Source: Cinnamomum chago
Taxonomy: Eukaryota; Streptophyta; Magnoliopsida; Laurales; Lauraceae
Assembly (NCBI GenBank): GCA_038049695.1
Contig: CP142455.1
Coordinates: 25,953,501-26,017,500 of the forward strand
Direction of reading: 5' to 3'
Length of the DNA: 64,000 nt
The notes under the pieces were generated by a model that made no database searches, was not told the DNA's origin, and was given only the letters and a program-made list of their open reading frames with translations. This document shows positions 1 through 64,000 of this stretch, piece by piece; the stretch's first letter is position 1; each line of letters opens with the position of its first letter. A program made the position numbers and the translations under genes.

Positions 1-912
1 TTGTCAACAAGTTAGCATAAGCATACACTGTGAATATTTTTGATATCTACGAGAAACTATCAAACAAAATGGACGGTTCTCGACTTCACATTGGTGATCA
101 ACAAATGTTAGACAAAGTGGGGACAAGTATGTGGAGGTGTTATGTTGTCATCGAGTGCCACTTTGATTGAAGGGACATTTAAGAAGACAACCAAGATTCT
201 AAAATCTGACTTGGTGGACGACTCGTTCACCCTAGAGTCAAAAACCTTAAACATCATAAAAAAATGGTAAATAACTAAAAACTTAGAAAACTTTACATCA
301 TGAATCTCGTACCTTAAAATTCCTGGCCTTTTTTTTGTTAATTATTAGAAATGTCTTTTGTTTGTCATGCTGATCCTGAAATCCTGACACTATTATTAGA
401 GAGATCCATTCTGTTGGGACAAACGAAAATTATTGGGAAGAGGCATGAGTATGTTACTTTGTTTTCAGGTTTCTTATTTGAAATATATTGCTCAACGTGA
501 TATGCTACCCATAAAAAAGGATCACCTGATCTGAAGTCCTTTTGTCATGAAAAGGAGCAAATTTAGTCTTTGGTGCTCCAGCAACCCTGTTTTGGTTATC
601 CAGACTATTTCTTCATGGGCCACATGGCCCCCACCATGGATTGTTGGTATTCCAAATTTCTTTCCAACTGTCAATAGCAACTTAAAAATAGGTGTTTAAC
701 AAATAATAAAACAATGTTCCATAGAACATATGCAAACATGGATTCCTACTATTTGACAATTTGGGGCATTAGCGAGGTCAATCAATGCAGCAGCCTTTAT
801 CCCCAATCAAGCCCCACTTGTTCTTAATGAGTGTGGCAAACTCTATTTTACTACAATGCAAGTCCTATAATTCTTATGGGAAGGATATAATTGATGATAA
901 TTTGTCTTTCAG
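1..912. other. upstream intron or 5' part of BRCT gene; no exon identified
   Basis: No reading frame here can be tied to the BRCT gene that follows. The stretch is AT-rich, and the first exon I can phase starts at 913 after the acceptor tttcag. Earlier exons, including the start codon, may be here or to the left of the window. Confidence 0.4.
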
Positions 913-1000
913 GGAGTTGACTTTGATGTAGAAGGTGTCACATTATTATGTACTCAATCAAATATGGTGTCCTCTCCTTGCATATGGGATTCAAGAAAAG
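913..1000 (+). CDS. BRCT gene exon (acidic N-terminal region)
   Basis: An 88-nt exon between acceptor tttcag and donor gtagta, reading GVDFDVEGVTLLCTQ. It ends one base into a codon. That base joins the two leading bases of the next exon to give Asp, so this splice junction is consistent. No domain is recognised. Confidence 0.6.
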
Positions 1001-4000
1001 GTAGTAAGATTTTGTTTTTGGTCTCTTAGAGCTTTTATGGTAGTCATAGGCTTCAGATGCATAATGACATGATTATTCTCCTGCTGTGTTGGTCCATACC
1101 AGTGTGGCACATATTTCTGCGATCCAGTTCATTCATTTGGTGTGCCTTTGGATGGAATATGCCCCGGCACTAATAATACCCAACTCTTCGATCAGTGACA
1201 CCAACCAACATGGTTGAATAAAACAATGATCTGGGAGAGGTCACAGGTTGGACAGTAAGGAGCTTCTAGTATAGATAACTTTAGGGGTATAACCCATCCA
1301 CATGTTTCATAAAACCAGTTAGATCATTTGGACCATGGGCCCTAATCGTACATAAATGCATCAGGAAATCATTTAATTTGTCTCTCTTATTCATCCGATG
1401 AGTGGATGTTTATATATTTGCCTTTTGATATCTATACTAGATTCGGAAAATGCAGTAAATGATCTGGTAACAGAAGGATTCAGAAGTCGCTGGTTTGGTG
1501 GTTGGACTGCAAAGGTATGCGCTTTATTGTTTTTAATCTTCGTCTTTCAATGTGCCTTTTCCTGATTGAACTGCACTGTGTGGCTCATGTTGGCCCATTT
1601 ATGGTGATGACTTGCTGCTGGAAGGGTGTGAACAGACTTCTTGTATTGTGGGGCCCATATGGGTCCTTATGATGACCTTAGCCACTTGATCAGTGGTACC
1701 CCCCCTCCCCTCCCCCAATGGACTTCTTGTAGAGTGAAATGATGTATTGGATGCGTCTATAGATAGAGTACCTGCAGAATTGTTGTTGAGAAAGTTTGTC
1801 TGTCAAGTTTGTAGGCCCTTTAACATGTGGATTTGAACATTGATCAGGATAGTTCAGAGACAACATAGTTGGCTATCTCTCTCTCACACACATGCACATG
1901 CAGAGACACAGACACACACACACAGAGATGCGCGTGCTTATCCACCCTGAATCTTTTTCAACTTCACTTGTTGAATAGTGACTTTGAGCTGGAAAAATTA
2001 AAAAGTATATCCACTTGTGATTTTTTTATTTCCAGGCCGCCCATCAAATCTCAGTGGAGTGGATAATCATTTATACTATCAAAATACTCAAAAACCATTG
2101 TTATTTGGTCCCAAGTACACCCTTAGATATGTAAATGGTCCTGGTTATTTGTTTATTAATTTATTTTTGCAGGATTTTGATGTCACTGCCCAGGGCAGCG
2201 GGAAGACCACAAAAAGCGTACCAAGACTCTTCACTAGGGAGACTAGCTTCCTTTCAGAATCTGTGGATGTTGTCATGGATGAAAGCTCGGTGCAGAAGCC
2301 AGAAATAGAGCCAAAAGGAGTGACACCAAGCATATCCGTTGAAGGCATTCATCGAAATACTGACACATTGATATGTCTTTCTCAAGAGCTTTTGGGATCT
2401 TCTAACTTATCATTGCTCGATCCTCTTTGCTCTGTTGTACCATGCAGTATTTCTTTGGATAATGCCCATGTTTCTCAGGCTTCTCACCAGAAAAGTTTTG
2501 AGGAAGAGGGTGGAATGGCCTTCAATTCTGTGACAGTTCCAAATGCTGGACCTACTATCCCATCAGTGTCATTTTCTTGTGGGGAAGAGCATTTGACTTC
2601 CAAGACAAATGGTGAAGGTTTGAATGTGACTAGAAAAATGTCATCCTCCCTCAAGATTTATAGCATGGTAGTATCTGCCAGGTATGGTGGTCCAGAGGGG
2701 GAGCACTTATACAGAAATGAAGCAGCTATGTTAGAATGTGCTGCCCAAAAAATAAATACCTTAAAGCCAACCTTGGAATCGATGCCTGAAAAAATCACCA
2801 GTATTGACATTGAAAATGAAGATGTTGAGGTGCAGGGCCATCAATGTGAGGAAAGTTGCTCACCTTTTATATTAAATTATGGGACGCGACGCAGGATCTG
2901 TGCTTGTGACATTGTTGTGAGCGACACTGAAGAAAGCTTAAACCAAGCCTCATTATCTTGTGCAAGGAAAACCCAATCAGACAACTGCAGGAGTGAAGTA
3001 ACTTTCAGGGAACAAACTAATTTTACAACTTTTGCACAGTTTAATTCAAGTTCGCATTCACATCTCCATGACAAAGAAAATCGAACAAATAAAAGAGTTC
3101 GTTTTGTAGAGACAGAAGTCAAGTATAATCAGAGCAATGCCGGCCCAAAGCTACCTTCTAGATATCTAACTCGTAATACTCATTGGATTTCTGCCCATTA
3201 TTTGAAATTGAATATTTATAAGAGGAATGGTACAATGTTTGATATCTTGCCATTTGCTTGGCCTGACAAAACTGTACTCATACAGCTGACTTTTGGCTAT
3301 TGAGCCATTCATTTTGAAGGACACCCCGTCAAATGATCTTAGCATCTGATTTTTTCTTTGTTAAATACGTGCCACTAGCTAAATTTTGAAGCTTTCATGC
3401 AGATGGCTTGAACTATTTGATGCAAGTGAGGGGCTTCTTAACTTGGCCCAACCAATTATGGAGGTCACAAGATGAATGGCTTATAGATTTCTAAAAGTTT
3501 CCTTTCCTGTACCATTTGCTGGTCAGACACACACGACTCAATAAAATGTATATAAATAATAATAATAATAATAATAATTGAAAGAAAGAAAGAAAACTCA
3601 GTTGACAGCCATATAATACTAGTACTTACATATTTTTATTCATTTATTTGTGTAGGCTCACATAACAGAACTAGCAAAAAGGAGAGGGTTTCCAACCTCA
3701 GATCCAAGTTGGGAGTTAAAAAAGAAAACCGTAAGTATGGGAGGGGAATGCTATTCCATGGCTTATACTTTTTACTGACGGGATTTTCAAGTCGGAAGAC
3801 AAAGGAACTTGAGACACAGATTAGGAAACATGGAGGTACTATTCTTTTTGATGTTCCAACACCTTCACCATGTTCGAGAAGAAATACAGAATCCAGATGC
3901 AAGTACCAGCAGCTTCCTATTGTGCTCTCTCCAGAGAAGGTCAGTGCTTGGGGTTATCAAAATGTCTTCTGTTTCTTGGTATCCTGTTTTTTTTGCATGT

Positions 4001-7000
4001 GTGTACAAGCATGTCCCACACTCCCACTAGAAGTGTGAGATTGTGTCTGCATACATTTGGTGTCACATATGCCTTAAATGTGCATGTGCTCGTTTGCCCA
4101 TGCCTGACGGGAGTGTGTGCATGTCTGCTTTAGTCTGTTGGTCATATATGCCTTGTTTTTTGGTACATGCATGGTGTGTCTTTGTATGGGTGTGCACATG
4201 CATGTATGTGCAAACTCATTTGCAAGTGTCACTTGGGAGCCATGGCGTTTCGTCTCCTGCATATCGTTAGGCGCTTTTTTTAGGGGAGGATGGTGGGGTC
4301 TCATTCATATGCTGAGTGAAAGATGTAAATAAGAAAGGACAGAATCAATAAGGAGTGCATGGGTGAAATCCTTACGTGGCTTCGGAGAGAAAAGTGAGGA
4401 ATATCATTTGTGCATGTTCAGGGCGGACCCAAGTGTTAGCATGTGGGTGTGCACCTCCATGGTTCTAAAAACCCCTTAGTTTTTTTTGCTAAATGGTAAA
4501 TTGAATTAAGAGGAAAGGGCAAGGCCCCCAAACAGAAGAAAGGCCAAAAGGCTACACAACAGAGGAAAGCCTAAGGAACGGAACAGGGAAAGAAAAAGCC
4601 AGGAAACAACCCAAAAAGAGCAAAGAAAAAAATTAAGAGAGAATACCCAAAGCCGCCAACAAGGGGTGGGGAAACCTCACTTTGGCAGAAGAGACCATGC
4701 CTTTTAAGCTATCCTTGAGAAGCACTTTAGCTCTCTCGAGGGAGGGAGAAATTGAATTGTGCTTGGAGTTGTTCCGAAGAGACCATATGATAGAAATGAC
4801 ATGGAAGAAAATGGCTGCAGCACAGATCCTGCCCCGGTAATCTCCAACTGAGATAATAGCCAGCCAAATTGAGGAGGCAGAGAGGGGAGAAGAGAGCTGG
4901 ACTCCACAGCTGGAGAGCATCCACTGCCAAATACCTGAAGCCATGTTGCAGGAGAAGAACAGATGAGGCTCATTTTCTTCTTCTTTGAAGCAGTTGAAGC
5001 ACCGGGAGGCCAAGAACCACCCTTTTGATTTGGCCCAGCTGTCAGTTGGAGTTCTTCTATGAAGCAGACGCTAGCTCATACATGCAATTCTAGGATGGAT
5101 GAGGTTGTTCCAGATCAGTTTATGCCAGGGGACTTCAGCTGCACCAGACCTGATAGAATTCCAAGCAGCCTTAATAGAGAACACACTTGAAGAGTTCCCT
5201 GGCCAAGAGAGAGAGTCTGAAACAGAGCTAGACTCAGGGGAGATAGAGATGAGACTAGTAGAATGAATTAGAAACTCCTTGAGCTGGGGAGGCAGCTGGG
5301 GGGGAAAACTCCACTCATTATTCTCTATTATGTCAGCAACCAGGTCGTTGACAGAGAAGAGAATAGAAGGAAACTGAGAGGCTATTGGAACGCTGTCAGC
5401 CCAGTTGTCATACCAGAGGCTAATTGATTTACCATTGCCAATTTGCCATTTACTATCTTTTGGGAGAGACGAAAGATGAATATTGATTCTTTTCCAAATA
5501 CAAGATCCTCCACAGTTGGTTCTCTTATTCCAGAACAAGGGATTCCTTAGATATCTACCTCTGAACCAAGATGCCCACAAAGAGTTGGAGTTGATTGCAG
5601 ACCAAGCCAGAAATCTGAGGCAAGCATCATTGAAATCTTTGACCCTACGAAGGCCTAGCCCACCCTCTGCTTTGGGAAGACAAACTGTTTCCCATTTGAC
5701 CAGGTTGGCTTTGGTTTTATCAGGGGAGGCTGACCAAAGAAAATTCCTCATAATCCTCTCAATGAGCAAACAGGTTTTACTGGGGAGAGGGAGGACAAGA
5801 GAAATATGGAGAGGGATGGAGGCAAGCACGTGTTTAACTAGGATCAGCCTTGCAGCAAAGGGAAGACATTTCATCTTCCAACTTGCCAGTCTGGTGCTGA
5901 TTGAATCCAGCATTTGTCTAAACAGAATGTGCTTTGCACTGCCAAGGAATAAGGGCACACCAAGATATACTGCAGGCAGAGGAGCTAAGCTGATCTGAAG
6001 AGTGCTAGAGATCATGTTGGCTTTCCTGGTACTGCATTTGCCAAGATAAAGGTGACTCTTCTGGAGGTTAAAGCATTGGCCTGACGAGTCTTGATACAAG
6101 TGGAGGAGGTCTTGAAGCCGCCTTAGCCCTCTTTTGTAGCCTTTTATAAAAACCAAAATGTCATCAGCATACATTAAGTGGCAGGGAGTAGAGGGAACCT
6201 GAGAGATTGGCTGAATAGATCCCATGAGTCTGAGTTCTTCAATTTTCCTGCTAAGAATCTCCTCTGCGAGAATGAAGAGATAAGGAGAGAGCGGATCTCC
6301 TTGGCGCAGCCCACAAGAAGTACTAAAAAAGCCACTAGGACTTTTGTTAATCAGAACTGAACCTCTACAAGTACACAGAAGCTCTCTTATCAGCTCAATC
6401 CACTTGGGAGAGAAGTTAAAGAATTGAAGAGCTTTGAATAGGAAGTTCCATTGCAGCTTATCGAATGCCTTAGAGATGTCCAATTTCATGCAGATAGCCC
6501 CTCCTCTTGTAGAAGACTTTAAGTTTTGGAAAAGGTCATGGGCTAAGGCTACATGATGGTGTATAGTCCTACCTTTAACAAAGGCAGACTGGTAGTTGGA
6601 AATCAGGGAAGGGAGGATATGAGAGAGCCTAGTAGCCAAAATTTTGGAGATAATTTTATAAGAGAAGTTAAGGAGGCTTATGGGTCTGAAGTCAGAGAAA
6701 GTAGTAGGGGATTGCTTTTTAGGAATAAGAGTTAGAAAAAAGGTATTGGACGATCTTAGAAGTCTTCCTTTTCTGAAGAAATGAGAGATTGCTTGGATGA
6801 CCTGAGGGCCTACTATCTCCCAACAATGAGTAAAGAAGATCCCAGAAAAGCCATCTGGCCCGGGGGAACTGGAACGCTTAAGGCTAAAGACAGCTTCTTT
6901 AATTTCAGCAGGGGAAGGGGTAGCTTCTAGGATGGAATTCTGCTCTGCAGAAACTGCAGGGCCAGGGCAACTGAAGAGGGATTCATCAAGGGTAGGGGGG

Positions 7001-10000
7001 GAGGACTGCAAAAGATTAGAGAAGAAAGAGCTGGCTTCTTTTCTGATTTGATCCATGTCATCTATGGAGATCCCATCAACTGTTATCCTATCAATCCTGT
7101 TAAAGGAGCTCCTGGATTTAGCAGACAAGTGGAAGAACTTAGTGTTTCTGTCCCCTTCTTTTAGCCATCTGATTTTGGATTTTTGCTTCCAATGGACAGA
7201 TTCAGCATTAAGCCAATTGTGAAGGGAAGACTTATGGGTATTCAGAGCCAACAGAAGGGAGTCAGTAGGGTTGGAGTCATAGGAAGATTGGGCTTCCATG
7301 ACCTGGTTTTCCGCATTGGCTATGTTCTGCTTGAGTTGACCAAAAACATTGATGTTCCAAGTCTTCAACTTGTTCTTAAGAATTTTCAGCTTCTGGGCAA
7401 GAATGAATTGGGGGGTGCCACTACAGGGGATGGCCCAGCTTTCCTTGACCAGAGGAATAAAGGAATCATGAGAGAGCCACATCTCTTCGAATTTAAAGGG
7501 GGCATTCTTAATGGGGGCTAAGGATCTATGGGATAGAAGAAGAGGATTGTGGTCTGAAGAGATCCTAGGAAGGTGGGCTACAACAGGGTCTGCATTTTGA
7601 TCAATCCAAGCATTATTGACCAATGCTCGGTCTAATCTCGCAGCAACGTAGGCAAGGCCTTTCCTGTTATTAGCCCAAGTGAAACGGTTACCTCTGAACC
7701 CAAGATCTTTGAGGCCAGCAGCTAAAATCGAATCAGAGAACTCTTTAACAGAATTCTGAGAAGGGGAGAGGTACTGAATTTTTCCGAAGCCAAAAGGATG
7801 GCGTTAAAATCACCTATGACTGCCCAAGGAAGAGCAGTAGATGAGGTGTTGACCAAATATTCCCAGAGAGTTCTCCTATGTCTGTAGTTAGTCGAACCAT
7901 AAACCCCAGAGATCAAGCTGGTGGAGGAAGAGTGAACTTCAGTAACTAGGATGGAAATGTGTTGATTAGAAAGATCAAGGAGAGAGTAATTGAGGTTGGG
8001 ATTAGCTTTACAGAAACACCAGAGAGAATTGTTTGGGGAACTGAAGAACTGGTTAAAACCAAAAGATTTGATAGCAAGGGAAAAAGGAGAGTCTGGAGGA
8101 ATTTTTGGTTCGGAGAGAAAAAGAATAGTAGGAGAATGAGAGGCTAAAAGATGATTCAACACTGTTTGGGTAGGAGAGTTTCCAATACCCCTACAATTCC
8201 AGGAGAGGACTTTAATCATTGGAGACTGTTGGAGGAGGAGTGCCAATGTGACTTCTGGTCTTGGGTCCATGAGAGATAGGGCCTTTGTTCTTAGACTTCT
8301 TCCTTCCTTTAATCTTAAAAGAAGATAGGTCCACCACTACCGAGGAAATTGGGATTAAGTCAGCACCAGTCTGAGGAGGGTCTTTGCTAATAGGCTCTGC
8401 AGGAGAAAGAGGAAGGAATCCAGAGTTCTCCTGATTCCCTGGGTTCGCAGAGGTAGTGGAGGGAGATTGAGGGGGCTTTAAAAGGGGAAGATGATCATTG
8501 TCTGGTAGCCCAGAGGGAGACTGAAAAGAAAGAGGGAGATTGGATTTGGAAGTAGGAGGAGGGGGGAGGCCTTCTAAGGAAGTGTTTTCTAGAACAGAGA
8601 AGGGGTTTGGGCTGAGAAAGGAGGGGGCAGGGTTATCCTCCAAGGTTGCCGTATTAGAAACAGGAAGGGGGGACACCTCATTAGGATCAGAGATAGAATC
8701 TGGGGCTAGGGACCCGGGAGCTATCTTAGAGGGAGGAAAAATGGGAGGGACGTGGGGTATGGAATAGGGCCCCAATGTCTGGTCCTCAATTCCCAGGGAA
8801 TCCCCAGAGGCTTGAGCAGGGGAATTCTCCATGGGCAAAGAAGCTGGGACTGGGGTTGGAAGCAGGGGAGGCTTGTAAGTGTAGGGACATTTAGAGGAGA
8901 GGTGACCTGCAGAAAAGCATTCAGAACAAGGGATATTTTCATACATCACTTCCACCTGAACAGCACCTTCTCCTTCCAGGTCCACCAAAACAGAGGTCAG
9001 TTTGTCTTTAGCTACGTCCAGATTGACAAGGACTCTGGCAAAAGAGAACATTTTCTGAGATGCTGTGATGTCGTCGAGGCGAAGAGGCTTACCAATAGTC
9101 CCAGCTATGGAGAGGAGAATATCATTGCTCCAACAGTGGTATGGAATACCTTTGAGCCGAATCCAAACTGGAGCAAACGTTGGCCATGAGAAATCATTCT
9201 GTCCAGGGGACCAGGGCTGAAGAAGAAGTTTTTTCCTGTCCATTATCAGAGGACTCTGACTGATCAGACAATCTCTATCTTCCTAGGTGTTGAATCTAAA
9301 AATGAAGAAACCTCTCTCTGTGAGGGAAATAAGGCAGGGCCTGGACAGCCTCCAGGATTTTCGAACCCATTGTTCTAAGCCTTCAATGGTGGGACGACGG
9401 CCTACAAATTTCCCTATTGCTGAGAAGGAAAAGGATTCCTTACTGTTAGCTATCATCTGATGTGGAATCCTTAGTGTAAGCTTGCCATCAATCCAGGTAG
9501 GAGGAGGAATAGCTGGAGGAGCTGTGATAGCTAAGGGAGAGAGAAAGCTGGCATAAGACCTCGAAGGTTGCTGATCTTCTGGGAAAGGGGGCTGAGCCTG
9601 TTGGTGAGTCAGAATGCTTTCCAGGTGCTGATGCAGGAGGTGGAGCTGAGCTGAGTCCCATTTAGGCGGAAGAGGGGTTGGAATAGAGCTTGATTCCTCT
9701 AGAGGAGGAGGTTCTGTAGAGCCAAGAGGATGCCTCGAGCATGGAGGGAAGTTAGGGATTATAGGACCAAAGGAGGGAGGGGGAGGGAGAAGAGCGGAAG
9801 AAGAAGCAGAGGGAAAGACAAGGGGGATTTGGGATGGGATGGAGGGAGGAGGGGGAGCAGGGGAGGGATTGGGAATTGATGATCGGACTAACCCTGCTTC
9901 CGGCGGGGGAGCAGGAGGGGATTTGGGAGGCACCCCTTAGTTAAGAGCTTAAAATATCCGATTTTATTATTTAACTTCTTCACTTGACCGTATACCGCAC

Positions 10001-13000
10001 CACGCAAACTAAAATCCTGGGTCTACCATTGGGGGAGACCAATAAAGACTTGGGAGAAATATTGATGAGTGACATGTTAAGATTGTGGAATTGAGGTGTC
10101 AAACGAGTCGTGCAACGGCAAGGCCTGCATGCACGGGCCGTGCTGGGCCTGATTCTAAGGCCCGTAGGCACAGTCTGTTTCACGGCACAACAAGGCACGA
10201 TTCACGGCACGACACGACACGACATGGCACCGGACTAGAAATATATATATATATATATTCTTTTCTTTAGTGTAAATATGAAAAATAGTCTTTTACTTTT
10301 TTTTTATTATCTACAAAATTGTAAAGGTTTCGAAGGTAAGTCCTGTTGAAAAAAACCTTAAAGTAGGAACGTTCCAAATGGTTCTCTTCTTAGTGGAGTA
10401 GGTCAAATTTGACCGAACCACTTAAATCTGTGTGTCATACTCTTCTTTGTGTGTATCTTTTAAATGTTTTAGTCTAAGACCCTAAAAATGGAAGCACGGC
10501 AAAGTTTGGCATGAAAGCCCAGCACGAATGGCACACCCAGGCCTAGGCACGATTTAGGCATGGCACGACACGACTAATGTGTCGTGCCATGTCGGCACAA
10601 CCGTGCCCAGAGTCACGCATGGCGCGTTTGACACCTCTATTGTGGAACGATAGAGAATATATTCCTTATTGGGGATGAGTGGAAAAGTGGGACTTCAAAG
10701 CGACCCAAAATGGATGGGTCAAGTATTTGATGATGTTGATGGTGGCTCCCATGTTTGTGGGGGGAATTTTTGAGTTATTGGGTTTTGGGATATCTTTCCT
10801 ATCTTCTAGTTATTTCTTCTTCTTTATATGTTGTTATCATTTATTGTTATCTATTATATTGTGGTTTTTGGACTGCATACTGTTATTGGTTATTGGAGTG
10901 ATTTATTCTTAGACTTCTCATTTTTTCTTTGTTTAAAAATTTATGAGTGTACCACAAATTCATTCGGTTTTGCAATGGGTTGGTAGGGAACTGTATGGTG
11001 TATTACTGTCATGTCACCTTTGCTCTCCTTATCAATTATGATCTCTGATGGTGATCTAGAGCTGATAGGCTTGATCAATTCTTATCTCTGATGGTGATTT
11101 GTAGCTGATAGGCTTATAACATGGTACCTTCATCTGAAATGATGTCTGATTTCCACTCCACTCTAAGAGGGCATGTTTGTGTAATGAGGGTATTCTGCAT
11201 CCTTGTGAAATCCCTTTTTCATGAGGGCACTGAGTTTTGCTTTTCACTCTCCTTAGATTTTGATTTCCTCTTTTTTTTTTTTAGAAAACTAAGCTAAAAA
11301 AAGGTGTGTTTTACACCCAGGAAAATATCACACTAAACTGCATAAAATTCAGCAGATCAGAAAATCAGGGCGATCTCTGTGAAGACACATTCCACAAACA
11401 TAACCTAAATATAGCAGAACGGACAACCATCCATTTATGTTATTTGGCAGAATGGAGAACAAACTTTCTGGCTTCTGAAGCCCTATGTTTACTTGTAATG
11501 AGATGCAATTTTACGGAGGTAACCTCTTGTAAAGTTGCAGGTCTTTCCCTGCTAAGCAAGAATGTTGATAGTACAGATCGGACCCAAACAACCATCCCAC
11601 CAACCCACGCATAGAAGGTACTAATTTGCTTGAGGAACCTACAATTTAAGCAACAATTGCCACCTTAAATCGTTGTTCTTGTCACACTAGAGCAGTACTT
11701 TGACAAACCAAAAGTTCGTTCTACTATTACACCAAACATGTCCATTAAATATCTGAATAACCTGAATAACTTGGGGCACCCATCCAAATTGTCCTAGGGG
11801 TTTTCCAAGGTTATTGTTATGCTATAACTAATTTTTTATCATTCTTCCATTCCACTGAAATTTAGGACTATTACCCTATTGACCATGTACTTCATGATTA
11901 ATTTTCAGACCTGGCCTTGGCTAAGGTTTAAACAGTACCATAATATGATTGGTTGAATTGATCAATGGAAGACTTAATCTTGCAGGTCATTCTCTTTGAT
12001 CACTGGTTATCACTGGTTATCACATGATATAAATGTTTGAAAGCCCTGCTGTGCAGTATGTTATTTAAAATATTTGTAAGATGTGTATTGTATGAAAAAA
12101 AAATCTTATTTCTATTTGTAGGTAAATCATATCTTCTTTCATTTGGGCTTCAATAAAAATAATAATGATCAGGATGATCTATTTCCCCTGAACATGGTCG
12201 TCAATTTTTCATTTGGATACCATGAGCCATATTTATTTGCATCTTAAGTGGAACATTTCTGCATTTTAACCATTTTGGTATACATTTTGGGAAAACTCAG
12301 TTGAAAAGATTGAAATAAAAAAATGGTGTATACATTCATATAATATATATGGTTTGTGCTCCTGTACAAGACACCGTGTGAGACAGCTGCTGGGGCCCAC
12401 TTGGGGCCCTACAGATCATGAGATAGGTGGGGATAGAAAGACCCAGGTGAGACCACCCTAGATATGAAATTTTGAGCCAATTCAATATTCCTAATCCATT
12501 GATATGTGGCAGGCAATTTTTTTATTTTTTGGTAAGAGTGGCCGACAAGTTTTTTAACAGTTGTAAATAAATAAAGAAATAAAAAAGGTTCACACTTGAT
12601 GTAAGAGTCCAGTCCATTTGGATCAGAGCAAACTCATGGGGTCCCTGACGTAAAGGGTTGTTGTGGGAATGGTCTATCTAGACTGATCATATAGTGGGTC
12701 CCCACTTGGTGTCTTGGATGATTAGATCATGCAAGACGAATGCACAGGAGCACTAGTACTTATATAAAGTACATAAAGATTAGACAAGGGGAAGTAAGGG
12801 TTAAAAAAAAAAAACACTTTAAATTACTTGTTTAAGCTTGTTCGCTCTGGGTGGGGTGGGTGTGTTGCTGGTTTCACTCTATAGTTTCAAGCTATGAAGC
12901 GTTGATATAAGAGCACTATACCAACACTCTTGAAGAAAACTAAACAAACATAGCGGAGAGAGAGTTAACCAATGACAGAAGTTTTGGAACCGCCTATGAA

Positions 13001-16000
13001 CCAAAAAAAAAAAAAATGCAAGGAGCTGACATGGAAATATTTCGTCTTACAGAATTTTTTATTTAGATGCTAAGGCTTTAAAAATCAGCTCAAGGAGCAT
13101 CAATGTTCCCCTTGAGTCAGGTTGACTTGATTGAGTTGGGACCTAATTGCACCCTAGAGTCCAAAAGTCTTTAAAAAGAAAAATGTAATACAAATATAAA
13201 AAATAAAAATTAATGCTCTATAAAGATAGAACTTTAGATTCATCGCGTTTTAGTTAGTCTGAATGTATTTCACGGTCAATAATATTGGCCAGAGTGGCCA
13301 TCATGACCAATGTTTGGAATACATGCTTCACATTACCATGTTTAGCCCCAAATTATCATTGCATACAATGCCAATACACATTAACCCAGCCAATACGTCG
13401 CGTATCGGTGGATAGTTTTACCATGCTTCTGAGTGACTACAATGACTTTGTTTCCAACTCTTTGATCAAGGATGTTGTACTGATAATGAGAATTGTTAAT
13501 AGTTCCTCTCTCTCTCTCATATAAATATATTATTGAAATTTTTTTGATGAATCTCACCTCCTGTTTTGAAAGGCTGAAAACATTATTTAGTTTATTTGAT
13601 TCATATTTACTAATGCAAACAACTTGTGCTGTCTTTCTGGCAAATTCATGGTTGTTCGCTTTTTTTAAGTTTTTAATGTAAATCTAGTCATTTGTCTGTT
13701 GGGCAATTTCTCCATACCTAACAACAATAGATTTCTTCTACTTGTCATTTGCATGTGAGGCATTTCTTCGTCATAAATGACTGGATTCTGTCAAATTGTT
13801 TCTTCCCTGCAGGTGCAGACCACCAAGTTTTTGTATGGATGTGCAATAAACGCCTTGCTACTGAAAAGTAGCTGGCTTACGGATTCTATTGTGGCTGGTT
13901 ATCAATCACCACCTGGGAAGTAAGTTGTGATTATATTGCTGCATGCATCTGGGATGCTGGATTATAATCTTGGTTAATTCATCTGGAATATGCAAGCAAG
14001 TCTTTCCTTATTCTCGGTAATCCAGAGGTGTTATGTTGATTCAGGATGCCCTAAATATCTTCCAGATTGACACATCAATAGAATGTGGACCATTGCTATG
14101 TTTCTTTTCTTCTTCTTCTTCTTCTTCTTATTATTATTATTATTATTTGACGTGGGTATCCCTGAGGTCTTTGTCCCATTCCAATGGGACTATTCTCCTG
14201 GGTGGCGCCCACTAAACCCACACAAATGCACACCAGGCAGATCTTGAGCTGGTTTTGAATTTTAACACAAGATGTATGGAGCAAACCCACAACTTATGCC
14301 ACTCCACCAACTCCCAGGTGGGTGGACCATTGCTTGGCTGTTTCTTAACAATCTATTTTCAGGCCCCTGTCCAAAGGGTTGGATATTCCAATCTCAGAGA
14401 TTTTTTAGGCACCTCCATTCCATGGGAGGGCCCGTTTGATAAACATCCTGGATACCCAGAAGTTATCATTAGCAATTGATTAGGTAAAAGTAAGAAAGAT
14501 AAGCCCATGTTCAAATGATCACATTTCTTTCTCATCCATTTTCAAAATGTCAGATGACTAAACTATGTCTAAAATGGTTCCCAAAAGGTCCATTAATGTC
14601 TTTAATTGGCTGCCTTATTAATTTATCTCTATCAGATGTATCCCTTCAAAAAAGGATCTGTTAAATGATAAAGCCCTCTATCATTTCATGAATGATGCAC
14701 TCTAATTATCAGGGTGTTGCATGGATCAGGGGTGTGTATGGAGTCCACCATGGAATATTCAAGAGAAATGAAAATGTGGTTCCATCAGTACCGTATTGAA
14801 GGAAGCAAACACCTGTAATCGGAGTGCAACTTACCTTTTCTTGGTCCAATCTGTCCATTTCACTTGCATCTTTATGTGCAGGCACTGTCCAAAATCTCAC
14901 TCCAATTAGAAAGATATATAAGTTGGATTAACGTGTGGAATATATAGCTATGTTTTCTTAACATTATAAATCCAAAGGTTTTTATCACCCTGGTTGGAAT
15001 GATGAGATTTGAACAATTTCTTTATGGAAGGGTGTGAGACGTGAGAGGCTTACAGGTGAAAAGGTGAGCCCCATAAATGTTAAAACCAGGTAGTTATCTG
15101 CCTTTGGTAAAATAATGGCAGCAGCACACAAACGTTTCTCATATTCAGAGCTCTCTTTTAAACAACTGGTAAATAGAAAAAGATGTTCGACCGTCAGCAT
15201 ACTGCAGAATAAATTGGTCTATGTTTGTATGACTGCTGTCTCTGTCTGCTGTAAACCTTCTACATCAGGTCTCACTTGATTGAGGGTGTCGATTCATTCC
15301 TTCCTGTGGCACATGTACATCTTAATTGAGGATTAGAATGTTCTCTCACATCAGAGATCTTTAACGTAAAAGAACACAGTAAATACAAAAATGTTGACCA
15401 TTGTAGATTCTTCTTGTATTTTATTCAAATAGAAGCATAAGGTTTGGTGGTTTGATTTTTGTCAGATATTTGATTCTATCCAATCAAGCAACTGACAGAG
15501 AGCGAATTCGAATTGGGCAGTTAGTTCCTTGCAGTAGCTATTATATCTTTGACAAAGTTGGGATCATGTTCTATGGAAAACCTAGTTTTTGCTCCAAACT
15601 TGGAAAAATTGTAAAGGTAATATCTTGGTCTTCTTAGTTCATATTGTTTATTTACCAGTTTAACTGCTAATCAGAATGCTGACTTGTATCAAAGAAAGGA
15701 CCAATGGCATAGCTTTGTATTTCCCCTTCGACTTGTTTTAGTAATTGAATTATCGGCCCATTTTCAAATAAATAAATGTAGTATCTTACTTGACCTAAGT
15801 CAAATGAATATGTTTAGGTGTGCCTAACTCTTTGGCACTTGTATGGGGTCTGTTTTGGCAAATCCCAAAAAATAGGATTTGTAGATTTTTTCATGATGTT
15901 TTTGTCATTGTCATTTTGTTATCCAAGGTTTTTGGATGAAAAGTGTTAATTGGGGGTGGCCATCAAGAGAATGAACTATTCATGTTTCACATGAGGCTTG

Positions 16001-19000
16001 AGCATTCTATTAATAATTTTTTGGTCAATAAGGAGGATTTATGTATGTGACAGCCATGTAGGCCACTGTTGTGTTTTCATATAGAAGTAATTTTTTTTCC
16101 TTGTTTGAGTCTAGAGGTGTTTCATTATGATATGTATTTATCATTGTAGTTTTTACCTTGCTCATATTGGTAGAAGATCTGATTCCTATGCTTTCACTTG
16201 TGCACTGTAATGGTCGGTGCTTTTATGCTAATCACTTTATAGGGATACTGTTTCTTTGATTTGTTTATTGATCACGCTTGCAGACTTGGATCTATTTACT
16301 AAAAAGTAACGCGAATATTAAAAAAAAAAACCCTAGTTTATTATGTATGACAACCGAGTGGAGTCATTTTGAACTTCCATTAGGTGTACCCTATTTCTAA
16401 AATGAATAATAACTGGGTGAAGAATCATATTGAACTGCTATTAAGGTCCTTAGTTGTGCATTCTTGTCTCATTTACAAAAATATTGTCTCATGCGACTTC
16501 ACATATGCCAAAGCAGAAAGATTTGCCTAAAGGAAAAATTGTCATATTTGTTGAAATTTTAGGGCTACATCTTGACTGAATAATTTGAACTGAATTCTCA
16601 CAGTTGGTTTCATTAGGTATAGCCATTGGCTATTTACGAAGTACAACCAAAGATACTACTCAAAGTAGAAAACCCAATGCTAATCATACTTGGAAACCTA
16701 ATTACATCATAAAAGGAAATCCTATTCACACTAGGACTCTAGCTTAAAATAACTCAAATTTAAACTAACTCTACTTTAGGAAACTTATTCTCAATTTTAC
16801 AAATAAACCAACGACCCAAATTACAGATACACCCAATATTTATTGACATTCTCAATAGTCCCCCTCAAGCTGGTACATCGATATTATGTAAACCCCATAG
16901 GGATTTTGACCGTACGGCTACCTTAAGACCTGATATTTGCCCATCAATGGTTGAAGTTTAAGATGTTCCCGCAGAGTTTCTCGTAGAGCAAAGGGAGCTA
17001 AAAATCTACGAATAAAGGGGAATTTTTTAAACTTCAACTGTTGATGAGCAAATGTCAGGTCTTAGGGTGGCAGTACAGTCAAAATCCCAATACCATATGT
17101 ACGCCTCCTTGACATTGGAAGGTGTAGATATAGTAGACACTGCAGCAAAATAGTGATTTATAGTGGAAGAGCAACATATATGAAATAAATCTCTAAATGG
17201 GATGTTCAATACAAGAACTTTTACCTTTGTGCAAGGCAATAGGTAAATTTGTATCATGACTATTATCAGCTATAGGATCAGTAGCAACTTCAAGAATCAA
17301 AACATTACATACTTTTAGTTGATCACTTGGCCTATTACAACTTGAAACCCGTATTTCATTAGAAGTCCGTCTTTCATCTCGCGAATATAATTTTTTCGCA
17401 TTTGTGAGATTATTTCAAATCGAATCGCAACAGATTTTTTTCTCGAAGTATTAAACATCAGACATTTCATAATAGAGCATAAGTAATGATAAATCCGAAT
17501 TTATTAATTAGCTTCAAATTGTCTTACCAATTTATAAACTAAATCAAACCGTATAAAATTTTGACCAATTCTAGGGTCTTATTACAACAGTCCAACTAAA
17601 AGGAGATTAAGCCAATACTAAATGTTCATTACGAAGTGTTCTTTGACGTCTCTAGAGTATGTCATATGCACTCCACTCTTCAATTTCCCGAGGTTCTCTT
17701 CATGCAAAAAGATGATAAAGAAGATATGTGATTACTGTTGGAAGTACGTGGACCTTCCTGACGTGATTTCAAAACTTTGATCCGCTTAACGCAGGGATCG
17801 GATACCCAAAAGGCCATTGAACCCATCCCAAGATCTCAAATCCTAATCTTAATGTATTAAGATCCGATATCTATCAAAAGAAAAGACAGATCTAAACAAT
17901 CATAAACTAGATCTACAAACAAACAAGTGCAGATCTATACCTAAGGAGCTTTGTTGTGTTCAAATCTAGACTTTGATCTTTGATTTTGCAAAACCCTTTC
18001 GCAGACATAATCTCCTATACCCCGCAATCTTCCACGCTATTACCTAATGGGAAAGATCTTTTCAAAGAGAATGGTGGGATCTCAATTGAGTAGAAAACCC
18101 TCAAAGCACTCAAACTAGAGAAACCAGAGGAGAAAAGAGAAGGGGATGTCCAATGAGTGTGTGGGACGTCCGACCCTTCCTGGACTTAAATAGTCCAAGA
18201 GCCCTAGTTCTCTTACGAGTTCTAGTTCTCCTCTTTCTCTTATAAGTTCTACTCCTCTTTCCCTTATGTGTTCTGTTTGATTATAACTCTCACACTTAGG
18301 GCTAGCATGGGGACCATTAGGGATTCCTTGGATCTGGCTCCAAGAGCCCTAGTTTTCTTACGAGTTCTAGTTCTACTCCTCTTTCTCTTATGAGTTCTGT
18401 TTGATTATAACTCTCTCACTTAGGGCGAGCATGTGAGCTATTAGGGATTCCTTGGATTTGGCTCCAACTGACTCATCCGAACCCCACATCTCATGCAAGT
18501 TCCAAACCCACAATTAATCGCAGATAACTTCACTATATAAATGCAATTGCATTCTAGGAATTTTACAAGAATACCCAAAACTTTCCAATTACTATACTCC
18601 ATCTATTATATCCATGGATCCATTGGAGATAAATTGTCTAACCAATGTGGACCCACCTTTGATTATCTTTGTGACCTAATTAATCACACCGATCATTTAT
18701 ACCATCTAATTAACTCTTAATTAGAGTGGGTGCGCACTTATTGACGATAAATTCCATTAATCACCACAAGGCGATATTTTTCTTATGAGGACAGATTCCA
18801 TCTTGAGAATATATGTTCCCATAGTCCCACCACCATCTACCTAAGATACCGAGGTGTTGACCTATAGTTGGCCTCACTCATTGGTAAATTAAAATAAATG
18901 CATAGCAAAAACTTGAGTCCATTACTCTCTCAGGGTTGAGGGCGTATTGATTGGAAATTATGAGAGTGTTCCTTAATTAAATACGGAAGTTTATATGGGG

Positions 19001-22000
19001 TGCTACTCATGGTTGTGCTAGTACATCCAATGTACTAGCACAACAATCTAGATTCTTCCACTCTGATGGACGAGACAAACCACACTATCTCATAGTAATT
19101 GCAGTGCTACGACTTTTTCAGATGAGATGCCCAATCTCATCACTGAATGTGAAACATTTTAAGTACAAGACTTGTGACCTATGTCTCCCGTATGTGAATC
19201 TCATCCACACACATGGATCACATCTAATGTACTAAAGAGCTCATGTTCATCTCATGAACAACCATGTCATTTTATATCAACTATGTGCAACCATCAACAG
19301 AATCATAGTCATCTCATGAAGAAAAGCATGAAATTATATATGAATTAAAATAATTAATCAAATTGTTCACATCATCCACTGGATTGAGGACATACAATCT
19401 AACAATTACTTCCTTCCACATGGGCTTAATATGGGTTCAAATTGGGAAAAAATATGCTATTTTTAATGCGGATCTCAATCAAACCCAATTGAGTCCTAAC
19501 CAAGCCCATAATGGACATGTAGGCTGGCCCATATGCTCACCTCTTTGATTAGCTATACGTGCTCAAAACATCATTTTGATACCCACATTAATCCCATCCA
19601 ATTTTAGATTTGGCCCTTATCCTTTGTTTTGCCCGATTGAGATAGATCAAAAGGCTATTTGATCAATCAAATGGATCTAAATAACTGAGATAAATAACTG
19701 TGAGCTTGATCAATCACAGGATCCATTAAATCTACACCATTTGATTCTATGTCAAGTATTTGATATTGAATATCTGGATAAGTTGAAGGACTTCTTGTTA
19801 TTAAAGTCTCTAGATGTTAGAGAAAATGTGCTTTTGAATTATCCTAGTAGTCGACGGGCAATTTAGGATTCAAGTGAATTGACACCTTGAGTTAAGAGCA
19901 TAAGCTAGATTTAGATGCTCAAGAATTGCTAGAGGATTTGATGAAGTATCAAAGATTAGGAGGTAAGCTCATTTACTCCATTAAACAATGCAATCCACCA
20001 CAGCATGTGTCTTGTTAGTTTGTATATGCTTGACATCACATGTGAAAGATCTAAACTTTCGAAGATTATATAATTATAGGACATTATTTCTTTTTCTTTT
20101 TTTTTTTTTTTTAGATTCTTATCCTATATCTCAATGTTTTTTAGGGCTTTTGGGCTTTAGGGTTTGACTCAACTTGAGGGAGACCAAGTTGCCCACAGTT
20201 TGATTTTTAGAACTTGGAGCTCCACAGACATCTCACCTCAGGATGTTTAAGCAATTACTTCAATATATATTAAAGTTTCACTAATTTCACTAGTTAAGGG
20301 TGTTCTCTGTAGATTCCATGGCCATTTGAATATTATTGGTTATTCAAATGCATAATGCACTCAATGATCATTGTTCTACATCAGGTTATTGTTCTTTTAT
20401 TGGTGGGAATCTAATATTCTTGGAGTGCAAGGAAGCAAATCTTTGTGAAAAGGTCAAGTGTAGAGGCCGAGTACCAGCCATGGCAAATCAATGAAGGGGT
20501 TAAATTGAATCATATTGTGAACCATAGGATTTTCTTTCGTGTAAAATGAAAAATAATTAAATAATTAAAAATATAAGAGAAGTAATTATTCATAATTCAT
20601 CCATAGTAGCATCAATATGACGATCATAATAAGATAGGAAGAATGTTATTGGCATATATTAATATCATAGATGATGCATGTGTTAATAGTAGAATATGAT
20701 TAAGATATCAATATTGTTATGAAAATAAATGAGTTGTAGTGTTTCTTTTCTCATTAATAGAATCCGAATCATTAACATTACATGGTTAGGATGTAACCTA
20801 ACTCAGAAAAGTTCATAAAGAAAAAACAAAATAAAAGAGAATGTAGGACAAAACCCATATGTACAATCGAACACTCCAATCACATGCCTAAAACCTCTCC
20901 AAAATTTCACCATTTGGATGTGGCTATTCCCGCCTAGATCATGAGAGTCGATAGAACAAATATCAAGATCCACACCTAAATCCTAAGACTCGCCATAAAA
21001 GAGATATTTTTCCTCAGAATTTACTATGAATCGTAGGATTCAGAATGAGTCCTAGGATTTCAATCACAATGGATTTGCGCACCTTTTGTGAGATCGAAGG
21101 ACTAGTTGGCTGACATATGTAGTAAGGAACTTCCAAGGAACCAAATGTTACATACTCTAGGCAAGCTGGCTGCTGGGCATGATTGATACCATGCTCCAGC
21201 TTGAGGTGAAATGTTGAAGGAGTATTGTTTCTTGTGTGCACCTTAAAACTACTTTATTATCTCTTTTCTTTTTTCTATTTTTTTTCTCCTTTATTCCTGC
21301 AACATCCTTCACTTAAACTTTAATTGAAGTGTAAGAAATGATTAGTAATACTAGTTCTCATTATAAAAGACCTGATTTAATTTGTATATGTATGCCCTTA
21401 TCAATCTTTTTCTACAACACCTAGAGTGCGACATCTGCATGTGATGCCCACATGTGGAGACACATATGAGCCTTAGTAAACCTCATGTTATTGTAAACAT
21501 AAGTGATACAGACATGAGAGAGAGAGATAAAGTGGAGATGAATGTTCCCCTTCCATGGTCGACTGAGATCTATATTTAAAAGGGTTTAATCCCTGATTAC
21601 ATTCTAACAATGCTTATCCATTAGTTACACTTGGATTTAGATCCATACTAATAGCTAACAACTAACTAGTATATAAATGGGCCTGCTATATTGGGCCTGG
21701 AGGCCCAGGATTGACACCCCCCCTCAAATTGATGCGGGAGTGTCATAAAGCAGCAATTTGGAAACAAGAAATTGATGTCGAGGCCGAGCAAGTCCCTTAG
21801 TGAAGATATCTGCAAACTGAAACTCTGTAGGGACATGAGGTAGACTAATAACATCACGCTTGTATTCGTCTCGAATAAAGTGGCAATCAACTTCTATATG
21901 TTTTGTGCGTTCATGAAGAACAGGATTTTCAGTGATTCTGATTGCCCCAGTATTATCTGCATTCAAGGAAGTGGGAGAGGCCTGTGCAAAGCCAAGTTCT

Positions 22001-25000
22001 GAAAGAAGACCCCGAAGCCATAGGATTTCAGAACAAGCAGAGGACATAGCCCGATATTCAGCCTCTGTGGAAGATTTGGAGACCCGTTCTTGTTTCTTGC
22101 ATTTCCAAGAGATGAGAGATTGACCGAGGTACATACACCAACCAGTGGTGGACCGTCTGGTATCCGGACATCCTGCCCAGTCAGCATCTGCATAAGCAGT
22201 CAGAAGTAGACGATTATCCTTTGGATAATATGAACCACGAGCCACGAGCTCTAGTACCCAATAAATACCGGATAATTCGCTTTACTGCCGTCAGATGAAG
22301 GTGGCGAGGAGACGTCATGAATTGGCTGACAAGATTGACAGCATAAGATATGTCAGGCCTGGTGATGGTGAGATAGACAAGACTGCCAACAAGTCTCCGG
22401 TATGTATGTGGATCAGGAAGAAGATCGCCATCATCTTTACTCAACTTAAGATTGACCTCAAGCAGCGTATCAACTGAGGAAGATTCATCCAGATCAGCAA
22501 GCTCAATAAGATCTGTCGCATATTTGTGTTGATTGATAAACAGGCCTTTTGGAGACTGATGTATCTCTAAGCCCAAAAAATAATGGAGAGGACCCAGATC
22601 CTTCATATGGAATGAATCTCGAAGAGAGGCTTGGAGGGATTTTATCATAGCATCATCAGTGCCGGTGATAATGATATCATCAACATATACGAGGAGAACA
22701 GTAAAGCCAGTAGATGCGTGGCTCAGAAAAAGAGATGGATCATATTGACTTTTAGTAAAGCCAATCGTGCCTAACCGGTCTTTGAATGTTTCAAACCACG
22801 CTCGGGGAGCTTGCTTGAGACCGTAAAGAGATCTGCGTAAGTGACATACAGACTTCTTAGATGGAGAGGTGACTCCTGGTGGTATCCTCATATAGACCTT
22901 TTCTTTCAAGTCCCCATGTAGAAAAGCATTCTTGACATCCATTTGGTATAATGGCCAAGATTGAGAAGCAGCAATGGCGAGAAGGAGCCGAATAGTTGTC
23001 ATTTTGGCAACTGGCGCAAGTGTCTCTTCATAGTCAATGCCATACTCCTGTCGGTTGCCAAGAGCCACAAGTCGAGCTTTGTGTCTATCCAAGGAGCCAT
23101 CGGATTTTAGTTTGATCGAGTAGATCCATTTGCAACCGATGGGTTTAACGGAAGAAGGACAGTCCACAATATCCCAGGTGTGATTCAGAGTCAAAGCATC
23201 TAATTCTGCTTTCATGGCCTGGTTCCAACAATCATGTTGCACAGCCTGTAAATAAGAACTTGGGATGGAAACAGAGGATAGTGTAGTCATCAAGGAAGCA
23301 TGGGTAAATCCATACCTCTCAGGAGGTCGAGAAATTTTGGAGGAGCGACGCAAGAGACCAGTAGATGTGGGACCATTTGCCGGAGGATCAGGAGGATCAG
23401 GAGGGTGGGCATCTGCAGTGGTAGGTTTTTCCCTTCGACGATACACAAAATTAGGATTAAACCGTGTAACAGTTGTTTCTTCAGAAAACTCGGGTAACAA
23501 AGTTGTGGAAAATGGAGGAGGACAATCCAAGTTTGTTTGGAAAAAATATTGATTTTCAAAGAAAATAACATTACGAGAGATCCTGGTGCGACGAGCCATT
23601 GGATCATAGCAAACAAAACGCTTTTGGTTAGTGGCATATCCTAAAAAAACACACCTGCTAGATTGGGCCGTTAATTTTGTGCGCTCTGTGGGAGGCAAAT
23701 GAACGAACCAAACACACCCAAAGGTATGTAGATGATTAAACGTAGGATGGTGACCAAAAAGTTTAAAATGTGGTGTTAATTGGGCAATGGTAGGTGATGG
23801 AAGACGGTTGATGAGATGTACTGCAGTGGTAAGAGCTTCAGTCCAAAAACGAGGAGGAACAGATGATTCAATGAGAAGTGTTCTCGTGACATCAAGAAGA
23901 TGCCTGTTTTTCCGTTCCGCGACTCCATTTTGTTGAGGAGTATATAGACAAGTACGTTGAGATATAATTCCTCGACTTTTGAGGAAAGACTGGAAATCAG
24001 TAGAGACATACTCCTCCCCTGAATCTGAGCGCAAAGTTTTAATGCATTTGGAAAATTGGGTATCAACATAGCTAAGAAAAATTTTAAATGCATTAAGAAC
24101 ATCAGATTTAGAATGTAACAAATAAACCCAAGTAAACCTACTGTAATCATCAATAAATGTAACAAAGTATTTGAAATGACCATGAGAAATGGTAGGAGCA
24201 ATGCCCCAAACATCACTGTGGATTAAGTCAAAACATGCATGGCTCCGAGTTGTAGAGTTAGAAAAAGGTAAAGTTTTACTTTTACCTAATTTACAAGCAT
24301 CACACTCAAATGAAACAGAATCAAGAGGTTTATTTAATAATCCAGTTTGAAACAAAGTGGACAACGTAGCAGCATTCGGATGACCAAGTCTATTATGCCA
24401 TAACCGAGAATTATTAGGAAGTAAAAAACAAAATAACTGATGCCAAGGTTTATTTTGAATAAATGGAGATACTGGTAAAGTAAAAAGTCTGCCACGTTTA
24501 GGCCCCCTCGCGATCACTGCCCCCGACTCCTGGTCCTGCACAACACAACCAGAAGAAGAAAAGGAGACATTGCAATTATTCTCAACTAATTGACCCACAG
24601 AAACCAAATTGGTAGTAAGATGAGGGGGGACAAAAACATTTTTTAATGGAAAAGGGCCAGGGGCATCACCCACAGAGATGATGGGAAGGTGGTCTCCATT
24701 GACAGCTTGAACAGAGAGAGTGCCAGTGTAGGGAGTAACATGATGGAGTTTGGTGGGTGAGGAGGTCATGTGATTACTAGCTCCAGAATCTAAATACCAT
24801 GTATTAGAAATGGACAAACCAGTACCTGAAATGTTCATAGAGGACAGGGCATTGATAATCATCTGATTTACCATAGCCGGAGTAATTGGAGCTGGTGACT
24901 GTGTTTGTGATGAGGAACCAGGCTGTGATGTGGAATCAAACGGCAGTGAACCACTGAATTCAGAAGATGCATATTGTGGGGTGGTAGCCGAGTTAGCACT

Positions 25001-27938
25001 TGGAGCTGACTGCACATAGGGACAAGACGCAGAATTGCGAGCCTTCTTCCGACACTCGTCAATACCATGACCAATGGCCTTACAATATTTGCAGATTTTC
25101 AGCTTGCATTGATTTGCATAATGGCCATATTTTTGACAGTTGTAACACTGTACGTTACTGATGTCCCGAGGAGGTGGCCTGGTTTTAGCAGCATAGGCAA
25201 GCGGAGGGACAGTGTTGCTCTGTTGTTCAATGGCAATTTTGGTAACAAGGCGTTGTTCTTCTCGTAGAAGTTCTTGAAGACAGTCATCTACGTTGGGGAG
25301 AGAAGCTCGGCTCATCAAGTTGGATCTCACTGTCTCATATTCAGGGCGCAGTTTCATGAGCAATTGGTCCCGATGACTGTTTTGTTGTAAAGAAAGTAAC
25401 TCAGGGAGCAGCGCTTCAGAGACAGTAGCAAACTTGATTTCATCATATTCTGACCAGAGGATTAGAAATCCGGAGTAATAATCCTGGATGGAAAGCGTCC
25501 CTTGGGAGTAATTTGCAATTTCTAATTCCAGTTGAAATTGACGAGCAGCATGATTTTGATAATAGACCTTTTTCAGATATTCCCACATTTCCTTTGAGGT
25601 TTTGCATGGTCGTAGATATAAAATAAAATTTGGTTCTACAGAAAAAAGAATCCAAGATTTTATCTTTGCATCTTTAGTTTTCCAAGAAAGAATTTTCTTG
25701 GCATCATCAGTAGGGATTGGTTCAGATCCGTCAATATGGGCCCACAGTTCCTTTCCCTCAAGGTATAACTGGAATTGAAATGCCCAAGACACAGTTTTTG
25801 CCATTAAATCGAACAATAGAGAGTTCTGATTTTTCAGGTTTATCCATGATAGCAGAACAGAAGGCAGTGGAGAACAGCAATCAGTGATAGCAGCAGTAAA
25901 CAGCAAACGGAACAAATCCAGCAAGCAGCAGTAGAGATGAAAAAAGGACAGCAGTAATAAACAGCAGCAATAAATAGCAACCAGCAGCAGTAGAGAGGAA
26001 GCAGTAGAGAACAGCAAACAGCAAACAACAGTATAAACAGTGCACAGCAACAAAACAGTCCCAAACGTCCCTGTCGACAGCAGGTAATTCCACACGTGGG
26101 CCCCACGTGATGATCTTGACACAGATCAGAGTGTGGGGATGAAAAGAGAGTAGATTTATGCAACTACTGGAAGTGGTCGCATGCAGATCAAATCTATATC
26201 CAGGATTTTGGACGGCCGAGATGAAAACTAGTGAAAAAAATGAATTTTCACAAAAGATTGGTAGAAAACCTACCTCTGATGATCAATAAATCAGGAAAAA
26301 TTCTTTAGAAATCCAGGAAACTCCAGTCGACCAAGATGGGAGTAGTCCGCTGATTTGATGGTGATGATCATAGGTGGGCCACGCCTGATCTGAGATGATC
26401 AAAGATGATCCGGCTGAAGAGAATGATCACAGACTGGCTTCCTATGCTTGGAAGATGACTTAGGAGAAGATCACAGATGATTGACCAAGCTCTGATACCA
26501 TGTTATTGCAAACAGAAGTGATACAGACATGAGAGAGAGAGATAAAGTGGAGATGAATGTTCCCCTTCCATGGTCGACTGAGATCTATATTTAAAAGGTT
26601 TTAATCCCTGATTACATTCTAACAATGCTTATCCATTAGTTACACTTGGATTTAGATCCATACTAATAGCTAACAACTAACTAGTATATAAATGGGCCTG
26701 CTATATTGGGCCTGGAGGCCCAGGATTGACACCTCATACTTGTGCTCAGGTGTGTATATATTTAGATGCGTACACGTGTATCTCATCCTGTATTGCTACT
26801 TATATGTAGGTCAAATTTCTATTTCCATCTAAGTCCTCTTATATTACTATTTAGTTCTAATATTCCCACTGTATTAATTGATTATCTGATTTCGGCATGC
26901 CTTTGACCACATTTTGGTTGCACAGCATGGAGGTGGTCAAGTGTTCAAAACTCTCCATTGGTTGGTTCAGAGCTTAAAGAGCGGAAAGAACTCTGTAGGA
27001 GCTGTTGTTGTTGAGGATGAGGTTAGAGTGTCACGTCACCTTAGGCACTTTGCTTCAGAGCAAAGGCTACAAATGATGGTTAGTAGTGTTTTCTTGTTTT
27101 CCCATTAAGAAATGATTGGAGCAGAAGCCTCCGTGAATCTTCTTTTTGAGAGAAGTAAAGAAGCGAGGTCTTAGCAGAAGCCTTTTGTGAATCTTCTGGA
27201 GAAAGCTCAACCAAAGTGAATGAGTTTTGACAATTTGATTGGGTAGGCCCTCATTAGATACCGAATGCCTCTTAAGGTTCTGATACCATGACAATGATAG
27301 GTTGATGATATTGATGTGAATGGAGCAGTGCCCTTCAATGGTTGGCTTTTCCTTTTATATAGTTTGCAATTCAAATCTCAATCCCTTTGATTAGGGAATT
27401 GCAGTAAATGTACAATTAATCGGCAAGATATTACAATAATTACATGTGTATGGTGCTCCTAAGTGTAAATTAAAATATACACTATTTTACAATATGGTGC
27501 TCCTGGGTTACATTGATTCTATGTTCATTTTCAGAAATTCATAGAATAATGAATTGGGGAAGAAACAAGTAGTAGCTACAAGAATGACCTCATGATATTC
27601 AATACAGGTCATCCACCACTCATCAATGCATGGTATAGAGTCTTACCGTTGCCGGGTCCAAACTGTGTTTTAAAACGGTGGGGCTATATATACTTTGAAA
27701 TCGAGATACCATCAGGATAAGGAAATTATAATTTATTGTTTCTAATGGTTTCACATTATTCCTTTTCCTAATCAAGTCTGAAAGGTTCTACATTCTGATC
27801 ACTTCAGCCTGCAGCTGGATCATAAACAGCTTACATTCGGGAAAGCTACTTCCTTTCAAAGATAGTCAGTGTGCTCCTCTTCATACAAATACAATGCCAG
27901 AATTGCCTCCAGCCGTCAATATGAGTGAAGAGATATGA
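913..27938 (+). CDS. tandem-BRCT (53BP1-like) nuclear protein gene, 5' end missing, split by transposons
   Basis: Spliced gene with exons at 913-1000, 1441-1514, 2036-2130, 2173-3172 (or 3229), 3656-3939, 13813-13919, 15466-15616, 26926-27078 and 27808-27938. The 3' half encodes two BRCT repeats. BRCT1 has GLYFLLTGFSSRK and a GG turn (exon 3656), then WLTDSI (exon 13813). A linker follows with YLILSNQ and FDKVGIMFYGKPSF. BRCT2 opens with KHGGGQVF and ends WIINSLHSGKLLPF. Tandem BRCT domains usually bind phosphopeptides in DNA-damage signalling; the basic NRTSKKER segment before BRCT1 suits a nuclear protein. The phases of the five 3' introns agree. Two problems remain: exon 1441-1514 ends in phase 0 while exon 2036 needs one carried base, so a small exon is missing; and the last exon is one base out of frame. 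Introns of about 10 and 11 kb hold a LINE, a hAT and a copia element. Domain identity is strong; the exact orthologue is not assigned. Confidence 0.8.
1441..1514 (+). CDS. BRCT gene exon
   Basis: A 74-nt exon reading SENAVNDLVTEGFRSRWFGG, bounded by ctatactag and gtatgc. Its entry phase matches exon 913-1000. It ends in phase 0, which does not fit the next exon I can see (2036), so a short exon may lie between 1515 and 2035 or the donor may differ. Confidence 0.55.
2036..2130 (+). CDS. BRCT gene exon, entry phase unresolved
   Basis: Acceptor atttccag, donor gtaaat. In the frame that continues into the large exon it reads NLSGVDNHLYYQNTQ. The 42-nt stretch to 2172 is open in the same frame, so a retained-intron form would also be translatable. 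Confidence 0.5.
2173..3172 (+). CDS. BRCT gene large low-complexity exon
   Basis: About 333 codons, rich in Ser, Glu and Thr, including DVTAQGSGK, DTLICLSQELLG and KENRTNKRVRFVE. It looks like the disordered N-terminal region typical of BRCT scaffold proteins. The end is ambiguous: donor c|gtaata at 3172 and donor g|gtacaa at 3229 both leave one base, as the next exon requires. The first gives LTRSHNRTS across the junction and looks more natural. Confidence 0.7.
3556..3595. repeat. (AAT)n/(GAAA)n microsatellite
   Basis: An AAT run followed by GAAA repeats, inside the intron before the BRCT1 exon. Confidence 0.85.
3656..3939 (+). CDS. BRCT gene exon: basic segment and first half of BRCT1
   Basis: A 284-nt exon from tgtgtag to donor gtcagt. 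It reads SHNRTSKKERVSNL (basic, NLS-like), then GMLFHGLYFLLTGFSSRKTK, IRKHGG and LPIVLSPEK. The LLTG strand and GG turn are the hallmarks of the N-terminal half of a BRCT domain. It ends in phase 0. Confidence 0.85.
3940..4470. other. intron sequence 5' of the LINE insertion
   Basis: TG-rich intron DNA, with no coding or repeat structure I can name. Confidence 0.5.
4471..4481. repeat. LINE target-site duplication, left copy
   Basis: accccttagtt here is repeated exactly at 9932-9942 and flanks the LINE. A run of T, the poly(A) of the minus-strand element, follows directly. Confidence 0.75.
4633..8219 (-). pseudogene. LINE ORF2: AP endonuclease, reverse transcriptase, zf-RVT
   Basis: ORF2 starts at 8219 with MIKVLSWNCRGIGN, the usual start of plant L1 endonucleases, and its ATG overlaps the ORF1 stop (ATGATTAA). 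AWAVIGDFNAI-type endonuclease residues lie near 7790-7830. A one-base frameshift around 7765 precedes GNRFTWANNR. The RT carries SPGPDGFSG, FRPISLLNF, YQSAFVKGR, LRQGDPLSPYLF and YADDILVF (about 6150-6180). TAG at 5071-5073 follows IACMS, where the frame continues as RLLHRRTP; this is probably a TGG Trp codon changed to stop. The downstream part has CFNCFKEEENEPHLFFSC, the zf-RVT zinc-binding motif, and ends at 4633. It would supply target-primed reverse transcription; this copy is broken. Confidence 0.88.
8212..9931 (-). pseudogene. LINE ORF1: Pro-rich, DUF4283-like, zinc knuckle
   Basis: A single frame from 9931 to 8212, interrupted once by TAG at 9283-9285 between FRFNT and EDRDC. The first third is very Pro-rich (APPPEAG, APPPPSIPS). 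Next come WIDGKLTLRIP and the DUF4283-like segment ending LLLQPWSPG. A CCHC-like knuckle follows (CSECFSAGHLSSKCP, near 8900), then a second Pro/Ser tail. It is an RNA-binding, nucleocapsid-like protein of plant L1 elements. The start codon is missing: the element ends one base into it, where the target-site duplication begins. Confidence 0.8.
9932..9942. repeat. LINE target-site duplication, right copy
   Basis: Exact copy of accccttagtt at 4471-4481. Confidence 0.75.
10083..10090. repeat. hAT target-site duplication, left copy
   Basis: ttgtggaa, repeated at 10640-10647. Confidence 0.75.
10091..10639. mobile_element. non-autonomous hAT element, 549 bp
   Basis: The ends are inverted: ttgaggtgtcaaac at the left and gtttgacacctcta at the right, and ttgtggaa (8 bp) flanks both sides. 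An 8-bp TSD and a TIR with a GGTGTCAAAC core are typical of hAT elements. Inside are many GCACGACACG-type repeats near both ends, possibly subterminal transposase sites, and a short TA tract at 10,241-10,258. No transposase is encoded. Confidence 0.82.
10640..12355. other. BRCT gene intron, nothing recognised
   Basis: AT-rich intron DNA after the hAT TSD. It contains a T-run near 11,270. Its open frames have no domain or splice support. Confidence 0.5.
12356..12753. mobile_element. putative MITE with GTGCTCCTGT inverted ends
   Basis: Starts gtgctcctgtaca and ends tgcacaggagcac, an almost perfect 13-bp inverted repeat 398 bp apart. The interior repeats 'ggggccc' and 'gggtcccc' motifs. I could not find a convincing target-site duplication, so family and exact ends are uncertain. 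Confidence 0.45.
12754..13812. other. BRCT gene intron, nothing recognised
   Basis: AT-rich sequence with A-runs at about 12,805 and 13,000. There is no supported exon until the acceptor at 13,811-13,812. Confidence 0.5.
13813..13919 (+). CDS. BRCT gene exon: second half of BRCT1
   Basis: Acceptor ccctgcag, donor gtaagt. Reads VQTTKFLYGCAINALLL, then WLTDSIVAGYQSPPG. The Trp followed by a helix is the conserved C-terminal signature of BRCT. It enters in phase 0 and leaves two bases, which the next exon completes to Lys. Confidence 0.85.
13920..15465. other. BRCT gene intron with TTC/TTA microsatellite
   Basis: Contains a (TTC)n(TTA)n microsatellite at about 14,106-14,148. No other element with definable ends was seen. 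Confidence 0.5.
14106..14148. repeat. (TTC)n(TTA)n microsatellite
   Basis: A run of TTC followed by a run of TTA in the BRCT gene intron. Confidence 0.85.
15466..15616 (+). CDS. BRCT gene exon: inter-BRCT linker
   Basis: Acceptor ttttgtcag, donor gtaata; 151 nt. Reads YLILSNQATDRERIRIG, then VGIMFYGKPSFCSKLGKIVK. The single leading base completes Lys with the previous exon, and it ends in phase 0. The last residues begin BRCT2. Confidence 0.85.
15617..16609. other. BRCT gene intron, nothing recognised
   Basis: AT-rich intron DNA with an A-run near 16,320. No element ends or exon signals could be phased. Confidence 0.5.
16610..16872 (-). mobile_element. copia-like 3' LTR and polypurine-tract remnant
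   Basis: tagtccccctcaagctgg at about 16,857-16,872 reads on the minus strand as CCAGCTTGAGGGGGACTA, the usual polypurine tract next to a copia 3' LTR. The AT-rich DNA to its left would be the LTR. The far edge is estimated and no TSD was found. Confidence 0.4.
16900..17088. repeat. imperfect 60-bp inverted repeat with 68-nt loop
   Basis: Arm 16,900-16,959 pairs with the reverse complement of 17,029-17,088 at 52 of 60 positions, and almost all mismatches are transitions. The RNA would form a long hairpin. It sits beside the copia polypurine remnant, within the BRCT gene intron. Confidence 0.75.
17089..17730. other. intron sequence between inverted repeat and solo LTR
   Basis: May be degraded internal copia sequence, but no protein motif is readable. 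Confidence 0.35.
17736..19404. mobile_element. solo LTR, 1.67-kb family, copy 1
   Basis: Begins tgttggaa and ends ctaaca (TG...CA), flanked by attac on both sides (17,731-17,735 and 19,405-19,409), a perfect 5-bp TSD. The same family occurs at 53,749-54,682 (truncated) and 57,558-59,227 (1,670 bp). Equal lengths and lack of coding support solo LTRs rather than full elements. This copy has an internal 145-bp tandem duplication at 18,195-18,468. Confidence 0.8.
18195..18468. repeat. 145-bp tandem duplication inside solo LTR copy 1
   Basis: The segment starting ccaagagccctagtt at 18,195 recurs at 18,340 with about 90% identity and is not present in this doubled form in copy 3. Confidence 0.75.
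19410..21480. other. BRCT gene intron, nothing recognised
   Basis: AT-rich, with a T-run near 20,100. No exon, LTR end or TIR was identified before the copia element. Confidence 0.45.
21486..21716 (-). repeat. copia 3' LTR
   Basis: Starts tgttattg and ends gattgaca. The pair at 26,501-26,731 is almost identical. Confidence 0.92.
21724..25847 (-). pseudogene. copia gag-pol polyprotein, two frameshifts
   Basis: The likely start at 25,847 is MDKPEKSELSIVRFNGKN. The frame then slips near 25,795, so the long open frame (up to 26,122) begins instead with a spurious Leu/Cys-rich stretch from the leader. Domains: gag with CYNCQKYGHYANQC (about 25,107-25,150); protease WYLDSGASNH (about 24,790); integrase HHCC (HNRLGHPN...CDACKLGKS) and DDE core (DVWGIAP, PQQNGVAERKN); RT with [13 protein letters not shown] and YVDDIIITG (about 22,680); RNase H with ADADWAGCPDTRRSTTGW and SSTEAEYRA. 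A second frameshift at about 22,230 separates RT from RNase H. Both lesions are small, so the copy died recently or is fed in trans. Confidence 0.9.
25857..26062 (-). repeat. CAG/ACAG-rich low-complexity copia leader
   Basis: Between PBS and gag start the plus strand is a run of cagcagtaaacagcaaac-type triplets and sextets; the minus strand is CTG-rich. On the coding strand it translates to Leu/Cys-rich nonsense. Confidence 0.7.
26485..26500 (-). other. copia primer-binding site (tRNA-iMet)
   Basis: The reverse complement reads TGGTATCAGAGCTTGG, directly next to the 5' LTR. Confidence 0.9.
26501..26731 (-). repeat. copia 5' LTR
   Basis: 231 bp. Differs from the 3' LTR at about three positions. 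Confidence 0.92.
26926..27078 (+). CDS. BRCT gene exon: core of BRCT2
   Basis: Acceptor ttgcacag, donor gttagt; 153 nt, phase 0 at both ends. Reads HGGGQVFKTLHWLVQSLKSG, then VEDEVRVSRHLRHFASE and LQMM. The GGG turn and following strand belong to the second BRCT domain. Confidence 0.88.
27085..27530 (-). mobile_element. copia leader, PBS and LTR remnant
   Basis: At 27,281-27,293 the plus strand reads ggttctgatacca followed by tgacaatg. This is the arrangement at the PBS-LTR junction of the complete copia element (TGGTATCAGAACC on the minus strand). Sequence left of it resembles a leader; sequence right of it is AT-rich, like an LTR. No TSD was found and the ends are estimates. Confidence 0.45.
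27808..27938 (+). CDS. BRCT gene last exon, frame shifted by one base
   Basis: After acceptor cacttcag, one frame reads WIINSLHSGKLLPF from 27,816 and ends with NMSEEI and TGA at 27,936-27,938. It supplies the conserved Trp helix of BRCT2 and the normal C-terminus. The preceding exon ends in phase 0, so the spliced frame is CCT GCA GCT GGA TCA TAA, a stop six codons in. One base appears to be missing between CCTGCA and GCTGG. Either this allele makes a BRCT2-truncated protein or the base is an assembly error. Confidence 0.75.
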
Positions 27939-29103
27939 TTGCTTGCTTCTTTTCCTGATCTTCCATGTCAAGCCTATAGGTATGCCTTCCATTTACTTTG
28001 GCAGATGCATGTTCCCATTGTTTCTTTGAGGTGCAATCGAACATCTAATGCAAGTTGGCATCTACCAACTGCTAGGATGGAGTGTTCCACGTCTGAATGG
28101 GTGTTTGTAATGTGTGGGTCCTAGCACCCAAAATTTAGACAATGGAAATTGGATTTCGGATTCTCGACTTAGAACCAAAATTTGGTGTGGATTTATTATC
28201 TTCTTTTTCATATAGTTGCTTTTGTCATTGCATTTTTCCTGCTAAGAAAAATTCTAGTTTTAGGGACTGAAAATGCTGAAAATATCTGCTTTCGGGTGCT
28301 AGGTAACTAAGCAGCAGTGATTTGAGAATATCAAAATACCTCCTTTCAGGATGTACAAAGTATGTCTAGATTGGAATCCACCATTGATCCATTTCTAGGA
28401 TTCAGAAAAAGAATCCAATAATGCCTTCAAAAGGACTCAGAACTTACCTAGATCTAGATATGAATTACGATTCTAGACAATAGTCAAGATTTGTTTATAT
28501 TTTTTCTTTTTCTCCTTTTATTTTTGGTCGGTAAATGGCAATAGTCAAGACTTTAGTTCTAAAACTAACTAATATTTACAATAATGCTATCATGTGAAGA
28601 GGCCCTTGATTTGTTTCGACCATTTGGATGTTAATTATTAAAGAGGCTTTTACTCAATAATTATGTTTAAACCCTGATTACATAGATTAGCAAATAAAAA
28701 CCTAAAAACCACGGATAGGGGTCTCGCATATTTTTTTGCGGACCAAACTGCCCTCGTGTTACTATTGCCAGGCTTTCAACATAAAACCCCGAACTACCAT
28801 TCTCATTTCTTTGGGCTCTTCTTCCTCTCCCTATTGCAAGCCTACCAACGTAGAGATGCAGAGGGCTTCATTTTTTTTTACTTATTTCTCATATTGGTGG
28901 TCCACTTGTTCTTCTCTAGTAGAGTTTCTCTTGCTGAGATGAGGAGAGAGAAGATGGTGATATATGTAATGAGTGGTGTCAAGTGGGTTCGGGTGTGGAT
29001 GTTGGAGCTAGATGCTAGGGGTGGTTGGTGTGGTGTGCTGTTTGGTTCAGAGAATTCATGAGTGAAGGTGTAGTCATGTTTGGCTAGGAGGGTTTGTGGT
29101 GTT
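27939..29103. other. 3' UTR and intergenic DNA downstream of BRCT gene
   Basis: Short open frames only, with no domain. No clear polyadenylation signal can be assigned. Confidence 0.5.
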
Positions 29104-29203
29104 GGGATGGAGTCCAGGTTGTTTGGTTAGTTAGGGTTACAAACGGCACAGTTGGGATGGAGTCCAAGTTGTTTGGTTAGTTAGGGTTGCAAACGGCACA
29201 GTT
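29104..29203. repeat. 50-bp direct duplication at the edge of a hAT-like element
   Basis: gggatggagtcc(a/g)gttg followed by ggttagttagggtt(a/g)c occurs at 29,104 and again at 29,154. Each copy includes a target-site-like ggttag and the element's first bases. Confidence 0.7.
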
Positions 29204-29664
29204 TCGGGTCGAAACCATATTGGACCCGGACCCAAACCCGTTTCTAAATAACAGTTCCGGTTCCGACTCAAAACTTGTTTTGTTGGCTCTAGACCAGGTT
29301 TTGATGGAAGGATCCGGTTTCGGAACCGGGTCTGACTAGAGGACCAGAATCTAGTTTCATAACCAGTTCTAACTTCTTTTCATTTTTTTCCCTTAAAATA
29401 AGGATAGCATTCAACTTATATCAGGTTATCAAGTCTACTACCGCAAAGATTAAACATAAAGATTTCCAACAAAAGTTAATTTTGAGCTAAAGTTTGGAAC
29501 ATTAAAGACTCATAAGCTAGGTCTTGGGTCCACGGGTCGAAACCTATATGGACCGAGACCCAGACCCGTTTATGACTCGGGACTTAAAACAAGTTCCAAA
29601 CCCGGTTTTTTGTGGGTCAGAACCTCTAGATAATCGGAGAATTAGATACCCGTTTGCATCCCGA
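29183..29664. mobile_element. hAT-like non-autonomous element, about 480 bp
   Basis: The left end agggttgcaaacgg and right end ccgtttgcatccc form imperfect inverted repeats. ggttag flanks both sides (29,175 and 29,665). The interior repeats GGACCCGGACCC/AACCGGG-like motifs. No coding. Confidence 0.55.
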
Positions 29665-29670
29665 GGTTAG

Positions 29671-31469
29671 CCAGACATATGGAGGGTGATGAGTTTGTGG
29701 GTGATGGGAAGATGGGTGTGGGTGATGGGTTGCAGGGGAGTGATTAGGTGTGGTTTTGGTTGTTTGGCACTTGGCAGTGAATAGGGATCGGGTTGTTTCT
29801 TCTTCTTTTTTGTGAGGAGGGATGTAGGCTGGTTGGTTTGGTTTTGGATGGAGAAGGTGTTGTGCTTGGTTTGGAGGATAGTCGTGGTGCTGGTGGAGTG
29901 GAAGATAAAGAGGGGAGATGTTTGGTTTGCAGGTTTATCTTGTTGGGGCTTGAGGATGAAAAGAACAAACATATGTAATATAATTTAAGATGAATATCTA
30001 GGAGATATTTGGTTTGCAGGTCATGATCAATGACAAAAGTAATATTGCAAAAAAAAAAAAATCACATTGGTGGTGATATCATCATCCATTTTACATTTTC
30101 TGGATCCCAAATTTTTATCACAATTGAGAAAAACTTATTGAGCTAGTCCTAGACAGGTATATATTAAAATAAATGTCAAAATTTGACATTAAAGACTCGG
30201 ATATTTGACGAGGCTGATGATATCGCCAACTGGGTGACAATATCGCCTATTAGGTAATTTTGGCCCAAACAAAAAAAAAATAAAAATGTATGCCACCCTA
30301 ATTTGTCCTCTTTTTTTTTGTTTTTCTTGACTAATCCATGTAATCGGGTTTAAGAGTACTCTTGTTGTAGAAAACCATTATTTAATGGTTAAAAAAAGTC
30401 CATTCACCAATTATTTAAGTCAACTCAGATCTTGAGGTAACCATGAATTGTGTAAAATGATACATTGACAGTCCCTAAATAGAAGATTTCAAAAAAAGTA
30501 TCAGATGCCAGAAATCTTAGCAATCAAGTTTTGAATATGGATAATATATTTGACCCTCCGGCCAAAGTGTATTCAGTGCATTCCATAGTCTTGAGCTTAT
30601 TTGCACATGAACCATGGTTTGTGATCCACACTGTTAACCCTCTGTGGCCCATCATGCCAAAAAAAAAGTAAAAAATTGAAGATGATGTGATTTACCTTTC
30701 TGATAGGTGGCCTTGTTTGTGTTGAAAGTGGACTTGGATCTCTTTCCTGGACTTTGGTTTAGCAACTTATAAATGCTCCATCAATGGCATTGTTGTATAA
30801 CATGGTTTTGGACCCTGTATGGAGCATGGCTAAATCCATTTACTGACATAACAATCAATATAGCCGTTCAAGCCTTTCTAGCTATCTGTTTTGTCCCTTT
30901 TTTATTTTAAAAAAAATGGTTTTTGCAGCATTTTAGACAGGTAAAACCTTAAACTAAGAATAGCTGTATCAAATATATAGAGTTTATGGAGTTGAAGGTT
31001 TCATATACGGGAAAAACAGTAGTAGAGACTACAAAGACAAGAATTTTCTTCTGTCGATGTTCCCACATTTGGACATCAAAGTCGTAAGGGTCAGCACCTT
31101 TATTTCAAGAGGGTCCCAAGGCCCTAGCCTCTTAGACAGTCCGATCAGAACGCCTGCAGATGAAAATTTCTTACCAAAAATATTATCTAACAGTTGAAAC
31201 TATGTTGAAGGGTATTTTAGTGCACTTTTCCTTTCATGATGATATAAATGAGTGGCATTGTGAATTCTCCTCAAGCTGACGGCAATAAAATCCCTTTCAA
31301 ATAATTACAGTAGTACAGTATCCTAAAATTTTGTATTTGTTATGTTTCATCAGGCTGTTTGTTTTGAGAATGTGAAGAGCAGACGGGAGGCAAACACTCT
31401 GCCTAATGGTGAATCCTGAACACTTTTTTTTATTTTATTCCATATTTTTTTTCCTTCGCATCAAAAGTT

Positions 31470-31474
<5 letters not shown>
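29671..31474. other. intergenic DNA, nothing coding
   Basis: A G/T-rich stretch at 29,670-29,960 makes long open frames on both strands but carries no motif. 30,176-30,370 shares sequence with 33,355-33,500 (dispersed repeat). Confidence 0.45.

Positions 31475-31530
<56 letters not shown>
31475..31530. repeat. (TA)n microsatellite, about 28 units
   Basis: Uninterrupted TA repeat ending exactly at the fold-back element. Confidence 0.95.
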
Positions 31531-31533
<3 letters not shown>

Positions 31534-31682
31534 AGGTGCTCCTATGAGTCTATCTCTCACCTTACTATTAGAGATAAGGTGAGGGCCCTCACATCCATAT
31601 CCAATGCCAACAACTTAAATGTGAGGGCCCCCACCTTATCTCTCATAGTAAGGTGGGAGATGCTCTCATAGGAGCATCTCTC
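31531..31682. mobile_element. fold-back MITE, about 150 bp
   Basis: The two halves are inverted copies: gaggtgctcctatgag, then ccttacta and gataaggtgagggccctc, mirrored to the terminal ctcataggagcatctctc. The arms are about 65 bp with a loop of about 25-40 bp. It lies between (TA)28 and a short (GT) run, as expected for insertion into a TA-rich target. Confidence 0.7.
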
Positions 31683-33584
31683 GTGTGTGTGTGTCTTCCA
31701 TCAATAGCTTGATGAAAATCTTCTCTGCTTTAAACGTATTTGCAGTTTTTCGCGCGTAGTGATAATCAACATGGTTTTTACTTATTGTTGGATCGATCCA
31801 ATTAAGGATTGGGAAATGCTATGAAATTCAATGATCATTCCCGGAAACGTGACCTGGAGATAGCATTTTCCCAGGTCATCACAGTGCCAAGGATTCAGAA
31901 TGCTTGATGTCTTTTGGAAGTTAGGACTTCTTCTAGGGACAGCTCGGCACTGGTGCAGTGTCCTTCCTCCAATCAACAACAAAGATATATTCTGCATGAT
32001 TTGGGTAATGACCATATGCTCAACAGGCCCACAATTTGGAAGGTTTAAATCAGGTGATATGTATGATCGTGCTGTCGGGCCCCTTATCTTTCCAAGAGTT
32101 TAAATGCTTCCTTGTGAATTTGCGTCTGCCACCATGCCATACCCTACTTTGGAATCATTTATAAGGTGCAAGTTATTTACGTTGTCCAAGCACACACAAT
32201 CCTCAAGCCTTGAGTTCATTGAGTTATCCGAGTACCCAATGGAAGGCTCCTGTTGCTAGTAATTCATAAAGCTGTGATGGTATGTTTGCTTCGCACCCTC
32301 ACACACGTTAGCCTTGATGAATCTGTGCATGGTGTCATCTTCTGGTAGGGGCAGTTGATCTATCAAATAAAGGAGATGTTTGAATTATACATCTATCAAG
32401 AATCAATCTGATTTAACATAAGCTATCTAAGATGATGCAGTGGACAGTTGAAAGAAAAATATGGTTGAAGGGCTCTCAATATTCCCTTCTTTCTTGAAGC
32501 TAACTCGATGTCTGATTTGGGAAACATTTCATTGCCTACTACCAGTCCCAACAGATTCTCCTTTCTGCGGGCATGAGAACCTCAAATGCTGATGTGTGAC
32601 TCTGGGCGCAGGTCTCTTGTCTTCCAATTTTGCAATACCCTGATAATTTGTATTTATGTAAAGTCAACTCGGCTACAGTACATGCCTCAATGTAATCTCG
32701 AGTCATGAGGTGCGTATCATTTTCCAATGCCTAGATAGGAAAATGGCATTGATCTAGAGGGTGAAGAGTAATGTAGACCTCCATTATTTAGTTTTGTTTT
32801 TATTTTTTTTTCCTTGCCGTTGCTGGTAAATAGTTTCTCATCCTCTCATCTACTAAAATAAATTCAGCCACATATTGGAAAATTTTGATGGTCTGCACTG
32901 TTGGTTAGTCTTTCATATGATCTTCAAACATACTTTCCCTTTCAAGAACTTTACTTGCCTATGTAAATGATATGAAAATGTTAAAACATATTTGGCATGG
33001 ACAAAAGGTCCTCACACCACTGTCGAATTGCAACTGCAGAATGCATCAACAAAAATTCTTGAATCTTTGTTGTGCTTCTTAGTAACTATTCTAAGAGTAG
33101 CAATCATAGTGTTATGATCTTACTTGTCAGGAAAGTAACTTAAGAGTAATAATAAGGAGGCTTGTTTGGATGTGGAAAAACTTGGGGTGGGGGTTGAAAT
33201 TTCTCCGGTTTGGATTTCAAGACAAGAAAAGTAATTCTCCATTTACATTTTATTTTCGAAAGGAAATTATCTAAAATTTTATTACCTTTCCTCTGTCTGT
33301 GGGGAAGCAGGAGGGTAACTTTTAGATCAAGTTTCATGCATTTGTTTTTTTATAATAAGGGAAGGCTGGTGATATCATTAAACTGTTGATGATATCGTCA
33401 ACAAGGGTATGATAAAAAAAAAAAAGTTTGAACCATTAAATTGTTGCTTAATTCTTTCATAAATCCGTGTAATTAGAGTTTAAGTTTCATTTTTATTTTT
33501 TTTGTGAAAATCCCTTGTTTTGTCCTTTTTTTTATTATCATCTAATGGTTTTTTTGCATGAGGAGAAAATTACTAGAACCTCCT
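31683..33584. other. intergenic DNA left of the MULE
   Basis: No coding exon recognised. A dispersed AT-rich repeat lies at 33,355-33,500. Confidence 0.45.
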
Positions 33585-33593
33585 CTAGATGAA
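33585..33593. repeat. MULE target-site duplication, left copy
   Basis: ctagatgaa, repeated exactly at 40,820-40,828. Confidence 0.9.
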
Positions 33594-33742
33594 GAGAGCT
33601 GCTACCAACACACTGCATTTTGCTCTCCACACACTGCAATAGATTGTGACTAAAATGCCCACTTGTAAATTTACCAAAATGTATGAACTTCAGCCCTCCC
33701 ACACTACTTGAAATGCTATCTGCACACTGCATATTTTCCCTC
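33594..33742 (+). repeat. MULE left terminal inverted repeat
   Basis: The outer 45 bp pair well with 40,775-40,819. Shared cores gctctccacacactgca and ttttccct recur further in. Confidence 0.85.
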
Positions 33743-34086
33743 CACTTGAGACATCTGAACGTGGAGCGTTAAGGGTTTACTCCTCCTCTCCACTTCCTTC
33801 CATTCACTCCTCTGCATCATGAAATGAAGTTCTACTTCTTCCCGATTTTTACTGATCTTTACTTCCTCCCCCTTTCATCTTCTCTCTCGGTTTGAATCCT
33901 CACTTCATTCTCAATTGACTGCACCTCATTAATCTTGATTTCATTCAAAGTTGAAACTCAATTTGCTAGCATTCTTAATCAATGGACGAGCAAAAGGACA
34001 AGCAGAAGATGTCTCCCGATCATTCTAGGAGCGTCGAGGTAAGCATATTCATCACAAGCTTTGTAAATCGGAAGAGACGAATTGCT

Positions 34087-34268
34087 CGGCCCTGTATGTC
34101 CGACCGAATGTTATCTACGCGGCCTTTCAGGTCCGACCAGAGGTATTTTTCACGGCCCTAAAAGGCCGAACATAGGTAGTTTTCGCGGCACTACAGTGCT
34201 GATAATAAGAAAAATATACGGACATACAGGGCTGAACAATTGAATTTTGTCCGGATATTCAGAGCCGT
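34087..34268. repeat. palindromic 33-bp repeat array, left (transposase intron 1)
   Basis: Six cores of the form CGGcc(n)GnCCGA start near 34,087, 34,119, 34,153, 34,186, 34,219 and 34,252, spaced 32-34 bp. Examples are cggccctgtatgtccga and cggccctaaaaggccga. Between cores the sequence varies and is AT-rich. The array lies about 490 bp from the left end, wholly inside intron 1. Confidence 0.8.
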
Positions 34269-35685
34269 GCAGTTGTGTCATTTACGTATTCTAACAAAAT
34301 TGGTTCTATAGCAGTTTCATGCGCCTACTGAATGCAGCAAGGTTGGCTAGGATTGTGTGGTCGACTATAGTAATGAGTTTATCACCGAAGAGGTAATTAA
34401 TCGAGATGAATTATTCGATAGTTAAATTGATGTAGTCACTTTGTTCAATATGATTTTTTTTTGTTATGCGCAGATATTCACAAGTCGAGAATCCCTAATT
34501 AATTGGGCTCGTGATGTTGGGAGGAGAAATGGTTTCATTGTTGTGATTAAGACATCAGCAGCGCTCAACAAGAGAAATAAAAAACCAAGGCTGACCTTTG
34601 GGTGTGAGAGGAGTGGGTCTTATAGAGACACGAGGATTACTAAAGACGGGACTGGTGGGAAGAAATTGAAGCAGACTGGTTCGAAAAAATGCGGATGCCC
34701 ATTCACGTTACAAGGTAAAGTGGTTGGCTCAAATGAGGAATGGATGTTGCATGTAGTGTGTGGTGTGCATAATCATCCTGCTGCAGACTTTCTGGAAGGG
34801 CACTCATTTGCAGGGAGATTAACAAAGGATGAAACTTCAGTGCTAGTGGACATGTCCAAGAATATGGTTCGGCCAAATGATATCTTGGTGACACTGAAAC
34901 ATAGAAATGAGTTAAATGTAAGCACAATGAAGACCATTTACAATGCACGTCAAAGGCATAAAGTTGCGGAGAGGGCTGGACGGAATCAGATGCAGCAACT
35001 GTTGAAATTATTGGCGGAGCATGGTTACATTGAGTGGCATAGGAAATGTCCTACAATAGATACTGTCATTGACTTGTTCTTCACACACCCTACCAGCGTA
35101 GACCTCTTGCGTGCATTTCCTCATGTGTTGATAATGGACTGCACCTACAAGACCAATCGGTATCGAATGCCCTTATTGGAGATTGTTGGGGTTACATCCA
35201 CAGAGAAGACTTTTTCGGTATGCATTGTATATCTCCAGAATGAACGTGAAGATTGCTACTCATGGGCATTGGGTATTTTGCGCAAAGTTATTGACGATGG
35301 TGTTCTTCCTAGCGTTATCGTCACTGACAGAGAGATGACTTTAATGAACGCCATATCTATTGTTTTCCCCGGCGCCAAACATCTTTTATGTAGATGGCAT
35401 ATCAACAGAAATATCTTGGCTAAATGCAAGAAGTTGTTTGAGACGAAGGAAAAGTGGGACCGGTTTATAATGAGCTGGAACATGTTGGTCTCTTCATCCA
35501 CAGAGGAACATTACAATCTGCAATTCAACTTATTTCTAGAGGAGTTCATTACCTATCCTACAGCACTTCAGTATGTTAGAGTGTCTTGGTTAGATGCGTA
35601 CAAGGATAGATTTGTGGCTGCCTGGACGGACAAGGTCATGCATCTTGGGAACACTACTACAAACAGGGTGGAGAGTTCACATGCA

Positions 35686-35688
35686 TAG
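35686..35688 (+). other. premature TAG in transposase
   Basis: Falls right after RVESSHA and before LKRQLGSS, where CAG (Gln) is expected in the family. A C-to-T change explains it. Confidence 0.7.
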
Positions 35689-36479
35689 CTGAAACGGCAG
35701 CTTGGATCAAGTCAGGGGACTTTTGAAGACTCATGGATGAAGATGCACAACCTATTACTGCTGCAACATACAGATATAAAAGCATCATTTGAAAAAAGTA
35801 AGACGGTTATCCAACACAATTTCAAGCCTTCTGAATTCAAAGAACTTCGTGGGAACGTTTCTATATGTGCATTAGAGAAAATCTTGGCTGAGACGAAACG
35901 AGCATCATCCGTCGGTATTGATAGAGATGCTTGTGGCTGTGTACTTCGACGGACACATGGCCTACCTTGTGCTCATGAGATTGTAGAATACATAAGTGCT
36001 AGTCGCCCTATTCCTTTAGATCGCACGCATATGCATTAGCGCAAGCTTGACCTACTACATACCGCTTATGACCAAGACTCCAGTGTCAATTTGGATTGCA
36101 TGCCAGAGATAGATTTAATTGTTGAACAGTTCAAGGGCTATGATTCGAGAAAGAAGTTACAGATCTTGGATAAGCTTAGGGAGCTTGCAAAGCCTGAGAT
36201 GACCTCACTGATCGAGCCAGATTCGAAAACTAAATGTCGGGGGCGCCCCAAATTGAAATTGCACAACTCTACTAAACGTGAACCCTCGTCCTTTGATTAT
36301 GCCGAATCAGCTCAGGATAGTTACTCTCCTATCTTAAAGATGGAAGAGACTATTGTCAGCAGTGGGGCCTCTTTGGTGCCCGTGAAGAAGCTGATTCCTA
36401 AGCAAAAGGTCATCCGCACCCGAAATTTGAAGCCAACCACTTATATTAACACACTCCCAGATTGCTTAAGGCCTTATAT

Positions 36480-36876
36480 TCACCATGTAAAAGATGTCAA
36501 TGCGGATGGCAATTGTGGCTTTAGAGCCATTGCAGGGTTGATGGGACTTGGTGAGGATTCGTGGCAACAGGTACGGAAAGATCTCTCTAGAGAGTTGGTG
36601 ACTCATGCAGAACACTACAGACAACTATATGGATCACACCAAAGGGTTGATGAACTTCTCAATAGTATATCGTACCAAGGGGATTGCCCTCCATATGATC
36701 GATGGATGACGATGTCGGACATGGGACATCTAATTGCCTCGCACTATAACGTTGTCCTATACCATTTGTCAAATCAGCAATGCTTGACTTTTCTTCCTCT
36801 TCGATCGGTCCCTATTCCTACTGCTGCTAGACGGGAGATCGCAATCGGTTTTGTCAATCAAAACCACTTTGTTCAG
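36480..36876 (+). other. OTU protease domain within the MULE ORF
   Basis: DVNADGNCGFRAIA holds the OTU Asp and nucleophile Cys in the order D-x-x-x-D-G-N-C. The NQNHFVQV segment carries the catalytic His about 115 residues later. All catalytic residues are present, so the domain itself shows no active-site loss. Confidence 0.85.
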
Positions 36877-37126
36877 GTGATAATAGTAGATGCATAGATT
36901 CCCAAATTTTATTTTACTTGAAATGCCGTGACTCACTTGAACTCCTTCTTATATGTAGGTTTTCCTTGTACAGGGTCATCCAATTCCTCCTATTGTTACT
37001 AATTGGATTCGTCACCATCACCCTTCTGCAGATGGTTGGGATACAGCTTATCAATCTCGGATCCAATATTTCAGAGAGATTATAAGTCCATCAGTTGCCA
37101 CATGCGAAACCATCGATCTAGAATGA

Positions 37127-38037
37127 TTGTTATATTTTATAAGGATGTCAATGCGGATCCAATGTTTTATTGGCGGTTAATGCAATTGAGCATTTTGTAA
37201 ATAAAGATGAGAACATTTTCACTTTGTTTTATAAAAGAACATTCTATATCTCTTAATTGCATATAGCTTACGACAATTTCAACTGAGTGGTCCTGATATG
37301 AGATATAATATTTTGCTCGGCTCTGAGAAGCTGAGTTAAAACTATAATGTCGGCCCTGAGAGGCCGAGTAGACCAAATTTGGTCGGCACTGAGACGCCAA
37401 GAAGATAACATTTTATCGGCCCTGAGACGCCGACCATATTATCAATTATCGGCCCTGAGACACCGAGCAATCTACATTGTAACAAACCTGAAACCATACC
37501 AGTTTACAATGCTGTGTACATAGAAAACGACTTTCTTTATACATCAATACAAAATGCATCAATAAAAATGATATCTATAAAGTATCCAAAAAGGTGATAA
37601 AAAAGTTTTACATGTGGCACATCTCTGTTACCCAAACACGCTGCTGAAAGTGGGTTTACAAATATAGAGTCGGACCTGAGAGGCCGAGTAGACCTAATTC
37701 GGTCGGCCCTGAGACGCCGAGGAAAACACATTTTCTCGGCCCTGAGACGCCGAGCAATACAAAATGCTGTGTGTACATTATTTCAAACCTGAAACAATAC
37801 TAGTTTACAGATTACGTTATCTATTTCAAATAAATGCTGTGTACAAAAGCGACATCAATACAAAATGCAGCACAAAAAACGATATCCATAAAGTGGCCAA
37901 AAGATCGAAAGAAATTTTTACATAAACATTTATATCCATAAAGTTTTACATGTGGTACATCTCTGTTACCCATATAAAATTGCTGAAATTCAGTTTACAA
38001 CCATAAAAAAATACATATCACATGCTAAGTCCACATC
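37127..38037. other. intergenic centre of the MULE between convergent genes
   Basis: Non-coding. Two clusters of palindromic 33-bp repeats (see 37,315-37,754) lie inside an approximate 320-340-bp tandem duplication; for example, acatgtgg(c/t)acatctctgttaccca recurs at about 37,610 and 37,947. Confidence 0.7.
37315..37754. repeat. palindromic 33-bp repeat array, central
   Basis: Cores such as tcggccctgagacgccga start at about 37,315, 37,349, 37,381, 37,416, 37,449, then 37,670, 37,702 and 37,735, with 32-35 bp between neighbours. Each core is an imperfect palindrome, CGGC...GCCG. The second cluster is a copy of part of the first. Confidence 0.88.
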
Positions 38038-40063
38038 CTAGACCCCACGTCTAGCCCTGCGGCTGTAAGTGCGTGCCTCGCTCCGTGGCGGTCTATGAAC
38101 AAGATCTTCTGGATCGACTCCATCTAGGACCCTGTTGACGTCCTCAAGGGCCGTGTACAAGGCATCAGGATCTTGGATACTGAGAGTATGGCCTCTCCTC
38201 AGAATAGGCTGAATAATACTTTGGGCATTCACGATGCGCTGTTAATTAATCACATAATGAACAAATTAGAATGTTTGTACAGTTGGTTATACTTAATATG
38301 ATAGATATGATCGTCAAGGATCGTACCAAACGTGGGTCAATAGAAGAGCTGCCCATAGAATCTTGAACACGCGGATTAAACGTGGAGCGATGTGCAGGGT
38401 TCTGAATGATTGGATGCGACACTCGGAGGAACCATTCCATATAATTGGGTGCACAGTCCCATGGGTGTGACGCAGCCACACCACGCTCCATCGGAGACAG
38501 GACGTGGTTATGCCACCTCTCCCATATTTGATCCAAGTAATTGTAAGCGATCCGATATTGATTTGCGGTGGCACCCCTACTGGCGCGCTGTGGAGCTAGT
38601 GGAGTGGGGGGAATGCGTTGGACCCTACCAAACTGCCTAAGCACCCGATCAGGATGATATGGTTCTACGATGTCCATGCACTTAATACAGCCAGTATAAT
38701 AAGCAACCTCGTGAAAGGGGTGTTCTGCCCTATGCTCTCTATAGGGGTCCCACACCACCTGCAACATTAATCGACAAATGGTTACGTTAAATTATATGAT
38801 ACTCATTTAAATATTTTTGGAATTTATAACTTATAAGAACTGACCTCATGGGCACCAAGATCGTCAAGTGCCTCTCATAATGACTGCAAGTTGGACATTT
38901 GGTCCCCAGACTCTCTTCGTGGCACCCAGCGATGCACCCGCGGTAAATTTTCTGTGTATGTGCGGTTTTGGTGAGGCCTACACCTGGGGAAATGCTCGTA
39001 AATCCATGCCTCTAGTAGAGTAAGGTATCCTGCAATCTGCTTGACACCACTCAGAGTAGCAAACCCCAACTGTCGTTATAGGTGAGCAAGCGCACCAGCT
39101 CCCCAAGCATAGGTGCGTGCCTCATCGAAGTTCATTAGCAGCCTTAGATAGACCACTGGAACCCTCGTGCCAGTCTTGTCTGCGAAGAGTGTACAGCCCA
39201 AGAGATACAATAGATATGCTCTTGCGGCATGCCTAATGTGCTCTTCTGGATCCGCATCGGTCACGTCTCCGTATAGGTCCCTCAACCACTCTAGTCTAAC
39301 CGACGAGCCCCGCACCCCTACTAACTCTTCGTGTGCCTGCTGGGATGTGACCCCAAGACCATGCTTTACAAGTGTCTTTGATCGCTCAAATGACAGTTGC
39401 TCCACTGATACAGATTTTCCAGTGACCGAGATCCCAAGAATGGTGCCCACGTCATCAAGGGTAATCGTCATTTCACCAAAAGGCATGTGGAATGTGTTTG
39501 TCTCAGGCTGCCATCTTTCCACAAATGCTGACATCATGTTCTTGTTGATGGAACGATAAGATGTCGCCACCAATGGAGCCAACCCCGAACGGCCAATGAG
39601 ACGACTAAAAATCGTATTCTGCCTTCCCTCTGAATTCCATGCCCATTCAGTGATTTTTTGGCCATGGCTTATGCATTTAAGTGGCGGTCTCTCCTGCAAA
39701 ACGAAATACATAACAAATTAGTGAAGATAATAAAATTTTCATCACAGATTAAAACATGTTAACCAAGATTAAACACAAATCTGCTGCTGCCAAATACTTG
39801 CAGCAATATGCGTCCTGAAACTAGGTAGCAGGCTCAAACTTGTAGGCCCCCCGGGAATATCTCCAGTCCTATAATGAGCAGCAGAAGAAGTTTGTTGACA
39901 TACTTCTTCTGACGGTTCGGAAACTTCGGTCTCCACTTGGGCTTCGGGTTGTTCTTCAACTACTTCTTCGTCATCATCGACCTCATCAGCAACAAACCTC
40001 TGACGGCGTCTCCTGTTCGACGCTGTGGGTCGAGTCCTAAATGTACCCGGCACATCCATATAT
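38038..40063 (-). pseudogene. plant mobile domain (PMD, MAIL1/MAIN-like) protein carried by the MULE
   Basis: Minus-strand exons 39,775-40,063, 38,845-39,693, 38,327-38,758 and 38,038-38,238, with GT-AG borders and phase 0 joins. An untranslated first exon probably ends at 40,492 (donor gtgagt). The start is MDVPGTFRTRPTASN, followed by a basic RRRRQR and an acidic DEVDDDEEVVEEQPE tract. The PMD core has WQPETNTFHMPFGEMTITLDD, VGTILGISVTG, AYLLYLLGCTLFADK and GYLTLLEAWIYEHFP. Exon 3 has CIKCMDIVEPYHPDRVLRQF, and the tail is Arg-rich. Two stops break exon 2: TAA at 39,076 (before RQLGF) and TGA at 38,875 (before EALDDLGAHE). PMD proteins act in silencing and genome stability in host plants and also occur in transposons; the role in the element is unknown. 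Confidence 0.87.
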
Positions 40064-40114
40064 CTGGAAAAAGAAAATATCAGTACATAGTTCAGCACTG
40101 AGTCACAGACCATT

Positions 40115-40345
40115 CGACCCTGACTATCCGTGTGGAAAATATAGTTTCGGCGTTACAGATCCGTGAAATTAGGTTTTGATCGGACACACAGTGCCGAGAG
40201 ATGACACTCTATTCGGTTCATTGATGCAGAGAAAAGTTTTTCCTCTCGGCCCCATACTACCGAGATAATTCCATATATGCGGATCATCGAGGCCGAAATT
40301 AATCTCTGTTTTCGGACCCATGGTGCCGAACGGGTTCTTCTTACT
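40115..40345. repeat. palindromic 33-bp repeat array, right (PMD gene intron 1)
   Basis: Seven units start at 40,115, 40,148, 40,181, 40,214, 40,247, 40,280 and 40,313, exactly 33 bp apart. Cores include cggacacacagtgccga, cggccccatactaccga and cggacccatggtgccga. The unit at 40,214 is degraded. The array's outer edge is about 490 bp from the right end, mirroring the left array. Confidence 0.88.
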
Positions 40346-40491
40346 GCCATTAAAACGATGATGATGGATGGAGTAATGGGGGATGCAAAGGTGAATGAGG
40401 GAGGTAAAAAACTTTGGAAAAACCAAATCTTTGATCTTAAAGCAAAACTACAGACATTTCTAATCAATTAAAACAAATCGAAATCACTCAC

Positions 40492-40679
40492 GGAGGTTGG
40501 AAAGTCGACGATTCACAGTAATGCAGTTTGATGAAGAAGGTAAGAAGAGAGAGATGACTGAACACGAGGTGCGGCGTTTACGTCCGGGTGGAGGCGCTCG
40601 TCGAGATCATCTTCGATGTGGAGGGTGCAGCAAAAGACTGTTTTCAGAACGTGAAATGGGAGGGAAGAATGCAGAGTGT
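40492..40679 (-). other. probable 5' untranslated exon of the PMD gene
   Basis: The minus strand has a donor ccaacctcc|gtgagt at 40,491/40,492, facing the acceptor ttttccag before the PMD start codon. Transcription would begin near the right TIR. No start codon in this exon is in frame. The upstream limit is a guess. Confidence 0.4.
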
Positions 40680-40819
40680 AGGGAGTAGTTTCATCAAGTC
40701 CAGCGATGGGTGTTTTAGGGAAAATGTAGAGTGTGGAGAGCAAATCCCACACTGAAGACCACTGTGTAAAGAGATGCAGTGTGTGGAGAGCAAATCCCAG
40801 TGTGCAGGTAGCAGCTCTC
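40680..40819 (-). repeat. MULE right terminal inverted repeat
   Basis: Reads gagagctgctacc inward on the minus strand; repeats tgtggagagcaaatccca twice. Confidence 0.85.
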
Positions 40820-40828
40820 CTAGATGAA
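40820..40828. repeat. MULE target-site duplication, right copy
   Basis: ctagatgaa, identical to 33,585-33,593. Confidence 0.9.
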
Positions 40829-42164
40829 ATGAGGAGAAAACTAGGAGAGTATCATCCCCAAGTAGGGAACCATGCCTCGCTGACAGTAATTTCACCAAAT
40901 TTGAAGGGGGAAAGCCATGAAGAGAGAATTATTTTCAAACCTTTATAAATATAAAAAATTATCAAAAGGTTAAACTATCACCTTCTAAAAATATCGAAAC
41001 ATTAGTTTCACTGGAGAACCATTTATGCTAAGTAGAGGTAAGGGGCGTACATCGTACAGGCCCATATCTGACAGAGGCCCGACATGGACCATAAGTGTTT
41101 ACCTCGAACCCAACTCACCCCATACATGATACATCTCAGCATAAAGCCCACCCATTTACTCCAGTGGGCCCAAGCCTGAGCAAAGCCCTATTAATACGTA
41201 AAGTAAGGAGTAAGATCTTAAATTTAAATACAACCATAAAAATAACAGTGTGTGTTTGTATTTGCCAGGCTTCATACTTTCTATAACTTAATGTAAGCAA
41301 GGGCCATATTTTAGATCTAGACCTGACCTGAGTACTAAACCCTAATGCCCGAACCCAACCCAAAGCAGGCTGGGCTGACTGAGAACACCCCTAATTCTAC
41401 CTTTTGCAATTAGTAGTTATGAGGAGAGTTAATTGTTTTTTTCTTAAATGAATCTGATCAGGAAAAAGAAGTTTCCCTAGAGAATTTTTCCCCCTTTGTA
41501 AATTCAAATAAGATCTTTAAGAGAATAACCAATCAAAGCACTTCATTTTTTCTTTTTCCTATGTTGGGCTACTGGAGATTTGATCAGAAATCTCTAATTG
41601 CAGTTACAAAAATGTTTTTGCTTTAACTATTCTGTATATCTTCAACTTAAAATCATGGCCATCCGAGGCATGTTTATTTTGTTCTTGTGATCATATTCTA
41701 AGATTCCAATATATTGTTATTTGAAAAAAAAAATCATATGATTGGTCATTTTGCATTCTAGAGAACTTTGAAGGTTATGCTTTTAATGAAATTCTCTTGG
41801 TAAAGGTGACATGCACCTAATAGGTTATAGCTATGTTAGCAACTGGCAAATCATTTTTCTAAGCTTTCACTGCAACATCAGAATCGCAAAACAGGCATTG
41901 GCTTGTGATTTAAACACACTTCAACTGAAAATGGGTTTTTTGAAAGTTGAAAAAAGTTTCCTACCTTTTCATGCAAAGTTGAAAGTTTATCCGTAAACCA
42001 CAACTTTCTGTTGTGATACTATAGATTAGGTGATATGGGCTCTTGTACTTTTTCTTAGAGCGCAAGAATTTGAGAGTTTTTAGATATTAGGTGACATGGA
42101 CCCTTAATAGTAGGTATTTTTATCTATCTTTTGAGCCTTATACTTCATGCCAATTATATCTTCC
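40829..42164. other. intergenic DNA right of the MULE
   Basis: 41,039-41,393 looks like a decayed hAT-type element (aggggcgt at the left, acacccct at the right, with GGCCC motifs) but has no clear TSD. The remainder is featureless. Confidence 0.4.
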
Positions 42165-42389
42165 CCAACATTCTGCATGCATAAATGCTTTATATAATCT
42201 CATTACCATTTACTGCACCAAGTCTCACTCAGATAGTTGCCAACATTCTTCATGCATAATTGCTTTATATAATCTCATTACCATTTACTGCACCCAGTCT
42301 CACCGAGATAGTTGCCAACATTCTTCATGCATAAATGCTTTATATAATTTCATTACCATTTACCGCACCAATTCTCACCCAGATAGTTG
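42165..42389. repeat. three tandem copies of a 75-bp unit
   Basis: ccaacattct(g/t)catgcataa starts units at 42,165, 42,240 and 42,315, each exactly 75 bp long with about 93-96% identity. Because 75 is a multiple of three, the repeat leaves an open frame that is not a gene. Confidence 0.92.
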
Positions 42390-42402
42390 GCAAGTGATAA
42401 CT

Positions 42403-43383
42403 AGGGCTGCATAAAAAATCCAGTATCACCGCAAAACCAAACCGAGCCAACCGAACCGGACGGTTTGAATCGGTTTTATGTAGGTCGGTTCGGTCAACGG
42501 TTTGAAAATCATTGAAACCGCCTTACATCGGTCGGTTATCTGTTTAAACCCACGGTTAACCACTTAAACCGAACCGACTGTATGTATTAACTTGAGTATT
42601 GAGTTTTGACTATTTTAGCCTTAGGGGAAGCGCTTGTATATTCTACTAGCCTTAGGGGAAACGCTTGTATATTCTACTTACATGTTACATGTTTGATGAA
42701 AGTTCTACAAGAAGTGTGCATTATTGGGTTTTTAGCGCTGCCGAGGGGTTTGGTCTGACATAAGAGAAAGTGAACTATGAAGAGGCTCATCTCAATTAGT
42801 TCAAAATTGGGGCTACATTCCACTCGAACCCATGTTACTGGCAAAATATATATATATATATATAGTACAATTTGTGTTGAATTTATTGGTCTAGATGGAG
42901 CAATGTAGTCTAATCCAAGTTTTATGCAGAGAAATAGGTACGAGGCGAGCCATTTGTTGGTGTATTTTACCAGAAGATTTTAACAGCTTCAGCTCATTAG
43001 CCTGAAAAGTTGGCCGAACCTAGCCTGAGCCATTCAATCACATGACTGGATGATGGATGGAAAGAGTTCATCTATCATTTGACGTATGCCTCCTTAGTTG
43101 AAACGAATTATGAAATATATTTTAGTGTTCATTACAGCTTTTCATCATTCCATTTGATGGACCAAGTTTGAACTGTGATTTTTTTGTGAAAAAAAATAAA
43201 AAGAAAAACTGTAACCAAACAGAACTGGTTCGGTTCGAGCACATGGGCGGTTCGGTTCCATTTGGGAAAATAGAAAATTGATGGGTTCGATTTGGTTGAT
43301 GGTTTCCCCTCTAAACCGATCCAAACTGTTTTGGTTGATGGTTTCCCCTCTAAATCAATCCAAACCGCCCATGCACACCCCTA
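42403..43383. mobile_element. putative non-autonomous hAT element, about 980 bp
   Basis: Starts tagggctgcat and ends gcacacccctа-type (tgcacacccct), the inverted TAGGGGTGTGCA-like ends of hAT elements. Both ends hold many AACCGAACCG/CGGTTCGG motifs. A short TA tract lies at 42,847-42,863. The flanking 8-mers agree only partly (gtgataac and ttggcaac), so the TSD is not secure. Confidence 0.5.
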
Positions 43384-44074
43384 TTGGCAACCTTAGCTAT
43401 GCTTCCCTTTTTCCATATGTACAGGCTCCTTTCTCACGTTTGTGGAGTTTTTCCCATGTGTATAGGCTTCTTTCCCATGTATGTGGGCACTCTTTTGGGT
43501 CAACCCCCTTGTCTAGCGAACACCAAAAAATTAAAAAAAAAAAAAAGCACCTCCATTCTATGAACAGCTTAATGAAACGGAAAATTACATATGATCACTT
43601 TACTTTTTCAAACTTTACTTATGCTATTAGTTTTTACATACAATTTCTAATACTCCCCTCTCAATGTCAATCAACTACTTATCATTGGCTCAGGTACTCT
43701 AATAATCAACCCAGATCCTCTACAGTTTCGGCACTCCAATCCTATAGACGCTTATATCAATGGGCCTAATACGTCCAGAAAAGCTTGGGATCTAGCAAAC
43801 TACGACCATGGGATATTTTAACGACCTGATTCAAGGTGAAAAATGGACAATTGCCATCCTTTCTCTGCTCTTATTTCAAACGGTTATCAGCATCCTATCA
43901 ATGGACTTTCTTTTAAACCATTCACTAGATGTAAAGTGGTTTTAAATTTATTAGGGCAGCAAAAACCATATATCCAATTTTTAAAATAATATTGTTAAAG
44001 CCTGAGACATGAAAACTATATTCATTGTAATCTGCTGAGCCCATGTCCAAGAACAAAAGGAGCTCATTCTAAAT
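43384..44074. other. intergenic DNA between two hAT elements
   Basis: Nothing recognised; contains an A-run near 43,530. Confidence 0.45.
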
Positions 44075-44082
44075 CCAACAAC
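44075..44082. repeat. hAT target-site duplication, left copy
   Basis: ccaacaac, repeated at 45,733-45,740. Confidence 0.85.
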
Positions 44083-45732
44083 TAGGGTTGTAAAATAAAA
44101 CCACAAAACCATCAAACCGAACCGAATCGAAACGAACCGCGGTCAATAACTGTGTTTCATGGTTCGGTTACGGTTATTGAAATTGAAAAACCGTGCTTCA
44201 CGGTTAGATTATGGTTTTCGGTCTCGACTCACGGTTATTAACCGAACCAAACCGTATTTACGGTTCGATTAACCGCATTCTCAAAATATACGGTTAACCA
44301 AACTATTTCGTTAATAATAAAAAAAAAACCAGGGCCTAAATGAAATAGAAATATACTTTTAAGTTAATCCCCTTTCACAAACGAAACCCTACCTCCCCAA
44401 ACCGTATCTCTTGTCGCTCGCCTCTCGCTCTCTCAATCTACCACACCAGCTGCGATTGTCACCATCGAGCTTCGCCTCTCGCCCTCTCAATCTACCACAC
44501 CAGCTGCGATTGTCACGATCGAGCACAACCTCTCTCTCTCTCTCAGTACATGGATGGATAGAACAGCCGATGGGTATGAGATCTCGAAGAAAGTGTTTAG
44601 ATCTGGAAAAAAGGAGGGGCTTTTCCATTTCCGCTGTAAAGTGGATTGTTTTTATTCTCTCTGTAAACATTGACTATTTGATAAATCTACAGGGTTTGAG
44701 TAAGATTGTTTTGTAAATCTTTCATTTGATTGTTTAAAAGTGGATGATGGAAAAAGACAAGTTTGGAATGGATCTGGGTATTTCACTATTTTCTTGGTGT
44801 TCCAACTTCCCACTCCGGATTGATGAGACAACGATAAGGAAGATTTATTTTTTTTGGGATAGTGGAAATCAGATTTCAGATGGGCCTTTTACTGATGCTT
44901 CTATTGGATAGGAAGAAGGTTTAATAAATTGGGATTTTTGGATGGACTTGTAGTGGGTGGGTGATGATAAATGATGTTAGTGGAATGGAAAAGAATAAGT
45001 TATTTGAATGATTCCACGAAAACAGCCCACACTACCTCACTCCTTTCCTTTTCTCCTCTCTTTCTTCAACCCAAAATTTTTTAAACAACCCAACTCATCT
45101 TTTGAGGATTTGGGTTCTTTTCCAATGTATTTGTTTATCAATCTCATGTACTGAGATTGCTGTTTAAAGTCCTTTGTTCTTAGAAAGATGAAGCTTTTGT
45201 CAACATCTCCATCTCCTTCACTGCTTGCCGTCTGTATTTGGTAAATGTGCCTCCTTTTGTGCTTGGTGCGAAGATTACAAGCTCAAAACACAACTAATTC
45301 TACAACAGACCCATTTGAAGGTATGCATGCATGATGCATCCATCCTTTTGGCAACTTGGTTTATAAAGATTTTGTGTTGAACAGATAAGAACCCATATGA
45401 AATTTCATTGTTTTCTGCCTTCTGTTTGGTTCTAAGAAGAGCTCTTTATGCCTTTACAGATCATGGGTTCTTTGATTAGTTGGGTTGGTCATTACTAAAT
45501 GATAGTAGCAACTTACAGATGATGTGTTAAATGCAGTTATGTAGTTTTAGATTAATTTTTTTAAAGTGATAATTAACCGCCGAACCGTCTAATACGGTTA
45601 ACCGCGGTTCGATTTTTGACGATTTTTTAAGATACGGTTACGGTTACGGTTTTTAAAAAACAAAAACCGTAAAATACTGTTCGGTTAACGGTTTTTGCAA
45701 AATAACCGGTTAACCGAACCGTTACACCCCTA
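44083..45732. mobile_element. non-autonomous hAT element, 1,650 bp
   Basis: The left end tagggttgtaa and right end ttacacccсta-type (ttacacccct plus a) are inverted repeats, with a perfect 8-bp TSD ccaacaac on each side. Subterminal zones are packed with aaccgaacc/ggttcggtt motifs, probable transposase sites. The interior has a 54-bp direct duplication (44,419-44,526) and a CT-rich leader-like stretch, but no transposase frame. It is a deletion derivative of an Ac-like element or a large MITE. Confidence 0.85.
44419..44526. repeat. 54-bp direct duplication inside hAT element
   Basis: cgcctctcgc(t/c)ctctcaatc recurs at 44,419 and 44,473 with two or three mismatches across 54 bp. Confidence 0.8.
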
Positions 45733-45740
45733 CCAACAAC

Positions 45741-46168
45741 ATACCTGGGCCACTACAGAAAAGGAATTACACTACTAATTCTTTCAAAGAATTAGAAGAC
45801 ATAATTCATTGCTGGAGAATTTATAATTAACCAAAGGCCGTCCTCTAGCATTCTCCTCTTGTAGAGGAGATCTAGAAATGAGAATTTGGAAATGGCAAAG
45901 GATAAAAATGACTTTTCAAGTAGTTAGAATTAAGGACACTAGTAGAGAAACATAGAATTAGAGAATGCCAAATCACCAGCATCACAAATTCCCCACACAA
46001 AAAGAACCCAACAAAAAAAAAAAATGGCACAATCAGTGCATGAAAACAGGGCCTTTATGTCTGACGAGTAGCAACAAAAATGTAATTAGTTCAATAGAAA
46101 CTATAAAATATATACATCAAACTATTAGACAGCAGTTTCCATATTCTAACTGTCCACCCAGACCCAGA
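45741..46168. other. intergenic DNA, nothing recognised
   Basis: AT-rich, between the hAT and the gypsy solo LTR. Confidence 0.45.
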
Positions 46169-46173
46169 CCAGA

Positions 46174-48642
46174 TGTCATGACCCGGGCCCGAAATTACGA
46201 TGACCCCGAGTCGTGAGCCCATACTTACTCCCGTAAACTCCGAATTAACCGAAGTTAAAACGGAATCCACAAGGGATAACATTCTCAATAAAACTGTCAA
46301 TACACAATTTTTACAGAATATTATATTTGACAATATCAATTTACGATTTACATGTATACAAAAATAAAGTCCTTATACATGTATCATTTCCATCATTGTT
46401 TGTCAATCGGTGCATATCCAAAACACCATACAATAATAATTAATTACATTCCAAAAATGAATGTACAAAATAACTTTTCAAAACGTTTCTCAAAATGTTA
46501 TAGTCTTGTCACACACTCGGATACCCATATCAAATGGTATCCCGACCATTCCATTCATTCAGTCCTCCTTGAGGAACCGGAGCGGTCTCCTCCGCTGCCG
46601 CCGGGGGCGCTGCTGGGCCGGCAAGGGCAAACGGGCATGTAATGTCATCAATAACACTAGTGAACACGACGGTTCAACAATGTATAAACAGATCTTGTAA
46701 TAGCACATGTTAATGCATATACTGAATTCATTCAATCTATTTAATATCAATTCCAATTCTAGACAAGTCTAGATAATTCCCACAACGGCAATGGTAAACG
46801 TACAAAAGTCATTTAATGGACATGTACAAGATGGTCACTACCATAGCATTCATTTCATCATTTTTCACTTTATCGCATTGTGTTCCATTTCATTTCATTT
46901 TGTTTAATTCCATTTACCGTCTTCCCTCAAAGGAATGATTCATCTTCCAAATGGAAGGCATCAATCATTACTCATAGTTATGATCAGAATTGTGGGACTT
47001 ACTAGTGTCCGGCCCAGGGACAACCATCATCACCACGGAGCTCCGGAAAGCCCCAAATCCATCTACTGCAGTAGGATTGTTCATAATTGATTGTTATCTT
47101 TAGTAACTATTCATTCGTTAATTCATTCATTCATTGTATTATTAAGTTCAGCTCAATAATGAGTTTAAGAAACTACTTTATAGTGTCGGACTCATGAATC
47201 AAATCAAATCTATTAATTCTATCCAAGCTTCTAATCAAATTCCTAAACCAAACAAATGAGTGAAACGTTCGTCATTGAATGTACGTGTTATTTTCGATGA
47301 ACATCACTTTAATAGTAGTTTGTACATTCAATAACTTAGCTAACACTTATGCAGGTTTAGATAACACATTTGAAGAATCCATACACAATTTAATTGTACT
47401 TAATTCGCTACCGTTCTTTTCTTCTATTTTCTATAACCTTGACAAATCTTAGATTAGTGCATAATTAGTTCTAACACTAATTTATAGACCACTAAGACTC
47501 ATAGAAAGAGTAATTAGCTCCAACAAGAACCAATTTCAAAAACCTCTTAGTTAAGGGCCTGTCCGATCGATCGGATGATAGTTCGATCGATCAGACTTAG
47601 GACGAGTTGCAGGTTCGAAACTGATTTTTCTCTCCCTTTTCATTTCTCTCTTTTCTACATTCAAATCACTCCCAACCTACAAGAAAATAGAACTTCGTGT
47701 TCTCTCTTCATACATCATCCATTAACCATTTCAATCAATCCATAAATAATTTCCAAAACTTAATGGAAAATGCACAAAATCCAAATCCATGGAAAACTCA
47801 ATGAACTTTTACAATGATTAACACTAATCACAAACAAATGTTTATACTTGCCTTGTTGAAGGTTGATTAGCTCAAAGCCCTTTTTGCTTAGCTTGCTTTT
47901 GAGACGAAAATCCCCAATCTCAAACCCTAATTTCATGAAAACATAAAAACACTACTCAAAAACTATTTGTGCTACACACTACCTCATCTACTTAATAGAA
48001 CTTGGAAATCCAAAGATAAGACCAACTACTTGTGGCTCCAAGCAAAGAGATTTTGAGTTCTCTTTCAAGCTCTATCTCTTCAAAAATGGAGGAAATGGCT
48101 TGAGGAAGAATATGAAGATGAGGCCTCCCACTCAAAACGACTTGAACCTCTCCTAATCTCACTCTTGATGAAGAAAATGGAAGAGAAGGGAAAAGATGAA
48201 GATGACTCTAGGGTTTTTCTTGAGGTGGAAATGAGCTCACTCACTCATCTCATTCAAATATAAGGCTCTCTTACACTAAAACCCCCTTTTATTAAGTCTT
48301 ATTACATTTTGAGTCAAATGAAACGTCATTTGATCCATTTGAGGTCAAATGGAGTCGCGTCTATTATGAAAATTAACGTATTATTCGAGATACATACGTT
48401 GGTATCAAGAATTCTCGTATTTGATGAAATACGTGAAAACCCGTATTTACGAAAAAGTCCTCAGCCTACCTTGTTTGAGTCTAAACTCATCTTAGCCAAT
48501 TCAATTCCATTCAAATCCATTCCATTATGCTTAATGCATCATTTGCGACTAATTTGTCTCTCTTTGGTCATTAACCTTCATTAATACAATTACTCATGCT
48601 TAATTAGGATTAATCACGACTAATTTGGGTCAGGGTGTAACA
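46174..48642 (-). mobile_element. Ty3-gypsy solo LTR, 2.47 kb
   Basis: On the minus strand it begins TGTTACACCCTGACCC and ends GGGTCATGACA (TG...CA). The flanks are ccaga (46,169-46,173) and ccaaa (48,643-48,647), a 5-bp TSD with one mismatch. It shares long stretches with the plus-strand LTR at 56,458-59,485, for example the ctccggaaagccccaaatcc region at 47,040 against 56,960. No internal coding remains. It carries paired gatcgatcgga palindromes near 47,565-47,600. Confidence 0.8.
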
Positions 48643-48658
48643 CCAAATCCCATGCCCA

Positions 48659-48781
48659 GACAACATATCGGTAAGTGACGTATCTGCCTGCCGTCTCACA
48701 AGGTCGGATAATCTTCACAACTTGACCACGCTTGAGGCCATAGTATCTTGCAATTGGGTCAGTGATTTGAATCCGAGGAAG
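48659..48781 (-). CDS. RPB5 (NRPB5-like): last exon of RNA polymerase subunit 5 (RPB5), partial
   Basis: After the minus-strand acceptor ttatgcag, 41 codons read [20 protein letters not shown], then [20 protein letters not shown] and a last V. This is the very conserved C-terminal domain of the shared RNA polymerase subunit RPB5. Two oddities: Ser is expected where Cys is seen in RPCETAG, and the codon after YVV is TGG, not a stop, so the frame reads WAWDLV and continues into the solo LTR to a stop at 48,620. The LTR was inserted 11 bp beyond this point. No upstream exon is visible to 49,670, so this is a broken gene, a fragment, or a gene whose other exons lie beyond the retroelements. Confidence 0.75.
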
Positions 48782-48784
48782 CTG

Positions 48785-49670
48785 CATAACATCGATCAAA
48801 ATAAGATTATAATTGGAAGGCATGTGATCTGCATAAATGATTATTAAACCTGATACCTCATCATTTCTGTTGCAATAAAAGTAATCCAATAAACTTTTCA
48901 ATGCACCGACAGATCAATGGCATAGGCGTACCACCCCCATTCTCACTGTTGGTGTTCCACTCACTCACGCACACACACACAGAGCAAACCACTAAATTCA
49001 AATGAATCGTGTCGTGGAAGAGTTTAATCTGAGTTATGCATTTAAGCAAATGAAAATGCAGCCATGTCGTCCATCTGTAGTTTAATCAGAGTTATGCATT
49101 TAAGTAAATGAAAATGCAACCATGTTGTCCATCTGTTCATTAACTTCAGCAGAGGAGTAGAACATTTACATCGTTTTTAGGTAGACCTAAGAACATGAAA
49201 CAACTCAAAAGAGGAGAGGTGGCAAGCTTAATATGGAGCGCGCTATTAGCATTTGGGAATATCCCAAAATCAGTCTTGCTGGCTAAATCAAACCGCTAGA
49301 GTAGAGGATTGAATCACAACTGCCATCGAACCTTTCTTAACCGACCACCCATCCATTTCCTCAAATGCAATATATAAACATCTATCCAGTCTGACATCCA
49401 TAAATGAGAGCACTAGATCTCACTTTTGTGAAGTTAAACAATGTAGAACATGGTTCAAAAAATTCATTTATGTGGGTGCTGTCAAAATTGCACAGAGAAA
49501 TCTAAGAGAACGATTTTCTCAATTAACTTTAGTGATCATCCTTAGGATCGATCCTCTGAATATATAAATTCCTTTCATCTCAATATAGTATGTACAGTAA
49601 GGTAATCCCCTCAATTGGGTGATTCCATCCCATAAATGGGCAATTACAAAATCAATGCACAATTATCTGT
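48785..49670. other. intron or intergenic DNA upstream of the RPB5 exon
   Basis: No further RPB5 exon found. A 58-bp direct duplication lies at 49,020-49,135. Confidence 0.45.
49020..49135. repeat. 58-bp direct duplication
   Basis: gagttatgcatttaag(c/t)aaatg recurs at 49,031 and 49,089, with flanking homology. Confidence 0.8.
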
Positions 49671-50383
49671 TAGGAATTTTATAGATTGCAATTTGATGGA
49701 TGCATTATCATTCAAGCATCATTTTATTTACACACTTGCATTGTTTTAAATAAACTTGAAATCTTGTTTTATTCATGCATTGCTTTTAAGATTTATAAAA
49801 GTATTGATTTATGCATGATTTGTTTTTAAAACTTGGATGCATTTGTTTTAGAAAAGAGTTTTCAAGAAATCAAGCAAGCCTTTGTTTTAAAAGTTTTGAA
49901 TCTTTTTAGGCTTTTTATGTCATGTTTTAAAATCCATTAGAATCTTTAAAACATGTTTTCCAAGCTTGATTTAGTGGCCAAAAGGTCCCCCAAAGAAATA
50001 CCTTTAAAATGTGAAAAGTTGGTTTTTTTGCAAAAAGGGGGGGTGGCCCGGCAGTGTCGCCGGTCGACCGGCGCAGAGGTCCCGGTCGACTGGGAACACT
50101 GCAGCAGAAATTTGCCTGGCGCCCCAACGGTCAGAAATCTGACCGTTGTGTGTTCTCGGTCGACCGAGGCCTGTTTCTTGGTCGACCGAGGACTAGCCGT
50201 TGGCAACTTTTTGCTATAAATATGAGTTCTTTCCCTTGCCAAAAGTTGGGAATTTTAAGCCCCTCCTTGAGAGGTATTGAGGCATATCAAAAGGGAAAAG
50301 AACCAAGGGATGAAGGGGATGATTAGGAAAGCTAAAGCTTGGATTAATGAAGTTAAACCACCAAGTAGGCTTTTCCTTCCTTA

Positions 50384-50977
50384 ATCATATGTTTTCATGC
50401 TTTGTTTTATTTTTGGTAAATCATTTCTAGCATGTTAAACTATGTTTGTGTTGTGTCCTTAACATATTTTATGTTTTGAGTTGATTTATTGTTTTGGATA
50501 CAACACCATATGATTCAATCCAAGTAGTACTTTATTTGGTAAATCTAAGTAGATCATGTTAATGGAAAAACCTTTGAAATTATATGTAACATGATCCATA
50601 TACTTGGTTGAATCTTTGGTTGTTGTTGTCCAACATGAGAAAATCACTTTCAAAACTATCTTATGTTTTGGATTCAACTTCATTACAAATCATATGTTTT
50701 CATGTTTTGTTTTATCTTTGATAAATCTTTTGTAGCATGTTAATCTATGATTTGTTGTATCCTTAGCATGTTCTATATTTTGAATAGATCTATTGTTTTG
50801 GATACATCACCATTGATTCATCAAAGTAGTACTTTATAATTGGTAAATCTAAGTAGATCATGTTAATGAAATATGTAACATGATTCATATACTTTGTTGA
50901 ATCTTTGGTTGTTGTTTTCCATCATAAGAAAATCTCTTTCAAATGTATCTTATGTTTTGGATTCAACATCATTACAA
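50384..50977. repeat. tandem duplication, 305 and 289 bp
   Basis: Units begin atcatatgttttcatg at 50,384 and 50,689. A third partial unit starts at 50,978. Identity is about 85%. Confidence 0.85.
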
Positions 50978-51549
50978 ATCATATGTGTATTATTGTTTTA
51001 AAGTTTCACAACTTGCATCACTTTGATAGGTAAATCATTTTCAAGTTGTATTTATAATTACATATGATTTGTCCCCTCTTTTCAATCAAATCTATTTTTA
51101 TGTTTTGAGCTTCATGTTGATTTGATTGACATCCCTATGCATCACATGTTTAGAGCTAATCCATTTCATACAACTTGTGTATCTTTGACATCATTAACAA
51201 GTTGTTACTTTTAACATGTGATTGCATTCTTCCTCAATCATAAATGTTTTTGAGCTAAAACTTTCAAAAGCCTTAGGCATACTTTATGAGCTTTCATTTT
51301 CAAAATGATTGAGGACCACACACACACACTTCATATACTTTCATCTTTGCATTCATAGTGTGAGTGTGTATTAGTTTTTCACTTCCATATCCGCCTAATT
51401 AAGAGGCATTGTAATGAGCTTAATAGAATCTCCATCAAGTGTATGTAAGACACTAACTTAGTGAGATAACCAACCTTGTGGTTGAAGAGGTTATTGCTTA
51501 GCCTATAAAAGCATAATGTATAGGTTGATGTTAAGCCTTGAAAAACATC

Positions 51550-51655
51550 AATGTAAGGTTATTGCTTAGCCTTGGAAAGCATATTGTAAAGGTTATTGCT
51601 TAGCCTTGAAAAGCATATTGTAAAGGTTATTGCTTAGCCTATTGAAAAGCATAAA
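51550..51655. repeat. short tandem repeats around 'aaggttattgcttagcctt'
   Basis: ggttattgcttagcct occurs several times between 51,490 and 51,640 at about 40-46-bp steps. Confidence 0.7.
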
Positions 51656-51998
51656 TAGTGGAAATCCGGTGGGGTGTTGGTTCACAAGCCGGTAGTGGAT
51701 GTAGGCATTAAGGCCGAACCACTATAAATCCTTGTGTGATGGTGATTGCTTTGTGGTGATTCTTTTGTTAGCTTCCGCATATTGTATGATAAATCATCAC
51801 TTGTGACTAGTTTGTTTTAAAGAGGTTAAATTATTTAAAATTGGTCATAATTGGAGCTCACCCTATTCACCCCCCCCCCCCCCGCTCTAGGGTTCGGATC
51901 CCCATGGATTTACATTATCTACTCAACACTAATCTATGTATTGATACAGTCAACACCACTACAATTGGAAGGTCCACATGTCTCACATGCCATTTTAA

Positions 51999-53745
51999 CA
52001 CCCCCCTTCAAATTGATGTGGGTGAATCAAACAACATCAATTTGCTAACAAAGAATTGGTGTTTGACACAAGGTAAGGATTTGGTGAAGATGTCAGCAAT
52101 CTGCAAATCTGTAGTAACATGAGGCAAAGTAATAGTTTTGTCATCATATGCTTGTTGAATATAGTGACAATCAACCTCTATGTGTTTCGTGCACTCATGA
52201 AAAACAGGATTTTCAGCAATTTGAATGGACTGATATTATCTGCATGAAGAGGTGTAAAGGTTGGTTGTGAGAAACCAAGCTCATCAGGCAAGCGTCTTAA
52301 CCAAACAATCTCGGAGCAGGCCAATGACATTGAGCGATATTCTGCCTCGGTCGAAGATTTTGAAACTCGATCTTGTTTTTTGCACTTCCAAGAAATCAAT
52401 GCATTCCCCAAATAAACACACCATCCTGTAGTGGACCATCTTGTGTCTGGACATCCTGCCCAGTCAGCATCACAATATGCTTGAAGTTTCGTAGTGGAAG
52501 CAGTGGGGAAAAATATGCCACATTTTGATGTTCCTTGAAGATAGCGAATGATTCTCTTGACAGCAGCTAAATGAAGATGGGTAGGCTGAGTCATGAACTG
52601 ACTGACTAGATTTACAGCATAAGAAATGTTAGGTCTAGTAATTGTTAAATAGACAAGGCTTCCAATGAGCTTTCTGTAGATTGTTGGGTCAGAGAGAGGA
52701 TTACCATCATCTTTCCTATATTTTACATTGATCTCTAATGGAGTGTCCACTGGAGCTGTATGTTGCAAACGAGCTTGAACAATGAGATCTTGAGTATATT
52801 TGTGCTGATTAATGAATAATCCTCCCTTGATTTTGTGAACTTCAAGGCGAAGGAAGTATGTGAGTGGACCTAAATCTTTCATGTGAAACGAAGCATGAAG
52901 TGATGTTTGTAATTGTAAGATGCCGTCGGGATCACTGCCTGAGATAATGATATCATCAACATAAACCAACAATATTGTGATGCCGCGAGAGGTTTTTCAA
53001 AGAAAGAGGGATGAAACATATTGACTTTGTATGAAACCAGTCGATAGAAGAGTTTTTTGAAAATTTTCAAACCAAGCCCTCGGAGCTTGCTTTAGTCCAT
53101 AAGGAGAACGTTTTAACCTGCAAGCCATCTCTTTGGAATGAGAAGGTAGTCCTAAAGGAACCCGCATGTAAACTTCTTCTTTAAGATCCCCATGTAAGAA
53201 GGCATTCTTAACATCCATCTGGAAAGAGGCCATGATTGAGATGCAGCAATAGCTAAGAGAATGTGGTCATCTTTGCAACTGGAGCAAATGTCTCCTCATA
53301 ATCAACACCATATTCTTGTCGATTGCCTAAAGCGACAAGACGAGCTTTGAATCGATCCAAAGAGCCATTAGATTTGAGCTTGACAGAGTAAATCCACTTA
53401 CAACCAATGGGTTTGATGTGAGAGGGGCAAGGAACAATGTCCCAAGTATGGTTCTGCTAGAATGCAGTAGGTTCATCCTGCATTGCATGTCTCCAACAAT
53501 CATGTTGCACAGCCTACGAATATGTACCGGGTATAAAAATGGAAGATAAAGTAGCAAGAAGTGATAAACGATTAGGGGGATGCGAGTGGCGAGTGGATCT
53601 TCGAAGAATTGGTGGACCAGGATCAGGCAATGGTTCCAGTGCAAGAGGGGGCGGCCCTTGTACAGGATTCTCAGTAGGATTCCTTCTTATATATACTAGT
53701 CCAGGCTTGAACCTTGTTGTGGTAGGAGAAAGGAAATGTTTGAGG
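51999..53745 (-). pseudogene. Ty1-copia pol fragment: RT and RNase H
   Basis: Reads [56 protein letters not shown] and SSTEAEYRSMS across two frames. The polypurine-like aacaccccccttcaaattg at about 51,995 marks the 3' end, as in the complete element at 21,486, to which it is related but clearly diverged. A frameshift near 52,980 splits RT, and integrase, protease and gag are missing. The upstream part is cut off where the 1.67-kb LTR family begins at 53,749. Confidence 0.85.
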
Positions 53746-53748
53746 TTG

Positions 53749-54682
53749 TGGGACACGTGACCCCACATCTCATGTGTGATCCAAGCCCACAGTTAATTAC
53801 AGATAACTACATTATATAAATGCAATTGAACTCCAGTCTTAGGAATAAATTACAATAAAGACCCTAAACTTCCCGATTACCACAAGTAGGCCCCTCCATC
53901 TATATCCATGGATCAATTGGACCCGTCCACCAAAATAGATCCATATCTTATTATCCTTGAGCCCCAATTAATTATAGTGATCATTTGGAACCGATCTAAT
54001 TAACTCTTAATTGGAATGGGTGCGCACTTACCAATGATGAATCCATTAATTGGCACAAGGGGATATTAAAGATAGATTCCATCTTGACCATTGAATGTTC
54101 CCACAGCTCTACTACCACGTACCCAAATCACCGAGGTGTTGACTTGCAATTGGCCTCACTCATTGGTGACTCAAAGCAAATGAATAGATAGAAACTTGAG
54201 TTTATTAATGTCTCAGGATTATGAGCCTATTGCTAGGGAATTATGAGAGCAGACCTTAAAGTAAAGACAGTATATAAGGTGCTTCTCATGGTCCTTCAAT
54301 ACATTTAATGTACCAACACAATGATCCAGAATCTTACATTCTGATGATCGAGACAAATCACACTATCTCATAGTGATCAAAGTGCTGCAACCTTGTCAGA
54401 TGAGATGCTCAATCTCATTACTGGTTGTGAAGATATTTAAGTATAAGACTTGCAATACATGTCTCCTGTGTGTGGATCTCATCCATACACATGTATTACA
54501 TCTAGTATACTTGTGGACTTCGGTTCATCTCATGAACCATTATGTCATTCGTATTGGTTATGTGCAAGTATATAATTAAACACCATTCATCTCATGAAAG
54601 GAAAGCATGATTGTATTGATAAATAAAGAAATTAATCAATTTATTACATCATATACTTGGTATTGAGACTATAAAACTAACA
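53749..54682. mobile_element. 1.67-kb LTR family, copy 2, 5'-truncated
   Basis: From ccccacatctcatgtg to ctaaca it matches the 3' 930 bp of copy 3 (58,293-59,227) at well over 90%, and copy 1 less closely. Its left part is missing at the junction with the copia fragment. Confidence 0.8.
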
Positions 54683-54684
54683 GT

Positions 54685-56457
54685 GATGACTTTGTTGAAG
54701 TTATCGTTAATGATGGTACTACACATTCTCCTGCAATATCGGATGCTGATGCAAGGATGACTTGCATACTGGAGCAATTAGTGAGGAGCCACGAGGCATA
54801 AGTGGCTATGCAAGCTCAGCATAGAGAGCAAATGGCCAAGAGCCATGAGGCCCAGATGGGTATGCAAGCCCAAATTGCTTCCTTGTTGCAAATGCAGAAC
54901 CATATGCAAGCTCAATTGCAGGCTCAATCGGTCCAACCACCTAACGTGGGGACGCAGGTGGTAGTGCAGTTTAAGGAAAAGGATCCTAATGTCCTTTATG
55001 ACTAGTTCCGGAAGAGGGGAGCTACTGAGTTCCGCGGTTTTGAAAATGCTGTACTGGCAGACGAATGGTTGGAGCACACCGGTGATGTGTTTGGTACTAT
55101 AGTCTGCACATGAATGCAGAGGATTTTGCTTGCCACTTCCATGTTAAGAGAGGAAGCAAAAATGTGGTGGAAGAATGTCAGTGATGCACTAGGAGATGAC
55201 ATTTGGGAGAACTTCAAAGAACATTTCAGAAGGAAGTTCATGCCAGAACACATCCAACAGAGGAAGGAATTGGAATTCCTAAATCTAAAGCAGGGACATA
55301 TGACCGTGTCAATGCACGTGCACACCTTTCTGCAATTGTCTAGGTACGCCACTGATTTGGTGGATACAAAGGAAAAGAAGGTTAAGAGGTTCCTCCAAGG
55401 TTTGAATCCCACGTACAAGAAAATGGTGATGGCATCTAATAAGCCTACTACGTTCGGTGAAGCAGTTGATAGAGCCTTTACGGCTGAAGAGGTGCACAGA
55501 GAAGAGATGGCTGAGAATTCAAGGAAGAGTAATATTGGTACTACTGGCTCCTGGTTTAAGAAAGGAGGAGGGCAACATAAGGACAAGAACAAGAGGCAAA
55601 AGTTTGCTGCAAGAACAAAGAATATGCCAGTTTGTGAGACTTGTGGCAAAGCTTATAGGACTGAGGCATGTTGGAGGAACACTGGAGCATGTCTGGTCTA
55701 TGGTTCTTTGGAGCACAGAATGGCTCAGTGTCCAAGAGGTAGGAGAGATAACAGAGCTCCATATTTGTAGCCTGCACAGGGACAAGCAGTGATTCTTGAT
55801 CCTCCACAACAGTTGGCTTTACCAGCTCCTCCTAGACAGCAACAGCTTCAACGTCAAGGCCAACAGCTTCAATGGCAACCAAGGCAACAACCGCAGCAGA
55901 ATAGACCACAACATGTGGGACAGGCCTATGCGGTGAATCGGGAACAAGCTGAAGTTGCCACTAATGTGGTTGAAGGCACAATTTTGGTAGACAATAGACT
56001 TGCAATTGCTTTATTCGACTCAGGGTCTACTCATTCATTTATAGCACCCTCATTTTGTTATGATATTCAAGAATGGGTAATGCAATTACCTTATGATTTT
56101 ACTGTAACTACTCCATTAGGAAAACGAGTAGTGTGTGAGTTGTATGTTCCCTAGTGTAGTGTGAAAATTGGGGAGGTACCAATGCCGGCTGATTTGGTGT
56201 TACTAGGAATGAATGATTTTGATGTAATATTTGGCATGGATAGGCTTGCGAAGTACCGGGCTTGTTTAGACTGTTTCCGCAAAATCATCACTTTTAAAGT
56301 GGATGAGGCCAATGCCAGTGTGATGTTTGAAGGAGTACGGAAGAAATATGATACCATGCTTATTTCAGCACTCAAGGCTGAACGGTTAATGCATCGTGGT
56401 TGTGAAGGCTGTACAGGAGAAGAAGCTGATACATGTCCAAACATTAGTTGTAAGTGA
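54685..56457 (+). pseudogene. Ty3-gypsy gag-protease (Del/Tekay-like), RT lost
   Basis: One uninterrupted frame of about 590 codons with in-frame stops at 54,799 (TAA), 55,003 (TAG), 55,111 (TGA), 55,768 (TAG) and 56,152 (TAG), but no frameshift. It begins in a Gln/Met-rich coiled region (QAQHREQMAKSHEAQMGMQA). The gag core is REEAKMWWKNV, FRRKFMPEHIQQRKELEFL and QGHMTVSMH. A zinc-knuckle remnant follows, in which CLVYGSLEHRMAQC has Tyr in place of the second Cys. The aspartic protease is ALFDSGSTHSFIA, with LLGMNDFDVIFGMDRL. The frame runs out at 56,457, and RT, RNase H, integrase and chromodomain are absent. Confidence 0.88.
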
Positions 56458-59400
56458 GATTTTGGCCAATCGATCGGACCTAACGGTCCGAGGCGGATTT
56501 TGGATTTTTACATAAACTTGGAGTACTTCTCGTAAGTATAAGTACTCCTTAAATTAGTTTTAAAACTAAACTTCCATGGGTGATAATTACGGGGACTATG
56601 CAATGCATACATTAAATATAAATGTGTTGTCCATCGAGAATAACACGTGCATTTGGAAACCAACGGTTACACCCAAATGGTTTTTAGATTTGAGACATAA
56701 TTAAGTAGAATTATAAGTGATTAGTAAGTACTCTCATTGTATCGTATTCCACATTGTTGGGTCCCAATCTAGTGAGATTGGTATTACCATTATTCCCTTC
56801 TCTTATTATGAAGAGAGTTATTGAATTGAATTGAATTCAGAAATGGATTGCTTATTGGAAAACATTAGTTCTTGAGTCTGGCACTACTTAGCTATGGTAT
56901 TAGAACTTTAAATGAGTCCAATGAATTAATAAATGAAACAAATGACTATTCCTACTGTAGTAGATGGATTTGGGGTGTTCCGGAGCTCCGTGGTGATGCT
57001 AGTTGTCCCTGGCCCGGACATTAGTAAGTCCCACTTTTTCCGATCAAATTCATGGGTATTGATTGATGCCTTCCATTTGGAAGATGAATCCTTCCTTTGA
57101 GGGAAGATGGTAAATTAAATGAATGAAATGAATGAATGAAAGCTATGGTAGTGACCACCTTGTACATGTCTGTTGATTAACTCTTAAGTTCACCCATTGT
57201 CATTGTAGGAATTATCTAGATTTGTCTAGAATGATAATTGTTACTAAATGGATTTAATGAATTCAGTATATGTATTAACATGTGCTATTATGAGATCTGT
57301 TTATACATTGTTGAACCGTTGTGTTCACTAGTGTTATTGATGGCATTACAGGCCCAATTGCCCTTGTCGGTGGAGCAGCGCCCCCGGCGGCAGCGGAGGA
57401 GATCGCCTGGTTCCTCGAGGAGGTTTAAAGGAATGGAATGGAATGGTCGGGATACCATTTGATATGGGTATCCGAGTGCGAAAAGGAAATATAATATTTT
57501 GGAAAGTTATTTTTGAATAATCATTTTGAGATATAATTAATTGTCATTACATTGTGTTGTTGGAAATAGGTGGGCCTCGTGGATAGATTTTCAAAACTTT
57601 TTGACCCACTTGAGTCAGGGATCAACTATCCAGAAGGCTATAAAACCCAATCCAGGATCCATGTCCTTAATCTCAACCATCATGATCAGTAAATAAACGT
57701 ATCAAGAAGATAGTACAACAACCAACAAGCATCCATTAAAATCTACAACTTGCAAGGAAGTAGATTATACCTTTGGAGCTCGGTTGCGCTCTAATGGAGA
57801 AGTTGCGTCTTTCTTTGATGATGAAACTCTTTCACGTTTCAAACAAGAATCTCTAAGACCTGTTGATATTCCACGCTATGACCCTCTTATAAGATCTCTT
57901 TTCTCAAGAAGATGGTGGAATCTCCAAGAGAAAACCCTAAAGGAAACTTGAAGAGAACAGAAGAGGGAGAGAGAGAGTAGTGTGCAACTCTTGCACAATA
58001 TGGGCTGGGCATGAATCACAATGATGGAATATTACATAGACGTCCAAAGGTGTTTATTCCCTTATTTATAGCCCTCATGACTCCTCTTTTAACTCTCTTG
58101 CCAATTTGTATTAGAAGTCACACTTCCACACAAATAAGTAGCTTACTATTACCACTATTAGAAGTTCCACTTCAAATAGAAATAGTAACTTTCTAATTCC
58201 TTCCTTTTAGAAATCAAGTAAGAATAGTAACTTTCTAAAATCTTGGGCTAGCGTAGGGACCACTAGGGATTCCTTAGAATGCTGACTCCAACTGGGACAC
58301 ACGACCCCACATCTCATGTGCGATTCGGGCCCACAGTTAATTGCAAATAACTCCACTATATAAATGCAATTGAACTCTAGTCTTAGGAATAAATTACAAT
58401 GAAGACTCTAAACTTCCCAATTACCACAAGTAGGCCCCTCCATCTATATCCATGGATCAATTATACCGGTCCACCAAATTAGATCCATATCTTATTATCC
58501 TTGAGCCCCAATTAATTATAGTGATCATTTGGTACCGATCCAATTAACTCTTAATTCGAATGGGTGCGCACTTACCAATGATGAATCCATTAATTGGCAC
58601 AAGGGGACATTAAAGATAGATTCCATCTTGACCATTGAATGTTCCCACAGCTCTACTACCACGTACCCAAATCACCGAGGTGTTGACTTGCAATTGGCCT
58701 CACTCATTGGTGACTCAAAGCAAATGAATAGATAGAAACTTGAGTTTATTAATGTCTCAGGATTATGAGCCTATTGCTAGGGAATTATGAGAGCAGACCT
58801 TAAAGTAAAGACAGTGTATATAAGGTGCTTCTCATGGTCTTTCAATACATTTAATGTACCAGCACAATGATCCAGAATCTTACATTCTGATGATCGAGAC
58901 AAATCACACATCTCATAGTGATCAAAGTGCTGCAACCTTGTCAGATGAGATGCCCAATCTCATCACTGGTTGTGAAGATATTTAAGTATAAGATTTGCAA
59001 TACATGTCTCCTGTATGTGGATCTCATCCACACACATGTATTACATCTAGTATACTAGTGGACTCCGGTTCATCTCATGAACCATTATGTCATTCGTGTT
59101 GGTTATGTGCAAGTATATAATTAAACACCATTCATCTCATTAAACGAAAATATGATTGTATTGATAAATAAAGAAATTAGTCAATTTATTACATTATATA
59201 CTTGATATTGAGACCATAAAACTAACAGGTGTTTGGGATATGCACTGATTGACAAGCAAATGTTGGAAATGATACATGTATAAGGACTTATTCTTTTGTA
59301 TACATGTAAATCGTGAATTGATATTGTCAAATATAAATGTTTCCGCAAAAATTGTGTATGCGACAGGTTTATTGATAATGTTACCCCTTGTGGATTCTGT

Positions 59401-59485
59401 TTTAACTTCGGTTAACTTGGAGTTTAAGGGAGTAAGTATGGGCCCACGGCTCGGGGTTATCGTAATTCGGTCCTGGGTTGTGACA
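56458..59485 (+). mobile_element. gypsy LTR fragment interrupted by solo LTR copy 3
   Basis: Related to the solo LTR at 46,174-48,642 in opposite orientation: shared blocks include the gtagatggatttgggg-to-ccggagctcc region near 56,960 and tgatacatgtataaggac near 59,270. It ends ...ttgtgaca at 59,485. The uninterrupted sequence at 46,361-46,450 shows the empty site into which copy 3 (57,558-59,227) was inserted. Confidence 0.75.
57558..59227. mobile_element. 1.67-kb LTR family, copy 3, nested solo LTR
   Basis: tgttggaa ... ctaaca, 1,670 bp, flanked by tgtgt (57,553-57,557) and ggtgt (59,228-59,232). It is inserted inside the gypsy LTR. Confidence 0.85.
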
Positions 59486-61125
59486 GTTTAGTAGTATCTT
59501 GTGTTCATGGGATCTTGTTGGGGGTAATCCATGGGGCTCGACAAAGATGTCTCCAAATTTATTTAGTAAGGCTTTATACCAGTGCTTCAGGTGGTAGTAC
59601 TACAGATTAACCAGTTAGGCTATACAGTTGTAGAATCATTCCCTTACCATGCTTCCTAATGCTTTTGATCATCTGTTGACAATCAACTATTTCCATGTCT
59701 GCAGAGGGTATTCCCTTGAAGGTATACTCTCTTCCTTTGATTGAAAAATGCATCCACAGTTGTGTGAAGTCCCAAAGAATTGGGCCCAATGTACGTAACC
59801 AGTGGGCACCTAACACCATGTCACAGCCTCCAAGTGACAAAAGGCAAAAATCAATTTGGATAGTGAGTCCTTAGATGGTGAAAGAAACTCCCTGACACTT
59901 TCCTTGACTGGGTATTTTATTGCCATTTGCAACCATCACCTGAAAATGATCACCAAAAAACACCTCAATCCCATTTCTTTTAATGACTGCAGGGTCAACA
60001 AAATTGTGAGTACTCCCTGAGACAATCAGAATGATGATGAATCGGGAACCAAGTTTTCCTTGAACTCACATTGTCTGTGGTGCAGAATCTCCAGCGATGG
60101 CATGTAGGGAGATCTAAGGCACCTCTTCTTGTTGCACTTCCGAATCATCCGTTTGCCCAATTGCTTCCATTTGGTCCTCACTCTCTTCTCACCAACTTCC
60201 TTCAATAAAAAATAGCCTTTGGGTCTTGCAACGATGGCCTGGATAGAACTTTTCATCACAATTGTAGCAAAGCCCTCGTTCTCTTCTCAACTTGGCCTCC
60301 ATCGGAGTCAGCCTTCTAATTTGAGGTGCAAGCTATTTGCTAGTATTGGCATTCATAGTTTACTGGTTCTTAGGTGCCTTTGGTTGAACTAGTCGTCTCC
60401 TCGCATTGAGTTTCTCTTCTTGTAGGCGAGCAAGTCCGATAGCTACAGTAAGAGAAGTTGGATGGAACATCTGAACATCCATCCTTATTTATTCCTTAAG
60501 ACCACATACGAAACAACTGATGAGGAAAGACTCTGTGAGTCCCTTAGTTTGGTTAGCCAACTTCTTAAACTGTGACTAGTACTCTCACACAGTCGATGTT
60601 TGCCTCAACTTAGCAAGACTACCCGCATAATCTTCAAATTCAGTGGGGCCAAATCTGGTGTTGATGGCTTGAACAAACTCCGTCCATGCCGGTGTGCCAT
60701 GTGAATTCTCCAACCAACAGTACCACTGGAGTGTTCTCCTTCTAGATGAAAGGAAGTAAGAATGATTCGTTGCTCGGGTGTTGTCCGGTGGTAATTGAAA
60801 TATTGCTTAGCTCGATATATCTATCTAGATGGATCGCCACTCTCAAATTGCGGAAAATCAAGCTTACCAACTTGTCCATGAATTGAACCAAATGAATCAG
60901 CAGGTGATGACCCATCTCTTCGTGGGAAACGCCCGAACGATCGACCCTTAGATCGATCTTCATATTCGACATGAGAACTGGCTGTAAATTGTTCATATTT
61001 AACATTGAGTGCCGCTAGCTGTTGCACGATCTCCTTCAGGGTTTGGCCTTGTGCTTCAGATGCTGACTTAAGATTTTGAATCTCTGTTTCATGTTGAGAT
61101 GAGGAGTGATCAGCCATGGTCCTAG
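59486..61125 (-). mobile_element. Ty3-gypsy (Reina-like chromovirus) gag-protease remnant
   Basis: Minus-strand coding from 61,117 down to about 59,607, ending before RT. The leader just upstream of the ATG (61,118-61,140) reads gtataagagccaactaggacc, similar to a degraded iMet-tRNA primer-binding site and leader. The left boundary is arbitrary: it is where the preceding gypsy LTR ends. Confidence 0.7.
59607..61117 (-). pseudogene. gypsy gag-protease, multiple frameshifts
   Basis: The start is MADHSSSQHETEIQNLKSAS, a coiled gag N-terminus. It passes through GKLDFPQFESGDPSR and a zinc knuckle CYNCDEKFYPGHRCK (about 60,230-60,275). The protease region reads LIVSGSTHNFVDPAVI, where family members have Asp at the Val position, followed by LGGCDMVLGAHWLRTLGPIL (about 59,760-59,835). 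Several frame changes lie between 60,300 and 60,800. The LGxCDMVLG...WLRTLGPILWDF signature is of the Reina/CRM side of chromoviruses, unlike the Del-like copy on the other strand. Confidence 0.8.
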
Positions 61126-61570
61126 TTGGCTCTTATACAAAATTGGTATGTTCCACTAACTCACTTCAATCCACGAGACCGTGACGACCTATTTTCTTTC
61201 ATAGGGGAATTTTTGAAAAAAAAAGAAAAGAGAAAGCAAGTAAGTGTTAGTGTGGTTGGGATTCGCTTCGAGGGGAATCCAGTCCTCCTGTTCCTTGACA
61301 AAGGAAGTAAATTAGAGCAGGCAGCCCATTCTTCATTAAAACCTACTTAAATACATTTACACACAGTGTAAGACAGTTTCTACAACTTCACACTACACCA
61401 CTCTCCTAAACACTTGGATAAAGCAGTTATTGCAACAACACACTAATCATAAACTACCCATTTACAAACTGCAGAGAACAGATTGCTAAACACCTGCATA
61501 AAGCAGTTATTGCAACTACACACTAATAATAAACTACTAAACTACTCCTTTTACCAACTCATTTTTATCA
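61126..61570. other. possible LTR of the minus-strand gypsy element
   Basis: Should hold the 5' LTR of the remnant, but no TG/CA ends or TSD could be fixed. Confidence 0.3.
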
Positions 61571-61840
61571 ATTTGGAATGTTGACCACTTCCGTGACAGC
61601 TGCTATTAAAGGGCATCTATCTGCCCAGTGCAATAATTGCCTTTTCATCATTTCTCTATCATGGATTAAAGGCATTTTCGGTGCATCCGCAAAGTCTATA
61701 ATGTGGATTGTTGGCCTTTTTTGTGATAGTTACCATTGATATAACATGCTCTAGCCTCTATCATGGATGGATTCCAAAAAATCCTTATACACTGGAAGAT
61801 TTAACAACTTGATTGGACTAAAAAGAGACGGCTAAGAGAG

Positions 61841-62334
61841 TAACACCTTGAAATAATGCAGGAACATATGGATGTAGTCTTCAATTCTAAGGTATTTATG
61901 GGTCTTACCCATCCACAGTGATACCCATCATAACAAGCCTTGGGATGAGTACATCATCGGTCTGATTGGGCCCCATCTATAAATAATATTAGGCATGATA
62001 AAGTAAATAAATATCTATGAACTTCTAAATGATCAAAGATTCAAGAATGGAACAAAACTGCAGCTTATCATGAGAATTCAATTGGTGTAACACATTGAAA
62101 TAATGTAGGAACACATGGATGCAGTCTTTAATTCTAAGGTATTTATGGGTCCTACCCACCAGAGTGAGACCTATAATAACAAGCCTCGGGATGAGTACAT
62201 CATCGGCCTGATTGGGCCCCATAAATAAAGAAGATTAGGCATGATAAAATACACAAATATCTATAAACTTCTAAATGATCAAAGATTCAAGAATGAAACC
62301 AAACTGTAGCTTAGCATGAGAATTCAATAGGTAT
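61841..62334. repeat. nested 247-bp tandem pair (copy A)
   Basis: taacac(c/a)ttgaaataat starts units at 61,841 and 62,088. The same pair is at 63,187 and 63,434 in copy B. Confidence 0.85.
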
Positions 62335-62483
62335 ATTTTGTGATATGCTGACACAGCATACCTCTATTGGAATATGTTTTGCTTTCGTTTAACCATAGGC
62401 CCCCAAAGTGCAATTCCTCATTTCATAAAATACATCAAGACAGCTGTTAGAATCTCCCTCCACCCTCTACTCTCTCTCGAGTC

Positions 62484-62518
62484 TCCTAAATCTCCTCTCT
62501 CTCTCTCTCTCTTTCTCC
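62484..62518. repeat. (CT)n microsatellite
   Basis: CT-rich run near the end of duplicated unit A; the equivalent at about 63,850-63,870 in unit B is shorter. Confidence 0.8.
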
Positions 62519-64000
62519 AATCTCCTCGAAATAAAATAATTGAAAAAAATACTTCCTTAAAAAAGAAACAAAATTCCCAATTCATGTCCAAACTCCTATC
62601 TAATACTCCGAATACATAAATGGGAACCAGCAAGAAACTGAAACCAAGAAGGGAAGATTGGAGCACAGCGAAAAACAGAAATGGAAGCGGAAGACTGGAG
62701 CACGACTGAAAAATGAAAGGGAATACCTAGGCCGCAAGGCAAGGGTGGACAGAACAAAACTTCGACTCACCAAGGAGAAGGTAAGTACTGTTAAATCATT
62801 ACATTGTTTATTCTGAAGTGATATAGATCAATGCCTGGACTGGGTTGGGGGGGGGGGTGTTTAATGGCTACGGTAACTTATATGATTTACAATCAATCAT
62901 GCTATTGAAATCTAAATTTGGAATGTTGACCACTTCCGTGACAACTGCTACTGAAGGGTATCTATCTGCTTAGTGTAGTGTTTACCTTTTCATCATTTCT
63001 CTATCTTGGATTAAAGGGCATTTCTGGCACAGCCGCAAAGTCTGCAATGTGGATTGTGGGCCTTTTTTGTGATAGTTACCATTGATATAACATGCTCTAG
63101 CCTCTATCATGGATGGATTCCAAAAAATCTTCATACACCGGAAGATTTAACAACTTGATTGGATTAAAAAGAGATGGCTAAGAGTGTAACACCTTGAAAT
63201 AATGCAGGAACACATGGATGTAGTCTTCAATTCTAAGGTATTTATGGGTCTTACCCATCCACAGTGATACCCATCATAACAAGCCTCGGGATGAGTACAT
63301 CATCGATCTGATTGGGCCCCATCTATAAATAATATTAGGCATGATAAAGTAAATAAATATCTATGAACTTATAAATGATCAAAGATTCAAGAATGGAACA
63401 AAACTATAGCTTAGTATGAGAATTCAATGGGTGTAATACATTGAAATAATGCAGGAACACATGGATGGAGTCTTCAATTCAAAGGTATTTATGGGTCCTA
63501 CCCATCCATAGTGAGGCCTATCATTACAAGTCTCAGGATGAGTATATCATTGGCCAGATTGGGTCCCATATATAAAGAAGATTTGGCATGATAAAGTAGA
63601 CAAATATCTATGAACTTCTAAATGATCAAAGATTCAAGAATGGAATCAAACTGTAGCTTAGCATGAGAATTCAATGGGTGTATTTTGTGACATGCTGACA
63701 TATCTATACCTCTATTGGAATGTGTTTTGCTTTCGTTTAACCACAGGTGTCCCAACTATAATTTCTAATTTAATAAAATAAATCAAGACAGCTGTCAGAA
63801 TCTCCCAACACCCTCTACTCCACTCTCTCTCTAGTCTCCTAAATTTCCCCCCTCTCTCTCTCTCTCCAGTCTCCTCTATCTCCAATCTCCTCTATCTAAA
63901 GTAACTGAACAACATAACTTACTAAAAAAAGAAATGAAATTTGTAATTCATATCTAAACTCCTATCTACTACTCCAAATACTGATTGTGCCCGGCCTTTC

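Follow-up and report, generated by a model that had tools for sequence, protein, structure and literature searches.

A Mutator-like element family in Cinnamomum chago joins a transposase-OTU gene to a convergent plant mobile domain gene and carries palindrome arrays that resemble VANC binding-site arrays

The window analyzed here is a whole stretch of 64,000 nt from Cinnamomum chago (GCA_038049695.1, CP142455.1:25,953,501-26,017,500, forward strand). It holds a Mutator-like element (MULE) at positions 33594-40819, inside which two genes converge, a FAR1-MULE-OTU gene on the plus strand and a plant mobile domain (PMD) gene on the minus strand. A sequence-only reading had given exactly these boundaries, together with 45-bp TIRs, a perfect 9-bp TSD (ctagatgaa) and two convergent spliced genes, and we recover all of these, with the TIRs matching at 40 of 45 positions and four exons in each gene model (901 aa on the plus strand, 586 aa on the minus strand). 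The features of the element, in window coordinates, are as follows.

33585..33593, unstranded: left TSD ctagatgaa, perfect match to the right TSD
33594..33638, plus: left TIR, 45 bp, 40/45 positions matching
33982..34038, plus: transposase-OTU exon 1, GT..AG, in frame
34087..34267, unstranded: array 1, CGG-N10-CCG in a 33-bp register, within transposase intron 1
34315..34392, plus: transposase-OTU exon 2, one in-frame stop in the window copy
34474..36876, plus: transposase-OTU exon 3, with FAR1 DNA-binding domain, MULE DDE core, SWIM-like zinc motif and OTU
35686 and 36037, plus: in-frame TAG in transposase-OTU exon 3, window copy
36514-36516 and 36865-36867, plus: OTU Cys codon and His codon, within transposase-OTU exon 3
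36959..37126, plus: transposase-OTU exon 4, C-terminal tail (gene model)
37351..37752, unstranded: array 2, CGG-N10-CCG with a 33-bp period, between the 3' ends of both genes
38038..38238, minus: PMD exon 4 (gene model)
38327..38758, minus: PMD exon 3, second part of the PMD core (Pfam and gene model)
38845..39693, minus: PMD exon 2, PMD core, two in-frame stops in the window copy
39781..40059, minus: PMD exon 1, splice donor of intron 1 reads AT in the window copy
40148..40328, unstranded: array 3, CGG-N10-CCG, upstream of the PMD start codon, below the lag-33 threshold in the window copy
40775..40819, minus: right TIR, 45 bp, 40/45 positions matching
40820..40828, unstranded: right TSD ctagatgaa, 9 bp, perfect

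The three stops in the transposase, the two in the PMD gene and the AT splice donor had gone unnoticed in the sequence-only reading, which called the MULE complete. That word stands for the structure but not for activity, and these defects rule out the window copy as a complete active element.

With respect to class, the window element and 19 of 21 copies have the TIRs and the TSD of 8 to 10 bp (usually 9 bp) expected of a MULE, and the DDE transposase domain is recognized by Pfam (PF10551, 1.4e-27; PF00872, 4.4e-6). Pfam also finds FAR1 (2e-7) alongside the MULE domain (1.4e-27) in the transposase. The OTU part does not reach the cut-off of the Pfam OTU model, with otubain as its sole match (E = 0.16), and a single-sequence search against solved structures gave nothing significant. 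A profile of its relatives, searched against the same kind of target, matches OTUD5 (5.4e-6), VCPIP1 (3.3e-4), OTUD3 (0.0019) and OTUD1 (0.008). Across 27 sequences, D95 and G96 of the DGNC box are present in all 27, the catalytic C98 in 24 and H215 in all 27; we assign this part to the OTU cysteine proteases on the DGNC Cys box, the C-terminal His and the profile similarity to solved OTU domains. In an AlphaFold2 model (mean pLDDT 74.9 over the whole model, pTM 0.64), the OTU block mostly reaches pLDDT 80-97 beyond residue 70. The PMD assignment comes from Pfam (PF10536), with matches at 2.2e-39 and 3.9e-12 (136 and 46.5 bits against a cut-off of 34.9), while a PMD profile searched against solved structures gave no match below E 0.5.

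The element belongs to a family. The 19 copies with a perfect 9-bp TSD, among the 21 near-identical copies examined, each lie at a different site, so the element is not a chance assembly, and pairwise identity among the 20 copies other than that in the window is 97.6-99.86%. Both genes are open, with canonical GT..AG introns, in 10 of the 21. The convergent pair is kept in two further subfamilies (approximately 91% and 59-69% protein identity), and TSDs measure 9 bp in subfamilies I and II; the single subfamily III copy read has one of 8 bp. Between subfamilies I and II, dN/dS is 0.20 for the OTU, 0.21 for the MULE core (0.14-0.21 across the transposase), 0.15 for PMD exon 2 and 0.28 for PMD exon 3. 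Across the three subfamilies, both genes are retained under purifying selection.

The sequence-only reading would have taken intact copies keeping both genes between matching TIRs as support for a real lineage, and had named copies lacking either gene, or neutral evolution of the OTU and PMD, as evidence against it. Such intact copies exist, and selection on OTU and PMD is close to that on the transposase, so in the main lineage neither objection applies. Missing or damaged genes are seen among some relatives: 3 of 40 five-prime ends, among the matches listed, lack both genes, a relative at 69% identity has no PMD within the 3.3 kb read downstream, another at 71% has a decayed PMD, and in some copies PMD is broken or partly deleted. 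Among the matches listed, at least 67 of 150 OTU matches are followed within 8 kb by a PMD in convergent orientation, and a second PMD search raises this lower bound to at least 77 of 150. OTU and PMD proteins of tea plant have at least five scaffold lengths in common (36 versus 49 scaffolds typed, among the matches listed). The tea plant genome measures 3.1 Gb, on which basis about one shared length is expected; this co-occurrence is suggestive only.

What is new in this family, and went unnoticed in the sequence-only reading, is that the non-coding DNA of all three subfamilies contains arrays of CGG-N10-CCG palindromes with a 33-bp period. The window element holds 15 such palindromes, against 2 in the other 56.8 kb of the window, and no other CGG/CCG gap from 4 to 24 occurs in the element more than twice. 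Counts per element are 15, 12, 9 and 6, compared with shuffle means of 0.2-0.5 (maximum 3 of 300). Of the lags from 15 to 80, 33 comes out best in five of six elements and 66 in the remaining one, although these tests are not independent, since three of the six are subfamily I copies. Gap specificity is less clean than in the window copy at locus L053, which also holds six scattered CGG-N24-CCG, and at L054, where one N10 site out of nine falls outside the arrays. The CGG/CCG arms are identical in all three subfamilies, with core and copy number alone varying (copy number also differs among copies), and this invariance gives no sign of protein-target coevolution. We sought slower CpG decay in the arrays as a mark of protection from methylation and did not find it: decay is about equal in arrays (19/1071), other non-coding DNA (18/964) and coding DNA (71/3197), giving no sign that the arrays are kept unmethylated. 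Two candidates were set aside, a 31-36-bp C/T-rich repeat at L055, which is not the CGG-N10-CCG palindrome, and L057 as an array without PMD, whose PMD lies 5.9 kb downstream.

Dupeyron et al. 2019 (PMC6446971, Table 1) list PMD in the MULE-Solanaceae_1, VANDAL, MuDR-9_OS, MULE-Monocots, MDR, MUDRAVI2 and MUDR groups, in several of them antisense to the transposase. The window element is like these groups in being a plant MULE with a PMD ORF, antisense as in several, a SWIM-type zinc finger as in most, and a 9-bp TSD as wherever one is given (once 9-10 bp). In the same table, FAR1 occurs in groups 1, 35 and 36 (Jittery, N-terminal) and in an oomycete subgroup of group 50, none with PMD, and OTU ("Ovarian Tumour Gene") solely in the cnidarian MuDR-6_HM; unlike our family, no listed group joins FAR1, a fused OTU and PMD. 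The sequence-only reading knew of no description of this exact combination, which holds for the groups of PMC6446971; an antisense PMD is already in print, as is the proposal that PMD serves as a module against silencing (PMC5418596, PMC8616336). The Jittery group and FAR1/FHY3-type proteins share the N-terminal FAR1, SWIM-like motif and MULE core, the likeness to Jittery itself being that of the FAR1 N-terminus only, whereas the Jittery plant subgroup lacks PMD and is listed with a TSD of 8 bp or none stated, and the window family has a 9-bp TSD in subfamilies I and II and an 8-bp one in the subfamily III copy.

A closer precedent than the second gene of MuDR, to which OTU and PMD had been likened, is VANDAL/VANC. 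VANC proteins contain DUF1985 and bind to short motifs (YAGTATTAY and AGTTGTCC are known); repeats bearing such motifs are found upstream of VANA as well as within the introns of VANB and VANC (PMC5735166). VANDAL21 and VANDAL6 resemble our family in being MULEs with an extra gene, in having motif arrays in introns and upstream regions, and in arrays that gain and lose units (PMC5735166, PMC10398659). The arrays found here, tandem and of a short motif in non-coding DNA as in VANC-type systems, resemble VANC binding-site arrays, but the motif is palindromic and unrelated to the VANC motifs, and the available portions of those two papers describe no OTU with VANC. DUF1985 stays below the cut-off in the window PMD exon (E = 0.036; 14.5 bits against 35.1), so the VANC domain is not recognized there. 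It is matched weakly by 16 of 30 PMD relatives (best E 1.4e-5), spanning approximately 50 residues in protein P0092, and a search of this genome for DUF1985 genes found none, although the control genomes yielded nothing either and so make the control uninformative. VANDALs have been called non-TIR (PMC13317346) but are listed with TIRs of 46-174 bp (PMC6446971), so TIRs do not clearly separate them from the window element.

The structure of the element is firm, while its function we infer. PMD and OTU could be passenger host fragments, transduplicated as in Pack-MULEs, with the arrays as neutral tandem repeats; capture of gene fragments is common in MULEs (PMC8616336, PMC5418596), some copies have a damaged PMD, and array copy number varies. 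We discard this reading as very improbable, given that dN/dS for OTU and PMD core lies well below 1 between subfamilies, that 10 of 21 copies have PMD and transposase models both intact, and that the arrangement is the same in three subfamilies, in all of which the palindrome spacing occurs far more often than in shuffles. Alternatively, the MULE family could be an ordinary one in which the second gene has a different task for the element (reinsertion, timing or host localization) and the arrays are insulators or small-RNA sources. This is in keeping with literature excerpts in which PMD function in transposons is not established, yet it does not explain why CGG-N10-CCG is so strictly spaced at corresponding sites of three subfamilies, and we consider it unlikely.

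There is a real chance, which we still regard as less than even, that the arrays are subterminal or promoter elements bound by FAR1 or a host factor, with PMD acting as a non-specific decoy that disturbs the MAIN/MAIL1-PP7L complex. Pfam names FAR1 as a DNA-binding domain, arrays 1 and 3 are approximately 0.5-0.7 kb away from the nearer ends and adjoin both gene starts, and the TnpA sites of the CACTA element Spm offer a model for such arrays. The host PMD proteins MAIN and MAIL1 act with PP7L to silence TEs, and it has already been suggested that PMDs of TEs counter silencing (PMC8616336, PMC5418596); the window PMD is likened to the host proteins by domain name (PF10536) and, unlike these host genes, is encoded inside a mobile element. 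Against FAR1 sites, array 2 lies mid-element between the two facing 3' gene ends and distant from both termini, and the TIRs contain no CGG-N10-CCG. Furthermore, array 2 was not found in the 3.5 kb read at each of L055 and L056, where PMD is decayed or was not found downstream, which fits PMD as the reader of the arrays.

Our preferred reading, to which we give a probability of roughly 0.4, is that the window element, now inactivated, comes from a plant MULE family that was active until recently and that combines a VANC-like anti-silencing pair with an OTU module. The transposase would bind the TIRs and move the element by cut and paste, and the PMD protein, or a PMD complex, would bind the CpG-containing palindrome arrays and from there keep or remove the silencing marks of the element, much as VANC acts at VANDAL motif arrays. 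The OTU part, a candidate deubiquitinase if this reading is true, could stabilize the transposase during transposition or, alternatively, remove ubiquitin from silencing factors or chromatin of the host. A bolder version, which we think doubtful, would unite PMD and DUF1985/VANC in one superfamily of transposon-encoded, sequence-specific anti-silencing proteins, with PMD reading CGG-N10-CCG and OTU deubiquitinating host chromatin; on this view, an anti-silencing protein would count the host silencing factors MAIN and MAIL1 among its relatives.

These results suggest that the family may carry its own means of escaping plant silencing. In the portions of the literature found, sequence-specific transposon anti-silencing is described only for VANC of Arabidopsis VANDAL elements, and a second MULE lineage with its own motif arrays beside a PMD gene makes the proposal that PMD is anti-silencing directly testable. 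If true, it would have consequences for how the silencing role of host PMD proteins is understood.

We observe that the window element, in a host genome of 14 contigs and 1.06 Gb, has the terminal structure and the convergent, spliced gene pair that the sequence-only reading had claimed for it:

33594-40819, MULE with 45-bp terminal inverted repeats (TIRs; 40/45 positions matching) and a perfect 9-bp target site duplication (TSD)
within it, + strand, transposase-OTU gene: four exons, 901 aa, FAR1 and MULE domains by Pfam, OTU C-terminus
within it, - strand, plant mobile domain (PMD) gene: four exons, 586 aa, PMD

The exon models of both genes are predicted, from reading frames and GT..AG sites. 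The transposase shows a C-x-C...C-x-H stretch that we take to be SWIM-like, together with presumed D-D-E positions, and SWIM is not among its Pfam matches. The closest named relatives of the PMD gene are from Cinnamomum micranthum (87% identity), with another relative at 91%; the host is therefore probably a member of the laurel kin. At the right end (40730-40800), gtgtggagagcaaatccca is present twice, once within the TIR and once just inward, a pair that may be a transposase-binding site distinct from the palindrome arrays.

The description of the element as a complete MULE stands for its ends and gene pair, but the window copy itself is dead, with three internal stops in the transposase reading, two in the PMD reading and a first PMD intron that begins with AT instead of GT. 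Its family is not dead. A DNA search with the element scored 22 copies of 1240 candidates, and 21 were analysed (the one omitted, C1:16930014, matches the first half only). Perfect 9-bp TSDs at different sites flank 19 of the 21, while of the remaining two one shows a 9-bp repeat to which two bases are added, and in the other the TIR is missing its first 19 bp. The 20 copies besides the window copy share 97.6-99.86% mutual identity, and in 10/21 neither gene is interrupted and every one of the six introns is GT..AG, so that the expected family of intact copies exists; because the copy whose TIR is shortened counts among these ten, nine have everything.

The convergent OTU/PMD architecture is kept beyond these near-identical copies (subfamily I). 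Subfamily II (locus L052) has 91% identity in the transposase and 92% in PMD exon 2; its TIR is similar and its TSD is 9 bp long. Subfamily III (loci L053 and L054) is at 59-69% in the transposase and about 60% in PMD, with a different TIR (GGGGCTTGCTATTGGC...) and, in L054, the only copy whose two ends could both be read, a TSD of 8 bp versus 9 bp in I and II. L054 also carries a 183-bp in-frame tandem duplication within its MULE part (1787-2154). With 150 OTU matches tested against 117 PMD loci at an 8-kb limit, all pairing counts being lower bounds, at least 67 have a PMD nearby, convergent and downstream in all 67. Among the 17 most diverged OTU matches, the subfamily III PMD query finds a PMD for at least 11 (one already in the 67), giving at least 77/150 for both searches combined. 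The subfamily III PMD is very abundant genome-wide (125 scored of 3190 candidates). As to copies lacking either gene, which the sequence-only reading had set against itself, the pairing is widespread but not universal: among the matches listed, 40 five-prime ends have OTU in 34, PMD in 29, both in 26 and neither in 3, the PMD of a 71% relative (L055) is decayed, and none was found in the 3.3 kb read downstream of OTU in a 69% relative (L056).

With a single copy taken from each of subfamilies I and II, the Nei-Gojobori dN/dS is 0.16 for FAR1, 0.21 for the MULE core and 0.14 for the SWIM part of the transposase, 0.20 (0.10-0.37) for OTU, and 0.15 (0.08-0.26), 0.28 (0.14-0.63) and 0.46 (0.22-0.85) for PMD exon 2, exon 3 and the N-terminal exon. 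Comparisons of I and II with III give 0.11-0.20 where defined, with synonymous sites near saturation and 5/14 cells undefined, including OTU of I versus III. Values are higher within III (L053 versus L054, 0.19-0.51, with wide intervals, some up to 1) and noisy against the decayed window copy (0.06-2.56). At the subfamily level OTU and PMD are therefore constrained about as strongly as the transposase, and not neutral.

Pfam gives only a weak otubain match for the OTU region. A profile built from 14 OTU stretches of the element and its relatives, run against solved structures, matches the OTU domains of OTUD5 (5.4e-6), VCPIP1 (3.3e-4), OTUD3 (0.0019) and OTUD1 (0.008), as well as two chains labelled RNA-dependent RNA polymerase (3.1e-4, 0.0017), which we take to be viral OTU parts. 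Across 27 relatives no change occurs at D95, G96, R101 or H215, while 24 keep C98, and the AlphaFold2 model has block pLDDT mostly 80-97 beyond residue 70 (mean of the whole model, 74.9). MULE-OTU relatives, some with FAR1, are found in Camellia, Actinidia, Citrus, Melia, Rosaceae, Rhododendron, Perilla, Platanthera, Tripterygium and Cannabis. In a predicted Rhododendron griersonianum protein (P0078), the OTU module's C-terminal half is joined directly to a PMD within one reading frame. Three predicted Rosaceae proteins (P0035, P0045, P0046) join a SET histone-methyltransferase-like part to MULE and an OTU-like C-terminus; this could be either a genuine fusion or an artefact of the gene models. 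A transcript-derived FAR1-MULE-OTU protein of 951 aa (P0001) is free of stops and has 68% identity to the OTU region of the element, which suggests transcription of a relative; it is almost a match to the 71% relative at L055 and is possibly a host-kept gene.

The non-coding DNA of the element holds CGG-N10-CCG palindromes, mostly TCGG...CCGA, that recur in a 33-bp register. Three places carry them: intron 1 of the transposase gene (site 1), the stretch between the gene 3' ends (site 2) and the region upstream of the PMD start (site 3). Over lags 15-80 in six elements, of which I supplies three, II one and III two, lag 33 is best in five, and in the sixth lag 66 is first and 33 second. Tandem Repeats Finder reports a period of 33 bp for L052, L053 and L054 and, at the middle site alone, for the window element. 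Counts are 15 in the window element, 12 in II, and 9 and 6 in III, where one of the nine falls outside the arrays, against shuffle means of 0.2-0.5 (maximum 3 in 300); across the 21 copies they are 13-18 per copy. Gaps of any other length between 4 and 24 occur at most twice each in the window element, and the remaining 56.8 kb of the window holds 2 CGG-N10-CCG. Six N24 forms are also scattered over the L053 locus. Its third array site is not visible; L053 does not align to L054 beyond about 7219. The arms are constant, with the ten-base core varying between sites and subfamilies (CCCTGAGACG at site 2 of I, ACATTAAGGT and CACTGTGTTT at sites 1 and 2 of III). CpG observed/expected is 1.2-1.3 in arrays and 0.66-0.75 in coding and other non-coding parts; slower CpG decay in arrays was not found (19/1071 versus 71/3197 coding and 18/964 other non-coding).

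In VANDAL MULEs, according to PMC5735166 and PMC10398659, short motifs are bound by VANC proteins; repeats containing such motifs are located upstream of VANA and within the introns of VANB and VANC and change fast between relatives, and DNA methylation is lost through VANC. Unpublished results on the structure of VANCs and on their interaction with target DNA are mentioned in PMC12859917. DUF1985, a domain of VANC, matches 16 of 30 PMD proteins scanned (best E 1.4e-5), inside the PMD match in the one protein inspected in full. Because of these matches and the array position, a VANC-like role for the PMD gene is our best single guess, although the palindromes could equally be read by the FAR1 domain. 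Neither L055, with its decayed PMD, nor L056, in which no PMD was found, showed array 2 (two cases, each read over a short stretch).

The observation is real and family-level, and partly foreseen in print. PMC6446971 lists seven plant MULE groups that have PMD, several of them in antisense, along with FAR1 N-termini for the Jittery group and OTU only for MuDR-6_HM; PMC5418596 describes PMD-transposase fusions in grass and Amborella MULEs and captured host PMD-C genes, with anti-silencing speculated. The Ulp1 proteases of VANDAL-type MULEs, reviewed in PMC13317346, offer a protease parallel. Antisense PMD and the anti-silencing idea are already published, but FAR1-OTU with PMD, like PMD with motif arrays, was not found in titles and abstract openings of open-access literature among the matches listed, which does not prove absence. 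As far as searched, two things are new: a FAR1-OTU and PMD pair that is bounded by proven ends and backed by evidence of selection, and the arrays of spaced palindromes.
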